NCBI GenBank assembly: GCA_947502595.1
Contig: CANNAM010000005.1
Coordinates: forward strand, 124,001-188,000
Length of the DNA stretch: 64,000 nucleotides
From: an uncultured Marinicella sp.
Lineage (GTDB): Bacteria; Pseudomonadota; Gammaproteobacteria; Xanthomonadales; Marinicellaceae
Direction of reading: 5' to 3'
Under the pieces are notes generated by a model. That model worked only from the letters and a program-made list of their open reading frames with translations, was not told the origin of the DNA and made no database searches. Made by a program: the position numbers and the translations under genes. Shown in pieces: positions 1-64,000 of the stretch. Numbering within the stretch: position 1 is the first letter of the stretch; each line of letters begins with the position of its first letter.

Positions 1-246
1 GATGCGCGACAGTAAATCTTCTTCGGCATAATCATTCATCAAAAACCCAACCGTACCGCGGCGCAGACCAAACACTGGTATCGTGTGGTGCATGTACTGA
101 TGCAAACATTGCAACATAAAACCATCGCCACCCAACACCACCATCACATCGGCGGCCAAGGGTTCATGCTGACCATACATCTGAACCAATGATTTTAAGG
201 ACTGTTGCGACTTAGGTGTTTCGCTGGCTAAAAAGGCTAATTTCAT
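1..246 (-). CDS. nadK: NAD kinase (partial, N-terminal part)
   Basis: This is the first 82 codons of an ATP-dependent NAD kinase, which makes NADP from NAD in the cytoplasm; the rest lies beyond the left edge. The protein begins MKLAFLASETPKS. It then carries VVMVLGGDGFMLQ, the GGDG motif diagnostic of the family, followed by HTIPVFGLRRGTVGFLMND, the usual substrate-binding neighbourhood. It is the last gene of a minus-strand run after gspK, only 4 bp from the gspK stop, so it is probably co-transcribed with the pseudopilin genes. Confidence is high from the GGDG context. Confidence 0.93.
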   Translation of the reverse strand, partial: MKLAFLASETPKSQQSLKSLVQMYGQHEPLAADVMVVLGGDGFMLQCLHQYMHHTIPVFGLRRGTVGFLMNDYAEEDLLSRI

Positions 247-250
247 CGAC

Positions 251-1237
251 TTAGTTTACCAAAGCTTGGGGCAAATATGGACTTAAAGAACGGTTCAAAA
301 CCCGTGCACGCCCAGTTGCATCTCGATACAGCAGCGCATACATCACGAAATTACTGCCCTCCATTTGTACCAGTGAACTGGCTTGCAAGTACCTGGTTTG
401 GGTACTGATCAAGAAGCGCAATTCCTTTTGAACTTCAGGAGGCAAAGCATATTGTATGCTTGGGTCTTGAAAAAAACCATCCACCTGTAAATAATCTGCG
501 CTGCCGTTTTGATACAAGCGCATCGCCATGTCCTTAGTTATTTTTGGATCCAAGGCATTCAGCATCACCGGCGACATGGTGTTGACATTCATATAAGTGG
601 CTTGATTAAGCACTGGCAATACTGTCACATAAGGTACCAGTCGTTGGTAATTTTCAGCACTCAGCCCATCCAACAAAGCCAATTCACTGATGTGTTTAAA
701 AGGTTTGCCACTGGTTTGGTAGCTGGGAGATTTAGCCAAGTAAGCAAAGTCCTCTGCACCATTAGGCAAAGGAACTTGGTCGGCATCAATCCAGTCCACA
801 GCCTTATCAGCCAGATTCACATCCAATTCCAGGGCCAGTAATAAGCGTTTAAAATAAGCTATATGACGAGGCGATTCAAGCCCATTGATGACCAAATTAT
901 TGACATTAAATCGGCCGTTCAAACCCACCAAGGTTCCTGACAACAATGCATCTTCGACCACCATGCCGCGAATACCTTGGTGCCAGCCATCCAATGCGCT
1001 GTCATGCGAGTATTCATCCTGTGCATAATCTTCGCGCAGCAAATCACTGGCCCATAACAACAGTCCTTGACTGTAATGTTTGGCTTGGTAGTTATTTTTT
1101 ACATTGTTGATGCGGGCAATAGACAGTTGGTTGTCATACCAAATGGCGACTGCTAAGCTGCTGGCAATGGCTAACAGCACCAACGCCATCAACATTGCCA
1201 TCCCTTGTTGTTTGTGCTGATGCACCATCAGGTCCAC
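251..1237 (-). CDS. gspK: Type II secretion minor pseudopilin GspK
   Basis: The 328-residue protein is the large minor pseudopilin that caps the type II secretion pseudopilus in the inner membrane and periplasm. A short basic leader (HQHKQQG) ends in Gly and is followed by a hydrophobic stretch (MAMLMALVLLAIASSLAVAIW) typical of prepilin peptidase substrates. Glu+5 is absent, as is normal for GspK but not for other pseudopilins. The rest carries GspK-like features (NVNNL, AVDWIDADQ, YMNVNT). The start overlaps the end of gspJ by 10 bp. It is the fifth gene of gspG-H-I-J-K; gspC-F and gspL-N are not in the window. Confidence 0.92.
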   Translation of the reverse strand: MDLMVHQHKQQGMAMLMALVLLAIASSLAVAIWYDNQLSIARINNVKNNYQAKHYSQGLLLWASDLLREDYAQDEYSHDSALDGWHQGIRGMVVEDALLSGTLVGLNGRFNVNNLVINGLESPRHIAYFKRLLLALELDVNLADKAVDWIDADQVPLPNGAEDFAYLAKSPSYQTSGKPFKHISELALLDGLSAENYQRLVPYVTVLPVLNQATYMNVNTMSPVMLNALDPKITKDMAMRLYQNGSADYLQVDGFFQDPSIQYALPPEVQKELRFLISTQTRYLQASSLVQMEGSNFVMYALLYRDATGRARVLNRSLSPYLPQALVN

Positions 1238-1866
1238 CCCAAATGCTGCCAGGGCACGATGTTCAATACTGTATTTTGATTTTCTTCTGTTTGGATTTCA
1301 CAGCGGATGATGTCTGGCAAATACGCGTTTTCAGTTACATTATTGGGCCACACAGCCTGCATCACCCCGGCCTTATTCTGGAATTGGCAGTTCAGAAAAT
1401 CCAAATCATGCATCATTTGCGTTTGCCATTGGTTGCTACTTAATGGAGCGGCCGCAGGCTGAGTGGCACGAAACCATTGGTTGTTGCGCACATACCACTT
1501 AACCCGAATCAACCCTTGGCGAGCTGGTTTAGCAACATTACTGCGTGGTACTTGGCGACTCAAAGGTGCAGTGGCATTGGCAAACCTGAGCAAAGTGATA
1601 GATTGGCTGTTGGCCATAAACTCAGCAACTGCATCCTGGTTGAACGTTTGGTTGCTGCTGACCGCCAGCTGTAAATCATTGAGCAAAGTATAAAAGGTCA
1701 GATTGGTTTGGTTCAGCGCTTCAACTTTTTCATGCAAAGCCCGCTTGGCTTCAGCCAAGTTATTGATGCTGACAAAAGCCAATGCGGAAATCACCGCTAA
1801 TATGCCAGTTGCTACCAACACCTCAAGTAAGGTCATGCCCTGTTGTTTAGCTGCTGTTGGTCTCAT
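1228..1866 (-). CDS. gspJ: Type II secretion minor pseudopilin GspJ
   Basis: This 212-residue minor pseudopilin assembles with GspI and GspK at the pseudopilus tip. The leader MRPTAAKQQG is followed by MTLLEVLVATGILAVISAL, giving a cleavage site after Gly10 and the conserved Glu+5. The remaining sequence fits the GspJ head domain (LLNDLQLAVSSNQ near residue 60, VKWYVRNNQWFRA in the middle). It lies 4 bp after gspI and overlaps gspK by 10 bp, so translational coupling is likely. Identity relies on leader type, length and position between gspI and gspK. Confidence 0.88.
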   Translation of the reverse strand: MRPTAAKQQGMTLLEVLVATGILAVISALAFVSINNLAEAKRALHEKVEALNQTNLTFYTLLNDLQLAVSSNQTFNQDAVAEFMANSQSITLLRFANATAPLSRQVPRSNVAKPARQGLIRVKWYVRNNQWFRATQPAAAPLSSNQWQTQMMHDLDFLNCQFQNKAGVMQAVWPNNVTENAYLPDIIRCEIQTEENQNTVLNIVPWQHLGWT

Positions 1867-1870
1867 GGCC

Positions 1871-2236
1871 TCACCGTTTTTTAAAACCAGTCAGTTGTGC
1901 TTCGGCATAATCAAACTGACGATCCAGGCTGACGATGACATCGATGCGATTGATGTGGATGTTATCGGTACTGGCCATCTCAGCTTGCCAATAATAATCC
2001 TGTCCTGCCATCAGCTCTTGCCCTTGGTGTTGACCCAAGCGCAAATCAGTCTGTGAGTACAGCATCATCATCACTTGGTCAGCCACATGGTAAGCATTGG
2101 TTTTTTGCCGCAACTCAGTGGTGACTTTGGCTCCGGTTTGTGCCGATTGCACCATAGCCATTAAGCCGACGCTGACAATCACCAGTGCCAGCATGACTTC
2201 TAACAAGGTAAAACCAGATGACTTATCAGGGCTGAT
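1871..2236 (-). CDS. gspI: Type II secretion minor pseudopilin GspI (apparent AUC start)
   Basis: This minor pseudopilin nucleates the pseudopilus tip with GspJ and GspK. The mature N-terminus FTLLEVMLALVIVSVG is unmistakable, but the first in-frame ATG (2206) lies inside it and would remove the cleavage site. The frame is open upstream to a stop and contains no ATG, GTG or TTG before the cleavage site. The codon ATC at 2234-2236 sits 5 bases after a perfect GGAGG. Starting there gives the leader (M)SPDKSSG, a textbook prepilin leader, and 121 residues. I therefore place the start at 2236 as a non-canonical AUC codon, overlapping gspH by 11 bp. A sequencing error is the alternative. Confidence 0.82.
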   Translation of the reverse strand: MSPDKSSGFTLLEVMLALVIVSVGLMAMVQSAQTGAKVTTELRQKTNAYHVADQVMMMLYSQTDLRLGQHQGQELMAGQDYYWQAEMASTDNIHINRIDVIVSLDRQFDYAEAQLTGFKKR

Positions 2237-2759
2237 GCCAACCTCCAGTGAGGCGCCAGGGCGACTCGGTATTTAAAGCATAATAGTGGGCTGGCGTGGC
2301 TGCTTGCTGTGCTGAAAAACGTAATTCAAAGGCGTTGAATGAGCCGTCGGATTGACACACAATGTGCGGCAATGCTTCGCCTTCTTCAGGCAATATTTGA
2401 GACAAACCATCGATCAATAAATCGACTTGGATGGTGGTTGGAATGGCTGCATCAACTTGTGCCTCTACTGGCTGCCATGTCTGTTGTTGGTAGCGCAAAA
2501 CTTGATAACCAGACATTGTCCATTCAAAACCAAACGCTTGATTTTCAAACACCGCTTTGTCACAAATGAACTGTAAATCATTTTCAAACTTTTGAGCTTG
2601 ATTCATGATCACTCGCTCAATAGACTGTGAGTTGATGGTATTTACCCCAACGGCCGTCATGATGCTGACTATCAGCACCACCAATAAAATTTCTAATAAA
2701 GTAAACCCTGCTGCCACATGACTCAGGGTCATTGTGCGCAACGGGTTGCTGTTCATCAC
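2226..2759 (-). CDS. gspH: Type II secretion minor pseudopilin GspH
   Basis: The 177-residue GspH/FimT-type pseudopilin links the pseudopilus shaft to the tip complex. The cleavage site is VAAG/FTLLEILLVVLIVSIM with Glu+5, after an 18-residue leader. The body has the FimT-like pattern of a short helix followed by a strand-rich head (QFICDKAVFENQAFGFEW, VCQSDGSFNAFELRF). The first codon is GTG at 2759 with an ATG directly after it at 2756; either could be used. Both overlap the TGA of gspG, consistent with coupled translation. Confidence 0.88.
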   Translation of the reverse strand: MMNSNPLRTMTLSHVAAGFTLLEILLVVLIVSIMTAVGVNTINSQSIERVIMNQAQKFENDLQFICDKAVFENQAFGFEWTMSGYQVLRYQQQTWQPVEAQVDAAIPTTIQVDLLIDGLSQILPEEGEALPHIVCQSDGSFNAFELRFSAQQAATPAHYYALNTESPWRLTGGWHQP

Positions 2760-3202
2760 CAGTTACCGATGTCCGCATTCATTCCTTCACCACCAGGCTG
2801 TCCATCCGCACCGAAGGAGTAAACATCAACAACAGCTCTGCTGCCTGGGTTCAAATACTGATAGGGGTTACCCCATTGATCATTGGGCAATTGTGATAAA
2901 TACCCACCCGGCTTCCAATTTTTGGCTTCTGGTGTACCAGATGGCTTACTTACCAAAGCCTGTAAACCTTGCGAAGTGCTTGGGTAGTTAAAATTATCCA
3001 ATTTATACATGCTCAATGCTGTTTCTATGTTTTTCACATCGGCTTGGGTTTTAGCCACCCGCGCTTTGTCTGGCGCGTCCATGAATTGTGGCACCACAGA
3101 GATGGCCAAGATGCTCAGGATGACCACTACAATCAAGATTTCCATCAAGGTGAAACCCGCTGCATGATGCATGGGAAGGGTAGTATTTTTATGGTATTTC
3201 AT
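2756..3202 (-). CDS. gspG: Type II secretion major pseudopilin GspG
   Basis: This is the major subunit of the type II secretion pseudopilus. The site HHAAG/FTLMEILIVVVILSIL with Glu+5 is followed by the GspG signature: VVPQFMDAPDKARVAKTQAD, LDNFNYPSTSQGLQALV, and a C-terminal Ca-site region (DQWGNPYQYLNPG, SFGADGQPGGEG, DIGNW). The frame stays open upstream to 3310, but those codons run into the rsmE start region. The ATG at 3202 gives MKYHKNTTLPMHHAAG, a reasonable leader. It is first of the gspGHIJK genes, so their promoter should lie in the roughly 80 bp shared with divergent rsmE. Confidence 0.93.
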   Translation of the reverse strand: MKYHKNTTLPMHHAAGFTLMEILIVVVILSILAISVVPQFMDAPDKARVAKTQADVKNIETALSMYKLDNFNYPSTSQGLQALVSKPSGTPEAKNWKPGGYLSQLPNDQWGNPYQYLNPGSRAVVDVYSFGADGQPGGEGMNADIGNW

Positions 3203-3282
3203 ATTTCGCTGTACGTTTTTTAGGTTAAGATTATAAGCCATTTTATTTACTGCTGTTGTATTAAGCTGATTTATTGACTGCG

Positions 3283-4029
3283 ATGAGAATATCAAGAATA
3301 TATTTGCCACTCGAAATTAACCAAGTCACCAAACACATCACCATCGAAGGTGATAAGGCCCATTACATCAAGAATGTGCTGCGCATCAAAGCCAACCATT
3401 TGATCCATTTTTTTATACCTGCTGGCATTGAGTACCAAGCCAAAATCAGCGCAATTCATCGGCATGAAATCACCCTCAGTGACATCCAAGCCATAAATAC
3501 ACAGGTACCAAAGTCTCAACTGACCACCACCTTGATTCAAGGCATCAGCAGCAGTGACCGCATGGATTACAGCATCCAAAAAGCCGCAGAATTGGGCTGT
3601 CAATCCATCACCCCTGTGCTCACTGACTTCTGTTCGCAAAAAATTCCAACTGATAAATATACTAAAAAATTGCAGCATTGGCAATCGGTGGCAATCAGTG
3701 CTTGTGAACAGTCAGGGCGCACTGACTTATTACATATAAATCCAATCCAAGCTTTGCATGCAGTGATTGAAGCAACTGACCAAGCCATTTACCTGGAACC
3801 AGGTGCCACCACCTACATCAGCCAACTGCCGCATGCGTTTCAGCAACAACAAATAATATTTATCGGACCAGAAGGTGGTTTTTCGCCAACCGAGGTTGCT
3901 GCTTTTGAGCAACAAAAATTTTTGGGTGTGCAGCTCGGATACAGGGTATTACGCACTGAAACAGTTGCGCCGGTTATCATGACTGCGCTACATACCCTGT
4001 ACGGTGATTTTAAGCCGCCGACTGAGTGA
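3283..4029 (+). CDS. rsmE: 16S rRNA m3U1498 methyltransferase RsmE
   Basis: This cytoplasmic SPOUT-family enzyme methylates N3 of U1498 of 16S rRNA in the assembled small subunit, using SAM. Its N-terminal PUA-like domain (ISRIYLPLEI, HYIKNVLRIKANHLIHFF) is followed by the knotted methyltransferase domain with TTTLIQGISSSDRMDYSIQKAAELG, IFIGPEGGFSPTEV and LGYRVLRTETVAPV, all hallmark RsmE motifs. The ATG at 3283 is preferred to a TTG at 3274. It is convergent with chpC and their 3' ends overlap by 20 bp. It is divergent from gspG. Confidence 0.95.
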   Translation: MRISRIYLPLEINQVTKHITIEGDKAHYIKNVLRIKANHLIHFFIPAGIEYQAKISAIHRHEITLSDIQAINTQVPKSQLTTTLIQGISSSDRMDYSIQKAAELGCQSITPVLTDFCSQKIPTDKYTKKLQHWQSVAISACEQSGRTDLLHINPIQALHAVIEATDQAIYLEPGATTYISQLPHAFQQQQIIFIGPEGGFSPTEVAAFEQQKFLGVQLGYRVLRTETVAPVIMTALHTLYGDFKPPTE

Positions 4030-4477
4030 TTGAAATTAAATTGGTTTCTAAATAGTTCATATTTGGAATGTCAGCCATTTCATCCTGAATTGAAACCAAT
4101 GAAGCAATGGCATTGTGATTGATGGCTTTTTCCTCATGTAGTTGCATATCGCCACGGGAAACCAGTTGTAATTTAGGAATACCACGCGAAAGTACTGCAA
4201 AATATGGCATGTCCTCAGGGTGGTTAATGCTTTTCAATACAGCCAAGTTATATGAACTTTTAATAGTTGAGTCAGCTTCCGAGCCTGTCAATACAGCAAA
4301 ATCTATCAAGGGAATATCCCAACCACGCCAAGACACCGTACCCAGCACCCAATCAACATCTTGCTCAATGTTATCAATACTCCGCATGCCCAGAACCTCT
4401 GCCACCATGGCATTTGGTAACAACAGTTTCCGGTCTGTTTCTATGGGTATCAATACTGCACGAATTTCATTTGACAT
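4010..4477 (-). CDS. chpC: CheW-like protein ChpC of the chemosensory pilus system
   Basis: The 155-residue protein is a single CheW-type SH3-like domain (VLIPIETDRKLLLPNAMVAEVLG, WVLGTVSWRGWDIPLIDF), the fold that couples receptors to CheA kinases. Its position directly after the CheB-like gene and ChpA matches chpC of the Pseudomonas Chp cluster, where it is an accessory adaptor. It lies 5 bp after chpB. Fold assignment is firm; the specific role as ChpC rests on position. Confidence 0.85.
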   Translation of the reverse strand: MSNEIRAVLIPIETDRKLLLPNAMVAEVLGMRSIDNIEQDVDWVLGTVSWRGWDIPLIDFAVLTGSEADSTIKSSYNLAVLKSINHPEDMPYFAVLSRGIPKLQLVSRGDMQLHEEKAINHNAIASLVSIQDEMADIPNMNYLETNLISITQSAA

Positions 4478-4482
4478 GATAT

Positions 4483-5436
4483 TTACCTTTTGGTTAATGT
4501 TGCTTTGATATATTCTGCCATGGCTGTCGGCTCACCGTCAAACACGGACATTTTCAATTTCCTTACCTCCTCTGCGATGGCAGACACCACACAGCTTGAG
4601 GCGGATTGAGTGATGACTTTACCACCATTTTCAAACACATTGGTGGCGCCAATCACACCATCTTTGGCCATACCACTGAATATGGCTATATTGACCTTGT
4701 GTAAATTTTCTAGCATGTCAAAACACACATCATCTATACAAGGTGTATACATTCTTTTGGGGTTGATGTCCTTCACACCAATCACCCCATCGGCATTAAT
4801 CAGGATGTCTTCATCCACTGGAACCAAGATCGCTTGACCAGCTTGTAATTGATTACCTGACTGCGCCAATTTGACTGGAATTTGACCGTTCTTATCCAAT
4901 TGTTTCTGCATCATGGCCACAAACTCGCTGTCCATGTGTTGAACAATAATAAACAACACCGGCTCATCACCATTAAATTCACTTAAAAACTTAAGTAATG
5001 ATTCTGGCCCACCAATCGAGGCGGCCAAAATCCAAACAGATTCAATGCCATTTTGGCATAAGTCTACCCCAGCAACAGCCTCATTGCTGGATGAGACTGC
5101 TTTAGGCAATATTTCATTGGCTTGATCAATTTTATGCAGCACGTGCCTTAACCAACGGTTCTTATTCCACCCAACCAATTCATTACATATTCTGGCATCA
5201 TTAAATATCAGTTTGGCATCTTGCTTATTTAAATGCTGTATCAAGTCATCAATGTTGCTCTCATTATCAAACAAATTCAAAATAAAGGTTTGGATGTCAC
5301 CATCCAATTCCGTGAATTCGTCCTCACTGTATTGCTTTACTTCATAACCCGTCATTTGCAATTGTTTGATTAAGAATTGCGCTGAAGGTTGGGGTTCTCC
5401 AATATGGATCAACCCCACTATAGGTTGATCAGGCAT
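4483..5436 (-). CDS. chpB: CheB-like chemoreceptor methylesterase ChpB
   Basis: The 317-residue protein carries a C-terminal CheB methylesterase domain that would demethylate or deamidate glutamyl residues on PilJ. The catalytic triad is visible: Ser near residue 138 in AASIGGPE, His near 166 in VQHMDSEF, and Asp near 258 in SGMAKDGV. The N-terminal 120 residues look like a degenerate receiver, with no clear phospho-acceptor motif, as in other ChpB proteins. It overlaps the end of chpA by 8 bp. With PilK it forms the adaptation pair of this pathway. Confidence 0.9.
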   Translation of the reverse strand: MPDQPIVGLIHIGEPQPSAQFLIKQLQMTGYEVKQYSEDEFTELDGDIQTFILNLFDNESNIDDLIQHLNKQDAKLIFNDARICNELVGWNKNRWLRHVLHKIDQANEILPKAVSSSNEAVAGVDLCQNGIESVWILAASIGGPESLLKFLSEFNGDEPVLFIIVQHMDSEFVAMMQKQLDKNGQIPVKLAQSGNQLQAGQAILVPVDEDILINADGVIGVKDINPKRMYTPCIDDVCFDMLENLHKVNIAIFSGMAKDGVIGATNVFENGGKVITQSASSCVVSAIAEEVRKLKMSVFDGEPTAMAEYIKATLTKR

Positions 5437-8400
5437 CTTCTAATTGCAATAAATCTCTGATGTTATCCAATAATTCAAGCTCTTGATAAGGTTTACCTAA
5501 ATACCGCTCAACACCAATTTCTTTGGCACGGTCTTTGTGTTTCTGCCCGGTACGAGATGTGATCATGATAATTGGGATGTCTTTGAATTTATCAGACGCT
5601 TTCATGTTGGTTGCCAGCTCAAAGCCATCCATTCGTGGCATTTCAATATCCAACAACATCAGGTCAGGTTTTTGTTCCTGTAATTTATTCAATGCATCCA
5701 AACCGTCTTTGGCGGTCATCACCTCAAAATCATTCCTCGCCAACATCCGCTCTCCAGCTCGGCGCATGGTAATAGAGTCATCAACCACCATTATTGTGGT
5801 CATGCGGTCCTCTTCAACCTCAGCAACAACTTGCACACCTTCGGCTTCCATTTTCTCAAGTTTTTGCAAGTACGAACGGTGCATCGGGATGATATCCAAA
5901 ATCAATACCACTGCACCATCACCGAGAATTGTTGCACCAAAGATACCTGGCACAGAAGCCACTTGTGTACCCACAGACTTAACAACGATTTCTCGTCCAC
6001 CAAATGTTTGATCAACACGCAGAGCAACACCTTGGTCACCCGATTTAATCATCACCAACGGCACTTGATTGCCTTCGATCAAAGCTTCCGAATCAACACT
6101 AAGCAACTTATTCAGTTCTTGAACATGGTATTGTTCACCTGCATAGTCATAGGCCAAATCATTTTCTAATATACGGCGTCGGAACTCATCAATATTCATT
6201 CGAATCAAACCCTGTACACCAGAAGCAGGGATGGCATAGCGATGGTCTGCAACTTGTACAATAATCGCTTGGGTCAAGGCCAATGTATAAGGCAGGCGAA
6301 TCACGAATGTGGTGCCTTCACCTTTGGTAGAAATAATTTCAATGCTGCCACCTAAGCGTTTAATCTCGTTATTCACCACATCCATACCGACACCACGGCC
6401 AGCCAGTTTACTGACTTCATTGGCTGCCGATAAACCCGAATGAGTGATCAACTGGGTGATGTCGTGCTCCGACATTTTAAGGTTCTTATCAACTATGCCC
6501 CGCTCAATGGCTTTTTTGTGCAGTACTTCAGTGTTGATCCCGCCACCATCGTCCTTGACTGTTATGACTACCTCTGTTGCTTCACGGCTCAAACCAATAG
6601 AAATTTGTCCTTGCTCAGGCTTGTTGGCTTTTTTCCGATCTGCTTCAATGCCGTGCACCATGGCGTTTCTTATCATGTGTTCCAATGGTGCTTGTATGCC
6701 TTCAAGTACGGTTTTATCCATTTCACCTTCAGCGCCATTAACAGTTAATTTAGCGGTCTTATTAAGTTCTTGTCCTGAAGTTCGCAACACCCTTCTTAAC
6801 CTTGGAACCAGAGAGTTGAATGTCACCAAACGTGTTTCCATCAAACCTTCTTGCAATTCTGTATTTACCCTAGATTGCTGGATTAACAAAGTCTCAGAAG
6901 AACGTGCAGATTCTTGCAAATAAGTTTGAATATTGGTCAAATCCGAAACCGACTCTGACAATGAACGAGACAGTTGTTGGATGGTTGAAAATTGATCCAG
7001 TTCCAATGGATCAAAATCCTCTTCCAACTCATCACCCTCTGCTTGGTAGTTTGAAATAATTTGCGCTTCTGTTTCATGTTCTAACTCACGCAGTTGCCGT
7101 CTTACCCTTTCAACAGTATTTTCAAGCTCATCAATATTAAGTTTTAATTCAGCCGATTGTTGTTCCATACGTGACCGGTAAATACTCACCTCACCAGCAA
7201 AGTTCACCAACTTATCCAGCAATTCAGAGTTAACTTTAATTTGACCTCCAGACAATACATTGGCTTTTTTCTTAGGTGCCAAGGCTTCTTGAACGTTGCC
7301 AGAATCGTCTTTGTCTTCATCGACATCAGCCAAAGGTGAATCTACTTGAGCCAAAGGATCAAAAAACTCTTCATCAAGTTTTGATTTCTCTTTCAGCTCT
7401 GCACCTTCAGATGACAGCATAACTTCTAACTGCTCAGTCTCTTTATCAATACTGGTGGTCAGTCCATAATCATCTGAAGTAACCATGCCATGCAATTTAT
7501 GCATTATTTGTGACATCATTTCATGTTGATCTGGTTCTACGGCATTATGACTTTCAGCAATTGACTCAAACAATGACTCTAATTGGTGTGATAAATCACC
7601 AATTTGATGTAAACCAGCCATCCGCGCACCCCCTTTAAGGGTGTGTAAGTCACGTTGTAGCGCTTGAATAATTGATGGACTGTCTGGCTTTTCTTCTAAT
7701 TCAGCTAACAAATGGTCAGCTCGATCAAAAATTTCAGAGGCCTCTTCACTGAATATTTCAAGCAACTCTTCATCCAACTCAAGCTGTGATGCCTCAACAT
7801 TTTCTTTGGCAAGTTCAGCTTCAGTGTATTGCTGATAGGGTGCAGGTGCCGATTCATTTGCTCTCTCTTCAGCTGCGAGTTTTGCTGCTGCTTTGGCTTC
7901 GGCTTCGGCTTCGGCTGCTGCTTCGGCTTCTGCTGCTGCTTTGGCTTCGGCTTCGGCTTCGGCTTCGGCTGCTGCTTCTGCTTCTGCTTTGGCTTCGGCT
8001 TCGGCTGCTGCTTCGGCTGCTGCTGCTTCGGCTGCTGCTTCGGCTGCTGCTTTGGCTTCGGCTTCGGCTTCAGCTTCGGCTGCTGCTTCGGCTTCGGCTT
8101 CGGCTGCTGCTTCAGCTGAGTCATCAGCTACATTATTTTCAGAATCTGAATCACTTGTATCACCAATATCTGCCAGATCTATATCCGATAGGTCAAAATC
8201 TTCATCAAGCAAATTACTGGCTACAGCCAAATCTTCTGCGTCTTTAATTTCTTCAATCGAGGCATTCAATTCATTGATTCGCCCAACAAAATATGCACCA
8301 ATACTTTCATCTACAGTACTGGTTCCTGTACCTAACAAATTGAGTTCAGTTTTTGCGTGCTTGACAACAGCTTCAATGTGCTCTAAATCATCGTCACTTA

Positions 8401-11400
8401 AGGTGTTTTTGCGATCCATCATCATGATAGAAAACTTTTCCAATGGCGTGGTCATCTTGGTGATTCCATCAACCGATGCCATACTGGCTGCACCATTTAA
8501 TGTATGAACAACACGAATAAAATCATCATTAATTTTGGGCGCGTTTTTAGCCATAGAATCAGAAACAAATTGATTCATATCAGTCAGGTGACTGCCGACT
8601 TCTTTTTGTAGTATTTCAATAAATACTGGGTCCACATCTAGATCGACTGTATCATCAGTTTCAGCAGAACTTGTCAAATCATCGACACTTAATTCTGTTG
8701 ATTCATCCGCATTGGCCAAATCCAACAGTGTTTCAGCATCATCTTGCTCTAGGTCTATACCGTCTAATTCGTCAATTGCATCCACTGCAGACAATTCATC
8801 TTCAATGCTTAATTCTTCACCCTCAGTATCAGCATCAAACAACTGCGATTCATCTCCTTCAAACTCAGCCAATTCTGCTTCTAAGTCAATGATTTCTTCT
8901 TCATCTAACTGAATTTCTTCAACTTGATTGTCAGCCAATTCATCAATTGTTTGTTCAACTGAGAGATCTGTTTCAGTTGAATCAGATTCAATGTCGAGCT
9001 CATCTAGGTCAAAATCAAAATCCAAGTCATCATCTTCATCTGTCAGCGACATTTCCTCTGCCTCTGATGTTTCTTCAACAGACTCTTCCTCAGGTTTTGA
9101 AGAGATTTCCTCTTTATCTGCCTTCAAAGCTTCAATGTCATATTTAACAAACTCTAAAGTCAAATCTTCTTCATCCTCTGAAGAGTCACTTGGTTCATCA
9201 TTTGTAACATCTTCAGACGAAGCTGCAACTTCTTCCACCAATTCCTCAGTACTGCTTACCTCTTCGGCTGTTGAATCAGCTGCTGCATCGCTTGCCTCAG
9301 TAGATTCAGTGACTGACTCTGCTGGTTCTGGTGTGCTTGCTTCTGCTGTGAGCAACGGCTTGTCATTGCATACATTATCGGCATTTTGTAACAACAAGTC
9401 ATAACCTGCTGGCACCACGGCGTTATCCTGTAGCGCGGTAAATAAACCCGCTGCCATTTCTACGCCTGAGCTAAGTACAGTGCGGAAATCTGATGAGTTT
9501 TTAATACCACCATCTAACAGCCGGTTGCACATACTTTCCATCATCCAACCAAACTCACCAATGGCTTCTGCTCCGACCAGTCGGCCGCTGCCTTTGAGGG
9601 TGTGGAATATCCTTCTTATTTCGGTTAATTTATCTTCATTTTCTGCTGGGTCTTCCTTCCATATAGCATGTCCAGCTTGCATATTGGCCAGCTCTTCTTC
9701 GAACTCTTCCAAGAAAACTTCTTTGATTTCATCATCAACATCATCACCAAATTCAACCACCAGTGAGGACTCTTCCGATTTGTCAGCACTGACTTGCTCG
9801 CTGGCAGCATCGGCGTTTTCAGACTTATCAGTTCCATCAACAGTTTGGGCATCAGAGTCTATTGGTTCATGCGCTGCATCTGCAACTTCAGCATTTTGAC
9901 CATCAACGTCTGTTTCACTGTCGATAAATTCATTGCCACCTTCATTTTGTGACTCTACAGCCTCAGCACTTAAGCCCAGTGCCGCAGCGCCGCTTAAGCC
10001 TGAGTCATCCATGGTATCAGCTGCTGGGTCTTGTTGTTCTTCAGCCAATTCTGCATGGTTTTCACTGTCTTGGATGGCTTGATGTTTCAAGGCTTTGATT
10101 TGCACCCCAACTTCAGACAGTAAATTTTCTCTGATGCGCTGTCCTTGATCCAGGTTTTCTAAATAGTACTCTAAGGTTGAAATTACCGTAGCTAATTGTT
10201 CCAACTGCAAGGCAGAAGGCTTCGATTCAGCACTCAGAATATCGCTGTTGACATACTCTATGATGGCATCTAAATGATCACCAGCTTCTTGCAAATTAAG
10301 TATTTTCATCGCCCCCGCAATGTCTTTTAATAATTTGGGGTTGTCTTTTACTTGGTTTTTATCCCAAGGTGATTCGATGAATGCCACAAAATTGGTTTTG
10401 ATTTGCTGTAAATTGACAATCGATTCTTTCGCCAAAGTTTTTAAAATGGCTCTTTGTTCCGATTTTGGTATGCTGTTTTCCTCATCATTGACCAATTCAT
10501 CGGTGACACCCAATGACTGAATATGATCATCTAACTGAGACTCAATCATCAACAAGGTTTTAGCCACATCCAACAATTGATCATCTGACGGTCTTTGGTT
10601 GTCTTCGACCAATGTTTTTAACTGACTCTGGTGTCCAATCACTGAGTCACGAGCCACACCCAGACCTAAAATGCCTAAAGTATCGCCAATTTGTTGTAAA
10701 TTATCCAACAAATGTGCCAACTCAGAAACTTGAGCTGATTTATTGCGAATAAACAAATCCAGAGACTCTTGTACCACCAAAATATCATCGTTAATGGCCT
10801 CAGAAACAGTTTGTAACAGTTCTTTATTCTTACCGGACAAGCTTCCTTCAGCTTGTTGGATTTCATCCTGATCTGGAATGAATTGACTTAAGTTGAAAAA
10901 TGCTTTGATTTCTTTACCGACTCGACCGCCTTCTTCGCTGATGGCTATGTAATACAGCATGTTTCGAGTGATGGCACGACTGCTTGACTTGGTGTGCGAA
11001 CTGTCATCGATCAACTCTTTGATCAAATGGTCCACTTTACCGGCTATTTGTTTAACCGAAACACTGTCTGTAATGTCTTTGTTTAACAAGCCTTCAATCA
11101 AACCTGAGTAACTCCAAAACAACTGTTTTAAGTACACCGGTGAAAGTATCATCTGCAGCTTTGAAATGACCAGCTGCATGTTTTTCAAGCCTTTGGGGTC
11201 ATCACTGTTCTTAATCCAGTTCAGCAGCGCGATTTGATAAACTGAGCGTATTTTCAGCAGTGCGGTTTTCAATTGACTGCCTTTGAGCGACACATCATTT
11301 TCCATCACACGCTCAGGAACACCTAAGTCCAGATTTGGGTTAAATAAAGCACTTTCTGACAGCAAATTTTGGCTGCGTACAGCACGCAAATCATTAACCA

Positions 11401-11764
11401 ATGGTAACAAAACTATGGGTACATCTTTATGCCCCAATTCAATGCGCTCCAGGTAATCTGGTAACTGCAAAATACTTTGCATCAACACATCGTAAGCAGC
11501 ATCTACATCTTTAATGGTGCCTTCAATTAAGTCTTTAGCCACCCACTCCATTTCTTCAGCAACCATGGCAGCACCATACAGCTCCACCATCTTCAAAGTA
11601 CCTTGAATCTGATGCAGGTAAGTGACACAAAATTGTAACTGGTTGGTGTCTTCGGTGTCCTCAACGTATGTTTTCAGTGCTTCCTTTGCTCGATTCAAAG
11701 TTTCATCGAGTTCAGTTTTTACCCATGTTAAGGTTGAAAAATCTATTTGTTCTATATTACTCAT
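5429..11764 (-). CDS. chpA: Giant hybrid histidine kinase ChpA (CheA/PilL type)
   Basis: The 2111-residue kinase is the core of the twitching chemosensory system. In order: an N-terminal FimL-like region (residues 1-600); an HPt with His near 721 (HTLKGSGRLVG); a very acidic linker (about 800-1020); an HPt-like domain with His near 1087 (HTLNGAASMAS); an Ala/Glu low-complexity tract (about 1215-1295); an HPt with His near 1374 (HTLKGGARMAG); the dimerisation and HATPase domain (HMIRNAMVHGIE near 1695, then DDGGGI and GRGVGMDVV); a CheW-like domain; and a C-terminal receiver (MVVDDS, phospho-Asp near 2038 in MLLDIEMPRMDG). Pseudomonas ChpA is longer with more transfer domains. Its stop is separated from pilK on one side and overlaps chpB on the other. 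Confidence 0.95.
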   Translation of the reverse strand: MSNIEQIDFSTLTWVKTELDETLNRAKEALKTYVEDTEDTNQLQFCVTYLHQIQGTLKMVELYGAAMVAEEMEWVAKDLIEGTIKDVDAAYDVLMQSILQLPDYLERIELGHKDVPIVLLPLVNDLRAVRSQNLLSESALFNPNLDLGVPERVMENDVSLKGSQLKTALLKIRSVYQIALLNWIKNSDDPKGLKNMQLVISKLQMILSPVYLKQLFWSYSGLIEGLLNKDITDSVSVKQIAGKVDHLIKELIDDSSHTKSSSRAITRNMLYYIAISEEGGRVGKEIKAFFNLSQFIPDQDEIQQAEGSLSGKNKELLQTVSEAINDDILVVQESLDLFIRNKSAQVSELAHLLDNLQQIGDTLGILGLGVARDSVIGHQSQLKTLVEDNQRPSDDQLLDVAKTLLMIESQLDDHIQSLGVTDELVNDEENSIPKSEQRAILKTLAKESIVNLQQIKTNFVAFIESPWDKNQVKDNPKLLKDIAGAMKILNLQEAGDHLDAIIEYVNSDILSAESKPSALQLEQLATVISTLEYYLENLDQGQRIRENLLSEVGVQIKALKHQAIQDSENHAELAEEQQDPAADTMDDSGLSGAAALGLSAEAVESQNEGGNEFIDSETDVDGQNAEVADAAHEPIDSDAQTVDGTDKSENADAASEQVSADKSEESSLVVEFGDDVDDEIKEVFLEEFEEELANMQAGHAIWKEDPAENEDKLTEIRRIFHTLKGSGRLVGAEAIGEFGWMMESMCNRLLDGGIKNSSDFRTVLSSGVEMAAGLFTALQDNAVVPAGYDLLLQNADNVCNDKPLLTAEASTPEPAESVTESTEASDAAADSTAEEVSSTEELVEEVAASSEDVTNDEPSDSSEDEEDLTLEFVKYDIEALKADKEEISSKPEEESVEETSEAEEMSLTDEDDDLDFDFDLDELDIESDSTETDLSVEQTIDELADNQVEEIQLDEEEIIDLEAELAEFEGDESQLFDADTEGEELSIEDELSAVDAIDELDGIDLEQDDAETLLDLANADESTELSVDDLTSSAETDDTVDLDVDPVFIEILQKEVGSHLTDMNQFVSDSMAKNAPKINDDFIRVVHTLNGAASMASVDGITKMTTPLEKFSIMMMDRKNTLSDDDLEHIEAVVKHAKTELNLLGTGTSTVDESIGAYFVGRINELNASIEEIKDAEDLAVASNLLDEDFDLSDIDLADIGDTSDSDSENNVADDSAEAAAEAEAEAAAEAEAEAEAKAAAEAAAEAAAAEAAAEAEAKAEAEAAAEAEAEAEAKAAAEAEAAAEAEAEAKAAAKLAAEERANESAPAPYQQYTEAELAKENVEASQLELDEELLEIFSEEASEIFDRADHLLAELEEKPDSPSIIQALQRDLHTLKGGARMAGLHQIGDLSHQLESLFESIAESHNAVEPDQHEMMSQIMHKLHGMVTSDDYGLTTSIDKETEQLEVMLSSEGAELKEKSKLDEEFFDPLAQVDSPLADVDEDKDDSGNVQEALAPKKKANVLSGGQIKVNSELLDKLVNFAGEVSIYRSRMEQQSAELKLNIDELENTVERVRRQLRELEHETEAQIISNYQAEGDELEEDFDPLELDQFSTIQQLSRSLSESVSDLTNIQTYLQESARSSETLLIQQSRVNTELQEGLMETRLVTFNSLVPRLRRVLRTSGQELNKTAKLTVNGAEGEMDKTVLEGIQAPLEHMIRNAMVHGIEADRKKANKPEQGQISIGLSREATEVVITVKDDGGGINTEVLHKKAIERGIVDKNLKMSEHDITQLITHSGLSAANEVSKLAGRGVGMDVVNNEIKRLGGSIEIISTKGEGTTFVIRLPYTLALTQAIIVQVADHRYAIPASGVQGLIRMNIDEFRRRILENDLAYDYAGEQYHVQELNKLLSVDSEALIEGNQVPLVMIKSGDQGVALRVDQTFGGREIVVKSVGTQVASVPGIFGATILGDGAVVLILDIIPMHRSYLQKLEKMEAEGVQVVAEVEEDRMTTIMVVDDSITMRRAGERMLARNDFEVMTAKDGLDALNKLQEQKPDLMLLDIEMPRMDGFELATNMKASDKFKDIPIIMITSRTGQKHKDRAKEIGVERYLGKPYQELELLDNIRDLLQLEDA
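7880..8120 (-). repeat. Hexanucleotide-based Ala/Glu low-complexity tract in chpA
   Basis: On the plus strand this stretch is built almost entirely of ggcttc/gctgct units, giving alternating Ala-Glu, Ala-Ala and occasional Ala-Lys on the coding strand, about 75-80 residues. The unit length is a multiple of three, so copy-number changes would alter linker length without breaking the frame. It sits between the second and third HPt-like domains and is probably a long charged helix or flexible spacer. The long plus-strand and other-frame ORFs across it are by-products of the repeat. Confidence 0.9.
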
Positions 11765-11765
11765 A

Positions 11766-12626
11766 TTATTTCAATTTGAATGCCAAAGTTCTGTTTTTGT
11801 TGACACGTTTCATTTTAGGGTGAGACCACGAGTTAATTTCAGTTTGTCCCAACACCAACAATCCGTCATGGTTCAGGTGCTCAACCAATCCATTCAGTAT
11901 TTGTTCACGCACAGATCGTTCAAAGTACATGAGCACGTTCTGACAGTAGATCACATCATATTTAATATTCGAAGGTTTATTCACATCTAGTAAGTTAAAC
12001 ACCCCAAATGCCATGCGTTTTTTTATGCTGCTTTTGATGGTAAACATTTCATGGTTCAATACCTCTATTCCCTCATGCAATGTTTTATCAATAGTGGCCA
12101 ATTTATCCATCGAGAAATACGCTTGTTTTGCCAACGAAACTGCAGGGCTGCTCACATCTGTCGCGGTGATACCAAAATATGCCTTTTTCTCACTGCGCTG
12201 GCATACATCTGCGGCCAATAATGCCAATGAGTAAGCCTCTTCTCCGGTGGCACAACTGACTGACCAAATTTTGTACCTCAAAGGCGCTTTGGCTTGCAGA
12301 ATTTTGGCTTCAAAATCTTCTTTAACCAACTCAAATGAGGGCTGGTGTCGAAAAAAAGAGGTTTCATGCACAGTCAAACGATCCACCAATTGTGACCATT
12401 CCAAATTACCTTCTATACCCGAGTTGATGTACTCCCAATACCTGGCATAATCCTGATAGCCTATTTCACGCATACGGGACCAAATTTTGGACTGTAAAAA
12501 CATCTTCCTTTCTTTGGGCACAATAATACCCAAACGTTCAGCCAACAGCCCTGACCATTGCAAGTACTCAGCATCGGTCAACGGCGATATTTGAACGAAG
12601 GTCTTGTTGTTATACATTTTGTACAT
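11766..12626 (-). CDS. pilK: CheR-like chemoreceptor methyltransferase PilK
   Basis: The 286-residue SAM-dependent methyltransferase would methylate glutamates of the PilJ receptor. CheR features seen: N-terminal helical domain (FLQSKIWSRMREIGYQDYARYW), VHETSFFRHQPSFE, the SAM site WSVSCATGEEAYSLALLA, and ITATDVSSPAVSLAKQAYFS with YCQNVLMYFERSVREQILNGL near the end. It lies between pilJ and chpA, with one base between its stop and the chpA start, as in the Pseudomonas pilJKchpA order. The first ATG (12626) or a second one three codons later could start it. Confidence 0.92.
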   Translation of the reverse strand: MYKMYNNKTFVQISPLTDAEYLQWSGLLAERLGIIVPKERKMFLQSKIWSRMREIGYQDYARYWEYINSGIEGNLEWSQLVDRLTVHETSFFRHQPSFELVKEDFEAKILQAKAPLRYKIWSVSCATGEEAYSLALLAADVCQRSEKKAYFGITATDVSSPAVSLAKQAYFSMDKLATIDKTLHEGIEVLNHEMFTIKSSIKKRMAFGVFNLLDVNKPSNIKYDVIYCQNVLMYFERSVREQILNGLVEHLNHDGLLVLGQTEINSWSHPKMKRVNKNRTLAFKLK

Positions 12627-12650
12627 CTGTTTGCATTTTCAGTTTATCAA

Positions 12651-14675
12651 TCAGAAGAACTCATCATCTGGTAACTTAAAGTCTTCTACCGATTTTCTCA
12701 ACTCAGTCGCTAACTCTACTAAGTTACCAATCGACTCAGCTGTTTGTTGTGTACCGGCCGAGGTTTGGGTGGTAATTTCTTGAATCACGTTCATGGTTCC
12801 CGAAATATTGGTCGCAGCAACTGACTGTTGCCTTGCTGCTTCCGAAATATTTTGAATCAGTTCCGCCAAGTCATTAGATACCGTTTCAATCTCAGTCAAT
12901 GCTTCACCCGCATCCTCTGCTTTGCGCGCTCCACCCACCACCTCTGAGGTTGTTTGTTCCATTGATTTCACTGCTTCATTGGTATCGGTTTGAATGGTTT
13001 TTACAATGCCCTCAATTTGTCGCGTTGCACTGGAAGCCCGTTCTGCCAACTGCTGTACCTCGTCAGCAACCACCGCAAAACCACGACCTGACTCACCTGA
13101 TGAGGCAGCTTGAATGGCTGCGTTCAAAGCCAAAATATTTGTTTGTTCAGCAATGTCGTTAATCAATTCAACGATGTTTCCAATTTCTTGCGAACTCTCA
13201 CCCAAGCGTTTGATTCGCTTAGAAGTGTCTTGAATCTGAGTTCGGATGTTGTTCATGCCTTTAATGGTGTCACGTACAACCTCCGCACCGTTATGTGCAA
13301 TCAATACCGAACGTTGTGCTACGTCGGCTGACTCCAATGAGTTTTTCGATACTTCATCAATCGAAACCGCAATTTCATTAATCGCTGCCGATGCATTGGT
13401 AATCTGTGTGGCTTGGTGCTCCGAAGCTTCGGCCAAGTGCATCGCAGTTGCCTGGGCTTCTTGTGCCGCCGATGCCACTCCAACAGAAGCGTCATTAATC
13501 GTCTTAACCAGTGACCTCAAAGCTTCAATTGCGAAGTTAACTGAGTCAGCAATCGCCCCCGTGATGTCCTCGGACACCGTTGCATTCACGGTCAAGTCAC
13601 CATCAGCCAGTGAACCCATTTCATCCAGCAAGCGCAGAATCGCTTGTTGATTTCTTTCGTTCTGATCTTGTGCAACAGCAGCTCGAACACGGTCATTTTT
13701 AGACAAGGTTCGGAATATCCAAAGTAACCACAAAAACAGTAAACCAGCGATGACCCAACCCAAAATTTCTGACGGGAACCACTGTGTTTTTTCAGGGTTT
13801 TCTAATTGGGCTTTAAGTTGCTCTGCATCTGCAACAAACAAACCTGCATCGATGTCAATATCTGCAGCTGCTGTTTGTGCGTCAAACAGCTCCATGGCGC
13901 CTAATACGGTAGTAATATCGGCCTGAACACTGTCAAATGCCGCATAGACACGGCCTAAAGACTCAATGGCTTGGTCATCAGTTACGGCCTTGATGCGCTC
14001 ATTACCATTGAACATACCGGCCATGACTTCTTGAAACATTTTGGCATCGCGATCCAAACTGTCAGCAGCCTGAATTGAGGCGGCACCACCCCTTAAAATT
14101 TCACTCATGCGACGCAACATTCGATCAGCCAACACCAACTGTTGTGAAGCCAAATAGATTAAATTTCGGTCTTCTCTGATTGCCACCAGGCGTTTAACCA
14201 CGGCGTCAGAACTGGCTTGTAGAATTGGAATTTCTGCCGCAAATTTGTCAGAAATATCCGTCAATTCTTCAATCCGCTCACGCTGATTAATGATGATTAA
14301 GGCGTTTTCATTTATTGTCACCCATTTACTCGACAAGGCATCAAATCGTGGCTTTACTTCAGTTGGCAGCGCAGGGTATAAATCATTACCATTACGCAAT
14401 GAGTTCATTACATTTTGAATGATGGTGCGGTCTGTAATCATGTCATCAAATGCATTCACATCACCCGAAGAGGCTTGTTTTGCATATTGGGCCAATTGCA
14501 CGGCCTTAACATTGATTCGATCGGTTTCAGCGATGTGTGCTGCACGGTATTCTTGGGTTGTAGACAACCAATACGTGTGTGCAAAGAAAGCCAGCACCAA
14601 TGTCACCAGCACCATCAATTGCCAGAGTGGCAATGTTCGAGTTCTTTGATTCAAGTCTACAGCTGAACTGCTCAT
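12651..14675 (-). CDS. pilJ: Type IV pilus methyl-accepting chemotaxis protein PilJ
   Basis: The 674-residue inner-membrane receptor signals to ChpA through PilI. It has a TM segment at about residues 17-37 (LWQLMVLVTLVLAFFAHTYW), a periplasmic PilJ-type sensor with long helices, and a second TM at about 305-325 (ILGWVIAGLLFLWLLWIF). A HAMP-like linker and a cytoplasmic coiled-coil signalling domain follow. The hairpin tip is clear (VELINDIAEQTNILALNAAI, GRGFAVVADEVQQLAERAS). Length and order match Pseudomonas PilJ, which senses pilin or surface contact; that role is inferred. Confidence 0.95.
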   Translation of the reverse strand: MSSSAVDLNQRTRTLPLWQLMVLVTLVLAFFAHTYWLSTTQEYRAAHIAETDRINVKAVQLAQYAKQASSGDVNAFDDMITDRTIIQNVMNSLRNGNDLYPALPTEVKPRFDALSSKWVTINENALIIINQRERIEELTDISDKFAAEIPILQASSDAVVKRLVAIREDRNLIYLASQQLVLADRMLRRMSEILRGGAASIQAADSLDRDAKMFQEVMAGMFNGNERIKAVTDDQAIESLGRVYAAFDSVQADITTVLGAMELFDAQTAAADIDIDAGLFVADAEQLKAQLENPEKTQWFPSEILGWVIAGLLFLWLLWIFRTLSKNDRVRAAVAQDQNERNQQAILRLLDEMGSLADGDLTVNATVSEDITGAIADSVNFAIEALRSLVKTINDASVGVASAAQEAQATAMHLAEASEHQATQITNASAAINEIAVSIDEVSKNSLESADVAQRSVLIAHNGAEVVRDTIKGMNNIRTQIQDTSKRIKRLGESSQEIGNIVELINDIAEQTNILALNAAIQAASSGESGRGFAVVADEVQQLAERASSATRQIEGIVKTIQTDTNEAVKSMEQTTSEVVGGARKAEDAGEALTEIETVSNDLAELIQNISEAARQQSVAATNISGTMNVIQEITTQTSAGTQQTAESIGNLVELATELRKSVEDFKLPDDEFF

Positions 14676-14693
14676 ATATTTCTACCTCGTTGT

Positions 14694-15239
14694 TTATTTA
14701 ATTGACGCATTTTGGAATTTTGCGTCTTGTACCAACTGCTCCATAGCAAAGACATTCCAAATCACCTCATCATGGCTGAAAAACTTATCACAATAAGAAT
14801 AAATACGAGAGTCATCATCCCCCTCTACATCTTCCCATTGACTTTGTTTGAAATGTCGCTGGCCAAACACCTCATCCACCACTAAGCCAGCTTGGCCACC
14901 CGGCTGATTGATTACCAACATTCGAGAATGTTTGGTTAATTTTGATGACTCACCAGTCAGATACTGTCGCAAATCAATCGCAGGAATCAAGTTACTCCTG
15001 ATATTTACCAGACCCAACACCCAAGTATCTATGCCTGGGATTTTGACCAGTTCTGGTAGAATTACCACTTCATTGACTGCATCCACTTCAGAAATCAAAT
15101 AGGTGTCACCAATTTTAAAACCAATGCCTGACCAGTCCCCCAGCTCCTTCTCTTCTTCAGCGCTTCCCAGTGCATGAGAAACACTTCTTTTTTCATATTC
15201 AAGCAACAGCTCAAATGGTTTGATGATTTGTCTACTCAT
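14694..15239 (-). CDS. pilI: CheW-like adaptor PilI
   Basis: The 181-residue CheW-domain protein should couple PilJ to ChpA. Characteristic stretches are GIGFKIGDTYLISEVDAVNEVVILPE, WVLGLVNIRSNLIPAIDLRQYL and RMLVINQPGGQAGLVVDEVFG. It follows pilG directly (5 bp) and precedes pilJ (18 bp). In Pseudomonas a second response regulator, pilH, lies between pilG and pilI; it is missing here. Confidence 0.92.
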   Translation of the reverse strand: MSRQIIKPFELLLEYEKRSVSHALGSAEEEKELGDWSGIGFKIGDTYLISEVDAVNEVVILPELVKIPGIDTWVLGLVNIRSNLIPAIDLRQYLTGESSKLTKHSRMLVINQPGGQAGLVVDEVFGQRHFKQSQWEDVEGDDDSRIYSYCDKFFSHDEVIWNVFAMEQLVQDAKFQNASIK

Positions 15240-15244
15240 GTGAA

Positions 15245-15625
15245 TTAATCTCTTTTAACGTGTGTTTCAATGGCTTCAATTAACTCTTCTTTGGTGAATG
15301 GCTTGGTCAAGTATTCCTCAGCCCCTACCACCCTACCCTTGGCTTTATCAAACAAGCCATCTTTACTGGATAACATAATGACTGGGGTTGACTTGTGTTC
15401 ACTGTTCATTTTTATTAACGCGCACGTTTTATAGCCATCCAAACGTGGCATCATGATGTCAACAAAAATAATATGAGGTTCTAAATCTGAAATTTGTGAC
15501 AGTGCTTCATAACCATTATCGACCGTGATGACTTCACATCCCTCTTTCTTCAATAAAGTTTCTGCGGTCCGGCGAATGGTCTTACTGTCATCAATCACCA
15601 TCACTTTTAAACCTTCTAAATTCAT
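15245..15625 (-). CDS. pilG: Twitching motility response regulator PilG
   Basis: This is a 126-residue single-domain receiver. The sequence GLKVMVIDDSKTIRRTAETL, the phospho-Asp motif IIFVDIMMPRLDGYKTCALIK, PVIMLSSKDGLFDKAKGR and YLTKPFTKEEL are characteristic of PilG rather than PilH. In the Chp system PilG promotes pilus extension and cAMP signalling. It is the first gene of the cluster, preceded by GGAG about 6 bases before the ATG. Its promoter should lie in the AT-rich 394 bp shared with gshB. Confidence 0.94.
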   Translation of the reverse strand: MNLEGLKVMVIDDSKTIRRTAETLLKKEGCEVITVDNGYEALSQISDLEPHIIFVDIMMPRLDGYKTCALIKMNSEHKSTPVIMLSSKDGLFDKAKGRVVGAEEYLTKPFTKEELIEAIETHVKRD

Positions 15626-16019
15626 AATTTCTCCAAACTATTCTTTGCCACATGCGATAAAACACTATTTACAACATTCATGAAGTTACCTTTGTAAGTA
15701 TGTCATTCACAAGAAAATAACTCATTTTACACTCGATTACAAAACATATTTATTCAATTCGCTAAAAATATAAATGCAAACCAATCAATACCATCAGTTA
15801 TATTGTCAATAATCACTTTACAAATTTAACGCTTTGTTAAAAATTCATCAAGTCATTCACTGCATAAAGCCCAACTTAATCGTTGAACACCACAATCATA
15901 CACAGCTGAACTAGGATACACTGGGTTTTTATTTTTTGTTTATTTGGCTTGCGCTATTTAACCCAACGCGTTAGCTTATTATAATTCCTAACAATTCACA
16001 AATTATTGCTGAGCTTCCT
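15626..16019. other. Divergent intergenic region between pilG and gshB
   Basis: These 394 bp are AT-rich with no plausible ORF. They should hold promoters for both the minus-strand chemosensory cluster and gshB-tonB. Only the gshB-side -10 is convincing. I saw no clear operator or hairpin here. Confidence 0.7.
15957..15985 (+). promoter_or_regulatory. Putative sigma-70 promoter for gshB-tonB
   Basis: A perfect TATAAT (15980-15985) lies 34 bp before the gshB ATG. A weak -35 (TTTAAC, 15957-15962) lies 17 bp upstream. The poor -35 suggests activator dependence or chance. Confidence 0.5.
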
Positions 16020-16964
16020 ATGCCTAAAATTGCTGTAGTGATGGATCCAATCGAATCCATAAACCCAAAAAAAGATTCCAGTTTTGCCATGTTATTAGCT
16101 GCGCAAAAAAGGGGTTATGAAAACCATTACATCACTGCAGACCAACTGTATATTGCCAATGGCGTGGCCCAAGCCCACAGCCAACCAATCACTGTACGCG
16201 ATCAAAGCAAAGACTGGTTTTCATTGGGGTCAGCCCATAATGTCAAACTGAGTACTTTTGACCTCATCTTGATGCGCAAGGACCCGCCCTTTGATATGGA
16301 GTACATCATGGATACCTATGTACTGGAACACGCCAGCTCTGCCAGTACTCACGTGATCAACAAGCCACAAGCCTTGCGTGATGCCAATGAGAAATTCTTC
16401 ACTGAATCCTTCCCCGAGTGCACCCCTGAAAATGTCATATCAAGGAATGTAAGCACCCTCAAATCTTTTATTCAGGACATGGGCGATGTGATTGTCAAAC
16501 CGATGGATGGCATGGGCGGAAATTCAATTTTCAAAACGCACGCCCAAGATAAGAATTTAAGTGTGATTTTAGAAACAGTGACACAAAATGGCACAAAAAC
16601 CACCATGATTCAAAAATACATCGCTGAAATCGATCTGGGTGACAAGCGAATCCTGCTGATTAATGGCCAAGCCGTACCCTATGCATTGGCAAGAATTCCA
16701 TCGGCCTCTGATTTTCGTGGCAACTTAGCCAAAGGCGGAACCGGCAAAGGTGTTGCTTTGTCTGACAACGATTGGCGCATTGCTGAAATAGTGGGCCCAA
16801 AGCTCAAAGAGATGGGTATTGTATTTGCCGGGATTGATGTGATTGGTGATTACCTGACAGAGGTCAACGTCACCAGTCCTACCTGTATACGTGAATTAGA
16901 TGAGATCTATGACCTGAACATTGCTGGCGATTTATTTGATTGCATTGAAAAAGACATTTTATGA
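16020..16964 (+). CDS. gshB: Glutathione synthetase
   Basis: The 314-residue ATP-grasp enzyme joins gamma-glutamylcysteine and glycine in the second step of glutathione synthesis. Visible family stretches are KIAVVMDPIESINPKKDSSFAM at the start, LMRKDPPFDMEYIMDTYVLE, IVKPMDGMGGNSIF (ATP binding), and YLTEVNVTSPTCIRELD near the C-terminus. Length matches the family. Its stop overlaps the tonB start (ATGA). Its place next to pilG matches Pseudomonas gene order. Confidence 0.96.
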   Translation: MPKIAVVMDPIESINPKKDSSFAMLLAAQKRGYENHYITADQLYIANGVAQAHSQPITVRDQSKDWFSLGSAHNVKLSTFDLILMRKDPPFDMEYIMDTYVLEHASSASTHVINKPQALRDANEKFFTESFPECTPENVISRNVSTLKSFIQDMGDVIVKPMDGMGGNSIFKTHAQDKNLSVILETVTQNGTKTTMIQKYIAEIDLGDKRILLINGQAVPYALARIPSASDFRGNLAKGGTGKGVALSDNDWRIAEIVGPKLKEMGIVFAGIDVIGDYLTEVNVTSPTCIRELDEIYDLNIAGDLFDCIEKDIL

Positions 16965-17812
16965 AACCTAAGATTACCGCCAAAGATAAAAATGTCATGA
17001 CCTTCACACTGGCAATTTTGACCTTATCGGTGATTATTTTGGGTATATCGTTCAGTTACAGTGACAAAAACCCAGATGTGGTTCATAGCATGGATGTCAT
17101 TTTATCAAAAAAATCCAACATTGAAGCCCCTGAGGAAGCCGATTACCTGGCAGCCAACAACCAGTTAGGCGGTGGCGATCAACAACAACGCAGTCGACCC
17201 ACCAACCCATTCAGCGCCACATCACCGATTGATGATGGCATCAATAAGCAACATTCTGAGGAGCACCGTAAACAACAAACCAAACAAACCAACAACCGCA
17301 TAATCACCACCAAAAAAGCTGACAGCAACACCCAAAACAGCCAACAACAATTGGATAAAAAAGACCAACAAGCCGATGACCAACAATTGAGCAAGCAGCA
17401 ACGGTTGGCCAAGATTCAGGATGAAATCGCCAGAAAAATAGAAAAATACGCCAAAAAACCTCGCAGCAAATATGTCTCAAGCAGCACCAAAGCCTATGAA
17501 TTTGCCCCTTACATCAACGATTGGGTGAAAAAGATTGAGCGCACCGGCGACCTTAATTACCCAGAACAAGCCAAGCAAAAATCCTTTATCGGTAATGTCA
17601 TGTTATCAGTGGGTATCAATCGTGATGGCAGCATCCATGAGATTAAAGTCATCAAAAGCTCCGAACATAAATTCCTTGATAAAGCCGCTAAACACATTGT
17701 AGAACTGGCTCAACCCTTTGACCCTTTGCCCAACAGCAAAGAACAAGTCGACATCTTATACATCACCCGCACTTGGCAGTTTTTGCCAGGCCATCTGCTC
17801 AGAGAAAAGTAA
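16961..17812 (+). CDS. TonB family energy transducer (TonB3-like)
   Basis: The 283-residue protein has one TM segment near the N-terminus (about residues 13-31, MTFTLAILTLSVIILGISFS). A long hydrophilic Gln/Lys/Asn-rich periplasmic linker follows, then a C-terminal TonB fold (about 190-280: YPEQAKQKSFIGNVMLSVGI, GSIHEIKVIKSSEHKFLDKA). TonB proteins carry inner-membrane energy to outer-membrane receptors. In Pseudomonas the gene in this position (tonB3) affects twitching and pilus assembly, so a role with the adjacent Pil/Chp genes is possible (inference). No exbBD is nearby. It overlaps gshB by 4 bp. Confidence 0.85.
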   Translation: MKPKITAKDKNVMTFTLAILTLSVIILGISFSYSDKNPDVVHSMDVILSKKSNIEAPEEADYLAANNQLGGGDQQQRSRPTNPFSATSPIDDGINKQHSEEHRKQQTKQTNNRIITTKKADSNTQNSQQQLDKKDQQADDQQLSKQQRLAKIQDEIARKIEKYAKKPRSKYVSSSTKAYEFAPYINDWVKKIERTGDLNYPEQAKQKSFIGNVMLSVGINRDGSIHEIKVIKSSEHKFLDKAAKHIVELAQPFDPLPNSKEQVDILYITRTWQFLPGHLLREK

Positions 17813-17932
17813 CTTGTTAATTCATGGTTGGTGACGTATAAAAAAACCATACTTTACAACTAAGCAAACAGATCAAATGTATGCAAATATAGACATGAAC
17901 AAGCTCGAACCAGGCGATTAATTATATGACTG

Positions 17933-18736
17933 TTAATTTTGATTTTTTGTTGCCACAATTGCCAAGACCAGCGGAATTTTATTGTCTAAACCCCTGATTC
18001 TGAATTTCTTTTTTTCAATTTCAATGGTGTTATTAAAACAATCATAAGGCGAATAATCGAATTCATTCAGCGAGTTGATTGTCATGCCTTTTGTTATGAG
18101 ACTATTAATGACTTCACTCATACTGTGATTCCACACAACACACTCACCAGAGATTTCAGCATTTCTATCCGCGTAAGTACCTTCTTCGGTTTCCTTGATT
18201 GCACCAGAATTAAAATAGTTGTATTTAACCCTTTTGAAGTCATCATCAAACATCCATACCACTGGATGAAACTCTATAAAGTAAAATTGACCATTCGGCA
18301 CTAAAAACATAGAAATTATTTTTGACCATGTATTGAGGTCAGGCAGCCAACCAATTGTGCCGTAACTGGTGTATACAAGATCAAATTGTTCAGTCAAATG
18401 TTCAGGCAGTTCATATATATCACAGCAAATAAAAGTCGCAGATACATCCGTTTTTGCAGCAAGTTCATTGGCTTTCTGAATGGCTTTGTCGGAAAAATCA
18501 ACGCCGGTAACTTCAGCACCCAGCCTTGCCAATGACAATGTGTCCTGCCCAAAATGACATTGCAGATGCAATATTTTTTTACCTTTTATATCCCCAAGTA
18601 AATTCAATTCTATTTCATTCAAAGAAGTATCGCCTTTGATAAAACCCTCTACATCATAAAAGTCAGATTCATAATGATGTTCAGTTCGGTTATTCCAAGA
18701 TTTTTTATTTATTTCAATGTAATTTGTTTCTTTCAT
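17933..18736 (-). CDS. Class I SAM-dependent methyltransferase, substrate unknown
   Basis: The 267-residue protein has a Rossmann methyltransferase core: motif I as ILHLQCHFGQDTLSLARLGA, with the acidic end of strand 2 in VTGVDFSDKAI. CCDIYELP and YTSYGTIGWLPDL are typical of the UbiE/COQ5-like group acting on small molecules. The variable C-terminal half gives no substrate clue. Codon use looks more AT-rich and Lys/Asn-rich than its neighbours. With the adjacent SDR gene it interrupts an otherwise conserved gshB-tonB-yqgE-ruvX block, so horizontal acquisition is plausible. Confidence 0.85.
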   Translation of the reverse strand: MKETNYIEINKKSWNNRTEHHYESDFYDVEGFIKGDTSLNEIELNLLGDIKGKKILHLQCHFGQDTLSLARLGAEVTGVDFSDKAIQKANELAAKTDVSATFICCDIYELPEHLTEQFDLVYTSYGTIGWLPDLNTWSKIISMFLVPNGQFYFIEFHPVVWMFDDDFKRVKYNYFNSGAIKETEEGTYADRNAEISGECVVWNHSMSEVINSLITKGMTINSLNEFDYSPYDCFNNTIEIEKKKFRIRGLDNKIPLVLAIVATKNQN

Positions 18737-18921
18737 TTATTTCTTCTGTACAACGGAGTTGGGTTTAATGACAGCCTGCAGCAAAACTGTTTGAGCTGCA
18801 GATTGTTTGGTTGTTTCAAGCTCAACTTAAAAAAATGCGTCTGCAAGCCATGACTGGACAAAATTTTGCCAGCTGCCCGCATTATTGTTACAACTTTCTG
18901 TTGGTCACAAATGCTGTAAGT

Positions 18922-19734
18922 TCAGCCCATTTTCTTGATGTTGTGAATTACACCGCCATCCACCAGGATATCAGTTGCGGTGATAAAACGGGCGGCATCG
19001 CTGGCTAAAAAATAAACCACATCCGCGACTTCTTCAGGCGATCCATTGCGTTTCAATGGTGTGGCTTGTTTGATTTTCTCCATCCTTTCGGGGTGTTCTT
19101 CTGCTGCTTTTAAGCCCATGGGTGTGTCGATAACACCTGGGGATATGGTGACGATGCGCGCGCCCTTTGCGCCCCATTGGTCGGCATGTTTTTGGCTGAG
19201 TAACAGCACCCCGCGTTTGGCAAAGTTATACATGGTGTCTGAACTGCCGCCGACAAATCGACTCACTGAGGCGAATGAATCTGGTTTTTGTGGGTTGGCC
19301 AAGGCCACATCGTACTGCTCATTGGCTGGCACCACATGTGCCATCATCGAGGCAAACAGCACGGCCGACGAACCTGGCCCAGCCAATTCATAAAAGGCCT
19401 CTATCAACAATTCAGTTCCGACCAAATCGATGGTGTAAACTTTATTTAAATCCTGTACCGTTCCGCTGACACCCGCAGTATGCACCAAAGATTTCATAAC
19501 ACCTTGTTCAGCAACAAAGTCCCGCAACGCTGCCACATCAGCCTCATCAGTGATGTCACAAGCAAATCCTTTGGCCTTATACCCCGCTTCTATCAAAGTG
19601 GCCACCGAATGATCGACCATTTCTTGAGAATAATCAGTGATGATTAATGACTGACCTTTAAAGACTTTGGCACATGCCATCCCAATCCCACCAGCACCAC
19701 CGGTGATTACAATCAGTTGTTCTTGGTTGGTCAT
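18922..19734 (-). CDS. Short-chain dehydrogenase/reductase, substrate unknown
   Basis: The 270-residue classical SDR has the nucleotide-binding motif TGGAGGIGMACA, acidic CDITDEADV, and catalytic Ser (VLFASMMAH), Tyr and Lys (YNFAKRG, i.e. YxxxK). The C-terminus fits the family (SPGVIDTPMG, VVYFLASDAARFITATDILVDGG). Asp in IITDYS after strand 2 suggests NAD preference. It is not overlapped or tightly linked with either neighbour, so it may be a single-gene unit. Substrate cannot be inferred. Confidence 0.9.
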   Translation of the reverse strand: MTNQEQLIVITGGAGGIGMACAKVFKGQSLIITDYSQEMVDHSVATLIEAGYKAKGFACDITDEADVAALRDFVAEQGVMKSLVHTAGVSGTVQDLNKVYTIDLVGTELLIEAFYELAGPGSSAVLFASMMAHVVPANEQYDVALANPQKPDSFASVSRFVGGSSDTMYNFAKRGVLLLSQKHADQWGAKGARIVTISPGVIDTPMGLKAAEEHPERMEKIKQATPLKRNGSPEEVADVVYFLASDAARFITATDILVDGGVIHNIKKMG

Positions 19735-20082
19735 TTTTTACTCTCCATCAAATATAATTCATTGGATAAAAATGGCTGACAGACATTGAATACTGGGATC
19801 AATTGCAATTGAAACTCAACCCCAGAAGTTAACCAGTACAGCCAACATCGACTGTGTTGAACAGCCACAGGCCACTGTTAATTCTGACACGTCGATGTCA
19901 CTTTTACCACAGTTAAAGCGCAAATAAGCTGTGACCCTGATGACTTCCAAAAGCCGTCGCTTTGACGAACTTAATGCACCCTTTATCCCCCTCCATAGAT
20001 CTGCCACTTTAAAATTATATATTCACCACAATATAGATGGTGTCATCCAAACAAACTTATTCAAATCAGTTAAAATAACCTT
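19735..20082. other. Intergenic region upstream of yqgE and SDR gene
   Basis: These 348 bp lie between divergent genes. Short ORFs on either strand look random. The last 80 bases are AT-rich (for example TTAAAATTATATATTC near 20015) and probably contain the yqgE promoter, but no clear -35/-10 pair stands out. No repeat or hairpin was recognised. Confidence 0.6.
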
Positions 20083-20643
20083 ATGAACCTAACCAACCAA
20101 CTATTGATTGCCACTCCTGACATGCAAGATGAGCGTTTTCATCGTGCGGTGATTTTAATTTGTGAGCACAATGAACACGGTGCATTGGGGATTAACATCA
20201 ACTTGCCCAGCGATGTTCAGTTCAATGAGATTCTTGAAAGTTTACAGATCAACGAACCCACATTGTTTGAGCCGGAACAGTTTGTTTACGAAGGTGGTCC
20301 GGTTAACACCCAGTGCGGTTTCATCCTACACCAATCAGACAAACCCGCTGAACTTGAGTTTGAAAGCTCAATTCAAGTATCAGATTCTGTCAATTTAACC
20401 ACTTCAAAAGACATCATCAGAGCCATTGCCAACAACCAATTTAAAGACAAATGGTTGATGGCTTTGGGCTGTGCTACTTGGGATGCTGGCCAACTAGAAC
20501 AAGAAGTTGCTGACCATGCTTGGTTGATTGCTGATGCCAAAGACCATTTGATTTTTGATCACCACGCTGAACGCTGGGATTCCGCGTTGGCCATGATGGG
20601 TATCGAAGCCCATCAGTTAAGCAGCGACATTGGCCATGCCTGA
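20083..20643 (+). CDS. yqgE: YqgE/AlgH (UPF0301) family protein
   Basis: The 186-residue protein matches the YqgE/AlgH family: MNLTNQLLIATPDMQDERFH at the N-terminus, VILICEHNEHGALGININ, FVYEGGPVNTQCGFILH and ALGCATWDAGQLEQE. The biochemical role is unsettled; the Pseudomonas homologue AlgH was linked genetically to alginate regulation. It directly precedes ruvX and overlaps its start, a pairing found across many Gammaproteobacteria. Confidence 0.93.
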   Translation: MNLTNQLLIATPDMQDERFHRAVILICEHNEHGALGININLPSDVQFNEILESLQINEPTLFEPEQFVYEGGPVNTQCGFILHQSDKPAELEFESSIQVSDSVNLTTSKDIIRAIANNQFKDKWLMALGCATWDAGQLEQEVADHAWLIADAKDHLIFDHHAERWDSALAMMGIEAHQLSSDIGHA

Positions 20644-21097
20644 AAGCACTACCAAAGACCAGCATGAGTTTATTTTGGGTGTTGATTTTGGCCAGAAACG
20701 CATCGGCTTGGCAGTTGGCCAAACCCTTACCTGCAAAGCCAACCCATTAACCACATTGCACAACGACGGCGCTTTTTGGAAAAATTTAAAGCAACTAATC
20801 ACCGAGTGGAACATCAGTCAAATTGTGCTTGGATTGCCCCTAGACATGTCTGGAGAGGAACAAGAAATCACCAGACAAGTTAAAAATTTCAGCAAAAAAA
20901 TTCAACGACAAACCGAACTGCCCGTACATCTGGTCGATGAACGACTGACCTCTTACGTTGCTGAACGTGAGTTCAAAGATTCAAGACAAGCCAATTTGAG
21001 CAAAGCCAAACACAAAACACAAATTGATGCGATGGCGGCACAAATTATTCTCCAGTCCTGGTTTGACCAACAACAAAATACCGAGTCACGCTTATGA
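20636..21097 (+). CDS. ruvX: Putative pre-16S rRNA nuclease / RuvX (YqgF)
   Basis: The roughly 153-residue RNase H-fold nuclease shows the YqgF motif GVDFGQKRIGLAVGQ near the N-terminus and a second conserved block LVDERLTSYVAEREF. A late acidic residue (KTQIDAMAAQIIL) completes a DEDD-like site. In Escherichia coli it trims the 5' end of 16S rRNA. The ATG at 20636 is preferred to a TTG at 20630. It overlaps yqgE by 8 bp and pyrB by 4 bp, indicating one operon. Confidence 0.92.
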   Translation: MPESTTKDQHEFILGVDFGQKRIGLAVGQTLTCKANPLTTLHNDGAFWKNLKQLITEWNISQIVLGLPLDMSGEEQEITRQVKNFSKKIQRQTELPVHLVDERLTSYVAEREFKDSRQANLSKAKHKTQIDAMAAQIILQSWFDQQQNTESRL

Positions 21098-22023
21098 AGA
21101 GCCTAAAGCACCTGATAGACATCAAATCATTATCGAAAACTACCCTTGAAGCACTGTTCGATACTGCAGATACTTTAAAACAAACCCCCATCAAAGACAC
21201 CCAACTGTGGCACCAAGACAAATCTGCAATGGCTTTGTTTTTTGAAAACTCAACCCGTACATTGACCTCGTTCCAATTGGCCTGTCAACGTTTAGGGGTG
21301 GACGTCACGGCTTTGAATATCGCGCACTCATCGACCCAAAAGGGTGAAAGTATCAAAGACACAGTTGAGACTTTGAATGCGATGCAAACCGACTTATTCA
21401 TCGTCAGACACCAACAGAATCACATCCAACAGCAGATGGCTGATTGGCAACTAAGCAACCACGCAGGTCATGAAACCAGCATCATCAATGCTGGCGATGG
21501 CACCAACCAACACCCGACCCAAGGGTTGCTCGACTTATATACCATCAGACAGCATAAAAAAGACTTCAAACAAATCAAAGTCACCATCATCGGTGACATC
21601 AAACACTCAAGGGTGGCCAACTCTTTACTTGATGGCTTGCACACCATGGGCACCACAGACATTCATTTATTTGGCCCCAATAAATTCATTCCTGATACCC
21701 TCAAGCCATTTCAAGCCAGCTCCATGCAAGCGGCATTGACTGACAGTGATGTGGTGGTGATGTTGCGCATCCAAAAAGAACGTTTGGCAGCAGGTGTTGA
21801 TGTGAGCGTGGAAGACTGGCATCACAATTATGGTTTGAACAGTGAGCAACTGCTGTTAGCCAAACCAGATGCCATAGTGATGCACCCTGGACCAATGAAT
21901 CGCGGAGTTGAAATTTCAGATGCGGTGGCCGACGGTCCACAGTCAGTGATTTTGGAACAGGTCAGCAACGGCGTGTTGATGCGCCAGTCATTGATACACC
22001 ACCTGTTGATTCAAACTGATTAA
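21094..22023 (+). CDS. pyrB: Aspartate carbamoyltransferase catalytic subunit
   Basis: The 309-residue enzyme joins carbamoyl phosphate and aspartate in pyrimidine synthesis. It has the carbamoyl-phosphate site FFENSTRTLTSFQLA, GDGTNQHPTQGLLDLYTI, IIGDIKHSRVANSLL and MHPGPMNRGVEI, all typical of PyrB. The order yqgE-ruvX-pyrB resembles Pseudomonas except that pyrR is absent. It is followed by 167 bp without a recognisable terminator. Confidence 0.95.
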   Translation: MKSLKHLIDIKSLSKTTLEALFDTADTLKQTPIKDTQLWHQDKSAMALFFENSTRTLTSFQLACQRLGVDVTALNIAHSSTQKGESIKDTVETLNAMQTDLFIVRHQQNHIQQQMADWQLSNHAGHETSIINAGDGTNQHPTQGLLDLYTIRQHKKDFKQIKVTIIGDIKHSRVANSLLDGLHTMGTTDIHLFGPNKFIPDTLKPFQASSMQAALTDSDVVVMLRIQKERLAAGVDVSVEDWHHNYGLNSEQLLLAKPDAIVMHPGPMNRGVEISDAVADGPQSVILEQVSNGVLMRQSLIHHLLIQTD

Positions 22024-22190
22024 CTGTAAAGTACTGGCACCCAGTTCTGAATACCCTAAAAGTAACCAAGCTCAGCCAGCTAAATTCATCTGTAGGCGAA
22101 TTATTAGCGCTCTAATTTCGATGCAAGACCCTGTTCCGTTACGCTCAATGATTGGTGTATTTTATAGATTGAGCAGTTGATTATACCAAC

Positions 22191-22613
22191 TCATAATCTT
22201 GAATTGATTTCAAAAAGAAACAACACCCACATCGCCAACAGCACCAAGCTGGATAACAAAAACACTGAAAACCTTATGATGACTTTATTATAAAAGATGT
22301 GAATCAAGGCATGAAAATAACGCAAGCCCACATAGAGCCATGCCATGTTCAGTAAAATCTGCGCTTGCACTTCAGTAACCAAGATTAGCATTGCCAACAC
22401 ATAAAACAACAACGGCATTTCCAGCTGGTTATGAAACGCCCGGCCTAAGCGTTGAATCATGACTGGCCACTGGTCTTGGCCAGTCATCAATACATAATCT
22501 TTGGGGTGGACAGTGCGTTGAGAAACACTGCGGAAGCGCAAAAAGCCAACGGTAAATAAAATACCAAAAGTCAGAGCTACTTGTAAAAATACTGGAATTA
22601 TTATTTCAATCAT
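22191..22613 (-). CDS. MAPEG family membrane protein
   Basis: The 140-residue protein has four predicted TM segments and the MAPEG-type pattern RAFHNQLEMPLLFYVLAML, with the Asn, Glu and Pro of helix 2 used for glutathione or lipid substrate sites. Family members are glutathione-dependent membrane enzymes, but bacterial ones are mostly uncharacterised. It overlaps the upstream DUF2238 gene by 4 bp. Confidence 0.8.
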   Translation of the reverse strand: MIEIIIPVFLQVALTFGILFTVGFLRFRSVSQRTVHPKDYVLMTGQDQWPVMIQRLGRAFHNQLEMPLLFYVLAMLILVTEVQAQILLNMAWLYVGLRYFHALIHIFYNKVIIRFSVFLLSSLVLLAMWVLFLFEINSRL

Positions 22614-23227
22614 GAACTCACCTCAATTTGTTGCAACTGTTGATTGTGCCAATGACTGAGTACCAACAAAGCCACCACACTGCCGATCAAGGCCAAAAAC
22701 ATGTCAGACTGGGTATCCCACATATAACCTTGAGTGCCTAAAAATGACTCGGCATCTTCGCCACTCAGTAATGCCACCCACCACTCTATCAACTCATAAA
22801 ATGCTGAGAACGCCAAACAAAAGCACACCACGAAAAATCGCTGCCAAGCCTTGGAATTAAAAACGTGTTGTCGAATCACTATTTCACGACAGATAATGGC
22901 TGGTACAAAGCCTTGTACGAAATGACCCAACTTATCGTAATTATTGCGTTCAGGCCAGACACTTGTCATGAATTGATCAAATCCAGGCACCAAAGCATAA
23001 GTATAGTGGCCACCGACAATCAAAACAATGCAATGCACTAAAATCAGTACCACCAACAGGGGTGTTATTTGAACTTGCTTAACCACCATATACAACAGCA
23101 CCAATGCCCCAATCACAGCGGGAGACACCTCTAATGCCCAAGTTAAATAATCATGCGGCGCAATGGCTGACCAACCCAACACCAACAAAAACACCAGTGC
23201 CCATACCCATAACCCGGCTTTATTCAT
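22610..23227 (-). CDS. DUF2238 (YjdF-like) inner membrane protein
   Basis: The protein is about 205 residues with five or six TM segments. NNYDKLGHFVQGFVPAIICREI and AFSAFYELIEWW, then a D-T-Q-x-D-M motif (WDTQSDMFLALIGSVVALL), match the YjdF/DUF2238 family of unknown function. The start at 23227 is chosen because AGAGGTGA lies about 8 bases upstream; the frame extends to 23311 without such support. It is coupled to the MAPEG gene. Confidence 0.85.
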   Translation of the reverse strand: MNKAGLWVWALVFLLVLGWSAIAPHDYLTWALEVSPAVIGALVLLYMVVKQVQITPLLVVLILVHCIVLIVGGHYTYALVPGFDQFMTSVWPERNNYDKLGHFVQGFVPAIICREIVIRQHVFNSKAWQRFFVVCFCLAFSAFYELIEWWVALLSGEDAESFLGTQGYMWDTQSDMFLALIGSVVALLVLSHWHNQQLQQIEVSS

Positions 23228-23362
23228 GTATTTGTCACCTCTTGAATTAAGTGTCATGCTTTTATTGTAACGTACTTTGACTGACAGATTAAATCTAGCA
23301 TCCTGATTCAAACACTTTCTGCTTCAGACGAAGTTACTGCCAAAAATAACCAGCCATCAATC

Positions 23363-24022
23363 TCACTGCGTAAATACCATCAAAAAATCACCCTCTTCAA
23401 TAGATGCACTGGACCCATCAACTACAGCCTCCACTTGTACAGTCTGCGTCCTATATACCAGCCTTGTTTCACTGTTTGAGTAAGTTTGGGTTTGTTGCAT
23501 TGTACTTTGACAAACTGCCACTGGGCCATGTGCAGACAAACTGATGAAACCCGGTTTAGGACATGCTGGCGCCAGCTCTTGCAACAACTGTTGACCCAGT
23601 GCAATCACCAAATATGCAGCGGTATGAGCTGCAGTATTTTTAAAGCCGACTGAAAAGTTGTTAATTAAATAAAAGGCTTGATGGGCTTTCCCTGAAACCA
23701 TTCCATCACCATTGATACGCTGACCGTTCAAATCAGTTAACAAAACAATGGTTCGTGGGCCAGTGAGATGATCTGCCAACACGGCCGAAGGTGGGAGATC
23801 CAGTCTGAATACTCTGAGCTGTTGGTCTTGGTATAAGTCAGTGATGTATTGACTGGCAATTTGATCAATGTCTGCCATTTGACTCGGCAATAATGGTTGA
23901 GATTGGATGACTGGTTGCGTACAGCCGAACAGCAGTAAACAGCACAAGATATTGCTTTTCAAATTCACCTCAAATACGAACGATAAAGCTGTTATATCAT
24001 TTTCTGTAACCCAGTGGTACAA
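23363..24022 (-). CDS. Hypothetical lipoprotein
   Basis: I do not recognise a family. The open frame is 219 codons. A lipobox-like LLLFGC sits after a hydrophobic run (NILCCLLLFGC), so the mature protein should be a lipoprotein. The start is probably downstream of the first ATG, near a GTG at 23968 just before NLKSNILCC, which would leave a normal-length signal peptide. The body contains a short hydrophobic repeat-free region and several Gln-rich turns. It is a single gene, divergent from the class IV aminotransferase. Confidence 0.65.
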   Translation of the reverse strand: MYHWVTENDITALSFVFEVNLKSNILCCLLLFGCTQPVIQSQPLLPSQMADIDQIASQYITDLYQDQQLRVFRLDLPPSAVLADHLTGPRTIVLLTDLNGQRINGDGMVSGKAHQAFYLINNFSVGFKNTAAHTAAYLVIALGQQLLQELAPACPKPGFISLSAHGPVAVCQSTMQQTQTYSNSETRLVYRTQTVQVEAVVDGSSASIEEGDFLMVFTQ

Positions 24023-24097
24023 CAGAATTAAAAATTACGATTCACTCGCAATCGATTTCTGTTAATATTTTACGGGTATATATTTTAAGGAACAGGC

Positions 24098-25024
24098 ATG
24101 AGCAAAGGCACCCACGAATACATTGAGGACGAGCGCAATCGATCGGTATTAATCAACGTCAACGGTGAATTAATGCCCCGTGAAAAAGCCGTGGTATCGG
24201 TGTTTGACAGCGGTTTTATTCTTGGTGATGGTGTGTGGGAAGGTTTGCGCTTACATCATGGTACAGTGGTTTTCCTTGAAGACCATTTGAGGCGTTTGTA
24301 CCAAGGCGCCAAATCCTTGGATCTGGACATTGGCATGACACCCAAGGAGTTGTCCACACGCTTGTACGACACCCTGAAAGCCAATGACATGCATGACGGG
24401 GTACACATTCGATTGATGGTCACCCGCGGTGAAAAGATCACGCCGTACCAAGACCCCAGAGCCACCATTCCGGGCAGCACCATAGTCATCATTGCTGAAT
24501 ATAAAAATCCATCACCACGTAAAATTGAAGGCGGCATCCGCTTATTCACCACCCATGTCAGGCGTGGTTATCCCGATGTCCAAGATCAAAAAATGAATTC
24601 ACATTCAAAAATCAACTGCATCCAAGCATGTATCCAAGCCGCCAAAGCCGGTGCGGATGAGGCATTGATGCTCGATCCGCATGGTTTTGTGGCGACTTGT
24701 AACTCGACCCACTTTTTTATCGTTACCCAAGGTGAAGTTTGGACCTCAACTGGCGACTTTTGCTTAGGTGGCATCACCCGTTCTAAAATCATTCAAATTT
24801 GTGAGGACAACGACATACCAGTTAAACAAAAGAACTTTTCTTTGTTCGACGTGTATGGCGCAGATGAAGCATTTGTGACCGGCACTTTTGCTGGCATCAC
24901 TCCAGTCAATGAAGTGGATGGTCGTTTGATTGGTGATGGTTATTTTGGTGGTAAAGGGCGCGACATGATTCGCAAACTACAAGATTTATACATCGAACTG
25001 ATTCAAAGTGAGACTGCGCCATGA
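24098..25024 (+). CDS. Class IV aminotransferase (branched-chain or D-amino acid type)
   Basis: The 308-residue PLP enzyme has fold-type IV features: VFDSGFILGDGVWEGLRLHHG near residue 40, IRLMVTRGE, the PLP-binding Lys in MNSHSKINCIQA, EALMLDPHGFVATCNSTHFFIV, and GGITRSKIIQI. It could be an IlvE-like or D-amino acid aminotransferase; substrate cannot be told by eye. AAGGAACAGG precedes the ATG. It overlaps the next gene by 4 bp, so the two are translated together. Confidence 0.88.
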   Translation: MSKGTHEYIEDERNRSVLINVNGELMPREKAVVSVFDSGFILGDGVWEGLRLHHGTVVFLEDHLRRLYQGAKSLDLDIGMTPKELSTRLYDTLKANDMHDGVHIRLMVTRGEKITPYQDPRATIPGSTIVIIAEYKNPSPRKIEGGIRLFTTHVRRGYPDVQDQKMNSHSKINCIQACIQAAKAGADEALMLDPHGFVATCNSTHFFIVTQGEVWTSTGDFCLGGITRSKIIQICEDNDIPVKQKNFSLFDVYGADEAFVTGTFAGITPVNEVDGRLIGDGYFGGKGRDMIRKLQDLYIELIQSETAP

Positions 25025-25770
25025 AACCGGACAACTTAATCCGCATTGCCATGTGGTCTGGCCCCAGGAATATTTCAACCGCCATGCTGCGCGCTTGGGA
25101 GAATCGTCCCGATACCGTGGTGGTGGATGAACCCCTGTATGGACCGTATTTGGCCACCACCGGCAAACAACACGCTGCTTATGAAGCCATCAGACTGGTG
25201 CAAGGCAATGATTGGCGACCGATCGTTAAAGCATTGACCGAAGCCGTACCAGCAGAGGCGACAGCCCAAACTCAAATCTACTACCAAAAACACATGAGTC
25301 ATCATTTAACTGATGACATTGAACTGGAATTTGTGGATCACTTGCGCAACGGCTTTTTGCTGCGCCACCCGAATGATGTGCTGGCTTCTTATTTGCGCAA
25401 ACATCACCGCGCCACACCTGAAGACCTGGGCTTTCCACAACAGGTTAAATTATTCAATTGGATCAAACAGCGCAGCGGTAAAACACCGCCCATATTAGAG
25501 TCCAAAGACATCTTGATGGATCCGGCAGGCATGTTGAAAAAACTTTGTGTCGCTTTGGATGTGCCGTTTGATGCAGCCATGCTCTCTTGGCCCAAAGGTT
25601 ACCGAGATTCAGATGGCATCTGGGCAGAACATTGGTACAACCGGGTGATTGAGTCCACTGGGTTTTCTGAGTACCAGCCCAAAGAGAATAAGCTGAGCCA
25701 AGAGGAACAGCGCATTGCAGATGAATGCCTGCCCTATTTTGAAACTTTGCTTGAGCATAAAATTGATTAA
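25021..25770 (+). CDS. Sulfotransferase-like P-loop protein
   Basis: The 249-residue protein starts RIAMWSGPRNISTAMLRAWENRPDT, which resembles the 5'-phosphosulfate loop of PAPS sulfotransferases (SGPRNxST). LRHPNDVLASYLRKH is like the 3'-phosphate binding region, and WYNRVIESTGF is a typical tail. Such proteins often sit beside class IV aminotransferases. Whether it transfers sulfate or has another P-loop activity is unknown. Translation is coupled to the preceding gene through ATGA. Confidence 0.75.
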   Translation: MKPDNLIRIAMWSGPRNISTAMLRAWENRPDTVVVDEPLYGPYLATTGKQHAAYEAIRLVQGNDWRPIVKALTEAVPAEATAQTQIYYQKHMSHHLTDDIELEFVDHLRNGFLLRHPNDVLASYLRKHHRATPEDLGFPQQVKLFNWIKQRSGKTPPILESKDILMDPAGMLKKLCVALDVPFDAAMLSWPKGYRDSDGIWAEHWYNRVIESTGFSEYQPKENKLSQEEQRIADECLPYFETLLEHKID

Positions 25771-25782
25771 CCCAGGACGCTT

Positions 25783-26304
25783 ATGAATATTCAAACAGTG
25801 GTCATCGTATTTTTGCGATTAACTGCTTTGGTGTTGCTTTATTTTATCACCATCAATACGGTCAACTTTTTTTATACCCTTAATTACAGTGACTGGAGTA
25901 CATTAACCTTACTCACAATCGTCATCTGTTTTTTGAGCACGGCAGCCATTATTTTTTGGTTTTTTCCCAACCAACTATGTCAGAAGCTGTTGAAGGATAC
26001 AGATACATTGGCTGCGACTCCAATCAACACCTTTCAATGCATCCATACGGGGGTGGTCTTGCTGGGCTTAACTGTTTTCACTTTGGCTTTAATTGCTCTG
26101 GCACAATGGGTAATTTATTATGGCTTCATGAACGCACCACCAGAAATAAATAGCAGTTCTTTGTTAACAGTCGGTCTGTTAAACATCTTTGTTAGATTGA
26201 TTGTCGGTGCATTACTTTTAATCAAAAGCCATTGGATCACTCAGGCACTGTTGAAAATCAATGCTCCAGCTGACCGCGAAATAGACCGCGATCAGTTAGA
26301 TTGA
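25783..26304 (+). CDS. Hypothetical four-helix membrane protein
   Basis: The 173-residue protein has four hydrophobic segments (about residues 5-30, 40-62, 82-110 and 125-150) and a short charged tail. I recognise no family. It is 12 bp after the sulfotransferase-like gene, and its 3' end overlaps the convergent metL gene by 13 bp. It may belong to the same operon as the two genes before it. Confidence 0.7.
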   Translation: MNIQTVVIVFLRLTALVLLYFITINTVNFFYTLNYSDWSTLTLLTIVICFLSTAAIIFWFFPNQLCQKLLKDTDTLAATPINTFQCIHTGVVLLGLTVFTLALIALAQWVIYYGFMNAPPEINSSSLLTVGLLNIFVRLIVGALLLIKSHWITQALLKINAPADREIDRDQLD

Positions 26305-28691
26305 AGCACTTCAATCAAGTCAGTCAATACGCCAGCAGCAGTCACTTCACGGCCGGCACCAGGGCCTTGAATCACCAACGGATTATCGTTGTACCAGTCA
26401 GATTCAATGATGAAAATATTGTCTCCCGGCTTCAACCCTGCTGCTGCATGGTCTTGATCCACCGCCACCAACTCCACCCGCAACTGTGTAGCGCTGACAG
26501 TGGCCAAGTAGCGCAACCGTTGCAGTTGTTGGCGAGCTGATAGCCACAGGTTTTTGATGTAGCTGTTAATGGCTGACTGGTTTTGCCAGAAGTCATCAAT
26601 CGTGCCTTGCAGGTATTCGGCCGGAAGCACCGGCTTAAAGTGAATTTGCTTGGGCTCAACGCCCAACTCTCTGGCTAAAATCAACGCTTTGCGGTACACG
26701 TCTTGGCCGGACAGATCCGCCCTCGGGTCGGGTTCAGTGTACGCGGCTTGATGGGCCTGTTTGACCCATTCCATGAACTCAACTTGGCCATCATAGTGAC
26801 CAAACAGCCATGACAATGAGCCCGAAAACACCCCGGTGACTGACCTGATACGGTCACCACCTTGTTGGACTTTTTTAATCGCTTGCTGAATGGGCAAGGC
26901 GGCACCCACTGTGGTGTTCTTTAACCAGCGGCGCCGATTTTCCAGCAATATTTGTTCAACTTTGTCAGCATAAGCGCTGTCGGCCGCAGCGATTTTATTG
27001 GCCGATATGATGTGCCAACCCTGCTTGGCAAAGTCTAGATATTGTGCAGACACCCAAGCGCTGGCGGTGACATCGATGATGATGGTAGGTTGGCCAGCAT
27101 ACATTTGTAACTGCTGTAACAGCTCACCTTGTTGGTTGGGTTGGTTCAAGGTGATTTCTTGCCCCAACAAACACTGTCGACTGAATTGATAGAACCGGCT
27201 GTTGGCCACCGCCACCAATGACAGCGGTTGACCGCAGCTGGCCTCAATTGCCGTTTTGTTGGCTCGCAATATTTCAATGAATTGTTGACCGATGTTACCA
27301 TGGCCCAAAAGCACCACAGGCAAAGCAGCTGCCGGAGCAAAAAAAGTGTCATGTAAATCATTCAATAGCTGTTCAGCTTGATCATCTGCTAACAGGATGC
27401 ACAAAGAGTGCTCATTGTCTGGGTAATGTATGCGCTGCACAGCATGCCGGGTTGATTGCTGTAAAACTTGACTGATTAGGATTTGGTTCTGCCTGATGCC
27501 ATGCCCAACCACACTGATCAAGCTGATGCCAGAGGCCTGTTTTGCTGCGCTCAATCCCGCTGCTTTAATCAGTTGAGTGGTTTGAAACAAAGCCTGGCTT
27601 TCAACAAGAAAGCTCAACGTTTGCTGGGTTTTGTCGTACTGACTGGCATAATAACTCACTTGCGCAGCTGCCAACTCAGTCAGCAATTGTTGTGCGGCAG
27701 CTGGCTGCACCTGGCAGCTGTGAAACATCACTAAATTGTTTTTATGCGCCAAGGTTTTGACCTGTCCTTTGCTGCTTGCTTGATTCATTTTGGAAGCAGA
27801 TCTATCAAGCCGTTCAACCAAAGTGCCCGCTGTTTTTGAGCCACAGCGGTTGATCACCAAACGGGTATTTTGTTGCAATATCGGGGCAATGGCTTTGGGG
27901 TGCAATACATTTGAACCCAGCTCGGATAAAGCCTGTGCTTCGCAGGTACTGAGTTGAGCAATACCGCGCGCTTGTTCGATCACATTTGGATCTGCGGTAT
28001 ACACCCCATCCACATCGGTCCATAAATACACTGTATTAGATTGCACCAAGTGCGCAATCAATGTTGCCGTGTAGTCACTGCCGTTGCGCCCCAAGGTGAT
28101 GCTGTGACCAACCGTGTCACGCGCAATGAATCCGGTGATAATATTATATGTAGCACCGTCTTTGTCGGCATCACTGCCATGTGCCGCTTGCAACAGCTGT
28201 TGGCTGGCAAGCGCAGTATTGACCAACAAGTTTTGTTCATTGACCACCAAATAATCTCTGGCATCCAAACATTTATTGGCAACCTTTAATTCAGTTAATT
28301 TGGCTGACAATAATTGGGCTGACCACAACTCTCCCAACGCCAGTACTTCATGCACTGAGCGCAATGCCTGGTCTGACCAACCCTGAATGTACTGCAAGTC
28401 TGCTTTGATTTTGTTGGTTAAGTCAGTTGGCGACTGTAAAACCGATGCCACCAACCGCTCCAGATAATCGCTTAAATCACCCAACGCTTGATTTTGACCT
28501 TGGGTAAAAGCACACAAATAATCAGTGACCTGACCGTTGGCTGAAACCACCACAAAATCACCGTTATTGACCCGCTGTTCAATGGTTGCTATCACCCGTG
28601 CTATTTGTGCGGCATCTTTCAAACTTGAACCGCCAAATTTATGCACGTCAGGTGCTGAGCTGCAATGGGTGTTGAGTTGTAAATCAGCCAT
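26292..28691 (-). CDS. metL: Bifunctional aspartate kinase/homoserine dehydrogenase (MetL/ThrA type)
   Basis: The 799-residue fusion catalyses the first and third steps from aspartate to homoserine. The kinase part starts VHKFGGSSLKDAAQIARV and has ITLGRNGSDYTATLIAH and YLWTDVDGVYTADPNV. A regulatory ACT-type region lies around residues 310-450. The dehydrogenase part begins VVLLGHGNIGQQFIEIL (NAD(P) site) and includes ISANKIAAA and GVFSGSLSWLFGHYDG. Third gene of the metX-metB operon, overlapping metB by 8 bp, so the methionine isoform (MetL) is the best name. ThrA is the alternative. Confidence 0.92.
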   Translation of the reverse strand: MADLQLNTHCSSAPDVHKFGGSSLKDAAQIARVIATIEQRVNNGDFVVVSANGQVTDYLCAFTQGQNQALGDLSDYLERLVASVLQSPTDLTNKIKADLQYIQGWSDQALRSVHEVLALGELWSAQLLSAKLTELKVANKCLDARDYLVVNEQNLLVNTALASQQLLQAAHGSDADKDGATYNIITGFIARDTVGHSITLGRNGSDYTATLIAHLVQSNTVYLWTDVDGVYTADPNVIEQARGIAQLSTCEAQALSELGSNVLHPKAIAPILQQNTRLVINRCGSKTAGTLVERLDRSASKMNQASSKGQVKTLAHKNNLVMFHSCQVQPAAAQQLLTELAAAQVSYYASQYDKTQQTLSFLVESQALFQTTQLIKAAGLSAAKQASGISLISVVGHGIRQNQILISQVLQQSTRHAVQRIHYPDNEHSLCILLADDQAEQLLNDLHDTFFAPAAALPVVLLGHGNIGQQFIEILRANKTAIEASCGQPLSLVAVANSRFYQFSRQCLLGQEITLNQPNQQGELLQQLQMYAGQPTIIIDVTASAWVSAQYLDFAKQGWHIISANKIAAADSAYADKVEQILLENRRRWLKNTTVGAALPIQQAIKKVQQGGDRIRSVTGVFSGSLSWLFGHYDGQVEFMEWVKQAHQAAYTEPDPRADLSGQDVYRKALILARELGVEPKQIHFKPVLPAEYLQGTIDDFWQNQSAINSYIKNLWLSARQQLQRLRYLATVSATQLRVELVAVDQDHAAAGLKPGDNIFIIESDWYNDNPLVIQGPGAGREVTAAGVLTDLIEVLQSN

Positions 28692-29877
28692 AGGATTGGT
28701 CCTTTAAATCTTTCTGTTTAATTGGCCGAATTTGGCAACGACTCAAGCCCAAAGCCAAGTCCGCCAGCAAATCATCAATGTGCTCAATGCCAACTGAAAG
28801 GCGAATTAAATTGTCCTTGATACCAGCCTGCTTTCGGGCGTCGGCTGTCATGGCTGCATGCGTCATGGTCGCAGGGTGGCAAACCAGAGATTCCACCCCA
28901 CCTAAAGACTCTGCCAAAGTGAAATACTGCAGGTTATTGACCAAGGCTTTGACGGCCGCTAATCCGCCTTGCAGTTCAAAGGACAACATCGCCCCAAAAT
29001 GCTGCTGCTGTTGTTTGGCAATGGCATGCCCTGGGTGATCAGGTAAACCGGGGTAATAAATTTTTTCTATTGCCGGGTGTTGCTGTAAAAAAGTCAATAT
29101 CCGTCCGGTATTCGCTACATGTTGTTGCATCCTTACATGCAAAGTACGTAAGCCGCGCAGGGTCAACAAACAATCAAACGGTGCCGCTGTAATTCCAATG
29201 CAATTGGCCCACCATGTAAGTTTTTCAGCCAACTGAGTGGTTTTTGCCAACACCGCTCCGCCCACGACATCGCTGTGACCATTGATGTATTTAGTGGTGG
29301 AGTGAACCACCAAGTCAGCGCCCAAAGTTAATGGCTGTTGTAAAGCCGGTGACAAAAAGGTGTTATCCACTACTTTTAACACCGCAGCACCGGCCAATTC
29401 ACATAAAACTCGCACATCCACTACCCTTAACAAAGGATTACTGGGCGTTTCTATCCACAGCAAGTCCACATGCTCTGTACAAGCTTGGCGGATTTGTTGG
29501 TGGTCAGATTGATCAATAAAACTCACCCGCAATTGGCCTTTATCGTGCAAAGTAGTTAACAGTCTAAAAGTGCCTCCATAACAGTCATGAGGTGCAACGA
29601 CTCTGGCATTTTGCGGTAACATTTGTAGCACCAGTAGTACTGCAGACATGCCTGTTGAAGTAATAACGCCACCAGCTGCCTGTTCTGCTTCAGCCAGGGC
29701 GTCGGCTAAAAGGTCCCGCGTAGGATTACCGGACCTGGAATAGTCATATTTTCTGGGTTGATTTAAATCGGCAAAGGCGTAATTACTCGACAAATACAAA
29801 GGCGGTGTTACTGCACCATGTTGTTGGTCGCAATCAATACCCGCTCGCACAGCAGCTGTTTGGTTCAATACAGTCAT
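28684..29877 (-). CDS. metB: Cystathionine gamma-synthase / O-acylhomoserine thiolyase
   Basis: The PLP enzyme, about 397 residues, converts an O-acylhomoserine to cystathionine (with cysteine) or homocysteine (with sulfide). Family signs: YDYSRSGNPTRDLLADALAEAE, WIETPSNPLLRVVD, the PLP Lys in LVVHSTTKYINGHSDVVGG, and LAESLGGVESLVCHPATMTHA. The start at 29877 gives MTVLNQTAAVRAGID; the frame opens 25 codons earlier inside metX. Acceptor (cysteine or sulfide) cannot be decided by eye. Confidence 0.92.
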   Translation of the reverse strand: MTVLNQTAAVRAGIDCDQQHGAVTPPLYLSSNYAFADLNQPRKYDYSRSGNPTRDLLADALAEAEQAAGGVITSTGMSAVLLVLQMLPQNARVVAPHDCYGGTFRLLTTLHDKGQLRVSFIDQSDHQQIRQACTEHVDLLWIETPSNPLLRVVDVRVLCELAGAAVLKVVDNTFLSPALQQPLTLGADLVVHSTTKYINGHSDVVGGAVLAKTTQLAEKLTWWANCIGITAAPFDCLLTLRGLRTLHVRMQQHVANTGRILTFLQQHPAIEKIYYPGLPDHPGHAIAKQQQQHFGAMLSFELQGGLAAVKALVNNLQYFTLAESLGGVESLVCHPATMTHAAMTADARKQAGIKDNLIRLSVGIEHIDDLLADLALGLSRCQIRPIKQKDLKDQSYG

Positions 29878-30850
29878 GGGCTTTCTCTCTGAAATAGTTT
29901 TTAAAAATGGCGTTAATTTGTTCGGCTTCCAACAGAAAACCATCATGTCCATAGATGGAGTTTATAAACTTGGCTTGGCAAGGACTGCGGAATTTATCAA
30001 TCATGTTTTCAATGAAATGAACCGGTACCATTTGATCTGAACTGAAGCCGATTAACAAAGTATCAGCTTCGATGGCACTGACATCAACCTGATGGTAATC
30101 AATCGATCGGGACAATTGACAATAGCGGCTTGCACTGAATTTATCAGCAAACTTGTTGCCATGGTACTGGAGGTATGCTGTCACCTCATCCAGGCCTTTG
30201 CCTGGCTGCTCATGCTGGAACCTATGCTCCCATTCGTCCTCACCTCGATACCCCACCATGGCCAAAGACCTGGCCAAGGACATGAATTGTTTTTGACTGT
30301 TAGGATCAGTCGCAAATTGCTGTCCCAAACCTATAACATTGCGTTGAATGTGGCGCAAGGCCTGACTTTTCACTGAATTTTTATCTGCCGCCGCTAAACA
30401 TATTAAATGCTGCAATGAACCAGGGTAAGCTGCAGCAAAAGCCAAGGCAACCATGCCACCATAAGATGCGCCAATGACGGCATATAATTGCGGTAGTTTG
30501 AGTTGTTTTTGCAGCAATTTTAACAACTGAGCTTGGTCGGTTGTTGTGAGCAGTGGTGGATTGATTACATTGTTTGGAAAACTGAAATAATCAAAAGTCA
30601 AAAACTGAAATTCTTTGCTGTTAAGTGTGGCAGCATCATTGACCACTTGACTCCACCAACCAGTTTGTTGGTTGGAAGGACAGCTAAAAGCCCAGCGGTT
30701 GGCTGAAATACCACCCATGACAACAACCAAAGGTTTATCACTTGGCCCCCACAAACAACAATCAACTGCCACCTGGCCGGATGCTTCACCTGATTCCAAC
30801 ATGAAGGATGAAAGCTGAATGGACATACTTTGAATAGAAATTTCCGACAT
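29834..30850 (-). CDS. metX: Homoserine O-acyltransferase (MetX type)
   Basis: The roughly 338-residue alpha/beta hydrolase activates homoserine for methionine synthesis. Nucleophile Ser lies in VIGASYGGMVALAFA, the Asp in LIGFSSDQMVP, and the His in IYGHDGFLLE. LAAADKNSVKSQALRHIQR fits the family. Whether acetyl or succinyl is transferred needs comparison with characterised enzymes. The ATG at 30850 (MSEISIQSMSI) is preferred over 30889. First gene of the operon with metB and metL, behind an operator of MetJ type; the C-terminus overlaps metB. Confidence 0.9.
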   Translation of the reverse strand: MSEISIQSMSIQLSSFMLESGEASGQVAVDCCLWGPSDKPLVVVMGGISANRWAFSCPSNQQTGWWSQVVNDAATLNSKEFQFLTFDYFSFPNNVINPPLLTTTDQAQLLKLLQKQLKLPQLYAVIGASYGGMVALAFAAAYPGSLQHLICLAAADKNSVKSQALRHIQRNVIGLGQQFATDPNSQKQFMSLARSLAMVGYRGEDEWEHRFQHEQPGKGLDEVTAYLQYHGNKFADKFSASRYCQLSRSIDYHQVDVSAIEADTLLIGFSSDQMVPVHFIENMIDKFRSPCQAKFINSIYGHDGFLLEAEQINAIFKNYFREKAHDCIEPNSCCASGY

Positions 30851-30875
30851 GGTATTTAGCCGTCTAAAAGGCCAT

Positions 30876-30903
30876 ATAGTAACAGTCATTATTTGGATGT
30901 CAA
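30876..30903 (-). promoter_or_regulatory. Sigma-70 promoter of metX-metB-metL
   Basis: On the minus strand a consensus TTGACA (30898-30903) is followed 16 bp later by TACTAT (30876-30881), 26 bp before the metX start. The -35 lies inside the tandem 8-bp boxes, so repressor binding would exclude polymerase. Confidence 0.7.
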
Positions 30904-30918
30904 GATGTTTAGACGTCT
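30895..30918. promoter_or_regulatory. MetJ-type operator (tandem met boxes)
   Basis: Three adjacent 8-bp units, GGATGTCA, AGATGTTT and AGACGTCT, follow the MetJ met-box consensus AGACGTCT (the third is perfect). A further unit AGCCGTCT (7 of 8) is at 30858-30865 by the start codon. MetJ with SAM binds tandem boxes and represses methionine genes. The location over the -35 of metX supports function. metJ itself is not in the window. Confidence 0.75.
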
Positions 30919-31164
30919 ATTTGTGATGCGCCTATAAAATTTTTATGCCCCTTTAACTGAAGACCTTAAACCCTGTGATCTGGCCGGGATTACCATGAGC
31001 CGTTATGAACTTTATATACAGGGAGGGGATGAAAGCAGACCAGGACTTAAAGCATTGGTGGTAGGAATTAAATTCAATCGGCACAGATTGGGACTTATGA
31101 TTTGAACCTTGATGCTGGCCGTCATTGCAAGCCATTAGGTTCGCCACAGTTTTGGGCAGACAGT

Positions 31165-31824
31165 TTATTCTACGTTCAATGATATGTTTGAGATATCAAT
31201 TTCAGGCTCAGGGATGGCCTTTTTTTGCACCAGTTGTTGGCCCGCTTCATCTAAAGTCATATCGTCGGTAGGGATCTCAGGGGTGGATATTTTCTTATGC
31301 TCCACAATAATTGACCCAACTTCTTCCATCGACATTTTACTGAAATCAAACTCAGGAATTTCCACTTCCTTGGTGATGACTATTGGCTCATCGGATTCAT
31401 TGATTGTGATGTGATCTATATCCACCTCAGGTGGCTCAGATTGTGGTTTGTCTTCCAGTTTATCAAAATCCACATCTACTTTTATATGTGCTGTCTCAAT
31501 GTGTCTTTCTGGGACTGTAACCGGCCTTAAAATTACCGTGCCAGGCTCGTTCAGTTCCCAATCATCCATACCTTGTGGTTGTGCTTCAACTACATTTTTT
31601 ACCATGCTCACACGAATACCGGCTTTTTTTAACACCGCCCTCAGGTGATTGGCTTTATCTAAAGACAGGGCTTTCTTTAAGGTACGTTCTTTGCCATCAA
31701 ACATGATTTCAACTTTGGCAGCAGGAAGCTTAAATAGTTTAGCAAAGTTGGTTTTTGCTCTGTCTACATCACTGTCTCTGGTGACTTTACCTTTAAAGGT
31801 GATTTTAAATGTCTGTTCGCTCAT
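31165..31824 (-). CDS. Hypothetical acidic protein with internal repeats
   Basis: The protein is about 219 residues from the ATG at 31824. The first 75 residues form a compact domain (FKITFKGKVTRDSDVDRAKTNF, FDGKERTLKKALSL, LRAVLKKAGIRVSMV), like a small alpha/beta domain seen at the N-terminus of various uncharacterised Gammaproteobacterial proteins. The rest is acidic and repetitive: two near-copies of about 26 residues share an M-S/T-M/L-E/D-E-V/A-G core (SKMSMEEVGS, DDMTLDEAGQ), each followed by a PEI/PEP segment. No signal peptide or TM. Its start overlaps the acyltransferase by 20 bp. Function unknown. Confidence 0.72.
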   Translation of the reverse strand: MSEQTFKITFKGKVTRDSDVDRAKTNFAKLFKLPAAKVEIMFDGKERTLKKALSLDKANHLRAVLKKAGIRVSMVKNVVEAQPQGMDDWELNEPGTVILRPVTVPERHIETAHIKVDVDFDKLEDKPQSEPPEVDIDHITINESDEPIVITKEVEIPEFDFSKMSMEEVGSIIVEHKKISTPEIPTDDMTLDEAGQQLVQKKAIPEPEIDISNISLNVE

Positions 31825-32692
31825 AAAAGTCCTGTAACTTCTTATCTTGTTTATACCACAAGTTTTCACTCCATTTAAAGAGTTCTGCCTTGAATTTTTC
31901 ATCAGTTTGGTAGTTTTTGTTCAAAAGCGCTGAAGGTATAACAATTTTTTCACAATTAACCACTGCTTGATCAAAATCTCCACACAGGTATTGCCATACT
32001 GTTGGCGGAGACTTTTTATAAGCGATGGTAACCAATAACAATTGTTGTACTTGATTGCCCATGCTGCCCAGTACCACACCGATGCCACCTGACTTTGGTT
32101 TTAATAAATGTTGATAAGGTGAAGCTTGTTGCTGGTGCTTAATCGCTGTAAACCGTGTGCCTTCCATGAAGTTAATCACAGAAGTTGGGAACTTTGTGAA
32201 TTTTTCACATGACTTTTTAGTTTGTAGTACATCCTTGCCTTTGAGGTGTGGCTTTTTTGCCAATAATTCAGCACTGTACCTTTTCATAAAAGGGAAATCC
32301 AAAGCCCACCACGCCAAACCTAAAAAGGGCACCCAAATCAATTCTTGTTTGATAAAAAACTTTAAAAAGGGAATTCTTTTGTTGAACACTGCTTGCAGTA
32401 CAGGAATGTCAGCTGTGGCCTGGTGATTGGCAACCACCAAATACCACTGGTCTTTTGACAGTTCTGGTAAGTGTTGAATGTGAATTTTATTGCCATGGAG
32501 CAAGTGATGTAACTTGCTGTTAATTTGTATCCAAGTTTCTGCAATCCAAATCAATATTTTTGACAGCACATTGCGAACACCATCAATTGGCAAGATCAGT
32601 TTCAGTAATGCAAACACCATCAGCAGACTGACTAGGGTGACGCTGTTGACCACCAAAATAAAACAGGCAATGATTCCTTTCAGTTGTTTCAT
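31805..32692 (-). CDS. PlsC-like lysophospholipid acyltransferase (YihG type)
   Basis: The 295-residue membrane enzyme has an N-terminal hydrophobic segment and the acyltransferase motifs NHQATADIP (NHx4D catalytic His and Asp) and NFMEGTRFTAIK (substrate-binding EGTR). The length and KPKSGGIGVVLGSMG match the YihG/acyltransferase group that acylates lysophosphatidate or related lipids at the inner membrane. Precise substrate is unknown. It is followed by, and overlaps, the unknown acidic gene. Confidence 0.87.
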   Translation of the reverse strand: MKQLKGIIACFILVVNSVTLVSLLMVFALLKLILPIDGVRNVLSKILIWIAETWIQINSKLHHLLHGNKIHIQHLPELSKDQWYLVVANHQATADIPVLQAVFNKRIPFLKFFIKQELIWVPFLGLAWWALDFPFMKRYSAELLAKKPHLKGKDVLQTKKSCEKFTKFPTSVINFMEGTRFTAIKHQQQASPYQHLLKPKSGGIGVVLGSMGNQVQQLLLVTIAYKKSPPTVWQYLCGDFDQAVVNCEKIVIPSALLNKNYQTDEKFKAELFKWSENLWYKQDKKLQDFYERTDI

Positions 32693-32780
32693 CTAAACTT
32701 TAAATAACTGTGAGTTCATTAGCATAATGGTGTATGTGGCCGAAATTACAAGTAAAACTGCGATTATTTTGTTTTTAGAG

Positions 32781-32808
32781 TAGACAAATGAATAAAAAAA
32801 ACTACAAT
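32781..32808 (+). promoter_or_regulatory. Putative sigma-70 promoter of metK
   Basis: TAGACA (32781-32786) and TACAAT (32803-32808) are separated by 16 bp, placing transcription start near 32815, about 30 bp before the metK ATG. The -10 runs into the left arm of the palindrome at 32807-32838. Confidence 0.55.
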
Positions 32809-32838
32809 ATATCTCTTCATCCGCATTAAGAGATATAT
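32807..32838. promoter_or_regulatory. Perfect 11-bp palindrome over metK promoter/leader
   Basis: ATATATCTCTT and its exact reverse complement AAGAGATATAT are separated by 10 bases. The left arm touches the -10, and the right arm ends 6 bases before the metK ATG and contains the only ribosome-binding-like purine run (AAGAGA). It may be a DNA operator of a SAM-cycle repressor or an RNA hairpin that hides the ribosome site. It does not match the MetJ boxes found upstream of metX. Confidence 0.65.
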
Positions 32839-32844
32839 AACACC

Positions 32845-34002
32845 ATGAGCAACTACTTATTCACTTCAGAATCTGTGTCAGAAGGCCATCCTGACAAAGT
32901 CGCTGATCAAATTTCAGACGCCGTTCTAGACGCCATTATCAAAGATGACCCACAAGCTCGGGTGGCCTGTGAAACCATGGTGAAAACTGGTACCGCAATC
33001 GTCTCAGGCGAAATCACCACCAATACCTGGATTGACTTAGATGAATTGGTCAGAAAAGTCATTATTGATATTGGCTATGATAATTCAGATGTTGGTTTTG
33101 ATGGCAACAGCTGTGCAGTGATGTCTTTGATAGGCAAACAATCCCATGATATCAATATCGGCGTTGATCGCCAAAGCCCTGAAGAACAAGGCGCCGGCGA
33201 CCAAGGTTTGATGTTTGGCTATGCATCAGATGAAACTGACGTGTTGATGCCTGCACCCATCACTTACGCCCACTTATTGGTTCAGAAACAAGCTGAAGTC
33301 AGGCGCTCAGGCGGACTCAAATGGTTGCGTCCTGATGCCAAATCACAACTGACGTTCCGCTATGAAAACAATAAACCAGTGGCCATTGATGCCGTTGTAC
33401 TGTCTACTCAACATGACCCGGATGTCAGCTTGGCTGATTTGCGAGAAGCTGTGATGGAAGAAATCATTAAACCAGTACTGCCTGCAAACTGGTTGGACAG
33501 CAACACCAAATACCACATCAACCCAACCGGTAAATTTGTGATTGGCGGCCCAGTAGGAGATTGTGGTCTAACCGGGCGAAAAATCATCGTTGACACTTAC
33601 GGCGGTATGGCCCGTCACGGCGGCGGCGCCTTTTCCGGCAAGGACCCTTCCAAAGTTGATCGCTCGGCAGCTTACGCTTGTCGTTATGTGGCGAAAAACA
33701 TTGTGGCCGCTGGTTTGGCTGAACGCTGTGAAATACAAGTCTCATACGCCATTGGCGTAGCCGAACCGACTTCAATCAGCGTCACCACTTTCGGCACCAA
33801 TAAAGTGCCTGAAACCACCATTGAAAAATTAGTCAAAACGCATTTTGACTTGCGCCCTTTTGGCATCATCACTGGCTTAGATTTATTGCGTCCAATTTAC
33901 CAAAAAACAGCTGCATATGGCCACATGGGTCGAGAAGATGCTGATTTCACTTGGGAACGCACAGACAAAGCAGAGCTGCTCAGATCAGCAGCAGGCCTGT
34001 AA
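32845..34002 (+). CDS. metK: S-adenosylmethionine synthetase
   Basis: The 385-residue enzyme makes SAM from methionine and ATP. It begins [20 protein letters not shown] and carries the signature [12 protein letters not shown] and the P-loop-like [19 protein letters not shown], with full family length. It heads a run metK-ahcY-metF. The palindrome upstream suggests regulation by methionine or SAM status. The gap to ahcY is 49 bp and has AAGAGAAAA before the next ATG. Confidence 0.98.
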
Positions 34003-34051
34003 ATAACAGCCCAATAAATCAACCTAAAAACAAACAATTTAAGAGAAAACT

Positions 34052-35473
34052 ATGACTACAGAAACAGTTAAAAACATCCAACCAGACTACGTGATTGCTG
34101 ACATCGGATTGGCCGCATTTGGCCACAAAGAAATACGCATCGCAGAAACAGAAATGCCGGGCTTGGTACAAATACGTGAAGAATACAAAGACAGTCAACC
34201 GTTGAAAGGAGCCAAAATTGCCGGTTCTTTACACATGACCATTCAAACAGCTGTATTGATTGAATCACTGCGCGCTTTGGGTGCTGATGTGCGTTGGGCC
34301 TCATGTAACATTTATTCTACCCAAGACCACGCAGCGGCAGCCATGGCTGACCAAGGTATACCAGTGTTTGCTGTTAAAGGCGAAACTCTGGAAGAGTACT
34401 GGGAATACACCCACCGCATCATGGAATGGTCAGATGGCTCTGCACCAAACATGATTTTAGATGATGGTGGTGACGCCACCATGTTGTTGATTTTAGGCAG
34501 CAAAGCCGAAAAAGATGCCAGCATTTTAGACAACCCAGGCTCTGAAGAAGAGACGTTTTTATTTGCTTCAATCAAAAAACGCTTAAGCAGCAAACCAGGT
34601 TGGTACAGCAAAACTTTGGCTTCAATTCAAGGCGTAACTGAAGAAACCACCACTGGCGTTAAACGACTGTATGAAATGGCTAAATCAGGCGACTTGCCCT
34701 TCCCTGCCATTAACGTCAACGATTCTGTCACCAAATCAAAATTTGATAACCTTTATGGTTGTCGTGAATCACTGGTCGATGCCATCAAACGTGCCACTGA
34801 CGTGATGATAGCTGGTAAACGTGCTGTGGTTTGTGGCTTTGGTGATGTGGGTAAAGGTTCAGCAGCATCATTGCGTGCTTTAGGCGCCATTGTATCGGTC
34901 ACTGAAATTGACCCAATTTGTGCTTTACAAGCTTCAATGGAAGGCTATCAAGTAGTGACCTTAGAAGATGCTGTTAAAGATGCAGACATTTTTGTAACCA
35001 CCACCGGCAACTACCAAATCATTACTTTTGAACACATGAAAGCGATGAAGGACCAAGCCATTGTTTGTAACATTGGTCATTTTGATAACGAAATCGATGT
35101 GGCTTCATTAGAGCAACACTGCAAATGGGACTCAATCAAAGACCAAGTTGACCACGTTGAATTTGCTGATGGCAAGAAAATCATTTTACTGGCCAGAGGT
35201 CGTTTGGTGAACTTAGGTTGTGGTACCGGCCACCCAAGTTTCGTCATGTCAAACTCTTTCACCAATCAAGTTCTGGCCCAAATCGAACTGTACCAAGATG
35301 GTGACAAGTACGACAACAACGTATTTGTATTGCCCAAACATTTGGATGAGAAAGTAGCCAGATTGCATTTAGATCGGGTTGGTGCCAAACTGACCACCTT
35401 GACTGAAAAACAAGCCAAATACATTGGTGTTGAAGTTACAGGACCTTACAAGCCTGAGCACTACAGGTATTGA
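34052..35473 (+). CDS. ahcY: S-adenosylhomocysteine hydrolase
   Basis: The 473-residue NAD-dependent enzyme hydrolyses S-adenosylhomocysteine to homocysteine and adenosine, clearing the inhibitory product of methylation. Seen: [54 protein letters not shown], the NAD site [20 protein letters not shown], and the conserved end YKPEHYRY. It includes the insertion typical of the long bacterial form. Pairing with metK closes the SAM cycle. Confidence 0.98.
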
Positions 35474-35507
35474 TATGCATTGCACTTTTATAAGGAGATT
35501 ACCACAA

Positions 35508-35588
35508 GTGGCCTGCCCTCTTGTTGTTGAAACAACACCTTTTAAAGTTGATAAAGCCAGACTCTCGTCTGGCTTTTTTTTGGAGTGA
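35508..35588 (+). CDS. Possible 26-codon leader ORF before metF
   Basis: A GTG at 35508 lies 10 bases after AAGGAG and opens a frame ending in TGA at 35586, inside the metF ribosome-binding site. The frame runs through the ahcY terminator hairpin. It would encode VACPLVVETTPFKVDKA and further residues, with no methionine cluster. It may be chance; ribosome movement over the hairpin is an alternative explanation for its position. Confidence 0.25.
   Translation: MACPLVVETTPFKVDKARLSSGFFLE
35554..35581 (+). terminator. Intrinsic terminator between ahcY and metF
   Basis: AAGCCAGAC and GTCTGGCTT pair around a TCTC loop, followed by a run of eight T. GGAG for metF directly follows, so metF expression either depends on readthrough or on a promoter not seen here. 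Confidence 0.85.
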
Positions 35589-35595
35589 ATAAACC

Positions 35596-36432
35596 ATGAA
35601 CAATCCTAATTTTGGACTCAGTTTTGAATTTTTTCCGCCCAAAACTAATGAACAGAAGGCGATTCTTTTGGACACCCAGGCCAAGCTCCGAGCACTTGAT
35701 CCAGATTTCTTCTCTGTGACCTTTGGTGCCGGCGGTTCAACTATTTCTGCCACCACTGAAACAGTACTTGAGCTCAAAACGCATGACACTCCCAAAGTCA
35801 TCCCGCACTTATCCTGCATGGGCGGTACACCACAAGAAATACAGGACTTACTGCAAAAATACTTAGACAACGGCATCACTGATATCTTGGCTTTGCGTGG
35901 AGATGTTCCCAGTGGTATGGGCTCAGTCGGTTATTTCCGTTATGCCAATGAACTGATTGAATTCATCCATGAAAAATACCCGAACACTTTCAATATCACA
36001 GTGGGGTGTTACCCTGAAATCCACCCAGAAACCGAAACATTTGACTCTGAAATTAAATACTTTAAACAGAAAGTTGACGCCGGCGTGGATCGAGCCATCA
36101 CCCAGTTCTTTTTCAATCCAGATGCCTATTTTAACTTTGTTGACCACTGTGAAAAAGCCGGTATAAACACCAGCATCACCCCTGGCATCATGCCAATCAC
36201 CAATTTCAGCAACATCAACCGATTTTGCGGCTTTTGTGGTACCGACATGCCACGTTGGCTCCAGTACAAATTGCAAAGTTACGGCGATGACCGCAAGTCA
36301 ATCCAACAGTTTGGCACTGAGTTCACCATTAAACTCTGCCAACAATTATTGGACCAAGGCGTGCCTGGCATTCACTTTTATACCTTAAACCGGGCGAAAG
36401 CCACTTTAGATGTGGTTAATGCCCTGCAATAG
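35596..36432 (+). CDS. metF: 5,10-methylenetetrahydrofolate reductase
   Basis: The 278-residue flavoenzyme makes 5-methyl-THF, the methyl donor for methionine synthase. It shows FGLSFEFFPPKTNEQKAILL at the N-terminus, FSVTFGAGGST, LALRGDVPSG and TQFFFNPDAYFNFVDHCEKAG, with PGIMPITNFSNINRF. Length matches bacterial MetF. GGAGTGA lies about 8 bases before the ATG. It continues the SAM-cycle group after ahcY. Confidence 0.96.
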   Translation: MNNPNFGLSFEFFPPKTNEQKAILLDTQAKLRALDPDFFSVTFGAGGSTISATTETVLELKTHDTPKVIPHLSCMGGTPQEIQDLLQKYLDNGITDILALRGDVPSGMGSVGYFRYANELIEFIHEKYPNTFNITVGCYPEIHPETETFDSEIKYFKQKVDAGVDRAITQFFFNPDAYFNFVDHCEKAGINTSITPGIMPITNFSNINRFCGFCGTDMPRWLQYKLQSYGDDRKSIQQFGTEFTIKLCQQLLDQGVPGIHFYTLNRAKATLDVVNALQ

Positions 36433-36520
36433 TTTAGTTTTCATGGCAGTTAGTTTAGAATACGCTAATATTTAAGCCCTTAAAATTAACCACTGACATG
36501 GGTCACTTTGAATTGCAAAG

Positions 36521-38224
36521 ATGACTCACGAGTATCCAAATATGAACACAGTCACTAACAGTTTAAAACCCGACTCTCTGCGCCAAGCCATCATCGGTGT
36601 AGACGCGCCTTTTTGCACTCCGTTTGGTCAGCGATTGATGACTTATTGCGACTACACCGCTTCTGGACGCACTTTAACCTTCATTGAAAAGTATCTGATG
36701 AAGTTACAACGGCATTATGCCAACACCCACACCGAAGATGACATGACTGGTCGTTCAATGACTCGATTGTTGCACGATGCGGAACACCGGATTAAAAAAT
36801 CAGTGGGCGCCAATGAGGACGACCGAATCATTTGTATTGGTACTGGAGCAACAGGTGCCATCAATAAAATTCAACAGATTTTAGGCACTTACTTACCGCC
36901 GGCCACCCGCGCCCAAATAGAAAAATCCGCTGATTGTGATTTGGCCAAAATCAAAGCCCAATCACCCATCGTCTTTGTCGGCCCATATGAACATCACAGC
37001 AATGAGATTTCATGGCGCGACGGCTTGTGTGAAGTGGTGGAACTGGATTTAGACGCCAATGGTCATGCTGACTTGGCCCAACTAGAAACTGAGCTACAAA
37101 AACCAGAATACCAGCACCGTTTAAAAATCGGTTCGTTTTCTGCAGCCTCTAACGTCTCCGGGTTGATATCCAAAACCCGTGAAATAGCCCGTTTACTGCA
37201 TAAATACGATGCCTTGGCATTTTTCGACTATGCGGCCAGCGCGCCTTACGTAGAGATTAACATGCACCCCGAAGATGACCCCACAGGTTATTACGATGCG
37301 GTGTTTATTTCACCACATAAGTTTTTAGGTGGACCAGGTTCAACCGGTGTATTGGTGTTCAATAAACAAATTTACCAGAGCGCACTTAAACCCACAGTAT
37401 CAGGTGGCGGCACAGTCAGCTATGTGGCTCGACATGACCATGATTTCATTGAAGACATTGAAGAACGCGAAAAAGCCGGGACCCCGGGTGTGTTACAGAT
37501 AATGCGTGCAGCCTTGTGCTTTGAAGTCAAAGAAAAATTTGGCGTGGACCAAATACATGCCATTGAACAGCAATGGATGAATCGATCATTCACCGCATGG
37601 AAACAACACCCCAGAATTGAAATTCTAGGCGACCAAGACGCGAAAAATCGGGTCGGTATCGTGTCTTTTAATATCAAAACCGCCTCAGGCAAATACCTGC
37701 ACCCTAAATTTGTCACGGTGTTATTGAATGATTTATTTGGCATCCAATCCAGAGCAGGTTGTTCCTGTGCCGGACCTTATGGTCATCAGTTATTGGGCAT
37801 TGACGAAGCAACTTCTGAGCAATACCGAGCATTAATTCAAAAAGGTTATCATGGCATCAAACCAGGCTGGTGCCGGGTCAGCTTCCACTACATCATGGAT
37901 GAACCCGAAGTTCAGTACATCATTGATTGTGTAAAATTCATTGCCGACAATGGCGCTGAGTTCTTACCTTGGTATAAGTTTTGTTTAAAACAAGCCTGCT
38001 GGCAACACATCAAAGAAGAAGACAAATGTCCCGAGTTGTCATTGGATGAAGCCTTTAAACAAGATATAGAAAATCCGCAGCCTTTATCACCCATGCTTCG
38101 AACGTCTTTGTATAAACAGTTTTTACAAGAAGCTGAAAGACTCAAGGCCGAAGCCAGACTGTTACCCGTCAGGGAACCACAATCGATGCCAGAGATTGAG
38201 CATTTGAACCAGTTCATCGTATAA
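36521..38224 (+). CDS. Class V aminotransferase / cysteine desulfurase-like protein
   Basis: The 567-residue PLP protein of fold type I, longer than NifS/IscS (about 400). Seen: YCDYTASGRTLTFIEKYL near the N-terminus, CIGTGATGAINKIQ, ISWRDGLCEVVELDLD, FFDYAASAPYVEIN, the PLP-Lys motif FISPHKFLGGPGSTG (Lys near residue 266), AGTPGVLQIMRAALC, and a Cys-rich loop IQSRAGCSCAGPYGH that could serve as the persulfide site. A C-terminal extension of about 100 residues follows. An ATG at 36542 is an alternative start. Substrate is unknown. Confidence 0.82.
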   Translation: MTHEYPNMNTVTNSLKPDSLRQAIIGVDAPFCTPFGQRLMTYCDYTASGRTLTFIEKYLMKLQRHYANTHTEDDMTGRSMTRLLHDAEHRIKKSVGANEDDRIICIGTGATGAINKIQQILGTYLPPATRAQIEKSADCDLAKIKAQSPIVFVGPYEHHSNEISWRDGLCEVVELDLDANGHADLAQLETELQKPEYQHRLKIGSFSAASNVSGLISKTREIARLLHKYDALAFFDYAASAPYVEINMHPEDDPTGYYDAVFISPHKFLGGPGSTGVLVFNKQIYQSALKPTVSGGGTVSYVARHDHDFIEDIEEREKAGTPGVLQIMRAALCFEVKEKFGVDQIHAIEQQWMNRSFTAWKQHPRIEILGDQDAKNRVGIVSFNIKTASGKYLHPKFVTVLLNDLFGIQSRAGCSCAGPYGHQLLGIDEATSEQYRALIQKGYHGIKPGWCRVSFHYIMDEPEVQYIIDCVKFIADNGAEFLPWYKFCLKQACWQHIKEEDKCPELSLDEAFKQDIENPQPLSPMLRTSLYKQFLQEAERLKAEARLLPVREPQSMPEIEHLNQFIV

Positions 38225-38225
38225 A

Positions 38226-38252
38226 AAAAGCCGAGACTGATGCTCGGCTTTT
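38226..38252. terminator. Bidirectional terminator between aminotransferase and htpX
   Basis: AAAAGCCGAG and CTCGGCTTTT form a 10-bp stem with a 7-base loop, having A-runs and T-runs on either side. It lies just after the aminotransferase stop and before the convergent htpX stop, so it can serve both strands. Confidence 0.88.
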
Positions 38253-38280
38253 GATTAACTGAAGGGATAACAGGTGTTTT

Positions 38281-39186
38281 TTATCTGATTACTGTGTTGT
38301 CACCAAATTGGGCATTTTCCAAAGCAGCAATGCGATCTTCTAATGGTGGATGGGTAGCAAACAATTTGGCCAAAGTGGCTTTACCACCACTGCTGATTCC
38401 AAAGGCCGCGAATTCACCTTTTAAGGGCTCTGTATTTGAGCTGCGTTGCAAAGCTTTCAAGGCATCAATCATTTTTTGATTGCCAGCCAATCTTGCACCG
38501 CCTTCATCGGCATGAAACTCACGCCACCGAGAAAACCAACTGATGATCATTGCAGCCAAGAAACCCAACACAATTTGGGCGATCATGGTGCCTATGAATG
38601 AGCCCATGGTGTACCCACCGCCCCGCTCATCACGAGAGGCTGCAGCTATGGCATAACCGATGATTCTGGAAAAGAAAATGACGAAGGCGTTCAGCACACC
38701 CTGAATCAATGCCATAGTCACCATATCACCATTGGCCACATGCGCCACTTCATGACCCAATACCGCCTCAACTTCATCTTTTGTCATGGTTTGTAACAGC
38801 CCGGTACTGACGGCCACCAAAGCTGCGTTCTTCTTCATCCCGGTGGCAAAAGCATTGGGACTGGGCGATTGGAATATACCCACTTCAGGCATGCCAATGC
38901 CGGCATCCTGGGCCTGTCGTCTGACGGTATCTAGCAACCACTGTTCATCGGCACTGCGCGGTTGTTCTATGAGCTGTACGCCCATGGATTTTTTCGCCAT
39001 CCACTTAGATAGGGCCAAAGAAATAAATGAACCGACCGAACCCCACAACAGTGAAAAAACGGCCAAAGCACGGTAATCCAGTCCATTTTGGGTCAAGTAA
39101 CCATCAAAACCAAAGATCCGCATCACCACGGATATAACCGCTAAAATTGCTATATTTGTGGCTAAAAATAAAAACACTCTTTTCAT
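38281..39186 (-). CDS. htpX: Membrane protease HtpX
   Basis: The 301-residue zinc metalloprotease of the inner membrane degrades damaged membrane proteins. TM segments at residues 4-22 and 38-58, then the active-site motif VLGHEVAHVANGD (HExxH), two more TM segments (VLNAFVIFFSRIIGYAI and FIGTMIAQIVLGFLAAMI), and a third zinc ligand region FHADEGGARLAG. The C-terminal LFATHPPLEDRIAALE is typical. Convergent with the upstream gene and divergent from typA. Confidence 0.96.
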   Translation of the reverse strand: MKRVFLFLATNIAILAVISVVMRIFGFDGYLTQNGLDYRALAVFSLLWGSVGSFISLALSKWMAKKSMGVQLIEQPRSADEQWLLDTVRRQAQDAGIGMPEVGIFQSPSPNAFATGMKKNAALVAVSTGLLQTMTKDEVEAVLGHEVAHVANGDMVTMALIQGVLNAFVIFFSRIIGYAIAAASRDERGGGYTMGSFIGTMIAQIVLGFLAAMIISWFSRWREFHADEGGARLAGNQKMIDALKALQRSSNTEPLKGEFAAFGISSGGKATLAKLFATHPPLEDRIAALENAQFGDNTVIR

Positions 39187-39346
39187 AAGTTACTACCTAA
39201 AAGGAATAATTAAAGCATAGATTCAGAACAACTAAATAAGTTCAAAACTTCATATCTCAAGCTTGCAGGTAACGAATTTAGGCAAAATACCCTGTAATTT
39301 AGTGATTCATTGACTATTTTTAAGTAAATACTCCACTTCACTGCGT

Positions 39347-39352
39347 TATAAT
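39347..39352 (+). promoter_or_regulatory. Putative -10 element for typA
   Basis: TATAAT lies 31 bp before the typA ATG. No good -35 sits 16-18 bp upstream (GTAAAT at best); a TTGACT farther upstream (near 39310) is too distant. Confidence 0.45.
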
Positions 39353-39383
39353 GCGCGACTTTTAAAGCTCCAGCAGTATTTTC

Positions 39384-41201
39384 ATGTCCACAGATAAAAT
39401 CAGAAACATCGCCATCATAGCCCACGTTGATCACGGTAAAACCACCTTGGTTGATTGCTTACTTAAACAATCAGGAACTTTCGACGAGCGCGCTGATGAC
39501 CCTAACCGGATGATGGATTCCGGTGATTTAGAAAAAGAGCGTGGTATCACCATTTTATCTAAAAACACTTCCATTGAATGGGAAGGGTACAAAATCAATA
39601 TCGTAGACACCCCAGGCCATGCTGATTTTGGTGGCGAAGTTGAGCGCGTATTAAGTATGGTCGACTCAGTTTTGCTGTTGGTAGATGCCGTTGATGGCCC
39701 AATGCCACAAACCCGCTTTGTAACATCAAAAGCTTTTGAAATGGGCATAACACCGGTGGTTGTGGTTAACAAAGTTGACCGCGATGGTGCGCGCATTCAA
39801 TGGGTGATTGACCAAACTTTCGACTTATTTGATTCATTGGGCGCTACCGATGAACAACTGGACTTCCCGATTATTTATGCATCTGCGATTAATGGCTATG
39901 CTTCTGAAGATGATGAAAACCGTGAAGGCGATATGCGGCCTTTGTTCGAAACCATCACCCAAAAAGTAAGCCCACCAGATGTCGATGTTGATGCACCTTT
40001 TCAGATGCAAATCTCTACTTTGGATTACAACAGCTTCTTGGGCTTGATTGGTATCGGACGCATCAAAAAAGGTCACATAAAAGCCAATACCCCAGTGTCT
40101 GTGATTGATGCTGAAGGCAACACCCGAAATGGACGCATCTTAAAAATCTTTGGTTTCAAAGGTTTGGACCGAGTTGAAGTCAACGAAGCTTCGGCTGGCG
40201 ATATTGTCGCCATTTCAGGGATTGATGGCATTGGTATTTCAGACACCTTATGTAGCCGTGATCATGTTGAAGCCCTACCACCATTGACAGTAGATGAGCC
40301 AACCATTTCGATGTTGTTCTGTGTCAATGACTCACCTTTTGCTGGAAAAAGTGGTAAATTTTTGACCTCGCGTCAAATCAGAGACCGTCTGGAGCGTGAA
40401 ACCACATACAACGTGGCCTTGCGCGTTGAAGAAACTGAAAACTCAGACCAGTTCAAAGTATCTGGACGTGGCGAATTGCATTTATCGGTATTAATCGAAA
40501 CCATGCGTCGTGAAGGCTTTGAACTCGCTATTTCAAGACCGCAGGTTATTTACCGAGAAATTGATGGCGAACTGTGTGAGCCGTATGAAGATTTGGTGGT
40601 CGACATTGAACAAGAGCACCAAGGTTCTGTGATGGAACAATTACTGGGCCGACGTGCTGAAGTGAAAGACATTGTACCAGATACAGCTGGCCGGGTTCGA
40701 TTGACTTTTGTTATCCCAGCGCGTGGTCTGATTGGTTACCAATCAGAATTTAAAACCACCACTTCTGGCACCGGTATTTTGACCCATGTATTCGATCATT
40801 ACGGTCGCAAACTTAACACCATAGAACGCACCCGCAAAAATGGTGTGTTGATTTCAAACGGCACTGGTAAAGCACTGGCATTTGCTTTGTGGAACCTGCA
40901 AGAGCGTGGTCGCATGCTGATCAATGCAAATGTAGACGTCTATGAAGGCCAAATTGTTGGCATCCATTCACGTGATAATGACTTAACCGTAAATGCACTG
41001 AAAGGCAAACAACTAACCAATGTCCGGGCATCAGGTAAAGACGATGCCATTAATCTAGTGACACCGATTCAAATGACCTTAGAACAATCCATGGAGTTCA
41101 TTGAAGACGATGAACTGGTCGAAGTCACACCTGATGAAATCCGCATCAGAAAAAGACATTTGCTTGAGCACGAAAGAAAACGTGCCAGCCGCGAAGCTTG
41201 A
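39384..41201 (+). CDS. typA: Ribosome-associated GTPase TypA/BipA
   Basis: The 605-residue translational GTPase helps 50S assembly and stress adaptation. G1 is [18 protein letters not shown]2 [12 protein letters not shown]3 [17 protein letters not shown], and G4 [11 protein letters not shown]. Domain II ([17 protein letters not shown]), EF-G-like domains and the BipA-specific C-terminal domain ([35 protein letters not shown]) follow. Length matches the family. A strong terminator follows. Confidence 0.97.
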
Positions 41202-41226
41202 ACCCAGGCGTTTAAATGCAGCACTC

Positions 41227-41257
41227 AAAAGCCACTTCAATGAAGTGGCTTTTTTTA
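41227..41257 (+). terminator. Intrinsic terminator after typA
   Basis: AAAAGCCACTTC and GAAGTGGCTTTT form a stem of 12 bp with a 3-base loop (AAT), followed by a T-run. Located 26 bp after the typA stop. Confidence 0.9.
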
Positions 41258-41362
41258 TATAGGTAAACATGCAATCTTATGCATGAACAACTGAGTCCCA
41301 TCTGACAATTACTTATTGAACAACGGCTTGCTGTCAGTTAATGTCTGAATTGCTTTAATAAA

Positions 41363-42892
41363 TCAGTATACGCTCATCCTGAAAGGCATTTTATTTTGTA
41401 ATAAATGCTGCAGTGATTGTTTGGGTATAAATAAATCTTTTGTGGGTCTTAAGGCGTTCAGGACCTTTTGTGCCTCATCAAACCTGTTGAGTTCCATCAA
41501 AGCCATAATCAGCAACTGTTTGCGTTTATTGGTGGGTTGTTGTTTCATTAACTGTTCCAACCAGTCCAAAGCCCTGTTACCACTGCGGTGCTCATCAATG
41601 GGTGTGGTAGCCAACAATAAAATCGCATACTCCAAAAATGGCCCATAATTACTCACCAATTCAATATTGTCTTGTACATATTGATAAGCTTTGTGGTATT
41701 GCTTGTGTTGAATTTGACACTTCAAGCCAACAAACAAAGCCTGTTGTTGAAATGATGTTTGTTGCAGCTCCTCAACCAGCACCATACTTTTGTCATCTTG
41801 ATTACTTAAACATAAGGCATCGGCCAAACTGAGTTTGGCCGACAAGTGGCCACCATCAATGGTCAAAGCGCGGTTGTAGTATTCGATTGAACTTGGGTAA
41901 TTACCCAAATCCTTATAGGTCGTACCTAAATTCAAATTAACTTTAAAATCACCAGGCCTTTGTTGACGGGCTTTAAGGAAGTACGGCAGGGCTTGATCTG
42001 GTTGACCCAATTTAACCTTTATCACCCCGAGCAACATTTGAGTGGTAAAACTGTTTGGGCGATCAGCGGCGGCCTTTTCAGCCCAAAACTCAGCCGATTT
42101 AAAGTCATTAACCGCTAAAAAACTTTGGCTTTTTGCAATGAATGGATTGAAGCCACGTAAATCATCAGTTACCTCGCTCAACCAGGGGTCTTTGGTTGAT
42201 AATTTACCTTCACCACCCTTAGCACGGGCTTGGTTGGCAGCTTCTTGCTGACCTTGCATTTGAAACAGCTGAGCCAAATTAAAATACAATTTGGTGCCTT
42301 TAGGCTGTAAAGCCAGCGCTTGTTCGAGGGCCTCAGTGGCACTGTCTACTTCGTTCAACTGACTCAATACATTGGCATAAATTTGGAGTCCATAAGCATC
42401 GTCTTTCTCAATTATCAGTGATTTTTGTATCACTGCCCTGGCCTCCTCAAGCGAACCTTGATCAAAAAGGTTTTCTGCCAAGTTTCGATAAGCAGGCGTG
42501 TAGTCTGGCACTTGCTCAATGACCTGCCTTAACAATTCATTGCTGAGTTGGTATTTTGACTGTAAGCGGTATAAGTGAGCCAACTGATAAGTAACTGCTG
42601 ATGGCCTTTGCTTGAACAAGCGGGCGTTTGTATAGGCCAATTCAGCACCCTCGAACAGCTCATAACCATGCAAAGCATGTGCCAATTGTAACCAAGCATC
42701 AAAATGCGCTTTGTCGTCCTTGGATTGACTGGTTTTGACTTCATCTGTCAACGCTTCGAGGTGCTTAATTACACTGGCATCCATGTCCTCCAGTATATAA
42801 TTGGGTAACATATCTACTGGTGTCAACTGATCTAGGGGGTTATGACAAGCCGCTAAAAACAGCAGTGTACACAGGGCTATTATTCGAATCAT
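41363..42892 (-). CDS. TPR-repeat lipoprotein
   Basis: The 509-residue protein starts MIRIIALCTLLFLAAC, a signal peptide with lipobox LAAC. Then follow about ten tetratricopeptide repeats (for example PAYRNLAENLFDQGSLEEAR, TKLYFNLAQLFQMQGQQEAA, VNLNLGTTYKDLGNYPSSIE). TPR arrays make protein-protein contacts, so a scaffold role at the inner face of the outer membrane or periplasm is likely. Its ATG overlaps the stop of the ASPIC lipoprotein gene, indicating one operon; the two proteins probably work together. Confidence 0.88.
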   Translation of the reverse strand: MIRIIALCTLLFLAACHNPLDQLTPVDMLPNYILEDMDASVIKHLEALTDEVKTSQSKDDKAHFDAWLQLAHALHGYELFEGAELAYTNARLFKQRPSAVTYQLAHLYRLQSKYQLSNELLRQVIEQVPDYTPAYRNLAENLFDQGSLEEARAVIQKSLIIEKDDAYGLQIYANVLSQLNEVDSATEALEQALALQPKGTKLYFNLAQLFQMQGQQEAANQARAKGGEGKLSTKDPWLSEVTDDLRGFNPFIAKSQSFLAVNDFKSAEFWAEKAAADRPNSFTTQMLLGVIKVKLGQPDQALPYFLKARQQRPGDFKVNLNLGTTYKDLGNYPSSIEYYNRALTIDGGHLSAKLSLADALCLSNQDDKSMVLVEELQQTSFQQQALFVGLKCQIQHKQYHKAYQYVQDNIELVSNYGPFLEYAILLLATTPIDEHRSGNRALDWLEQLMKQQPTNKRKQLLIMALMELNRFDEAQKVLNALRPTKDLFIPKQSLQHLLQNKMPFRMSVY

Positions 42893-44568
42893 GGTTGCAT
42901 CACGGGTTGGTATTGTTGCAGGTTAAACGCACTGTATTCAGACTGACTGCCATCCGGCCAAGAAATAATGGCTTTTTGCAGCTGCTTCTTTCCCTGCCAT
43001 TTAACGATAATTCTGGGGTCATTACCTGACAAGTAAGAACCGTCATTGTGAAATCGAGCAATTTGCTGGCTGTGATCATCAAACTCAAACACCACACTGG
43101 CGCCCAGAGCTGGTGAGCCGTGTTGATTGATCAGTGTTAACCCAAGCCAGTGGTTGGCTGGGCTGTTGTTTTTAATTAATATTGGACGACCATTGTTAAC
43201 CGTGACCAGAATGTCTTTATCACCATCGTTATCGAAATCAGCAAAAATCGCTGCGCGACCAACCATCAACTCATTGATAAAAGCAAAGTCATCATCGGCC
43301 AACAATTCAAACTTTTGATTGGCTTGTTGCAACAACACTTGTTGCTTTTGTCGCAATGGAGATTCATCACCTGCTTGTCGCTGATCACGGATGGTGTTGA
43401 CCGCACCATTGATGATGATCAAATCATCCAGCAGGTCATTGTTGACATCCAACCAACCCACACCAAACGCAGTGTAGGGCTTACTCAAGCTCACCATATT
43501 ACTGACATTGGACTGATCCATAAAATAGCCTTGGCCATTGTTCACATACAAAGTATTGGACTCAGTGGCTAAATGCGTCATGATGAAATCCCAGTCCAGA
43601 TCATGGTCAAAATCAGCCATTGCAATACCCATACTGGCTTCCATCTCACCTTTGCCATTAACCGCTATACCACGCTGTAAACCTTCGTTGACAAAGCTGT
43701 TATCTTGTTGGTTTATCCACAATAAATTCTTGGTGGCGTCGTTGGCAGTCAATATATCTGGCCAACCATCCGCATTAAAATCTTCAACCACCACACCCAA
43801 GGTATAACCTGCCTCAGACCGGATGCCCGCAGCTTCACTGATATCAACAAATGTGCCTTGTTGATTTAAATACAAAGCATCTACTTCAGTAGGGTATGAT
43901 TTCGGTGAGCAATAATCTTGCTGCGATTTATTATTGAAACATATCAAGTCTTCACCAACACGGTATTGGTTGTATCTGCCCACGTATAAATCCAACCAAC
44001 CATCTCTGTTGATATCGACAAAAGTGGCCGATGTTGACCATTGCTCAATAGACCAGGGTCCGGCAATAGGCACCAGTTTTCCCTGCCGATTTTCGAGCAT
44101 AACATCAGCACCATAGTTTGACAGAAACACATCCAAGTCTCCATCGTTGTCTATGTCACCAAATGTGACGCCCATACCATAACCATAATCAGCTAAACCG
44201 TATTCTGAACTGGCATTGATGAACCGCAACTCACCGGTCTCTTGCCACTGGTTTAAATACAGCTGATCTGCATATTGAACGTCATTTTTTGTTGATCCAT
44301 TGCGGAAATATATATCCAAATCGCCATCACCATCGACATCAAAAACACCCGCACCGGCCCCCAAGATTTCATGTGGCCAATAGTCACCTTGCATCTGATT
44401 AACGTGTTTGAAAGCTATACCAGTATCACTTTCAACGGTTAAGAAATGCTGCTGATTGGCGACACTTGGTTCAGCGGCAGCATGGCTTGAATTGGCTGTT
44501 TTATCAGTTTGATTACAAGCAGCCAATAGACTGACCAAAACAGCAATTAATGAAGTCTTTAACAACAC
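42889..44568 (-). CDS. FG-GAP/ASPIC-UnbV (CRTAC1-like) lipoprotein
   Basis: The 559-residue protein has a lipoprotein signal (LLVSLLAACNQ type), then seven-blade propeller repeats with DxDxDG calcium loops: FDVDGDGDLDIYFRNG, GDIDNDGDLDVFLSNYG, VDINRDGWLDLYVGRYN, EDFNADGWPDILTAND. The C-terminal domain (ASVVFEFDDHSQQIARFH, AIISWPDGSQSEYSAF) is of the ASPIC/UnbV type. Such proteins are common on the surface of marine bacteria; exact role is unknown. Upstream lies a decayed paralogue. Confidence 0.9.
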   Translation of the reverse strand: MLLKTSLIAVLVSLLAACNQTDKTANSSHAAAEPSVANQQHFLTVESDTGIAFKHVNQMQGDYWPHEILGAGAGVFDVDGDGDLDIYFRNGSTKNDVQYADQLYLNQWQETGELRFINASSEYGLADYGYGMGVTFGDIDNDGDLDVFLSNYGADVMLENRQGKLVPIAGPWSIEQWSTSATFVDINRDGWLDLYVGRYNQYRVGEDLICFNNKSQQDYCSPKSYPTEVDALYLNQQGTFVDISEAAGIRSEAGYTLGVVVEDFNADGWPDILTANDATKNLLWINQQDNSFVNEGLQRGIAVNGKGEMEASMGIAMADFDHDLDWDFIMTHLATESNTLYVNNGQGYFMDQSNVSNMVSLSKPYTAFGVGWLDVNNDLLDDLIIINGAVNTIRDQRQAGDESPLRQKQQVLLQQANQKFELLADDDFAFINELMVGRAAIFADFDNDGDKDILVTVNNGRPILIKNNSPANHWLGLTLINQHGSPALGASVVFEFDDHSQQIARFHNDGSYLSGNDPRIIVKWQGKKQLQKAIISWPDGSQSEYSAFNLQQYQPVMQP

Positions 44569-44733
44569 TTACAACGGATTCCAATGTTAAACAAATTAAG
44601 GTATAGGGCTGCAGCTTAAATGTCAACTTTTCTGGCTGAATTGTTACAATCATTCCTAGCAAACAGCTGTGATAAATGAAGGTGGCACAACTCAACATGA
44701 CTGCTTTCAATGTCCAAAGCTGATTAGACTCTA

Positions 44734-45922
44734 TCATTGTGCAATTTGATTTTGCTGTTTCAAGGACAAAATATCACCGGCCACTCGTTGCTTATGAATC
44801 GACATAACCGCGCCATTCAAGACTATCAAATCATCTTTGAAATCTTGATTCACGTCCAACCACGCCACTCCAAACCCTGTTTTGTTCTTACTAAAGGTAA
44901 CCAAATTGAACTGATTGGTTTGATCAATATTAAACCCATTGCCTTGATTGACATACAAGGTATTGGACTCATTATTCCAATGGGTAAGAAATAAATCAAA
45001 ATCCAAATCTTGATCAAAATCACTGAGTGCAATCCCCATACTGCCCTCCATTAAACCAGTGGCAACCCCCTGTTCCACAAAGCCTTTGCCTTGCTGATTA
45101 ATCCATAGGTTGTTTTCAGTGCTGTCGTTGGCCACATACAAATTCAATCATCTACCCTGATTGAAGTCTTCAGCCACCACACCTAAAGTGAAACCAAGTT
45201 TATTTTCCAGCCCTAATTCCTTGGTTTGCTCAATGAATTCACCTTGTTTATTTTGGTAAATGCCATCAATGACGGGTGAATATGATTTTGGCGAACAATA
45301 ATCAAGTTGTGATTTAGGATTAAAACAAGGCACGTTGCGGTTGACAGTATAATCACTGCAGTGCCCAACATACAAATCCTACCAACCGTCTTGGTCCTAG
45401 TCAAAAAAGACTGCAGCAGTAGACCACAGTTCTGTTTGCCAAGGGCCTGGTTTTTCAGTGAAGTAACCGTTGTTATTTTCCAGCAATTCATCAGCGCCCA
45501 AATTACTTAAAAATATGTCACTGTCACCGTTGTTGTCATAATCTCCGACACAGATACCCATGCCATAACCAAAGTTCTTGATACCAAAAACTGTACCCAT
45601 TTCAACGAACGACACCTCACCAGATTCAGCCCATTGGTTGATAAACAGGTGATCCCTCGATTCAGCTGCTAAATTGACTGAACCTTGTCGCAAGTAAACA
45701 TCCAAATCACCATCTCCATCTACACCTATAACTGCCAAGCCTGCACCCATCATTTCATGAAAATAATAGGCACCGTCCATCTGATTATGGTGTGAGAACA
45801 CCAGACCCGGGTATCTGATATCGACTAAGTTATGCAATTGCTTTTCGATACCCACATCGGTGTCGCTGTTTTGACAAGCCGATATAAACAAAAAACCTAA
45901 TAAAGTATAATAATTTTTTCAT
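44734..45922 (-). pseudogene. Decayed FG-GAP/CRTAC1-like lipoprotein gene
   Basis: A paralogue of the adjacent lipoprotein, readable in one frame but broken four ways. (1) ATG at 45922 is out of frame: a run of six A after it has one base too many; with five the peptide reads MKNYYTLLGFLFISAC, a perfect lipoprotein signal. (2-4) In-frame stops TAG at 45397-45399, TAG at 45379-45381 and TGA at 45148-45150, the last replacing a Trp conserved in the intact copy. It also lacks the C-terminal ASPIC domain (ends at 44734). Calcium-loop motifs are still clear (VDGDGDLDVYLRQG, YDNNGDSDIFLSNLG). Confidence 0.9.
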
Positions 45923-45954
45923 AAAAAAAATCCCACTGACGAATCAGCAGGATT
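45923..45954 (-). terminator. Terminator after the P-domain gene
   Basis: On the minus strand ATCCTGCTGA and TCAGTGGGAT form a 10-bp stem (two G-U pairs) around a TTCG tetraloop, followed by eight T. It separates the P-domain gene from the pseudogene. Confidence 0.8.
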
Positions 45955-45977
45955 ATCTACAGTACAAGTTTAATAAA

Positions 45978-46610
45978 CTATTGCACCGGTGGTGGTGCCG
46001 AGTCAAACCCATCGGCAAAAATAATGTCAGGATTTGGACCACCCATCAAAAATAAATTCGCAGCGGTTACATCACCAGTATCTCCACCGCCACCATCAGT
46101 AATCCTTAATGTCCACGTCCCATTAGGGTCAGCCACTGCAGCAAAAGCATCACTGATACTGGTCGCTACACCTCCACTTGGATCATCGCCAGCGGTTGTA
46201 GTTTGGTAGTCACCAGAAGGATAAGGAGTGCCCAATGCCCACCAGTCATCTGTACCATCATCGGTAAAATTATAAATACCCAGTAAATCATCTGATGAGC
46301 CACAACCTGTAACAGTAGTTGAACCAGTTGAAGCAAATAAAACATGTTCTGTGGCATCTGGAGCAATTAAGCTTACATCCAAATCGCCCACCCATGAATG
46401 ATTGGCCTCTAAGTCAACTTCTACCGCTGAAAGCGGAGGGAAAACATCAGTTACTGTAAACGTGACATCCAATGGCGGTCCATTTGGAGCCCCGCAACCT
46501 GCTGTCCCCCTGTCTGGTATAGCACCAACACCTGCACCTGGAAAAGTTTGTGCAAAAGCTGCACCTGCCGTAGCCAAAGCCACCAATGAAACCAAAGTCT
46601 TTTTATTCAT
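45978..46610 (-). CDS. Secreted P-domain (proprotein convertase) protein with FADGF tail
   Basis: The protein is about 210 residues. A signal peptide (MNKKTLVSLVALATAGAAFA, cleaved after AFA) precedes a jelly-roll P-domain: VEVDLEANHSWVGDLDVSLIAP, LGIYNFTDDG, and NGTWTLRITDGGGGDTG, the classic end of a P-domain. Asp residues suggest bound calcium. The tail NPDIIFADGFDSAPPP matches an I-F-A-D-G-F motif seen at C-termini of secreted proteins in related bacteria. The start at 46610 has AGGAGGAA 8 bases upstream. It carries no protease domain; it is likely a stand-alone binding module. Confidence 0.87.
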   Translation of the reverse strand: MNKKTLVSLVALATAGAAFAQTFPGAGVGAIPDRGTAGCGAPNGPPLDVTFTVTDVFPPLSAVEVDLEANHSWVGDLDVSLIAPDATEHVLFASTGSTTVTGCGSSDDLLGIYNFTDDGTDDWWALGTPYPSGDYQTTTAGDDPSGGVATSISDAFAAVADPNGTWTLRITDGGGGDTGDVTAANLFLMGGPNPDIIFADGFDSAPPPVQ

Positions 46611-46725
46611 TGTAAAATTCCTCCTCGTTATTATCACACACCAATATAAAATACCACAAAATATAAATTGACAGCTAGTGTTTTATCGTTTATTTGCGAT
46701 GGTTTGCTTGATTTATCCTTTTAGA

Positions 46726-46785
46726 TTAAAAGTTGAAGCCTAAGGTACCTACAAACAGCTGTTTGGCTTGCAAACTGCAAGCCGA
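46726..46785 (-). pseudogene. Remnant of an outer-membrane barrel protein C-terminus
   Basis: On the minus strand 19 codons read SACSLQAKQLFVGTLGFNF then TAA, the alternating pattern and terminal Phe of a beta-barrel C-terminal signal. A stop lies directly upstream and no longer ORF joins it. GGCTTGC/GCAAGCC within it can form a hairpin. Interpretation as a gene remnant is tentative. The flanking 46611-46725 and 46786-46912 show nothing else. Confidence 0.35.
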
Positions 46786-46912
46786 TTATATAAGTTCTCA
46801 TCTATTGTTAGAAAACCCTGAAACTGAAAATAAAATTGCGGTGAACTGGTGTATTCACTGAATAAAACAGGCTGATAGATAGACACAACTAAACATTGAA
46901 ATAATCTTTTGA

Positions 46913-47060
46913 CGGGAAATTTGAGCCGGATGGTCAAGGCGGAGACTGGATTTGAAGTCGCGCGCATACGGCGCATGTAAGCGTCCCAATCACAGACGCC
47001 AACACAAGATACCAGTTTACTGCCGGGAAATTTGAGCTGCAAGGTCAAGGCGGTGATTGG
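46913..47060. repeat. Two diverged 37-bp direct repeats
   Basis: A 37-base unit beginning CGGGAAATTTGAGC and containing GGTCAAGGCGG occurs at 46913-46949 and 47024-47060 with about six differences. Between them is a GC-rich stretch (TGAAGTCGCGCGCATACGGCGCATGTAAGCGT) followed by CCAATCACAGACGCCAACAC. The core CAAGGCGG recurs at 47115-47122, linking this to the palindrome that follows. Confidence 0.7.
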
Positions 47061-47088
47061 TTTAAACACAAGTTTACCTGAAATTATA

Positions 47089-47216
47089 TCTGAGGCTGAT
47101 TCTGGGTTTGAAGTTCAAGGCGGCTTTTGCTTTTGACTGCCTGAGCGTACGAATGTACGTGATGGTATCAAAAGCAAAAGCCAACGCAGAAATTCACTCT
47201 CAGAATCAGCCTCAGA
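47089..47216. repeat. Nested 128-bp palindrome at the end of the amidinotransferase-like gene
   Basis: Outer arms TCTGAGGCTGATTCTG (47089-47104) and CAGAATCAGCCTCAGA (47201-47216) are perfect 16-bp complements. Inner arms GGCTTTTGCTTTTGA (47122-47136) and TCAAAAGCAAAAGCC (47168-47182) are perfect 15-bp complements. The centre holds GAGCGTACGAATGTACGTGA, itself palindromic. The right outer arm contains the stop codon of the next gene. It resembles a REP/MITE-like element and may terminate transcription. Confidence 0.85.
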
Positions 47217-48057
47217 AGATTTCGCCAATCATGCAGCGCAGCGACCCGCCCGCCTTTTCCAGTTCAGAAACATCCACACCATGGATATCCAAACCCCAAT
47301 TTGTCAACACCTTCTTCGAAGCAGCTGAAAGGGTATCAAAAGCCGTTTGACTGAACAAAACATCGCGATCTGTGATAGAAATACAATTACCACAAAATGC
47401 CATTTTCTCCTCGTCAGACAAATACAAAATACGACCATCATAAAAATCATCAATCGCCTGAACCACATCAGGATCAGCAAAAGACTCTTTATGAATCACA
47501 CACCCAACACTCGCCAAACAAGCCATCACCACATTGGTGTGGTATTCACCTTCAGCCAAATCAAACTGAAAAGCCAGGTCCAACTGAAAGCCTTCATCCA
47601 ACTCAATGGCACCGGCATCATCTACCCGTTCAGTCATGCCAATGAAGCCAATGTTTCGGCCTCGGTCTGGCACCATTACACCAGTCAACTCAGCAATCGC
47701 ACGGTGGTGTTCGATTTCATATTCTTCATACCCCAGCACCCCACCAAAGAATTTTCGGATGTCGCGTCTTTGGGTTTCCAATTGGCGGCTTGGGTACTTC
47801 ATTGAACCCACGATATAGCGTCTATTGTGATTGGTCGCAAAAGCATTGTTTGGAAACACCGCATCTGGCGTATCTTCTGAACCTGGGAAGGTGATCACCG
47901 GAATCCCAAAATCGGTCAAGGTTCTGGCCAGGTGCATTTGTTGGTAAATGGCCAGCTTCTCATCAACTTTGGCATCCATTTGCATGTATTCGTTGTCTAG
48001 TGCGGTTTGTTCATTCAATGAAAATCCCACCGGACTGACCATAAAAGCAGCTTTCAT
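47212..48057 (-). CDS. Amidinotransferase/deiminase-type hydrolase (CtlX/DDAH-like)
   Basis: The protein is about 281 residues from ATG 48057 (frame opens at 48132, overlapping dusA). It has the guanidine-group modifying fold: FPNNAFATNHN near residue 65, the His motif EGEYHTNVVMAC, and the C-terminal nucleophile in GGSLRCMIGEIF. Members hydrolyse arginine, citrulline or methylated arginine; the exact substrate cannot be told. The final codons lie inside the right arm of the large palindrome. Confidence 0.85.
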   Translation of the reverse strand: MKAAFMVSPVGFSLNEQTALDNEYMQMDAKVDEKLAIYQQMHLARTLTDFGIPVITFPGSEDTPDAVFPNNAFATNHNRRYIVGSMKYPSRQLETQRRDIRKFFGGVLGYEEYEIEHHRAIAELTGVMVPDRGRNIGFIGMTERVDDAGAIELDEGFQLDLAFQFDLAEGEYHTNVVMACLASVGCVIHKESFADPDVVQAIDDFYDGRILYLSDEEKMAFCGNCISITDRDVLFSQTAFDTLSAASKKVLTNWGLDIHGVDVSELEKAGGSLRCMIGEIF

Positions 48058-48121
48058 TGCCACTTCTTGTTTGACGTTAAATTGCTTTAATTCTTGGACT
48101 TTTTTAAAGTCAGCTATGTTT

Positions 48122-49099
48122 TTAACTAGCATAATTCACCCACTCTCTGGCTTCTTTGATGACTCCCACGTCTTGGTTTCTGCGCGGGGCTTCTGTGACT
48201 AAATGAGACTTCCATTTTTTGTTTCCTGGAAGCCCATGAAACAAACCCAATATGGGCCTGATCAACCAATGCAGACTCAAACCATTTTGAATCATTTCCT
48301 GACAATATTCGCTGTATGATAACAGCACATCATCCCTGGATAAAAGTTGTTTTTGCATGCCCATGGCATCATGCATTTCGCGGATCAGCCAGGGTGAGTT
48401 CCAAAACGCTCGACCGACCATCACACCATCCACCCGCTCAAGATGATTGAGCGCACTTTCAACATTATCTATTCCACCATTGACGATAACATCTAACTCT
48501 GGATACAGCGATTTAAGCTGGTGGGCATATGCATATTTTAATGGCGGTACAGATCGGTTTTGTTTGGGGCTCAAACCTTGTAACAAAGCTTTCCGGGCAT
48601 GAATCACAAATGTTTTACAACCTGCTGAACGCACCGTTTCAATGAAGTTTGTAAACGCTTCAAAGGAATCATCGTCATCCACCCCAATGCGTGATTTAAT
48701 GGTCACTGGGACATCAACTGCTGCTTGCATGACAGCAAAACAGGCGGCCACCAACTCTGGCTCTTTCATTAAGCAAGCACCAAAACGGCCCTTTTGCACC
48801 CGGTCACTGGGACAGCCAACATTGAGGTTAATTTCAGCATAACCCATGTCCTCTGCAATTTTCGCACAACTGGCCAAAGCCTGGGCATCACTGCCACCCA
48901 ACTGTAAAGCCACCGGATGCTCTGCCCTTGAAAAGCCAATGTATTTTTCTCGGTCACCACGCAAAATTGCAGGTGTGGTCACCATCTCGGTATACAACAG
49001 CACTTGATCAGAAATCAAACGGTGAAAATAGCGACAATGCCGATCTGTCCAATCCAACATGGGTGCCACCGATAAACGCCTGTCAATCACGGTATTCAT
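48122..49099 (-). CDS. dusA: tRNA-dihydrouridine synthase A
   Basis: The roughly 325-residue flavoenzyme reduces uridines in the D-loop (U20/U20a) of tRNAs. It starts near RRLSVAPMLDWTDRHCRYFHR and has ALQLGGSDAQALASCAKIAE, INLNVGCPSDRVQKGRFGACLM (catalytic Cys), VTIKSRIGVDDDDS, HARKALLQGLSPKQNR and VNGGIDNVESA, all DusA features. The ATG at 49099 overlaps the dapE stop by 4 bp (ATGA). Confidence 0.95.
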   Translation of the reverse strand: MNTVIDRRLSVAPMLDWTDRHCRYFHRLISDQVLLYTEMVTTPAILRGDREKYIGFSRAEHPVALQLGGSDAQALASCAKIAEDMGYAEINLNVGCPSDRVQKGRFGACLMKEPELVAACFAVMQAAVDVPVTIKSRIGVDDDDSFEAFTNFIETVRSAGCKTFVIHARKALLQGLSPKQNRSVPPLKYAYAHQLKSLYPELDVIVNGGIDNVESALNHLERVDGVMVGRAFWNSPWLIREMHDAMGMQKQLLSRDDVLLSYSEYCQEMIQNGLSLHWLIRPILGLFHGLPGNKKWKSHLVTEAPRRNQDVGVIKEAREWVNYAS

Positions 49100-50229
49100 T
49101 GCAGCAACAATCGCTTGATTAAATCCAAATAAATATTTTCTAACTGCAACAAATGACTGATTTTTTCGCATTCATTGACTTGATGAATGGTTTTATTGAT
49201 GGGCCCCAATTCCATTGTAGCTATACCATGCGGCGCAACGAATCGACCATCTGAGGTACCGCCTGCAGTATTGAACTCTGGTTCAATTCCCGTGACGGCA
49301 TTGATCGACGCTTTTAAGGCTTGCTTGTATGTATCGTTTTTGCAATGAAATGGCTCGCCAGAAAGTTGCCAATCCAACTCATACCGCAGTTGATATTGGT
49401 CTAATACCTGTTGTAACTGCTTGGCCAACGATGCCTGTGTAGACTCTGGAGAATACCTGAAATTGGCTGTGATTTGAAGCACGCCAGGGATGATATTTGG
49501 CACCCCTGTACCTGCATGAAGGTTAGAAATTTGGAAGCTGGTGGCAGGGAAGTCGGCATTGCCTTGATCCCATTCATAGCGCCCCATTGCATCAATCGCT
49601 TGGGCTGCCAAAAACACTGGGTTGGCTGCATTTTGTGGGTATGCCACATGGCCTTGTTTACCCTTGATGGTGATGTTCACATGCAAAGAGCCTCGGCGTC
49701 CGATCCTGACTGTATCTCCTAAAACCTCAGAACTGCTCGGTTCACCCACCAAACAATAGTTAAAATGATGTTGCTCAGCCATCATAGGCATGAACCGCTT
49801 CACCCCATCCACTGCCACACCCTCTTCATCACTGGTCAGCATCAATGCAATTTTTCCAGGGTGGTTGGGGTATTGACCGACAAACTTCTCCATCGCCAAA
49901 ACCATCGCTGCTACAGAACCTTTCATATCAGCTACACCACGACCATACAAAACACCTGCGTCAACATGAGCCGAAAACGGATCATGTGCCCAAGCAGCTA
50001 AATCACCCGGTGGCACCACATCTGTATGACCTAAAAACAGCAAGGCCGGCCCCTCACTTTCACCGTGCCAAATCAACACATTGTCCACCAAGCCCAGCTG
50101 GTGATGCGTGCCTTGAAAACCCTGACCTTCCATGCGGTGCATAATCAAAGGTATACACCCTGCATCATCAGGCGTGTATGAGGGCTTTCGAATCAATTGC
50201 CGTGCCAATGAAATAACTTCTGCTTCCAT
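49096..50229 (-). CDS. dapE: Succinyl-diaminopimelate desuccinylase
   Basis: The roughly 377-residue binuclear zinc hydrolase acts in lysine and peptidoglycan precursor synthesis. It carries LLFLGHTDVVPPGDLAAWAHDPF, GRGVADMKGSVAAMVLA, LTSDEEGVAVDGVKRF and AGGTSDGRFVAPHG, all DapE-type zinc-binding and catalytic stretches. The start at 50229 (MEAEVISLARQL) is preferred. Its neighbours yffB and dapD give a dapD-yffB-dapE order known from other Gammaproteobacteria. Confidence 0.95.
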   Translation of the reverse strand: MEAEVISLARQLIRKPSYTPDDAGCIPLIMHRMEGQGFQGTHHQLGLVDNVLIWHGESEGPALLFLGHTDVVPPGDLAAWAHDPFSAHVDAGVLYGRGVADMKGSVAAMVLAMEKFVGQYPNHPGKIALMLTSDEEGVAVDGVKRFMPMMAEQHHFNYCLVGEPSSSEVLGDTVRIGRRGSLHVNITIKGKQGHVAYPQNAANPVFLAAQAIDAMGRYEWDQGNADFPATSFQISNLHAGTGVPNIIPGVLQITANFRYSPESTQASLAKQLQQVLDQYQLRYELDWQLSGEPFHCKNDTYKQALKASINAVTGIEPEFNTAGGTSDGRFVAPHGIATMELGPINKTIHQVNECEKISHLLQLENIYLDLIKRLLLQ

Positions 50230-50230
50230 A

Positions 50231-50530
50231 TCAATACCCAATGCGATATTTTTGACCGTCGTATACAACAGGTCGTTTGATTAAGGTCGGATTGGCCACT
50301 AACAAGCCAACATTGGGTTCGATTTTCTGAAACTCGTCCAATTGTTTCCAAGTTGTACTTCTTTTATTTAATAAATCAGCCAAATCAATATTAGCTAGCA
50401 TGGCTTTGACTAAAGACTCATCTATACCTTGGTTTCTGAAATCATGTAACTGCACATCTACACCATCTGCTTTAGCGGCTTTAACTGCAGAACGCACCTT
50501 GTCACAATTTTTAATGCCGTAGATAATCAT
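50231..50530 (-). CDS. yffB: ArsC/Spx-like protein YffB
   Basis: The 99-residue protein is a thioredoxin-fold ArsC-family member: [20 protein letters not shown] at the start and [19 protein letters not shown] at the end. It has a single Cys in the redox position rather than the residues of genuine arsenate reductase. Function is unknown; members of the YffB group lie beside dapD/dapE. Its ATG overlaps the dapD stop by 4 bp. Confidence 0.9.
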
Positions 50531-51342
50531 GATCGAAGCAACTCATTGATAGAGGTTTTGGCACGGGTTTTTTCATCCACTTTCTTGACAATAACCGCAC
50601 AATTCAATGCGTATTTTCCATTGGCTGCAGGCAATGTACCTGGCACCACCACCGAACCAGGTGGTACATAACCATATGTCACTTCATCTGTTTCACGGTC
50701 ATAAATCTTGGTGCTCATGCCTAAGAAAACCCCCATTGAAATTACACTGCCTTTACCGACCCTGACGCCTTCAACCACTTCACTTCTGGCCCCAATAAAA
50801 CAGCCATCTTCAATGATTGTAGGTGCCGCTTGTAAAGGCTCAAGCACCCCACCGATTCCAACACCACCTGACAAATGTACATTCTCACCAATTTGTGCAC
50901 AACTACCGACTGTAGCCCATGTATCTACCATAGTGCCTGCGCCCACATATGCCCCAATATTGACATACGATGGCATACACACCACTCCTTGGCCCAAGTA
51001 TGCACCTCTGCGAATGGTGGCAGGAGGTACAATGCGAGCACCTGTTTGTTTAAAGGCATCAGCATCGGCATCCTTGAATCGGCACGGCACTTTATCCCAA
51101 TAGTTATGGGTGCTACCTGGCATCACTTGATTTTCAGACAAAGTGAAATACAACAACACCGCCTTTTTCAACCACTCATTGACCTGCCAGCCATCTCCTT
51201 TAGGCTCGGAGACACGCAGATGACCTGCTTCGAGCCCAACTAAAACCTGTTCTACAATTTCACTGTACTGGGTCCTGAGTTCAAGTGGACTGAGGTTTGT
51301 TCTTGCTTGCCAAGCAGCATTGATTTGTGTTTCTAGATTCAT
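50527..51342 (-). CDS. dapD: Tetrahydrodipicolinate N-succinyltransferase
   Basis: The 271-residue left-handed beta-helix enzyme adds succinate from succinyl-CoA to tetrahydrodipicolinate, the step before DapC/DapE. Hexapeptide repeats are visible ([59 protein letters not shown]). Full family length. First gene of the dapD-yffB-dapE-dusA run; the 124 bp upstream must hold its promoter. Confidence 0.96.
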
Positions 51343-51466
51343 AATTTTATGTCAGATAAAAAGCCAGATGGCATTATAAACTGGCCACCCATACAAGTCA
51401 GCTTAATCGGCTTTAATTGTTAGAACGGCCGCACCAGAGCCATATAAAGTGTTGAAATGCTTGGTT

Positions 51467-51775
51467 TCAGCGTTTTAATTCAAGCTTTAATTGTAGTTTC
51501 TTTACAGATATTTTGAATTCTGTCTGCATTATCTGTAAAATGCTTCGGCTGTACATGCGAATCTTGCTGGCTTCCATTTGTGTATAACAAATAAAAACAG
51601 CTGTTTCGCCCTTTATATTGGCCAGGTGGCAAAGCCCCCTGACTTGGGCAGGCAAACGCAACTGAAGCTCATCATTCAGCTTTTTAAGTTGATTGGCACG
51701 CTGTATCAATCCAGATAAACTTTTATCTTGAGCAATGCTGTCAGTGATGGAGTGAAATCCTTTGGATTTTCGCAT
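51467..51775 (-). CDS. DUF721 family protein (DciA-like)
   Basis: The 102-residue protein matches DUF721: LIQRANQLKKLNDELQLRLP, LCHLANIKGETAVFICYTQM and SKIRMYSRSILQIMQTEFKI. In many bacteria DciA recruits the replicative helicase, and a DUF721 gene commonly lies beside the M23 peptidase-secA locus, as here. Small members in this group lack the KH-like full domain, so a replication role is not certain. Confidence 0.75.
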   Translation of the reverse strand: MRKSKGFHSITDSIAQDKSLSGLIQRANQLKKLNDELQLRLPAQVRGLCHLANIKGETAVFICYTQMEASKIRMYSRSILQIMQTEFKISVKKLQLKLELKR

Positions 51776-51819
51776 GCGGATATTTGAATCTTAATAAACG
51801 AAGTAATCAAGTACTTTTT

Positions 51820-52749
51820 ATGAATAAATTTACCATTATCAAACACGAGAAAACGGGGATTGTGCAATATGCCCTAAGTGATCATCGGGTTAAACTGAAA
51901 ATCATCACTGCAGCTGCTGCACTTACATTGTTGATTTTGGCTTGCGGCGCTTTAGTAGGCAAATACCTGTTATCCAACTCGAATGTTGATCAAACCAAAG
52001 TAAGGGAATTACAAGCTCTGGTAGACTTGCGCCAACAAGAGCTGTTCGAGCATAAAAAATCAATCCAAAATGACATCGATGCAATGACCCTACAAATCGG
52101 TAAACTTATGGCACAATCAACACGATTGAATGCTTTAGGAAGTCGCTTAACTGCGGTTGCCGAAATTAACCAAGATGAATTCAACTTAGATGCAGAGCCT
52201 GGCATTGGTGGGCCTGATCTGGAATTGACTGGTGAAATCAACACCCCCCAAACCCTTTACGCTGATCTCTTCAACTTAGAAGACAGCTTCATCAAACAGC
52301 AAGAAAATTTCAGCATACTGTCACAATTATTGCACGAACAAGATTTGGATCAAAGCGCTACTCCACATGTGATGCCATTGGCCAAAGGTTGGATCTCATC
52401 TTATTATGGCAAAAGAATTGACCCTTTTACCGGTCAACAAGCCAATCACCCAGGCATGGATTATTCTGGTGGTTACAAATCGTCTATTGTTGCAGCTGCT
52501 GATGGCGTTGTGGTGTGGGCTGGCAAACGCAGTTCATACGGCAATATGGTGGAGATTGATCACGGCAATGGCTTCATGACTCGATACGCACACGCAGAAT
52601 CAATTGATGTAGAACTGGGCCAAAAAGTCACAGCCGGAGATAAAATCGCGGTCATGGGTAAAACGGGACGTGCAACCTCAGAGCACCTGCATTTTGAAAT
52701 TCTGAAAAATGGTCACAAGGTCAACCCTTTGCCTTTCGTGAATTCTTAA
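51820..52749 (+). CDS. M23 (LytM) family cell-wall peptidase
   Basis: The roughly 309-residue protein has an N-terminal TM (about residues 30-52, IITAAAALTLLILACGALVG), a coiled-coil stalk, and a C-terminal LytM domain. Zinc-site motifs are NHPGMDYSGG (HxxxD) and HLHFEILKNGHKVNP (HxH). It probably cleaves peptidoglycan cross-links or activates amidases. The ATG at 51820 is preferred over a TTG at 51784. Next to secA, as in Pseudomonas; ends with a terminator. Confidence 0.9.
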   Translation: MNKFTIIKHEKTGIVQYALSDHRVKLKIITAAAALTLLILACGALVGKYLLSNSNVDQTKVRELQALVDLRQQELFEHKKSIQNDIDAMTLQIGKLMAQSTRLNALGSRLTAVAEINQDEFNLDAEPGIGGPDLELTGEINTPQTLYADLFNLEDSFIKQQENFSILSQLLHEQDLDQSATPHVMPLAKGWISSYYGKRIDPFTGQQANHPGMDYSGGYKSSIVAAADGVVVWAGKRSSYGNMVEIDHGNGFMTRYAHAESIDVELGQKVTAGDKIAVMGKTGRATSEHLHFEILKNGHKVNPLPFVNS

Positions 52750-52772
52750 TCAGCATTAAAATATAACTTTTC

Positions 52773-52806
52773 AAGGGCAAATAAATTCATTTTTATTTGC
52801 CCTTTT
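52773..52806 (+). terminator. Intrinsic terminator between M23 peptidase and secA
   Basis: AAGGGCAAATAAA and TTTATTTGCCCTT form a perfect 13-bp stem around TTCATT, followed by TT. It suggests secA has its own promoter in the next 60 bp. Confidence 0.8.
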
Positions 52807-52868
52807 ACTTGAATATAACCTGAGTGAAACCACATAGTTTTATTCAGCGAGCGTAAACAACATACATT

Positions 52869-55604
52869 ATGGCTATAAATTCACTATTCACCAAAGTATT
52901 TGGTAGCAGAAACCAAAGATACATTCGACAATTAGATAAAATTGCCGACCAAGTCGAAGCACTTGAACCGAAATACCAGCAATTGCAAGATGCTGACTTT
53001 CCCGCACAAACCCAAGCTTTTAAGGACCGCTTAGCCAAAGGCGAATCTTTAGACACCTTGATTCCAGAAGCTTTTGCTTTGGTCAGAGAAGCTTCAGTCA
53101 GGGTCATGGGCATGCGCCATTACCATGTTCAATTAATTGGCGGCATAGTGATTCACCGCGGCAAAATTGCTGAAATGCGCACCGGTGAAGGTAAAACATT
53201 GATGTGTACCCTACCGGCATACCTTAATGCCTTGGTTGGCGAAGGCGTGCATGTGGTTACTGTCAATGATTACTTGGCCAGTCGTGATGCCAAATGGATG
53301 GAACCACTGTATAACTTTTTAGGCATGAGTGTTGGGGTAGTTATCCCGAGTTTGTCACATGAAGCCAAACGTGCTGCTTACGCCTGTGACATCACTTATG
53401 CAACCAACAATGAATTAGGGTTTGATTTTTTGCGTGATAACATGGCGTTCAGCTTGGATGCCAAAGTGCAGCGCGAGCCATTCTTTGCGATTATTGATGA
53501 GGTTGATTCAATCTTAATTGATGAAGCCAGAACACCGTTGATCATTTCTGGTCAAGTCGATGAGTCCCCAGATATTTATAACCGCATCAATAAGCTGGTG
53601 CCGTTGCTTCAACGTGCAACCTCAGAACCTGACCAGAAAGAAATCAGCAAAGCCATACTCAATAAACAAAGCATTCCTGAACCAGACGGTGATTTTTCCG
53701 TTGATGAAAAATCCAAACAAATTTTCCTTACCGAACAAGGCATGCAAAACGCCGAAGACCTGCTGAAGAAAAATGGCTTGATGGGTGCCGAAGACTCACT
53801 ATTTGATTCACAGCACATTTCGCTTATGCACCATGTCAGTGCAGCATTAAGGGCGCATCACCTGTTCGAAAAAGACGTTGATTACATCGTGAAAGAAGGC
53901 GAAATAGTTATCGTCGATGAATTCACTGGTAGAACCATGGAAGGCAGACGTTGGTCTGATGGTTTACACCAAGCTGTTGAAGCCAAAGAAAATGTACCCA
54001 TTCAAAAAGAAAACCAAACCCTGGCGTCAATCACATTTCAAAACTACTTCCGCTTGTACCCCAAACTATCTGGTATGACGGGTACAGCCGACACCGAAGC
54101 TTATGAGTTTCAGTCTATATACAAACTTGAAGTTATCGTCATTCCAACACATAAACCAATGATTCGTGATGACCAAGGTGATTTGGTCTATTTCAGTCAA
54201 AAAGCAAAATTTGAAGCCATCATTGAAGACATCGTTAACTGCACTAAAAACCTACAACCCGTATTGGTAGGTACTGCATCTATTGAGGTGTCTGAGCTCT
54301 TGTCTCAACAACTTAAAGACCGCAAAATTAAGCACAATGTCTTGAACGCCAAACAACACGAACGTGAAGCTTTGGTTGTGGCCGAAGCCGGCTTGCCTGG
54401 CGCAGTCACCATTGCTACCAACATGGCAGGTCGGGGTACCGACATTGTTTTGGGCGGTAACTTAGCTGTTGAATTAGACGGTAAAGGTGATATCAGCGAA
54501 GCTGAAAAAGCACAAGTTGAAACTGACTGGAAAGTTCGGCATCAACAAGTACTGGACAATGGCGGTTTGCGAATCATAGGTACAGAACGTCATGAATCAA
54601 GGCGTATTGACAACCAATTACGTGGTCGTGCTGGACGGCAAGGTGATCCAGGTTCTTCCAGGTTTTACATTTCACTGGAAGACAATCTGATGCGGGTCTT
54701 TGGGCAAAGTCGCATGATGGACAACATGAAGCGATTTGGCATGAAGGAAGATGAATACATTGAACATAAATGGATTACTCGCATCATTGAAAACGCCCAG
54801 CGCAAAGTAGAGTCTCATAACTTCGACATCCGCAAACAACTGCTGGAATATGATGATGTGGCCAATGACCAAAGAATGGTTATTTACCAACAGCGAGCTG
54901 ACTTGTTAGAAGCCGAAGAAATTGGTGATTACATTGCCGACACACGTGAAGAAGTGTTTGACAATGTGATTCGTCAACACGTACCACTTGAAAGCGTAGA
55001 AGAACAGTGGCAAATTCCACAGCTTGAAAGAGTCCTGTCTAATGAATTTGGCATTGACATTAACATCGCACGCATACTTGAGCGTGATGACGAACTGGAT
55101 GATGATGGTTTAACTGATAAAATTCATGAACACATAGAACGTTTTTTCAAAGAAAAAGAAGCCATGACCGGCACTGAAGTGATGCGCCACTTTGAAAAGG
55201 CTGCCTATTTAAATACCTTAGATCAACTGTGGAAAGAACATTTGGCTCAAATGGATCATTTGCGTCAAGGGGTTGGACTGCGCTCACACGCACAAAAACA
55301 ACCGATTCAAGAGTTCAAGCGTGAATCTTTTGAAATGTTCAAGGACTTACTGGATAAAATCAAATACGAAACCACCCGAATCATCTCGAGAGTCAAGGTC
55401 AAAGAAGAAGATGACGTGGCTGGCTTGGAACACCGCGAAGAACAGAACGTTACTTTTCAGCATCAATCGCCAAATCAACAAGCTTCAAAACAACCTGAAA
55501 AAGTTGAAACTTTCATACGTGAAGGACAGAAAGTTGGACGCAACGATCCATGTCCTTGTGGCTCAGGCAAAAAATACAAACAGTGTCACGGCCAACTGAC
55601 CTGA
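52869..55604 (+). CDS. secA: Protein translocase ATPase SecA
   Basis: The 911-residue motor drives preproteins through SecYEG. Walker A-type [21 protein letters not shown]-like [49 protein letters not shown] and [23 protein letters not shown] are all present. The C-terminus ends in the SEC-C zinc motif [16 protein letters not shown]. The last 55 bases also encode the start of mutT in another frame. Confidence 0.98.
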
Positions 55605-56005
55605 TTCAGCCCAACCCATTTATACAAGTCGTCGTCTTGGTATTAGAGAATGACCAAGGCGACGTACTGTTAACTCAAAGAAAAGCCAATGTTCACCTAG
55701 CCAATTACTGGGAGTTTCCAGGTGGTAAAGTTGAAAATAATGAAACATTGCTTGAAGCCTTAGACCGAGAGTGTTTTGAAGAACTCAATTACCAACCACG
55801 CTCAACTCAAAAGATCCTTACTATCAAACACAACTACCCAGAAATCAGTGTTGAACTACATGTTTACCATGAAGTCAATGCAAACCCAATAGTTCATGCT
55901 GCAGAAGCACAAACCATGCAATGGACCAGCAAATCCTACTTACCTAATTTAAATTTACCTGCGGCCAATCAAGCCATCGTCAATTATTTAATAAATAACA
56001 CTTAA
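55550..56005 (+). CDS. mutT: 8-oxo-dGTP diphosphatase MutT
   Basis: The Nudix hydrolase removes 8-oxo-dGTP. The Nudix box [22 protein letters not shown] matches Gx5Ex7REx2EE (Gly of the last EExG is replaced by Asn, EELN). The core runs from [21 protein letters not shown]. The only ATG in frame (55550) lies 55 bp inside secA and gives an extra 24 residues; a later non-ATG start cannot be excluded. The order secA-mutT is conserved. Confidence 0.85.
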
Positions 56006-56171
56006 TTTTAACCATTTTTGCTTAACAGCCCTGATGGCAACGCACACATTGTAGCCTCAATCATTTACGTCTCATAAATCTTTTCCTGCTGCTATATAAG
56101 CTGAACACAATCCAATTTCGTCCGCAAATTAGGCAAATATCAATTATTTGTTAATTTTTTTCACATAATTG

Positions 56172-56201
56172 TTTACATATGTATTTTGTTACTCCTATAA
56201 T
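56172..56201 (+). promoter_or_regulatory. Sigma-70 promoter of the EAL-DUF6502-EGTG unit
   Basis: TTTACA (56172-56177, 5 of 6) and a perfect TATAAT (56196-56201) are 18 bp apart. Transcription would begin near 56208, only 14 bp before the first ATG (56222), so the leader is very short and lacks a ribosome site. Confidence 0.75.
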
Positions 56202-56221
56202 AAACCTGTTCAATCTTGACC

Positions 56222-56926
56222 ATGTTTATGAATTTAGCCGCTTTCAAATCTACAATCCGACAGAAACTGAATTTCCAGTTTCAAGGCATTGTCGATGCTG
56301 ATGCAAAATCACAAAAATGGATTGAGATGCTATACAGACCGCAACACATGCTGGGTTATCAAAATGTAGATTTGTTCTTCAAATCCCTAACAACACAACA
56401 GAAAGTAGACTTAGACATCCAAATTTTCAATCAACTGCCTCAGGTACTGAAAACAAAGAAACCGAATAGATTGAGTGTTAATTTAATGCCTCTGAGCTTA
56501 CTAAGTAATGAGTTCAGAAATAATTTAACTGATTTACTTGATCATCAATTAATCAACCCGCAAAACATCTGTATAGAGATTATAGAAATACATTCAATGC
56601 CCTCATTGTGTAACAGCGCAATTGATCTGTTGAAACGTTTCAGGTCAGAAGGTGGATGGATCGCATTAGATGATTTTGGTTCCGGTTTTGCTCATTGGGA
56701 GTTACTACAAATTGGCTTAATAGATGTGTTGAAAGTAGCTAACCAAAACTTATCCAAAAACCATGAAACAACGTCATTTACGAGAGGTTTGGCAGAATTT
56801 GCTCAATCAATGGGCATCAGTACCGTACTTGAAGGGGTCGAAACAATCACAGACTTTGAAAAAGGCAAAAAACAAGGCTACCAAAATTTTCAAGGTTGGT
56901 ATTTTGATAAAGGGAGTGTGGCATGA
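56222..56926 (+). CDS. EAL-domain protein (c-di-GMP phosphodiesterase-like)
   Basis: The roughly 234-residue stand-alone EAL domain, without sensor or TM segment. Motifs from the N-terminus (residues counted from 56216): E-M-L in WIEMLYRP (37-39) in place of EAL; SVNLMP with Asn89; IEIIE (Glu121/124); LDDFGSGFAH (Asp152-Asp153); Lys173; LEGVET (Glu206); FQGWYFDKG (Gln226). The metal and catalytic ligands of active EAL enzymes are present, so it may hydrolyse c-di-GMP. Its TGA overlaps the next ATG (ATGA). A promoter lies immediately upstream. Confidence 0.85.
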   Translation: MFMNLAAFKSTIRQKLNFQFQGIVDADAKSQKWIEMLYRPQHMLGYQNVDLFFKSLTTQQKVDLDIQIFNQLPQVLKTKKPNRLSVNLMPLSLLSNEFRNNLTDLLDHQLINPQNICIEIIEIHSMPSLCNSAIDLLKRFRSEGGWIALDDFGSGFAHWELLQIGLIDVLKVANQNLSKNHETTSFTRGLAEFAQSMGISTVLEGVETITDFEKGKKQGYQNFQGWYFDKGSVA

Positions 56927-57759
56927 GTCAATTTAAACAAAATTCAACCAGTTTATCATTTGATATTTACTGGTTAGGTTTTATCAGAACCTGTATGCGA
57001 CCACTGGTCAGAATACTGGTCAAGCAGAAAGTAGAGTTCAATTCATTTCAAAACTTAGTGAGAGAACTGTTTGTTGAAGAAGCTGAAAAGCACATTGAAA
57101 ACACCACTGAAAACAGTCGCGGTAAAATTTCTTCAATTGCCTACCAAACTGGATTAGATCGCAGGGAAGTTTCAAAAATATTAAAACAACAATCATCAGA
57201 ATCAGATTGGGTTGAACACAATAGATCCAGAGAGTCAAACATTTTAGATCACTGGTATTCACACCCTCCTTTTTGCGAGAAGCCAGGTAAACCCGTGGCA
57301 TTAAAAAGAAGCGGGAAAGGTTTGTCATTTGAAACATTGACACAAAAATTCGGCAAAAACATCAGCCATGGCCCCATCTTAGAAGCATTCCTAGAATCTG
57401 AGTGTATTGAAATTAAAGATGGTTTGGTGCACTTAATAGACCGATCGTTCACACCAAAACTATCAACCAACCCAACTAAAATTGAAGTCGCTGCCAATTC
57501 GATCAAGCGGCTAACTGCAACCATTGAGCATAATTTTGAAAATGATTTGGATTTAAATTTTCAAAGGAATTTATTCTCAATCAAAATACCCAAACAACAC
57601 AAGCAACAATTCAAAGATGAAATCAGTGCGCTGATGCGACACCATTACCACCATACTTTTATACCTGAATTCGAATCAATAGAAAAAAAGTATGCAAGCA
57701 TTAATGTACCGAAAACTGAATCAAGAATTGGCTTAGGGTTCTTTTACTTTGAAGATTAA
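56923..57759 (+). CDS. DUF6502 family protein
   Basis: The 278-residue cytoplasmic protein fits DUF6502, a family of unknown function: GFIRTCMRPLVRILVKQKVEF and FQNLVRELFVEEAEKH at the N-terminus, then RGKISSIAYQTGLDRREVSKIL, which looks like a helix-turn-helix (about residues 66-88), and ILDHWYSHPPFC. The C-terminal half is less conserved and His-rich (RHHYHHTF). DNA binding is suggested by the HTH only. It is translationally coupled to the EAL gene and 25 bp before the EGTG gene, making one operon. Confidence 0.75.
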   Translation: MSQFKQNSTSLSFDIYWLGFIRTCMRPLVRILVKQKVEFNSFQNLVRELFVEEAEKHIENTTENSRGKISSIAYQTGLDRREVSKILKQQSSESDWVEHNRSRESNILDHWYSHPPFCEKPGKPVALKRSGKGLSFETLTQKFGKNISHGPILEAFLESECIEIKDGLVHLIDRSFTPKLSTNPTKIEVAANSIKRLTATIEHNFENDLDLNFQRNLFSIKIPKQHKQQFKDEISALMRHHYHHTFIPEFESIEKKYASINVPKTESRIGLGFFYFED

Positions 57760-57784
57760 TAAATCAAAACACTGGAGAAATAAA

Positions 57785-58519
57785 ATGAGATTGGCAGAAA
57801 CCGAAGGCACTGGAATACAAAATAAGGCAGAAACTGAAGGAACCGGCATCCGTAATTTTGCTGAAACTGAGGGCACTGGCATCCGAAGTTTAGCTGAAAC
57901 TGAAGGCACCGGCATCAGCCAGAAAATCAGTAAATACCTGACTCATTCAATGTTACTTTTGCTATTGACAGTGCAAGTTGCTGCGGCTGATGAAGTACGT
58001 TTGTATTCAACTGACAATCATTATGTAAAAGGTATTTACGTTAATTCAAACGGACAATCTCACTTTGTCGAAGGCTTGCTAGAAGGCCAGTCAATTTCAT
58101 TGTTGGCGCAAGAATCATTGCTTCAGGAACAAAACATATTGAATAACAACACAGATGATGCATCCGATGAAGGCACAGGAGGCGGAACGGTTAATGCATC
58201 TGATGAAGGTACCGGGGGTGTAACTGTTAATGCATCTGATGAAGGTACTGGAGGCGTGGCTGTAAACGCTTCTGACGAGGGTACTGGAGGTGTGGCTGTG
58301 AACGCATCTGACGAGGGCACTGGAGGCGCAAGTGTTGATGCCTCAGATGAAGGCACTGGTGGGGTTAATACAGAAAGCACATTAACATTAAATTTAAATT
58401 GTGCCTCAGAACAGTCAACCGGCAGCATTCAAGAGGGATTGCACAGTACAGCGATTAATCAGCTACAAATATATTTAAACGATCAATTATTGACTTGTAA
58501 CAACGATTCAAATCAATAA
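57785..58519 (+). CDS. EGTG-repeat membrane or secreted protein
   Basis: No known family is recognised. The 244-residue protein has GGAG 7 bases before its ATG. Residues 4-47 are four 11-residue repeats (AETEGTGIQNK type). One hydrophobic segment lies at about 50-68 (LTHSMLLLLLTVQVAAA), followed by a short mixed region (DEVRLYSTDNHYVKGIYVN). Residues 126-197 are six 12-residue repeats (ASDEGTGGVAVN type). The tail has two Cys (206 and 238). EGTG occurs ten times, four before and six after the hydrophobic segment. It could be anchored, or cleaved after AAA so that the first repeats stay as an odd signal peptide. Confidence 0.8.
   Translation: MRLAETEGTGIQNKAETEGTGIRNFAETEGTGIRSLAETEGTGISQKISKYLTHSMLLLLLTVQVAAADEVRLYSTDNHYVKGIYVNSNGQSHFVEGLLEGQSISLLAQESLLQEQNILNNNTDDASDEGTGGGTVNASDEGTGGVTVNASDEGTGGVAVNASDEGTGGVAVNASDEGTGGASVDASDEGTGGVNTESTLTLNLNCASEQSTGSIQEGLHSTAINQLQIYLNDQLLTCNNDSNQ
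57794..57925 (+). repeat. Four 33-bp tandem repeats (AETEGTGI)
   Basis: Each unit encodes A-E-T-E-G-T-G-I plus three variable residues (QNK, RNF, RSL, SQK). DNA copies differ at synonymous positions (GAAGGCACT, GAAGGAACC, GAGGGCACT), so selection seems to hold the peptide rather than recent duplication. Confidence 0.9.
58160..58375 (+). repeat. Six 36-bp tandem repeats (ASDEGTGG)
   Basis: Each unit encodes A-S-D-E-G-T-G-G plus four residues (GTVN, VTVN, VAVN, VAVN, ASVD, VNTE). Copies show many silent changes (GATGAAGGT, GACGAGGGT, GATGAAGGC). The antisense frame is also open but is a by-product. Confidence 0.9.
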
Positions 58520-58696
58520 ACCAAATGTCGATGCTGACTGATATTTCTATTACACACACACTTATATGAATATCAGTCACATGACTGTTGAACTTAAAGT
58601 TGTTTTTTAAGTTTGAGAAGAGGGAGTAATAATAACTAAACAGAGCTGCGATATTTTATAAAAAGCTCACTTAAGTACGTCATCGATGCATTGGGT

Positions 58697-58734
58697 GGCA
58701 TGTCTCACACACACGCACACACACTAGACATGCC
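58697..58734. other. Inverted repeat with a CA-rich loop
   Basis: GGCATGTCT (58697-58705) and AGACATGCC (58726-58734) are perfect 9-bp complements flanking a 20-base loop of CA dinucleotides with one G. It ends 2 bp before the mazG stop. No T-run follows either way. Another short CA run is at about 58550. It may be a terminator-like hairpin or a protein-binding site for the convergent genes. Confidence 0.75.
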
Positions 58735-58736
58735 AT

Positions 58737-59507
58737 TCAGTCGTCATGATTTTGTAGTTCAGCTTTGACCTGATTCCATAGTTCGTCCAGAACTTTCAGG
58801 TCAAAGCTTTCTTTTTTAGGGTCTTGTGATTTAGCCATTTTTTCAACCAACCGAAACCTTTGTTCAAATTTTTTATTGGCTTTTCGCAACGCAGATGACG
58901 GATCGATTTGTAGATGTCTGGCCAGGTTGGCACAGACAAACAAAACATCACCCAACTCTTCTTCAATATGTGCACGATCGCCATCATTGATGGCTTCCTT
59001 CAGTTCTTCGCTTTCTTCATCCAGTTTTTCAAACACACAAGATATATTTGGCCAATCAAAACCTGTTACAGCAGCATACTTGGTTAATTTAACCGCTTTA
59101 AGTAGTTCAGGTAAATTATTTGCAATGCCATCTAAAACACTGTCTTTGTCTTGGCTTTTGGCTTTTTCCCAAGCTGTGGTTTGTTGTTCAGCGGTCAGTT
59201 TAGCTGCAGCAGGATCAAATACATGTGGGTGCCTGTCAATCATTTTCTGACACACTGCATCAACCACATCATTGAAACTGAAATGACCGAACTCCTGAGC
59301 AATCTGCGCATGAAACACAACTTGAAACAACAAATCGCCTAATTCAGACTTCAGCCCTTGCATGTCATCTTGCTCAATGGCATCAGCCACCTCGTAAGCT
59401 TCTTCGATGGTGAATGGAGCAATGCTAGAAAATGATTGCTCAATATCCCATGGGCAACCCGTTTTAGGGTCGCGCAACTGCTGCATAATGGTTAAAAGTT
59501 TATTCAT
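58737..59507 (-). CDS. mazG: Nucleoside triphosphate pyrophosphohydrolase MazG
   Basis: The 256-residue all-alpha NTP pyrophosphohydrolase has two MazG domains: LRDPKTGCPWDIEQSFSS, TIEEAYEVADAIEQ and LGDLLFQVVFHAQIA in the first (Glu-rich metal site), and EELGDVLFVCANLARHLQID in the second. It hydrolyses non-canonical NTPs and influences stress survival. It lies 6 bp after the sensor kinase gene, and follows it on the minus strand, so may be co-transcribed. Confidence 0.94.
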   Translation of the reverse strand: MNKLLTIMQQLRDPKTGCPWDIEQSFSSIAPFTIEEAYEVADAIEQDDMQGLKSELGDLLFQVVFHAQIAQEFGHFSFNDVVDAVCQKMIDRHPHVFDPAAAKLTAEQQTTAWEKAKSQDKDSVLDGIANNLPELLKAVKLTKYAAVTGFDWPNISCVFEKLDEESEELKEAINDGDRAHIEEELGDVLFVCANLARHLQIDPSSALRKANKKFEQRFRLVEKMAKSQDPKKESFDLKVLDELWNQVKAELQNHDD

Positions 59508-59513
59508 AATATT

Positions 59514-60872
59514 TCAGGGCGGTAAAATAACTTTAAAACAGGCGCCATGTAAAACTTGATGGGTCTTGATTTCTAAACTGCCCTGATAGGACTCAATAAT
59601 ATCAGTAACAATTGATAAACCAATACCATGGCCTTTCACTTGTTCATCACCGCGAACCCCTCGTTGTAATAAATTGGCGCGTTTGTTGGCAGGTATGCCA
59701 GGTCCGTCATCACCAATTTCAATCACCAAACCAGTTCTCTTACGGCCTTCCATATATAAAGTTTTAACCAACACATCGATATTTTGATCGCACCACTTAA
59801 AGGCGTTTTCTAGTAAGTTGCCCAGCACTTCCATCAAGTCACCTTTCTCGCCATAGAATTCAGCACCTGGGGCAATTTGAGTGTAGACCTTGATGTTTCG
59901 ATTAGGGTGAATTTTTTTCAAAGTTTTTATGATCTTATCCAACACGTCAATAACAGGTACACCAGTGACAAAGGTCCGATGACCTGCTACGGCAGCACGT
60001 TTAAGTTGGTAGGCAACAATTTCATCCATATTCATGATTTGCTGTTTAATCAACTCCTTATCCACGCCACTGTTATCCAATTCAGAATGAATCACTGCCA
60101 AAGGCGTTTTCAATGAATGGGCCAAGTCACCCAAAGTCCTTCTTTGTCTTGATAAATTGCGCCGTTCGTTTTCAATCAAGCGATTTAAGCTGGTGGTCAG
60201 ACCACGTAACTCACTGGGGTAATCTTCAGAAAAAATCAGTTCATCACCTTTCTCCAAGCGCAGTAAATCAGCCATAAGGCGTTTCAAAGGCTTGGTTGCC
60301 CAGTACATAATAATCCATTGCACACAGACCAAAAGAGAGCTGATAGAAACCAACCAAGTCAGTAAGTTTTCTTCAAACTCAGAAAGTTCCTTGTAGAAGC
60401 TGCCCGCATTTTCTGTGACTGCCAAAGTTAACTCAATTGATCCACTGTCATCAACCAAGGTAAAGCCTTGCCGCATACGAAATAGCAATTCACCTTGGTA
60501 CTCAATGGGTGCATCAAAAAACTTAGCATTCACCTCAACCGGAATAACAGCAGGCAACTCTTGACCTAAAACAGAAGGTGACTCCCAAGTTTGGTCACCT
60601 ACTGTCATCTGTGCATACATGCCTGATCCGGGTTGCTCCAGCCTTGGTGTCGGTAAGTATTCGGGAAAAATCAAGGTGTCACCATCAACTTCGGTGTTTG
60701 AAATGATCGCCAGCACGTAACTTTCCAGTCGCTCTTTGACCAAATGTAAGGTCTTTTCTTTGAACGCTTGGTGCATCACCACACCAATCACAGTTAAAGC
60801 CAACAACAAGGCCACACTGGAAGTAACCAATACCCGCTTTGTCAGTGACACACTTTGAGTCACAGAAGCCAT
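59514..60872 (-). CDS. Sensor histidine kinase (PhoQ-like)
   Basis: The roughly 452-residue inner-membrane kinase has TM segments at about 15-35 (LVTSSVALLLALTVIGVVM) and 170-195 (LLTWLVSISSLLVCVQWIIMYW), with a periplasmic sensor between. The phospho-acceptor His is in LGDLAHSLKTPLAVI. The catalytic domain has NLLENAFKWCDQNI (N box), GDDGPGIPANKR (G1), and VKGHGIGLSIV (G2). Its ATG at 60872 follows the regulator stop directly. The pair with the OmpR-type regulator resembles PhoPQ; signal is unknown. Confidence 0.92.
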   Translation of the reverse strand: MASVTQSVSLTKRVLVTSSVALLLALTVIGVVMHQAFKEKTLHLVKERLESYVLAIISNTEVDGDTLIFPEYLPTPRLEQPGSGMYAQMTVGDQTWESPSVLGQELPAVIPVEVNAKFFDAPIEYQGELLFRMRQGFTLVDDSGSIELTLAVTENAGSFYKELSEFEENLLTWLVSISSLLVCVQWIIMYWATKPLKRLMADLLRLEKGDELIFSEDYPSELRGLTTSLNRLIENERRNLSRQRRTLGDLAHSLKTPLAVIHSELDNSGVDKELIKQQIMNMDEIVAYQLKRAAVAGHRTFVTGVPVIDVLDKIIKTLKKIHPNRNIKVYTQIAPGAEFYGEKGDLMEVLGNLLENAFKWCDQNIDVLVKTLYMEGRKRTGLVIEIGDDGPGIPANKRANLLQRGVRGDEQVKGHGIGLSIVTDIIESYQGSLEIKTHQVLHGACFKVILPP

Positions 60873-60875
60873 CAA

Positions 60876-61553
60876 TCAATCAATGGTGCGCATGCGATAC
60901 CCTCTGCCACGAAGGGTTTCAATGTATTTAGTATCCGGATCAATCGCCGCCAGTTTTTTTCTTAATCGCCCCACAAAAACTTCTATTACATTGCTGTCAC
61001 GGTCGTAATCTTGGTGGTAAATATGTTCGGTTAAAGTGGTCTTTGAAATCACTTCATTTTGATGATGTAAAAGATACTCTAATACTTTGTATTCATAGGA
61101 AGTCAAGTCCAGAATTTCTCCAAGTACTTTAACCTCTTGGGTGCTCATATTCATGGTCAAGCCGCCACAGGCAATTTCTGGTGTTGCGTTGCCGCTGGAT
61201 CGTCGAACCAAAGCATTGACTCGCGCCAAAAGCTCAGGAAAATGAAATGGTTTAACCAAGTAATCATCTGCACCAGCGTCTAAGCCCATGACTTTATCCT
61301 GCCATGACCCACGGGCAGTTAGCACAATAATAGGAAACTCAATGCCTTCTTGGCGCAAAGTTTGAATCACTTCCATGCCAGAAATTCGGGGCAGCCCCAA
61401 GTCAATCACCGCTACATCAGCGGGATACTCTTTACCTTTGTAAAGTCCATCTTCACCGTTATCGGCTGCATCCACCACATAACCGGTTTCTTCGAACCGC
61501 TTAATCAGGGTGTTTCTCAGGTTGTCATCATCTTCAATCAGTAATACACGCAT
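60876..61553 (-). CDS. OmpR-family response regulator (PhoP-like)
   Basis: The 225-residue transcription factor has a receiver (LLIEDDDNLRNTLIKR, phospho-Asp in AVIDLGLPRISG, VLTARGSW, DYLVKPFHFPELLARV) and a winged-helix DNA-binding domain (LTSYEYKVLEYLLHHQNEVIS, VIEVFVGRLRKKLAAID, TLRGRGYRM). It precedes its kinase without a gap and follows the PepSY-like gene by 5 bp. This three-gene order is common for PhoPQ-like systems that regulate envelope functions. Confidence 0.94.
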   Translation of the reverse strand: MRVLLIEDDDNLRNTLIKRFEETGYVVDAADNGEDGLYKGKEYPADVAVIDLGLPRISGMEVIQTLRQEGIEFPIIVLTARGSWQDKVMGLDAGADDYLVKPFHFPELLARVNALVRRSSGNATPEIACGGLTMNMSTQEVKVLGEILDLTSYEYKVLEYLLHHQNEVISKTTLTEHIYHQDYDRDSNVIEVFVGRLRKKLAAIDPDTKYIETLRGRGYRMRTID

Positions 61554-61558
61554 GCGAT

Positions 61559-62002
61559 TTAATTGTCTTTATTTTTAGTGTTATTGCCGTTACCACGAGA
61601 TCTTTTACTATGAGGTCGCTGTGACATGTTGTGCCTGTTGTTATTCTCTCGATTGGAGCGGGCGTTAGATTCTTTCAACTTCATTTGATTGCGGTTGGTT
61701 TTTAAACGATTTGGCAAGTTTGGTTCTTGGTATTGGTTGTGTGAAGTTTTTGGGCCTTGATGTTTGTAACCATTATTGCCGGAATCCAGATTAGTACGAC
61801 CGGCTTGTTTGTTAATAACTTTCACCGTACCACTGGCTGTCAAAACCTTGATTTCATGACGACCGTTAACAGTTTTAGCTGACAACACCCTGCCCTCAGA
61901 CTTGGCCTGATTCACGGCTTCATTAAGGCTCACACCAGAGTTTCTGGCTTCAACTTGGTGGCCACATAAGCACAGCAGTAAAATCAATGTAATTGCTTTC
62001 AT
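61559..62002 (-). CDS. Small secreted PepSY-like protein
   Basis: The 147-residue protein has a signal peptide (MKAITLILLLCLCGHQVEA). A short PepSY-like region follows (SLNEAVNQAKSEGRVLSAKTV, EIKVLTASGTVKVINKQAG), then a basic Asn/Gln/Arg/Lys-rich tail of about 80 residues without obvious fold. Genes like this often precede two-component systems and may be their targets or periplasmic modulators. That link is inferred from position. Confidence 0.8.
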   Translation of the reverse strand: MKAITLILLLCLCGHQVEARNSGVSLNEAVNQAKSEGRVLSAKTVNGRHEIKVLTASGTVKVINKQAGRTNLDSGNNGYKHQGPKTSHNQYQEPNLPNRLKTNRNQMKLKESNARSNRENNNRHNMSQRPHSKRSRGNGNNTKNKDN

Positions 62003-62011
62003 GCCACCATT

Positions 62012-62695
62012 CTAGCTCAATTGACTGAATTGCTGCTGAATCATTTGGCGCATTTTCGTGATAGTTTTGGCATAATCCGTGGTGTTAAAGATAGCTGAAC
62101 CTGCCACAAAGGTATCAGCCCCTGCTTGAGCAATCTCGCCAATGTTATCTACTTTAACCCCACCATCAACCTCTAACCTGATGTCATATCCAGATTGGTC
62201 GATCAGCTTTCGTACCTGTTGAAGCTTGTTTAAGGTACCGGGAATAAATGATTGTCCACCGAAACCTGGGTTAACACTCATCAATAGTATCACATCCAAT
62301 TTATCCATCACATGTTCCAAAACATGAATGGGCGTGGCGGGGTTTAAAACCAGACCGGCTTGACAGCCTTGTTCTTTGATCAAAGCCAAAGACCGATCAA
62401 TGTGTTCTGATGCTTCTGGATGAAAAGTGATGACACTGGCTCCAGCTTGGGCAAAATCACCAATAATTCGATCCACTGGTTTAACCATCAGGTGTACATC
62501 TATTGGGGCTTTGATGCCATATTTTCTTAACGCTTCAAGCACCAATGGCCCAATGGTTAAGTTAGGCACATAGTGATTGTCCATCACATCAAAATGAACC
62601 CAATCGGCACCCGCTTCCAGGACGGTTTGAACGTCTTCACCTAAGCGGGCAAAATCAGCTGATAAAATGGATGGAGCAATGATAAATTCAGTCAT
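62012..62695 (-). CDS. rpe: Ribulose-phosphate 3-epimerase
   Basis: The TIM-barrel enzyme interconverts ribulose-5-phosphate and xylulose-5-phosphate. The sequence [50 protein letters not shown] and [12 protein letters not shown] are diagnostic. Metal-binding His and Asp lie in these stretches. Start could be ATG 62695 (chosen) or GTG 62707. It ends 10 bp before the PepSY-like gene. Confidence 0.96.
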
Positions 62696-62764
62696 GGTGG
62701 CAGACACAGTTTTTGGTAATTAATTGATTGAGAAGTTTGTCACTGAAGACTGTGAAAGTCAACA

Positions 62765-63565
62765 TCACCAGCCTTTTAAGTCTTTGACTTTTTCCCATGC
62801 CAACTGTACTTGCTTGGCCTTTTCTTCAGCTACTTTCATCATTTCAGGTGGCAGGCCTTTTGACACCAATTTATCAGGGTGGTGTTGGCTCATCAGTCGT
62901 TTATAGGCTTTGCGTATGGTGGCTTTGTTGTCACTTTGTTCAACCCCCAATACCTGGTAAGGGTTAAATGGTGCATCGCGGTTAACTGTCTGGCGTCTGC
63001 GTTGGTGGTGGTTGCCACCATGTTGTTGCTGATAACCATCAGCTGATGCAAAACCACGCATTTTCATCATCGCATACAACAGCTGTACAGGGTACCCAAT
63101 CAACTGACAAGCCCTTTCAATCAATGCCTGCTCCTCTGCAGATATTGAACCATCGGCTTCAGCCACATCAACCAACATTTCTAAGAAAAATTGTTTCAAG
63201 GACAATGACCTGCGAGCAAATTGACCAAATAACTGCAAGGCTGCATCAACATCATGCAAACCATCTTTGCCTTGATTGAACAGTTTGATGGCACGCTGGC
63301 GCATGTCATGATTCAAATTCATATGACGAATGATGCCTTCGGTGCGCTCTATCTCTGATGGTGAAACCTGGCCATCTATCTTGGCCAATTTACCCATGGT
63401 TAAAAATAGGGCATTAAAAAAACTTTCTTGGATTTCTTGTTTGTGACTGACTGAAGATTTACCCGTTAATTGCTGCTGCAACCAATGACCCAGCCAAGCT
63501 CCAAAAACCATGCCAGGCAAGTTGCCAAATTTAAACCCTAAAATACCGCCAATGATAATACCCAT
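62765..63565 (-). CDS. djlA: DjlA-type membrane DnaJ co-chaperone
   Basis: The 266-residue protein has an N-terminal hydrophobic Gly-rich TM (MGIIIGGILGFKFGNLPGMVF), a TerB-like middle domain (AKIDGQVSPSEIERTEGIIR, DVAEADGSISAEEQALIERA), and a C-terminal J domain with the HPD motif (YKRLMSQHHPDKLVSKG). It anchors DnaK at the membrane. Divergent from purC, with 61 bp between. Confidence 0.94.
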   Translation of the reverse strand: MGIIIGGILGFKFGNLPGMVFGAWLGHWLQQQLTGKSSVSHKQEIQESFFNALFLTMGKLAKIDGQVSPSEIERTEGIIRHMNLNHDMRQRAIKLFNQGKDGLHDVDAALQLFGQFARRSLSLKQFFLEMLVDVAEADGSISAEEQALIERACQLIGYPVQLLYAMMKMRGFASADGYQQQHGGNHHQRRRQTVNRDAPFNPYQVLGVEQSDNKATIRKAYKRLMSQHHPDKLVSKGLPPEMMKVAEEKAKQVQLAWEKVKDLKGW

Positions 63566-63570
63566 AATGT

Positions 63571-63599
63571 TTGCTTCGATCCATATCCATAGCTAAAAT
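63571..63599 (+). promoter_or_regulatory. Putative sigma-70 promoter of purC
   Basis: TTGCTT (63571-63576) and TAAAAT (63594-63599) are 17 bp apart. Transcription would start near 63606, inside the inverted repeat that overlaps the start codon. Confidence 0.6.
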
Positions 63600-63600
63600 A

Positions 63601-63629
63601 CATGCTTTGTACATTTTGCCCAAAGCATG
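63601..63629. promoter_or_regulatory. Inverted repeat over the purC start
   Basis: CATGCTTTG (63601-63609) and CAAAGCATG (63621-63629) are perfect 9-bp complements with an 11-base loop. The right arm includes the purC ATG and the left arm overlaps the expected transcription start. It could be a repressor site or, as RNA, a hairpin hiding the start codon. No Shine-Dalgarno is visible. Confidence 0.65.
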
Positions 63630-64000
63630 AATACTGAATCACCAAAAATTCCACTCAAACGCATCCACCAAGGCAAAGTCAGGGACGTCTATCAGGTAGA
63701 TGACCAACATTTGTTGATGGTGGCCAGTGATCGCCTCAGTGCCTTTGATGTAGTGCTGCCTGATGCCATTCCAAGCAAAGGGGCGTTGTTGACACAAATT
63801 TCAAATTTTTGGTTCAAAATGATGCGGCCTATTATAAAGAATCACCTGACTGAAATACCAGTGACAGATGTCATTCCAACGGCAGATACTGATTTAATTC
63901 ATCGAGCAGTGGTGGTTAAAAAATTACGTGCTTTGCCTTGTGAGTCAATCGTTAGGGGATACATCATAGGCTCAGGCTGGAAAGATTACCAAAACTACGG
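63627..64000 (+). CDS. purC: Phosphoribosylaminoimidazole-succinocarboxamide synthase (partial)
   Basis: The first 124 codons of SAICAR synthetase, which adds aspartate to CAIR in purine synthesis. It starts KRIHQGKVRDVYQVDDQHLL and has VASDRLSAFDVVLPDAIPSKG, WFKMMRPIIKNHLTEIPV and VKKLRALPCESIVRGYIIGSGW, which match the long form of the enzyme (yeast-like). The rest lies beyond the right edge. It has its own promoter candidate and a palindrome at its start. Confidence 0.95.
   Translation, partial: MNTESPKIPLKRIHQGKVRDVYQVDDQHLLMVASDRLSAFDVVLPDAIPSKGALLTQISNFWFKMMRPIIKNHLTEIPVTDVIPTADTDLIHRAVVVKKLRALPCESIVRGYIIGSGWKDYQNY

Follow-up and report, generated by a model that had tools for sequence, protein, structure and literature searches.

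The locus and its promoter

The window analysed here, a stretch of 64,000 nucleotides from an uncultured Marinicella sp., carries on its forward strand genes for a stand-alone EAL-domain protein, a DUF6502 protein and a protein with GTG-type repeats (Table 1). The first two genes overlap by 4 bp in an ATGA (56923-56926), and 25 bp separate the DUF6502 stop codon from the ATG of the repeat gene at 57785, 5' of which a GGAG is found. The EAL reading frame ending at 56926 has possible ATG codons at 56222 and 56228, while the ORF finder begins it at TTG 56216. An earlier note, made from the sequence alone, had described three tightly packed, co-expressed genes behind a clear promoter, and the overlap, the 25-bp spacing and a gene order kept across genomes agree with co-expression. 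The stretch given in the note begins at 56172, which is the position of the -35 box and not a gene start.

By consensus alone 8 promoter-like sites were observed and 8.4 were expected from shuffles, so that a bare match says little. In nine aligned Marinicella genomes, TTTACA was identical in 9/9 upstream regions, the -10 box was retained as an ATAAT core and the next ~30 bp were kept, and because these boxes stay while DNA further upstream has diverged, the comparison supports a real promoter at 56172. The + strand of 55900-58800 gave no terminator-like site. Marinicella genomes have either the whole triad or none of it between mutT and mazG, and the three-gene order, whose absence elsewhere would have counted against the proposal, recurs in Marinicella as well as in three more families within the taxonomic order. 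On this layout the EAL, DUF6502 and repeat genes are predicted to form one operon in Marinicella.

Table 1. Features of the predicted operon (positions in the window).
Feature	Position	Strand	Description
Promoter	56172..56201	+	-35 TTTACA, 18-nt spacer, -10 TATAAT; 11/12 consensus positions matched
Candidate operator	56202..56227		AAACCTGTTCAATCTTGACCATGTTT; 26-bp imperfect palindrome; abuts -10 box, overlaps first possible EAL start codon
Stand-alone EAL-domain protein gene	56222..56926	+	234 aa (232 aa with start 56228); Pfam EAL
DUF6502 protein gene	56923..57759	+	278 aa; PF20112, E 6.7e-25; candidate DNA-binding autoregulator
Helix-turn-helix-like stretch of DUF6502	57118..57192	+	residues 66-90; AF2 helices 68-76 and 80-89, low-confidence model
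Bipartite GTG-array protein gene (predicted exported)	57785..58519	+	244 aa
Array before signal peptide	57794..57916	+	four AETEGTGI units, 11-residue spacing; TRF 57797-57916, period 33
Signal peptide or N-in membrane segment	57917..57988	+	hydropathy maximum from residue 55; helix 46-60; cleavage expected near AAA|DE (judged by eye)
First half of small beta domain	57989..58111	+	strands within residues 69-109; AF2 block pLDDT about 77-87
Mature-part array	58158..58359	+	six ASDEGTGG units, 12-residue spacing; TRF period 36
Second half of beta domain	58376..58477	+	strands within residues 198-231; AF2 block pLDDT about 62-79

The array protein and its link to DUF6502

The EGTG repeats recognized earlier are present, as two arrays with the signal peptide between them. 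Export of the protein through Sec is very likely from its sequence. The mature array lies in a stretch of low pLDDT in the AF2 model (residues 111-195) and is probably disordered. Cys 206 lies within the second half of the beta domain and Cys 238 just past it; the latter was invariant and the former nearly so (A6, 10 rows). Pairwise comparison of the 8-residue cores in the window, a count in which shared history enters many times over, gave 23 synonymous and 0 non-synonymous codon differences for the pre-signal array and 72 and 0 for the mature array. Repeat copies differed mostly synonymously overall and only synonymously in the window, a pattern indicating that both arrays are kept at the peptide level. 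The pre-signal units are AETEGTGI-like in Marinicella and elsewhere often EKSGTGI heptads. GTG-type units were found on both sides of the hydrophobic segment in 47 of 48 proteins, the exception (L243) being an antisense artefact; these proteins were selected for having repeats, which makes the pre-segment units partly a matter of construction, and L039, L040 and L136 were left out.

Pfam gave nothing convincing for the repeat protein of the window (best E 0.02, below its cut-off) and NCBIfam gave no match, so that its assignment to no known family stands; membership of the array proteins in a known repeat family was likewise rejected, as neither library gave them a convincing match. Neither ESPR (PF13018) nor DUF5666 (PF18914) was listed for the window protein or eight array homologues, the DUF5666 search extending to E 10 for the window protein and E 1 for the homologues. 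According to excerpts of PMC8151025, type V secretion proteins bear the ESPR, a conserved extension of 25 residues, and some such extensions are proposed to slow export. The array protein resembles these proteins, as far as those excerpts describe them, in its long extension before an otherwise normal signal peptide; it differs in that the extension consists of GTG units in tandem, with a core found again in the mature part, in the adjoining DUF6502 gene, and in having no Pfam autotransporter match. A literature search lying mostly outside subscription journals returned no mention of six repeat peptides, no match for repeated long signal peptides, and no mention or printed function of DUF6502. 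We regard the array protein as a predicted exported type, undescribed among the families searched, with GTG repeats before the signal peptide and again in the mature part.

Each of the 34 strong array matches in 398 genomes followed a DUF6502 gene of the same strand at a distance of -4 to 145 bp; 22 of these loci had first been found via DUF6502, and 16 of those 22 served to build the array profile. In the 12 loci found by the array profile alone, DUF6502 adjoined in 12/12. In 70 of the 104 genomes with a match the score was below about 44 bits; these matches were treated as low-complexity sequence, and most were left unread. Many of them fell in families f2, f3 and f12 and in several overlapping frames; those of family f9 included real arrays (G430, G502, G577, G581), and at L243, in the genome of the window itself, no array gene was seen. 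An EAL gene neighbours the DUF6502/array pair in four families, while family f8 has the pair with no EAL neighbour detected; the loci compared are not independent, several being near-identical, and some are cut by contig ends. By this distribution, the DUF6502 gene and the array gene appear to be the core of the operon and the EAL gene a dispensable member. A sec-linked secretion monitor, suggested by the secA neighbour, was also considered and dropped, as the f8 pair sits among other genes (judged by eye).

DUF6502 neighbours other than array proteins also often carried the motif, with GTG near the N-terminus in 72/109 compared with 54/814 control ORFs, spurious ORFs included among the controls. 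A link between DUF6502 and GIGGTG-type DUF5666 proteins, stated in the earlier note, was borne out by these neighbours, and both of the two that were scanned, the DUF6502-linked L043 and L044 elsewhere in the genome of the window, had a DUF5666 domain. Like the array proteins, DUF5666 proteins with GIGGTG/GGTG-type motifs adjoin DUF6502 and have GTG in their N-terminal part, several appearing lipoprotein-like by eye, whereas those read had no tandem array before the signal peptide and PF18914 was undetected in the window protein and the eight array homologues scanned.

DUF6502, the palindrome and the EAL protein

The DUF6502 protein of the window matched PF20112 over nearly its full length (87.9 bits, cut-off 27, profile positions 9-262 of 268), and of 370 genomes sampled from the class, 100 have DUF6502. 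Residues 68-113 gave a weak IS21 transposase match (E 0.04). The AF2 model, from 11 Marinicella-type sequences, was poor (pLDDT 56, pTM 0.27). Two profiles found no convincing sequence relative in the PDB, the best being ribosomal protein S17 (E 0.004, profile positions 192-267) and the next at 0.097, and Foldseek against the PDB returned nothing at E <= 0.001 for either AF2 model. In a defence-system library the only match was PD-T4-6 (E 0.012), and it was not accepted. In a quick tree, in which 3 of 18 'arraypair' rows (L129_2569, L132_1593, L192_3318) were labelled by locus and not by their own neighbour, array- and EAL-linked DUF6502 genes grouped in one clade (SH-aLRT 97) that includes the window protein. 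Of 56 rows in this clade 15 had no array neighbour by the rules used, and one EAL-linked row fell outside. The window protein adjoins an exported GTG protein, as members of the family often do elsewhere in the class, and differs in belonging to this separate clade.

The candidate operator has 10 of 13 pairs symmetric, a chance figure of 0.1% applying per position. It was nearly invariant in the nine aligned Marinicella genomes, in which DNA upstream of the promoter diverges, and was kept in L041, although the ATG within it does not share the EAL reading frame there, and in L039, although AGG stands in place of that ATG. At up to 3 mismatches it had a single match in the window, and still a single one in the whole genome. 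By sequence, the operon has at its own promoter a palindromic candidate operator of the kind looked for in a local autoregulator. A different palindrome, TTGCCA-N4-TGGCAA (<=1 mismatch), occurred in f9: of 19 loci, 12 had it near the EAL start, with 15 copies in the 7,600 bp taken there, whereas the remaining 116,194 bp of the same 19 loci had 0 copies, the motif having been picked after some of its copies had been viewed. It was absent from the 19 f8 loci and three f5/f6 loci searched, and a search for a single operator common to every lineage found none. The two palindromes suggest local autoregulation with DUF6502 as the best candidate regulator. Its suggested role as a possible regulator is strengthened to a likely one by the helix-turn-helix-like stretch and the local palindrome at the promoter, and we lean towards DUF6502 as the protein that binds the palindrome.

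The EAL protein of the window belongs to PF00563 (E 3.2e-29, 102 bits, cut-off 31), and a PDB search with an EAL profile of 12 relatives returned 47 distinct sequences at E <= 1e-5. Roles of the RocR active-site residues were taken from excerpts of PMC7911125. With equivalent places set by eye from motifs, Q21, E35, R39, N87, E119, D150, D151 and E204 of the window protein stand at the places of RocR Q161, E175, R179, N233, E265, D295, D296 and E352. In an alignment of 34 rows, in which the window protein counts twice (window and L001) and 5 rows are cut off at E175/R179, the places of N233, E265, D295, D296 and E352 were kept in 34/34, those of E175 and R179 in 29/29 and that of Q161 in 27/29. 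The description of a sensorless EAL domain with its catalytic residues retained is supported, all metal, catalytic and substrate positions tested being present. An aspartate in the KID motif is usual in active EAL phosphodiesterases, and we did not treat it as defining; the window has A173 there (KVA for KID), the 34 rows having A in 12, D in 21 and H in 1. The protein shares the Pfam EAL domain and the active-site residues of RocR with the c-di-GMP phosphodiesterases RocR, MorA and BlrP1, and differs as a lone domain without sensor, with KVA for KID, in an operon with DUF6502 and array genes. Phosphodiesterase activity is, on these residues, a reasonably good expectation. Close EAL homologues (E <= 1e-30) occurred only in Marinicella genomes having the triad. 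One Marinicella genome has two more EAL homologues that lack a DUF6502 or array gene.

A possible feedback circuit and its alternatives

Our preferred explanation, a tentative one to which we give somewhat less than an even chance as a whole, is a single autoregulated operon in which DUF6502 acts on the palindrome and recognizes the pre-signal array, with a tie-in to the EAL protein. DUF6502, as a DNA-binding protein, would occupy the palindrome at the transcription start and control the operon. At synthesis of the array protein its first GTG array, which precedes the signal peptide, would lie in the cytoplasm, and export would remove the second array, together with the small beta domain that holds it, from that compartment. 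Recognition of the cytoplasmic array by DUF6502 would let unexported precursor feed back on transcription, and the EAL protein, where present, would lower or read c-di-GMP and so couple control to the sessile or motile state. We propose this explanation because of the DUF6502-array linkage, the arrays kept as peptide, the nearly invariant and unique palindrome, the f9 palindrome, the DUF6502 clade, the GTG of other neighbours and the EAL residues retained. It is weakened by the poor DUF6502 model and lack of a PDB relative, by palindromes that differ between lineages and by the alanine at the KID position in Marinicella, as well as by the clade rows lacking an array, the EAL-linked row outside the clade and the two lone EAL homologues. 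That the array is the ligand of DUF6502 is, taken by itself, doubtful. A full secretion-status sensor, in which GTG repeats of unexported protein occupy DUF6502 and alter operon transcription, gated by the c-di-GMP enzyme, and in which the GTG of DUF5666 and other neighbours is a simpler form of this code, is rather unlikely.

DUF6502 gains from this analysis a concrete partner, exported proteins that bear GTG, as well as a candidate site on the DNA, and with both named its function becomes directly testable. In the array protein the same short core is repeated on either side of a signal peptide, a layout with no Pfam or NCBIfam family found, and this suggests an informational role for signal-peptide extensions; through GTG repeats flanking an export signal, a cell may be able to sense if the array protein has left the cytoplasm.

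DUF6502 could instead be a dedicated cytosolic partner (a chaperone, export pilot or modifying factor) for the GTG motifs of export-bound proteins and not mainly a transcription factor, the palindromes belonging to another regulator. This is an improbable reading that nonetheless accommodates the conservation of the arrays as peptide and the position of DUF6502 beside two kinds of exported GTG protein, those with bipartite arrays and those with a GGTG-type motif near the export signal (two confirmed as DUF5666). The helix-turn-helix-like stretch speaks against it, and a local regulator is favoured because the palindrome is lineage-specific at the operon start in two lineages and unique in its own genome. 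Somewhat less probable again is an ordinary c-di-GMP-linked surface or matrix protein, whose mature array is adhesive or a spacer and whose pre-signal array only slows export, DUF6502 being a simple local regulator that never contacts the array. Such a protein would fit the mature array, which looks disordered, its small beta domain and conserved Cys pair, the EAL neighbour in four families and the ESPR precedent, as excerpted from PMC8151025; it would leave unexplained the GTG core common to both arrays, the DUF6502 gene beside every strong array match and the occurrence of GTG in the other proteins encoded next to DUF6502.

The proposed autoregulated operon with array feedback also differs from a scheme in which the EAL protein senses c-di-GMP and controls DUF6502 by contact, as a ligand or co-regulator of the trigger-enzyme type, with the array only as output; the ATGA overlap, the restriction of close EAL homologues to triad-bearing Marinicella genomes and the replaced KID aspartate are in keeping with it, and we consider it very unlikely given that f8 has DUF6502 and array genes with no EAL neighbour detected and that the metal ligands tested are retained, as in active enzymes.

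Layout and occurrence of the triad

The three genes, encoding an EAL protein, a DUF6502 protein and a GTG-repeat (array) protein and here called the triad, lie on the plus strand of the window between a secA-mutT pair and mazG (secA and mazG were identified by eye, the NUDIX protein mutT by Pfam). A short CA-dinucleotide run was present at 58706-58724, between the operon and mazG. Ten loci retrieved by DUF6502 alignment grouped the source genome with Marinicella, the named species among them being M. sediminis (78% identity), M. marina, M. litoralis and M. meishanensis.

Coordinates of the operon and of related loci in other contigs and genomes
Feature	Locus	Position	Strand	Remark
Promoter -35 TTTACA	window	56172	+	
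Promoter -10 TATAAT	window	ends 56201	+	
EAL protein, 234 aa	window	56222-56926	+	
DUF6502 protein, 278 aa	window	56923-57759	+	ATGA overlap with EAL gene
Repeat protein, 244 aa	window	57785-58519	+	
DUF6502/DUF5666 locus	L043	2344-3837	-	
DUF6502/DUF5666 locus	L044	5175-6716	+	
G010 extra EAL homologue	L268	3118-3798	-	no DUF6502/array gene within fetched stretch
G010 extra EAL homologue	L269	3257-3973	+	no DUF6502/array gene within fetched stretch

An earlier note had set absence of this gene arrangement from every other genome as a refutation; the arrangement was found in Marinicella and in families f5, f6 and f9 of the order. In an 18-genome sample of the genus the triad was complete in nine genomes besides that of the window (L032-L036, L037, L038, L039, L041) and interrupted by a contig end in two more (L040, L042), giving 12/18 with the window's genome included. 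A search with the EAL protein matched at E <= 1e-30 in 11 of the 18 genomes, every one a triad carrier; the twelfth carrier, G006, has a truncated EAL copy. The mazG gene was located in five of the six genomes without the triad and was searched for but not found in the sixth (G015). Three of the five (G001, G002, G011) have an empty site with secA, mutT and mazG adjacent, the fetched locus of G008 stops just past mazG, and G007 has a solitary array gene adjoining mazG at the end of its locus. In most cases the triad is thus present or absent as a unit; a counterexample is the Marinicella genome G010, which contains two other EAL homologues, neither accompanied by a DUF6502 or array gene. Outside the genus the order was found in f5 (L129, and L192, which has just one pre-signal motif), in one f6 genome (L136) and repeatedly in f9 (L135, L164, L166, L169, L176, L183, L190, L244-L246, L248, L249, L251, L252, L256-L259). 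Family f8 has DUF6502 and array genes, and EAL was not detected there.

The array protein and its linkage to DUF6502

In the window's repeat protein two arrays flank a hydrophobic export segment, with four AETEGTGI units before it and six ASDEGTGG units after it. In relatives from f8 and f9 a heptad, EKSGTGI (or ERDGTGI, GKSGTGI), is repeated about 2 to 7 times directly before the signal peptide, and the mature part contains units like VAGGGTGVQ or VAGSGSG. GTG-type units (G, T or S, G or D) were present on both sides of the hydrophobic segment in 47 of 48 proteins compared, the pre-segment units partly by construction since proteins were picked by array-profile match or at least four GTG-like units. 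One of the 48, L243, was rejected as an antisense artefact. Pairwise codon differences within the 8-residue cores of the window protein, which are not independent counts, were 23 synonymous versus 0 non-synonymous in the first array and 72 versus 0 in the second, and synonymous differences exceeded others in each comparable array of nine homologues. Even so, these counts show conservation of the peptide alongside drift of its DNA.

The AF2 model of the array protein (mean pLDDT 54) was of low confidence at residues 1-45 and 111-195, with a helix at residues 46-60 and strand groups at 69-109 (block pLDDT about 77-87) and 198-231 (about 62-79). Foldseek gave no match to this model at E <= 0.001. 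Across ten relatives C238 of the mature part is invariant and C206 nearly so. EAL domains are well known; DUF6502 is not named, and six repeat peptides are absent, in the literature searched, and scanning the array proteins against Pfam and NCBIfam gave no convincing family. Since no described counterpart was found, we judge the DUF6502-array core to be new in its architecture, with a putative function.

A profile of the pre-signal array plus signal peptide (A5, 16 rows) was searched against 398 genomes of the order and matched at E <= 0.01 in 104. The 34 strongest matches (45 bits or more) came one per genome, 20 from f8 and 14 from f9, and in 34/34 a DUF6502 gene lay on the same strand -4 to 145 bp before the array gene, a figure that is partly circular as 22 loci were already known via DUF6502 and 16 of those built A5. 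DUF6502 was also present at all 12 loci discovered by the array profile alone; nine of these genomes had no Pfam DUF6502 match, yet profiles from our own sequences detected it. EAL was upstream in 13/14 of the f9 loci, the exception lying where its contig ends, and in 0/20 of the f8 loci.

From the DUF6502 side, 36 of 161 same-strand downstream neighbours matched A5. The motif GTG occurred within the first 150 residues of 83/125 non-A5 neighbours versus 54/814 control ORFs, and of 72/109 neighbours after removal of EAL-linked and other known array loci; the neighbours are related to one another, so this is an association and not an independent test. Among 13 example neighbours the motif stood close behind a lipobox-like cysteine in five and GTG was absent from five. 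Two additional DUF6502 genes in the genome of the window each stand before the gene of a DUF5666 protein; together with the 72/109 this agrees with the link to DUF5666 proteins with GIGGTG-type motifs stated in the earlier note. In a tree built by a quick method from 130 DUF6502 proteins, a single 56-member clade (SH-aLRT 97) took 23/24 EAL-linked and 18/18 array-pair rows, together with 15 rows lacking a recognised array. In genome G454 (L200 / L144) a DUF6502 gene from the other clade also has an EAL gene before it, so the association with EAL may have more than one origin. At L142 two DUF6502 genes are followed by a protein (5264-5857, plus strand) whose N-terminus is signal-like and which contains numerous GISVGD repeats; the motif continues in a second ORF (5917-6357, plus strand).

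The most economical reading is that the three genes form an autoregulated operon with the exported array protein as its output. The first array would be cytoplasmic until, and perhaps also after, export, and DUF6502 might read the GTG peptide and so report export status. This speculative proposal, which we hold to be rather improbable, draws on that location of the first array, on the GTG core common to both arrays and on the occurrence of DUF6502 with two kinds of GTG-bearing exported proteins. In its main rival DUF6502 would be a partner dedicated to export or modification. The adhesion role put forward in the earlier note is possible.

The EAL protein and a candidate operator

The window's EAL protein has counterparts of the residues to which PMC7911125 ascribes catalytic, substrate-binding and metal-binding roles in RocR. 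Among 34 EAL rows adjoining DUF6502 (the window protein entered twice, as window and L001), the places of N233, E265, D295, D296 and E352 were kept in 34/34, those of E175 and R179 in 29/29 (five rows are cut off) and that of Q161 in 27/29, in keeping with the earlier claim of retained catalytic residues. The KID Asp place holds Ala in 12 rows (all Marinicella), Asp in 21 and His in one. The protein may act as a phosphodiesterase.

Alignment of the upstream regions of nine Marinicella genomes shows divergence outside TTTACA, an ATAAT core and one block, AAACCTGTTCAATnTTGACCATGTTTATGA, that varies by single-base differences only. This block contains an imperfect palindrome, AAACmTGkTCAA-nn-TTGAmCAkGTTT, with 10/13 pairs symmetric in the window, a level reached by about 0.1% of random AT-rich 26-mers per position. 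Its conservation is not accounted for by coding constraint, since the palindrome's ATG is in a different frame from the EAL gene in L041, where that gene begins further downstream, and reads AGG in L039. At up to 3 mismatches the palindrome is the sole match in the window and in the 3.2-Mb genome, as expected of a local regulator. The HTH-like stretch on which DUF6502 had been proposed as a possible regulator was seen again as a weak IS21 match and as helices in a low-confidence model; because of this stretch we infer that DUF6502 is the best candidate for the palindrome's binder, and its DNA-binding role stays putative.

Family f9 has a different palindrome, TTGCCA-N4-TGGCAA, which 12/19 loci carry around the EAL start when up to one mismatch is allowed. 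Its sites number 15 in the 7,600 bp surrounding the EAL start versus 0 in the remaining 116,194 bp of these loci, for a motif picked after some of its loci were seen and with some loci near-identical. A search for it in 19 f8 loci and three f5/f6 loci gave no match. In three f9 loci (L135, L244, L246) a pair of operator-like palindromes near the EAL start is spaced by 32 bp, roughly three turns of the helix. In six f8 loci (L127, L157, L160, L163, L167, L254) a hairpin, possibly an RNA element, lies ahead of the called DUF6502 ORF or a short way into it; the loops are alike and resemble AGGGCA, and the stems vary in sequence yet stay complementary.
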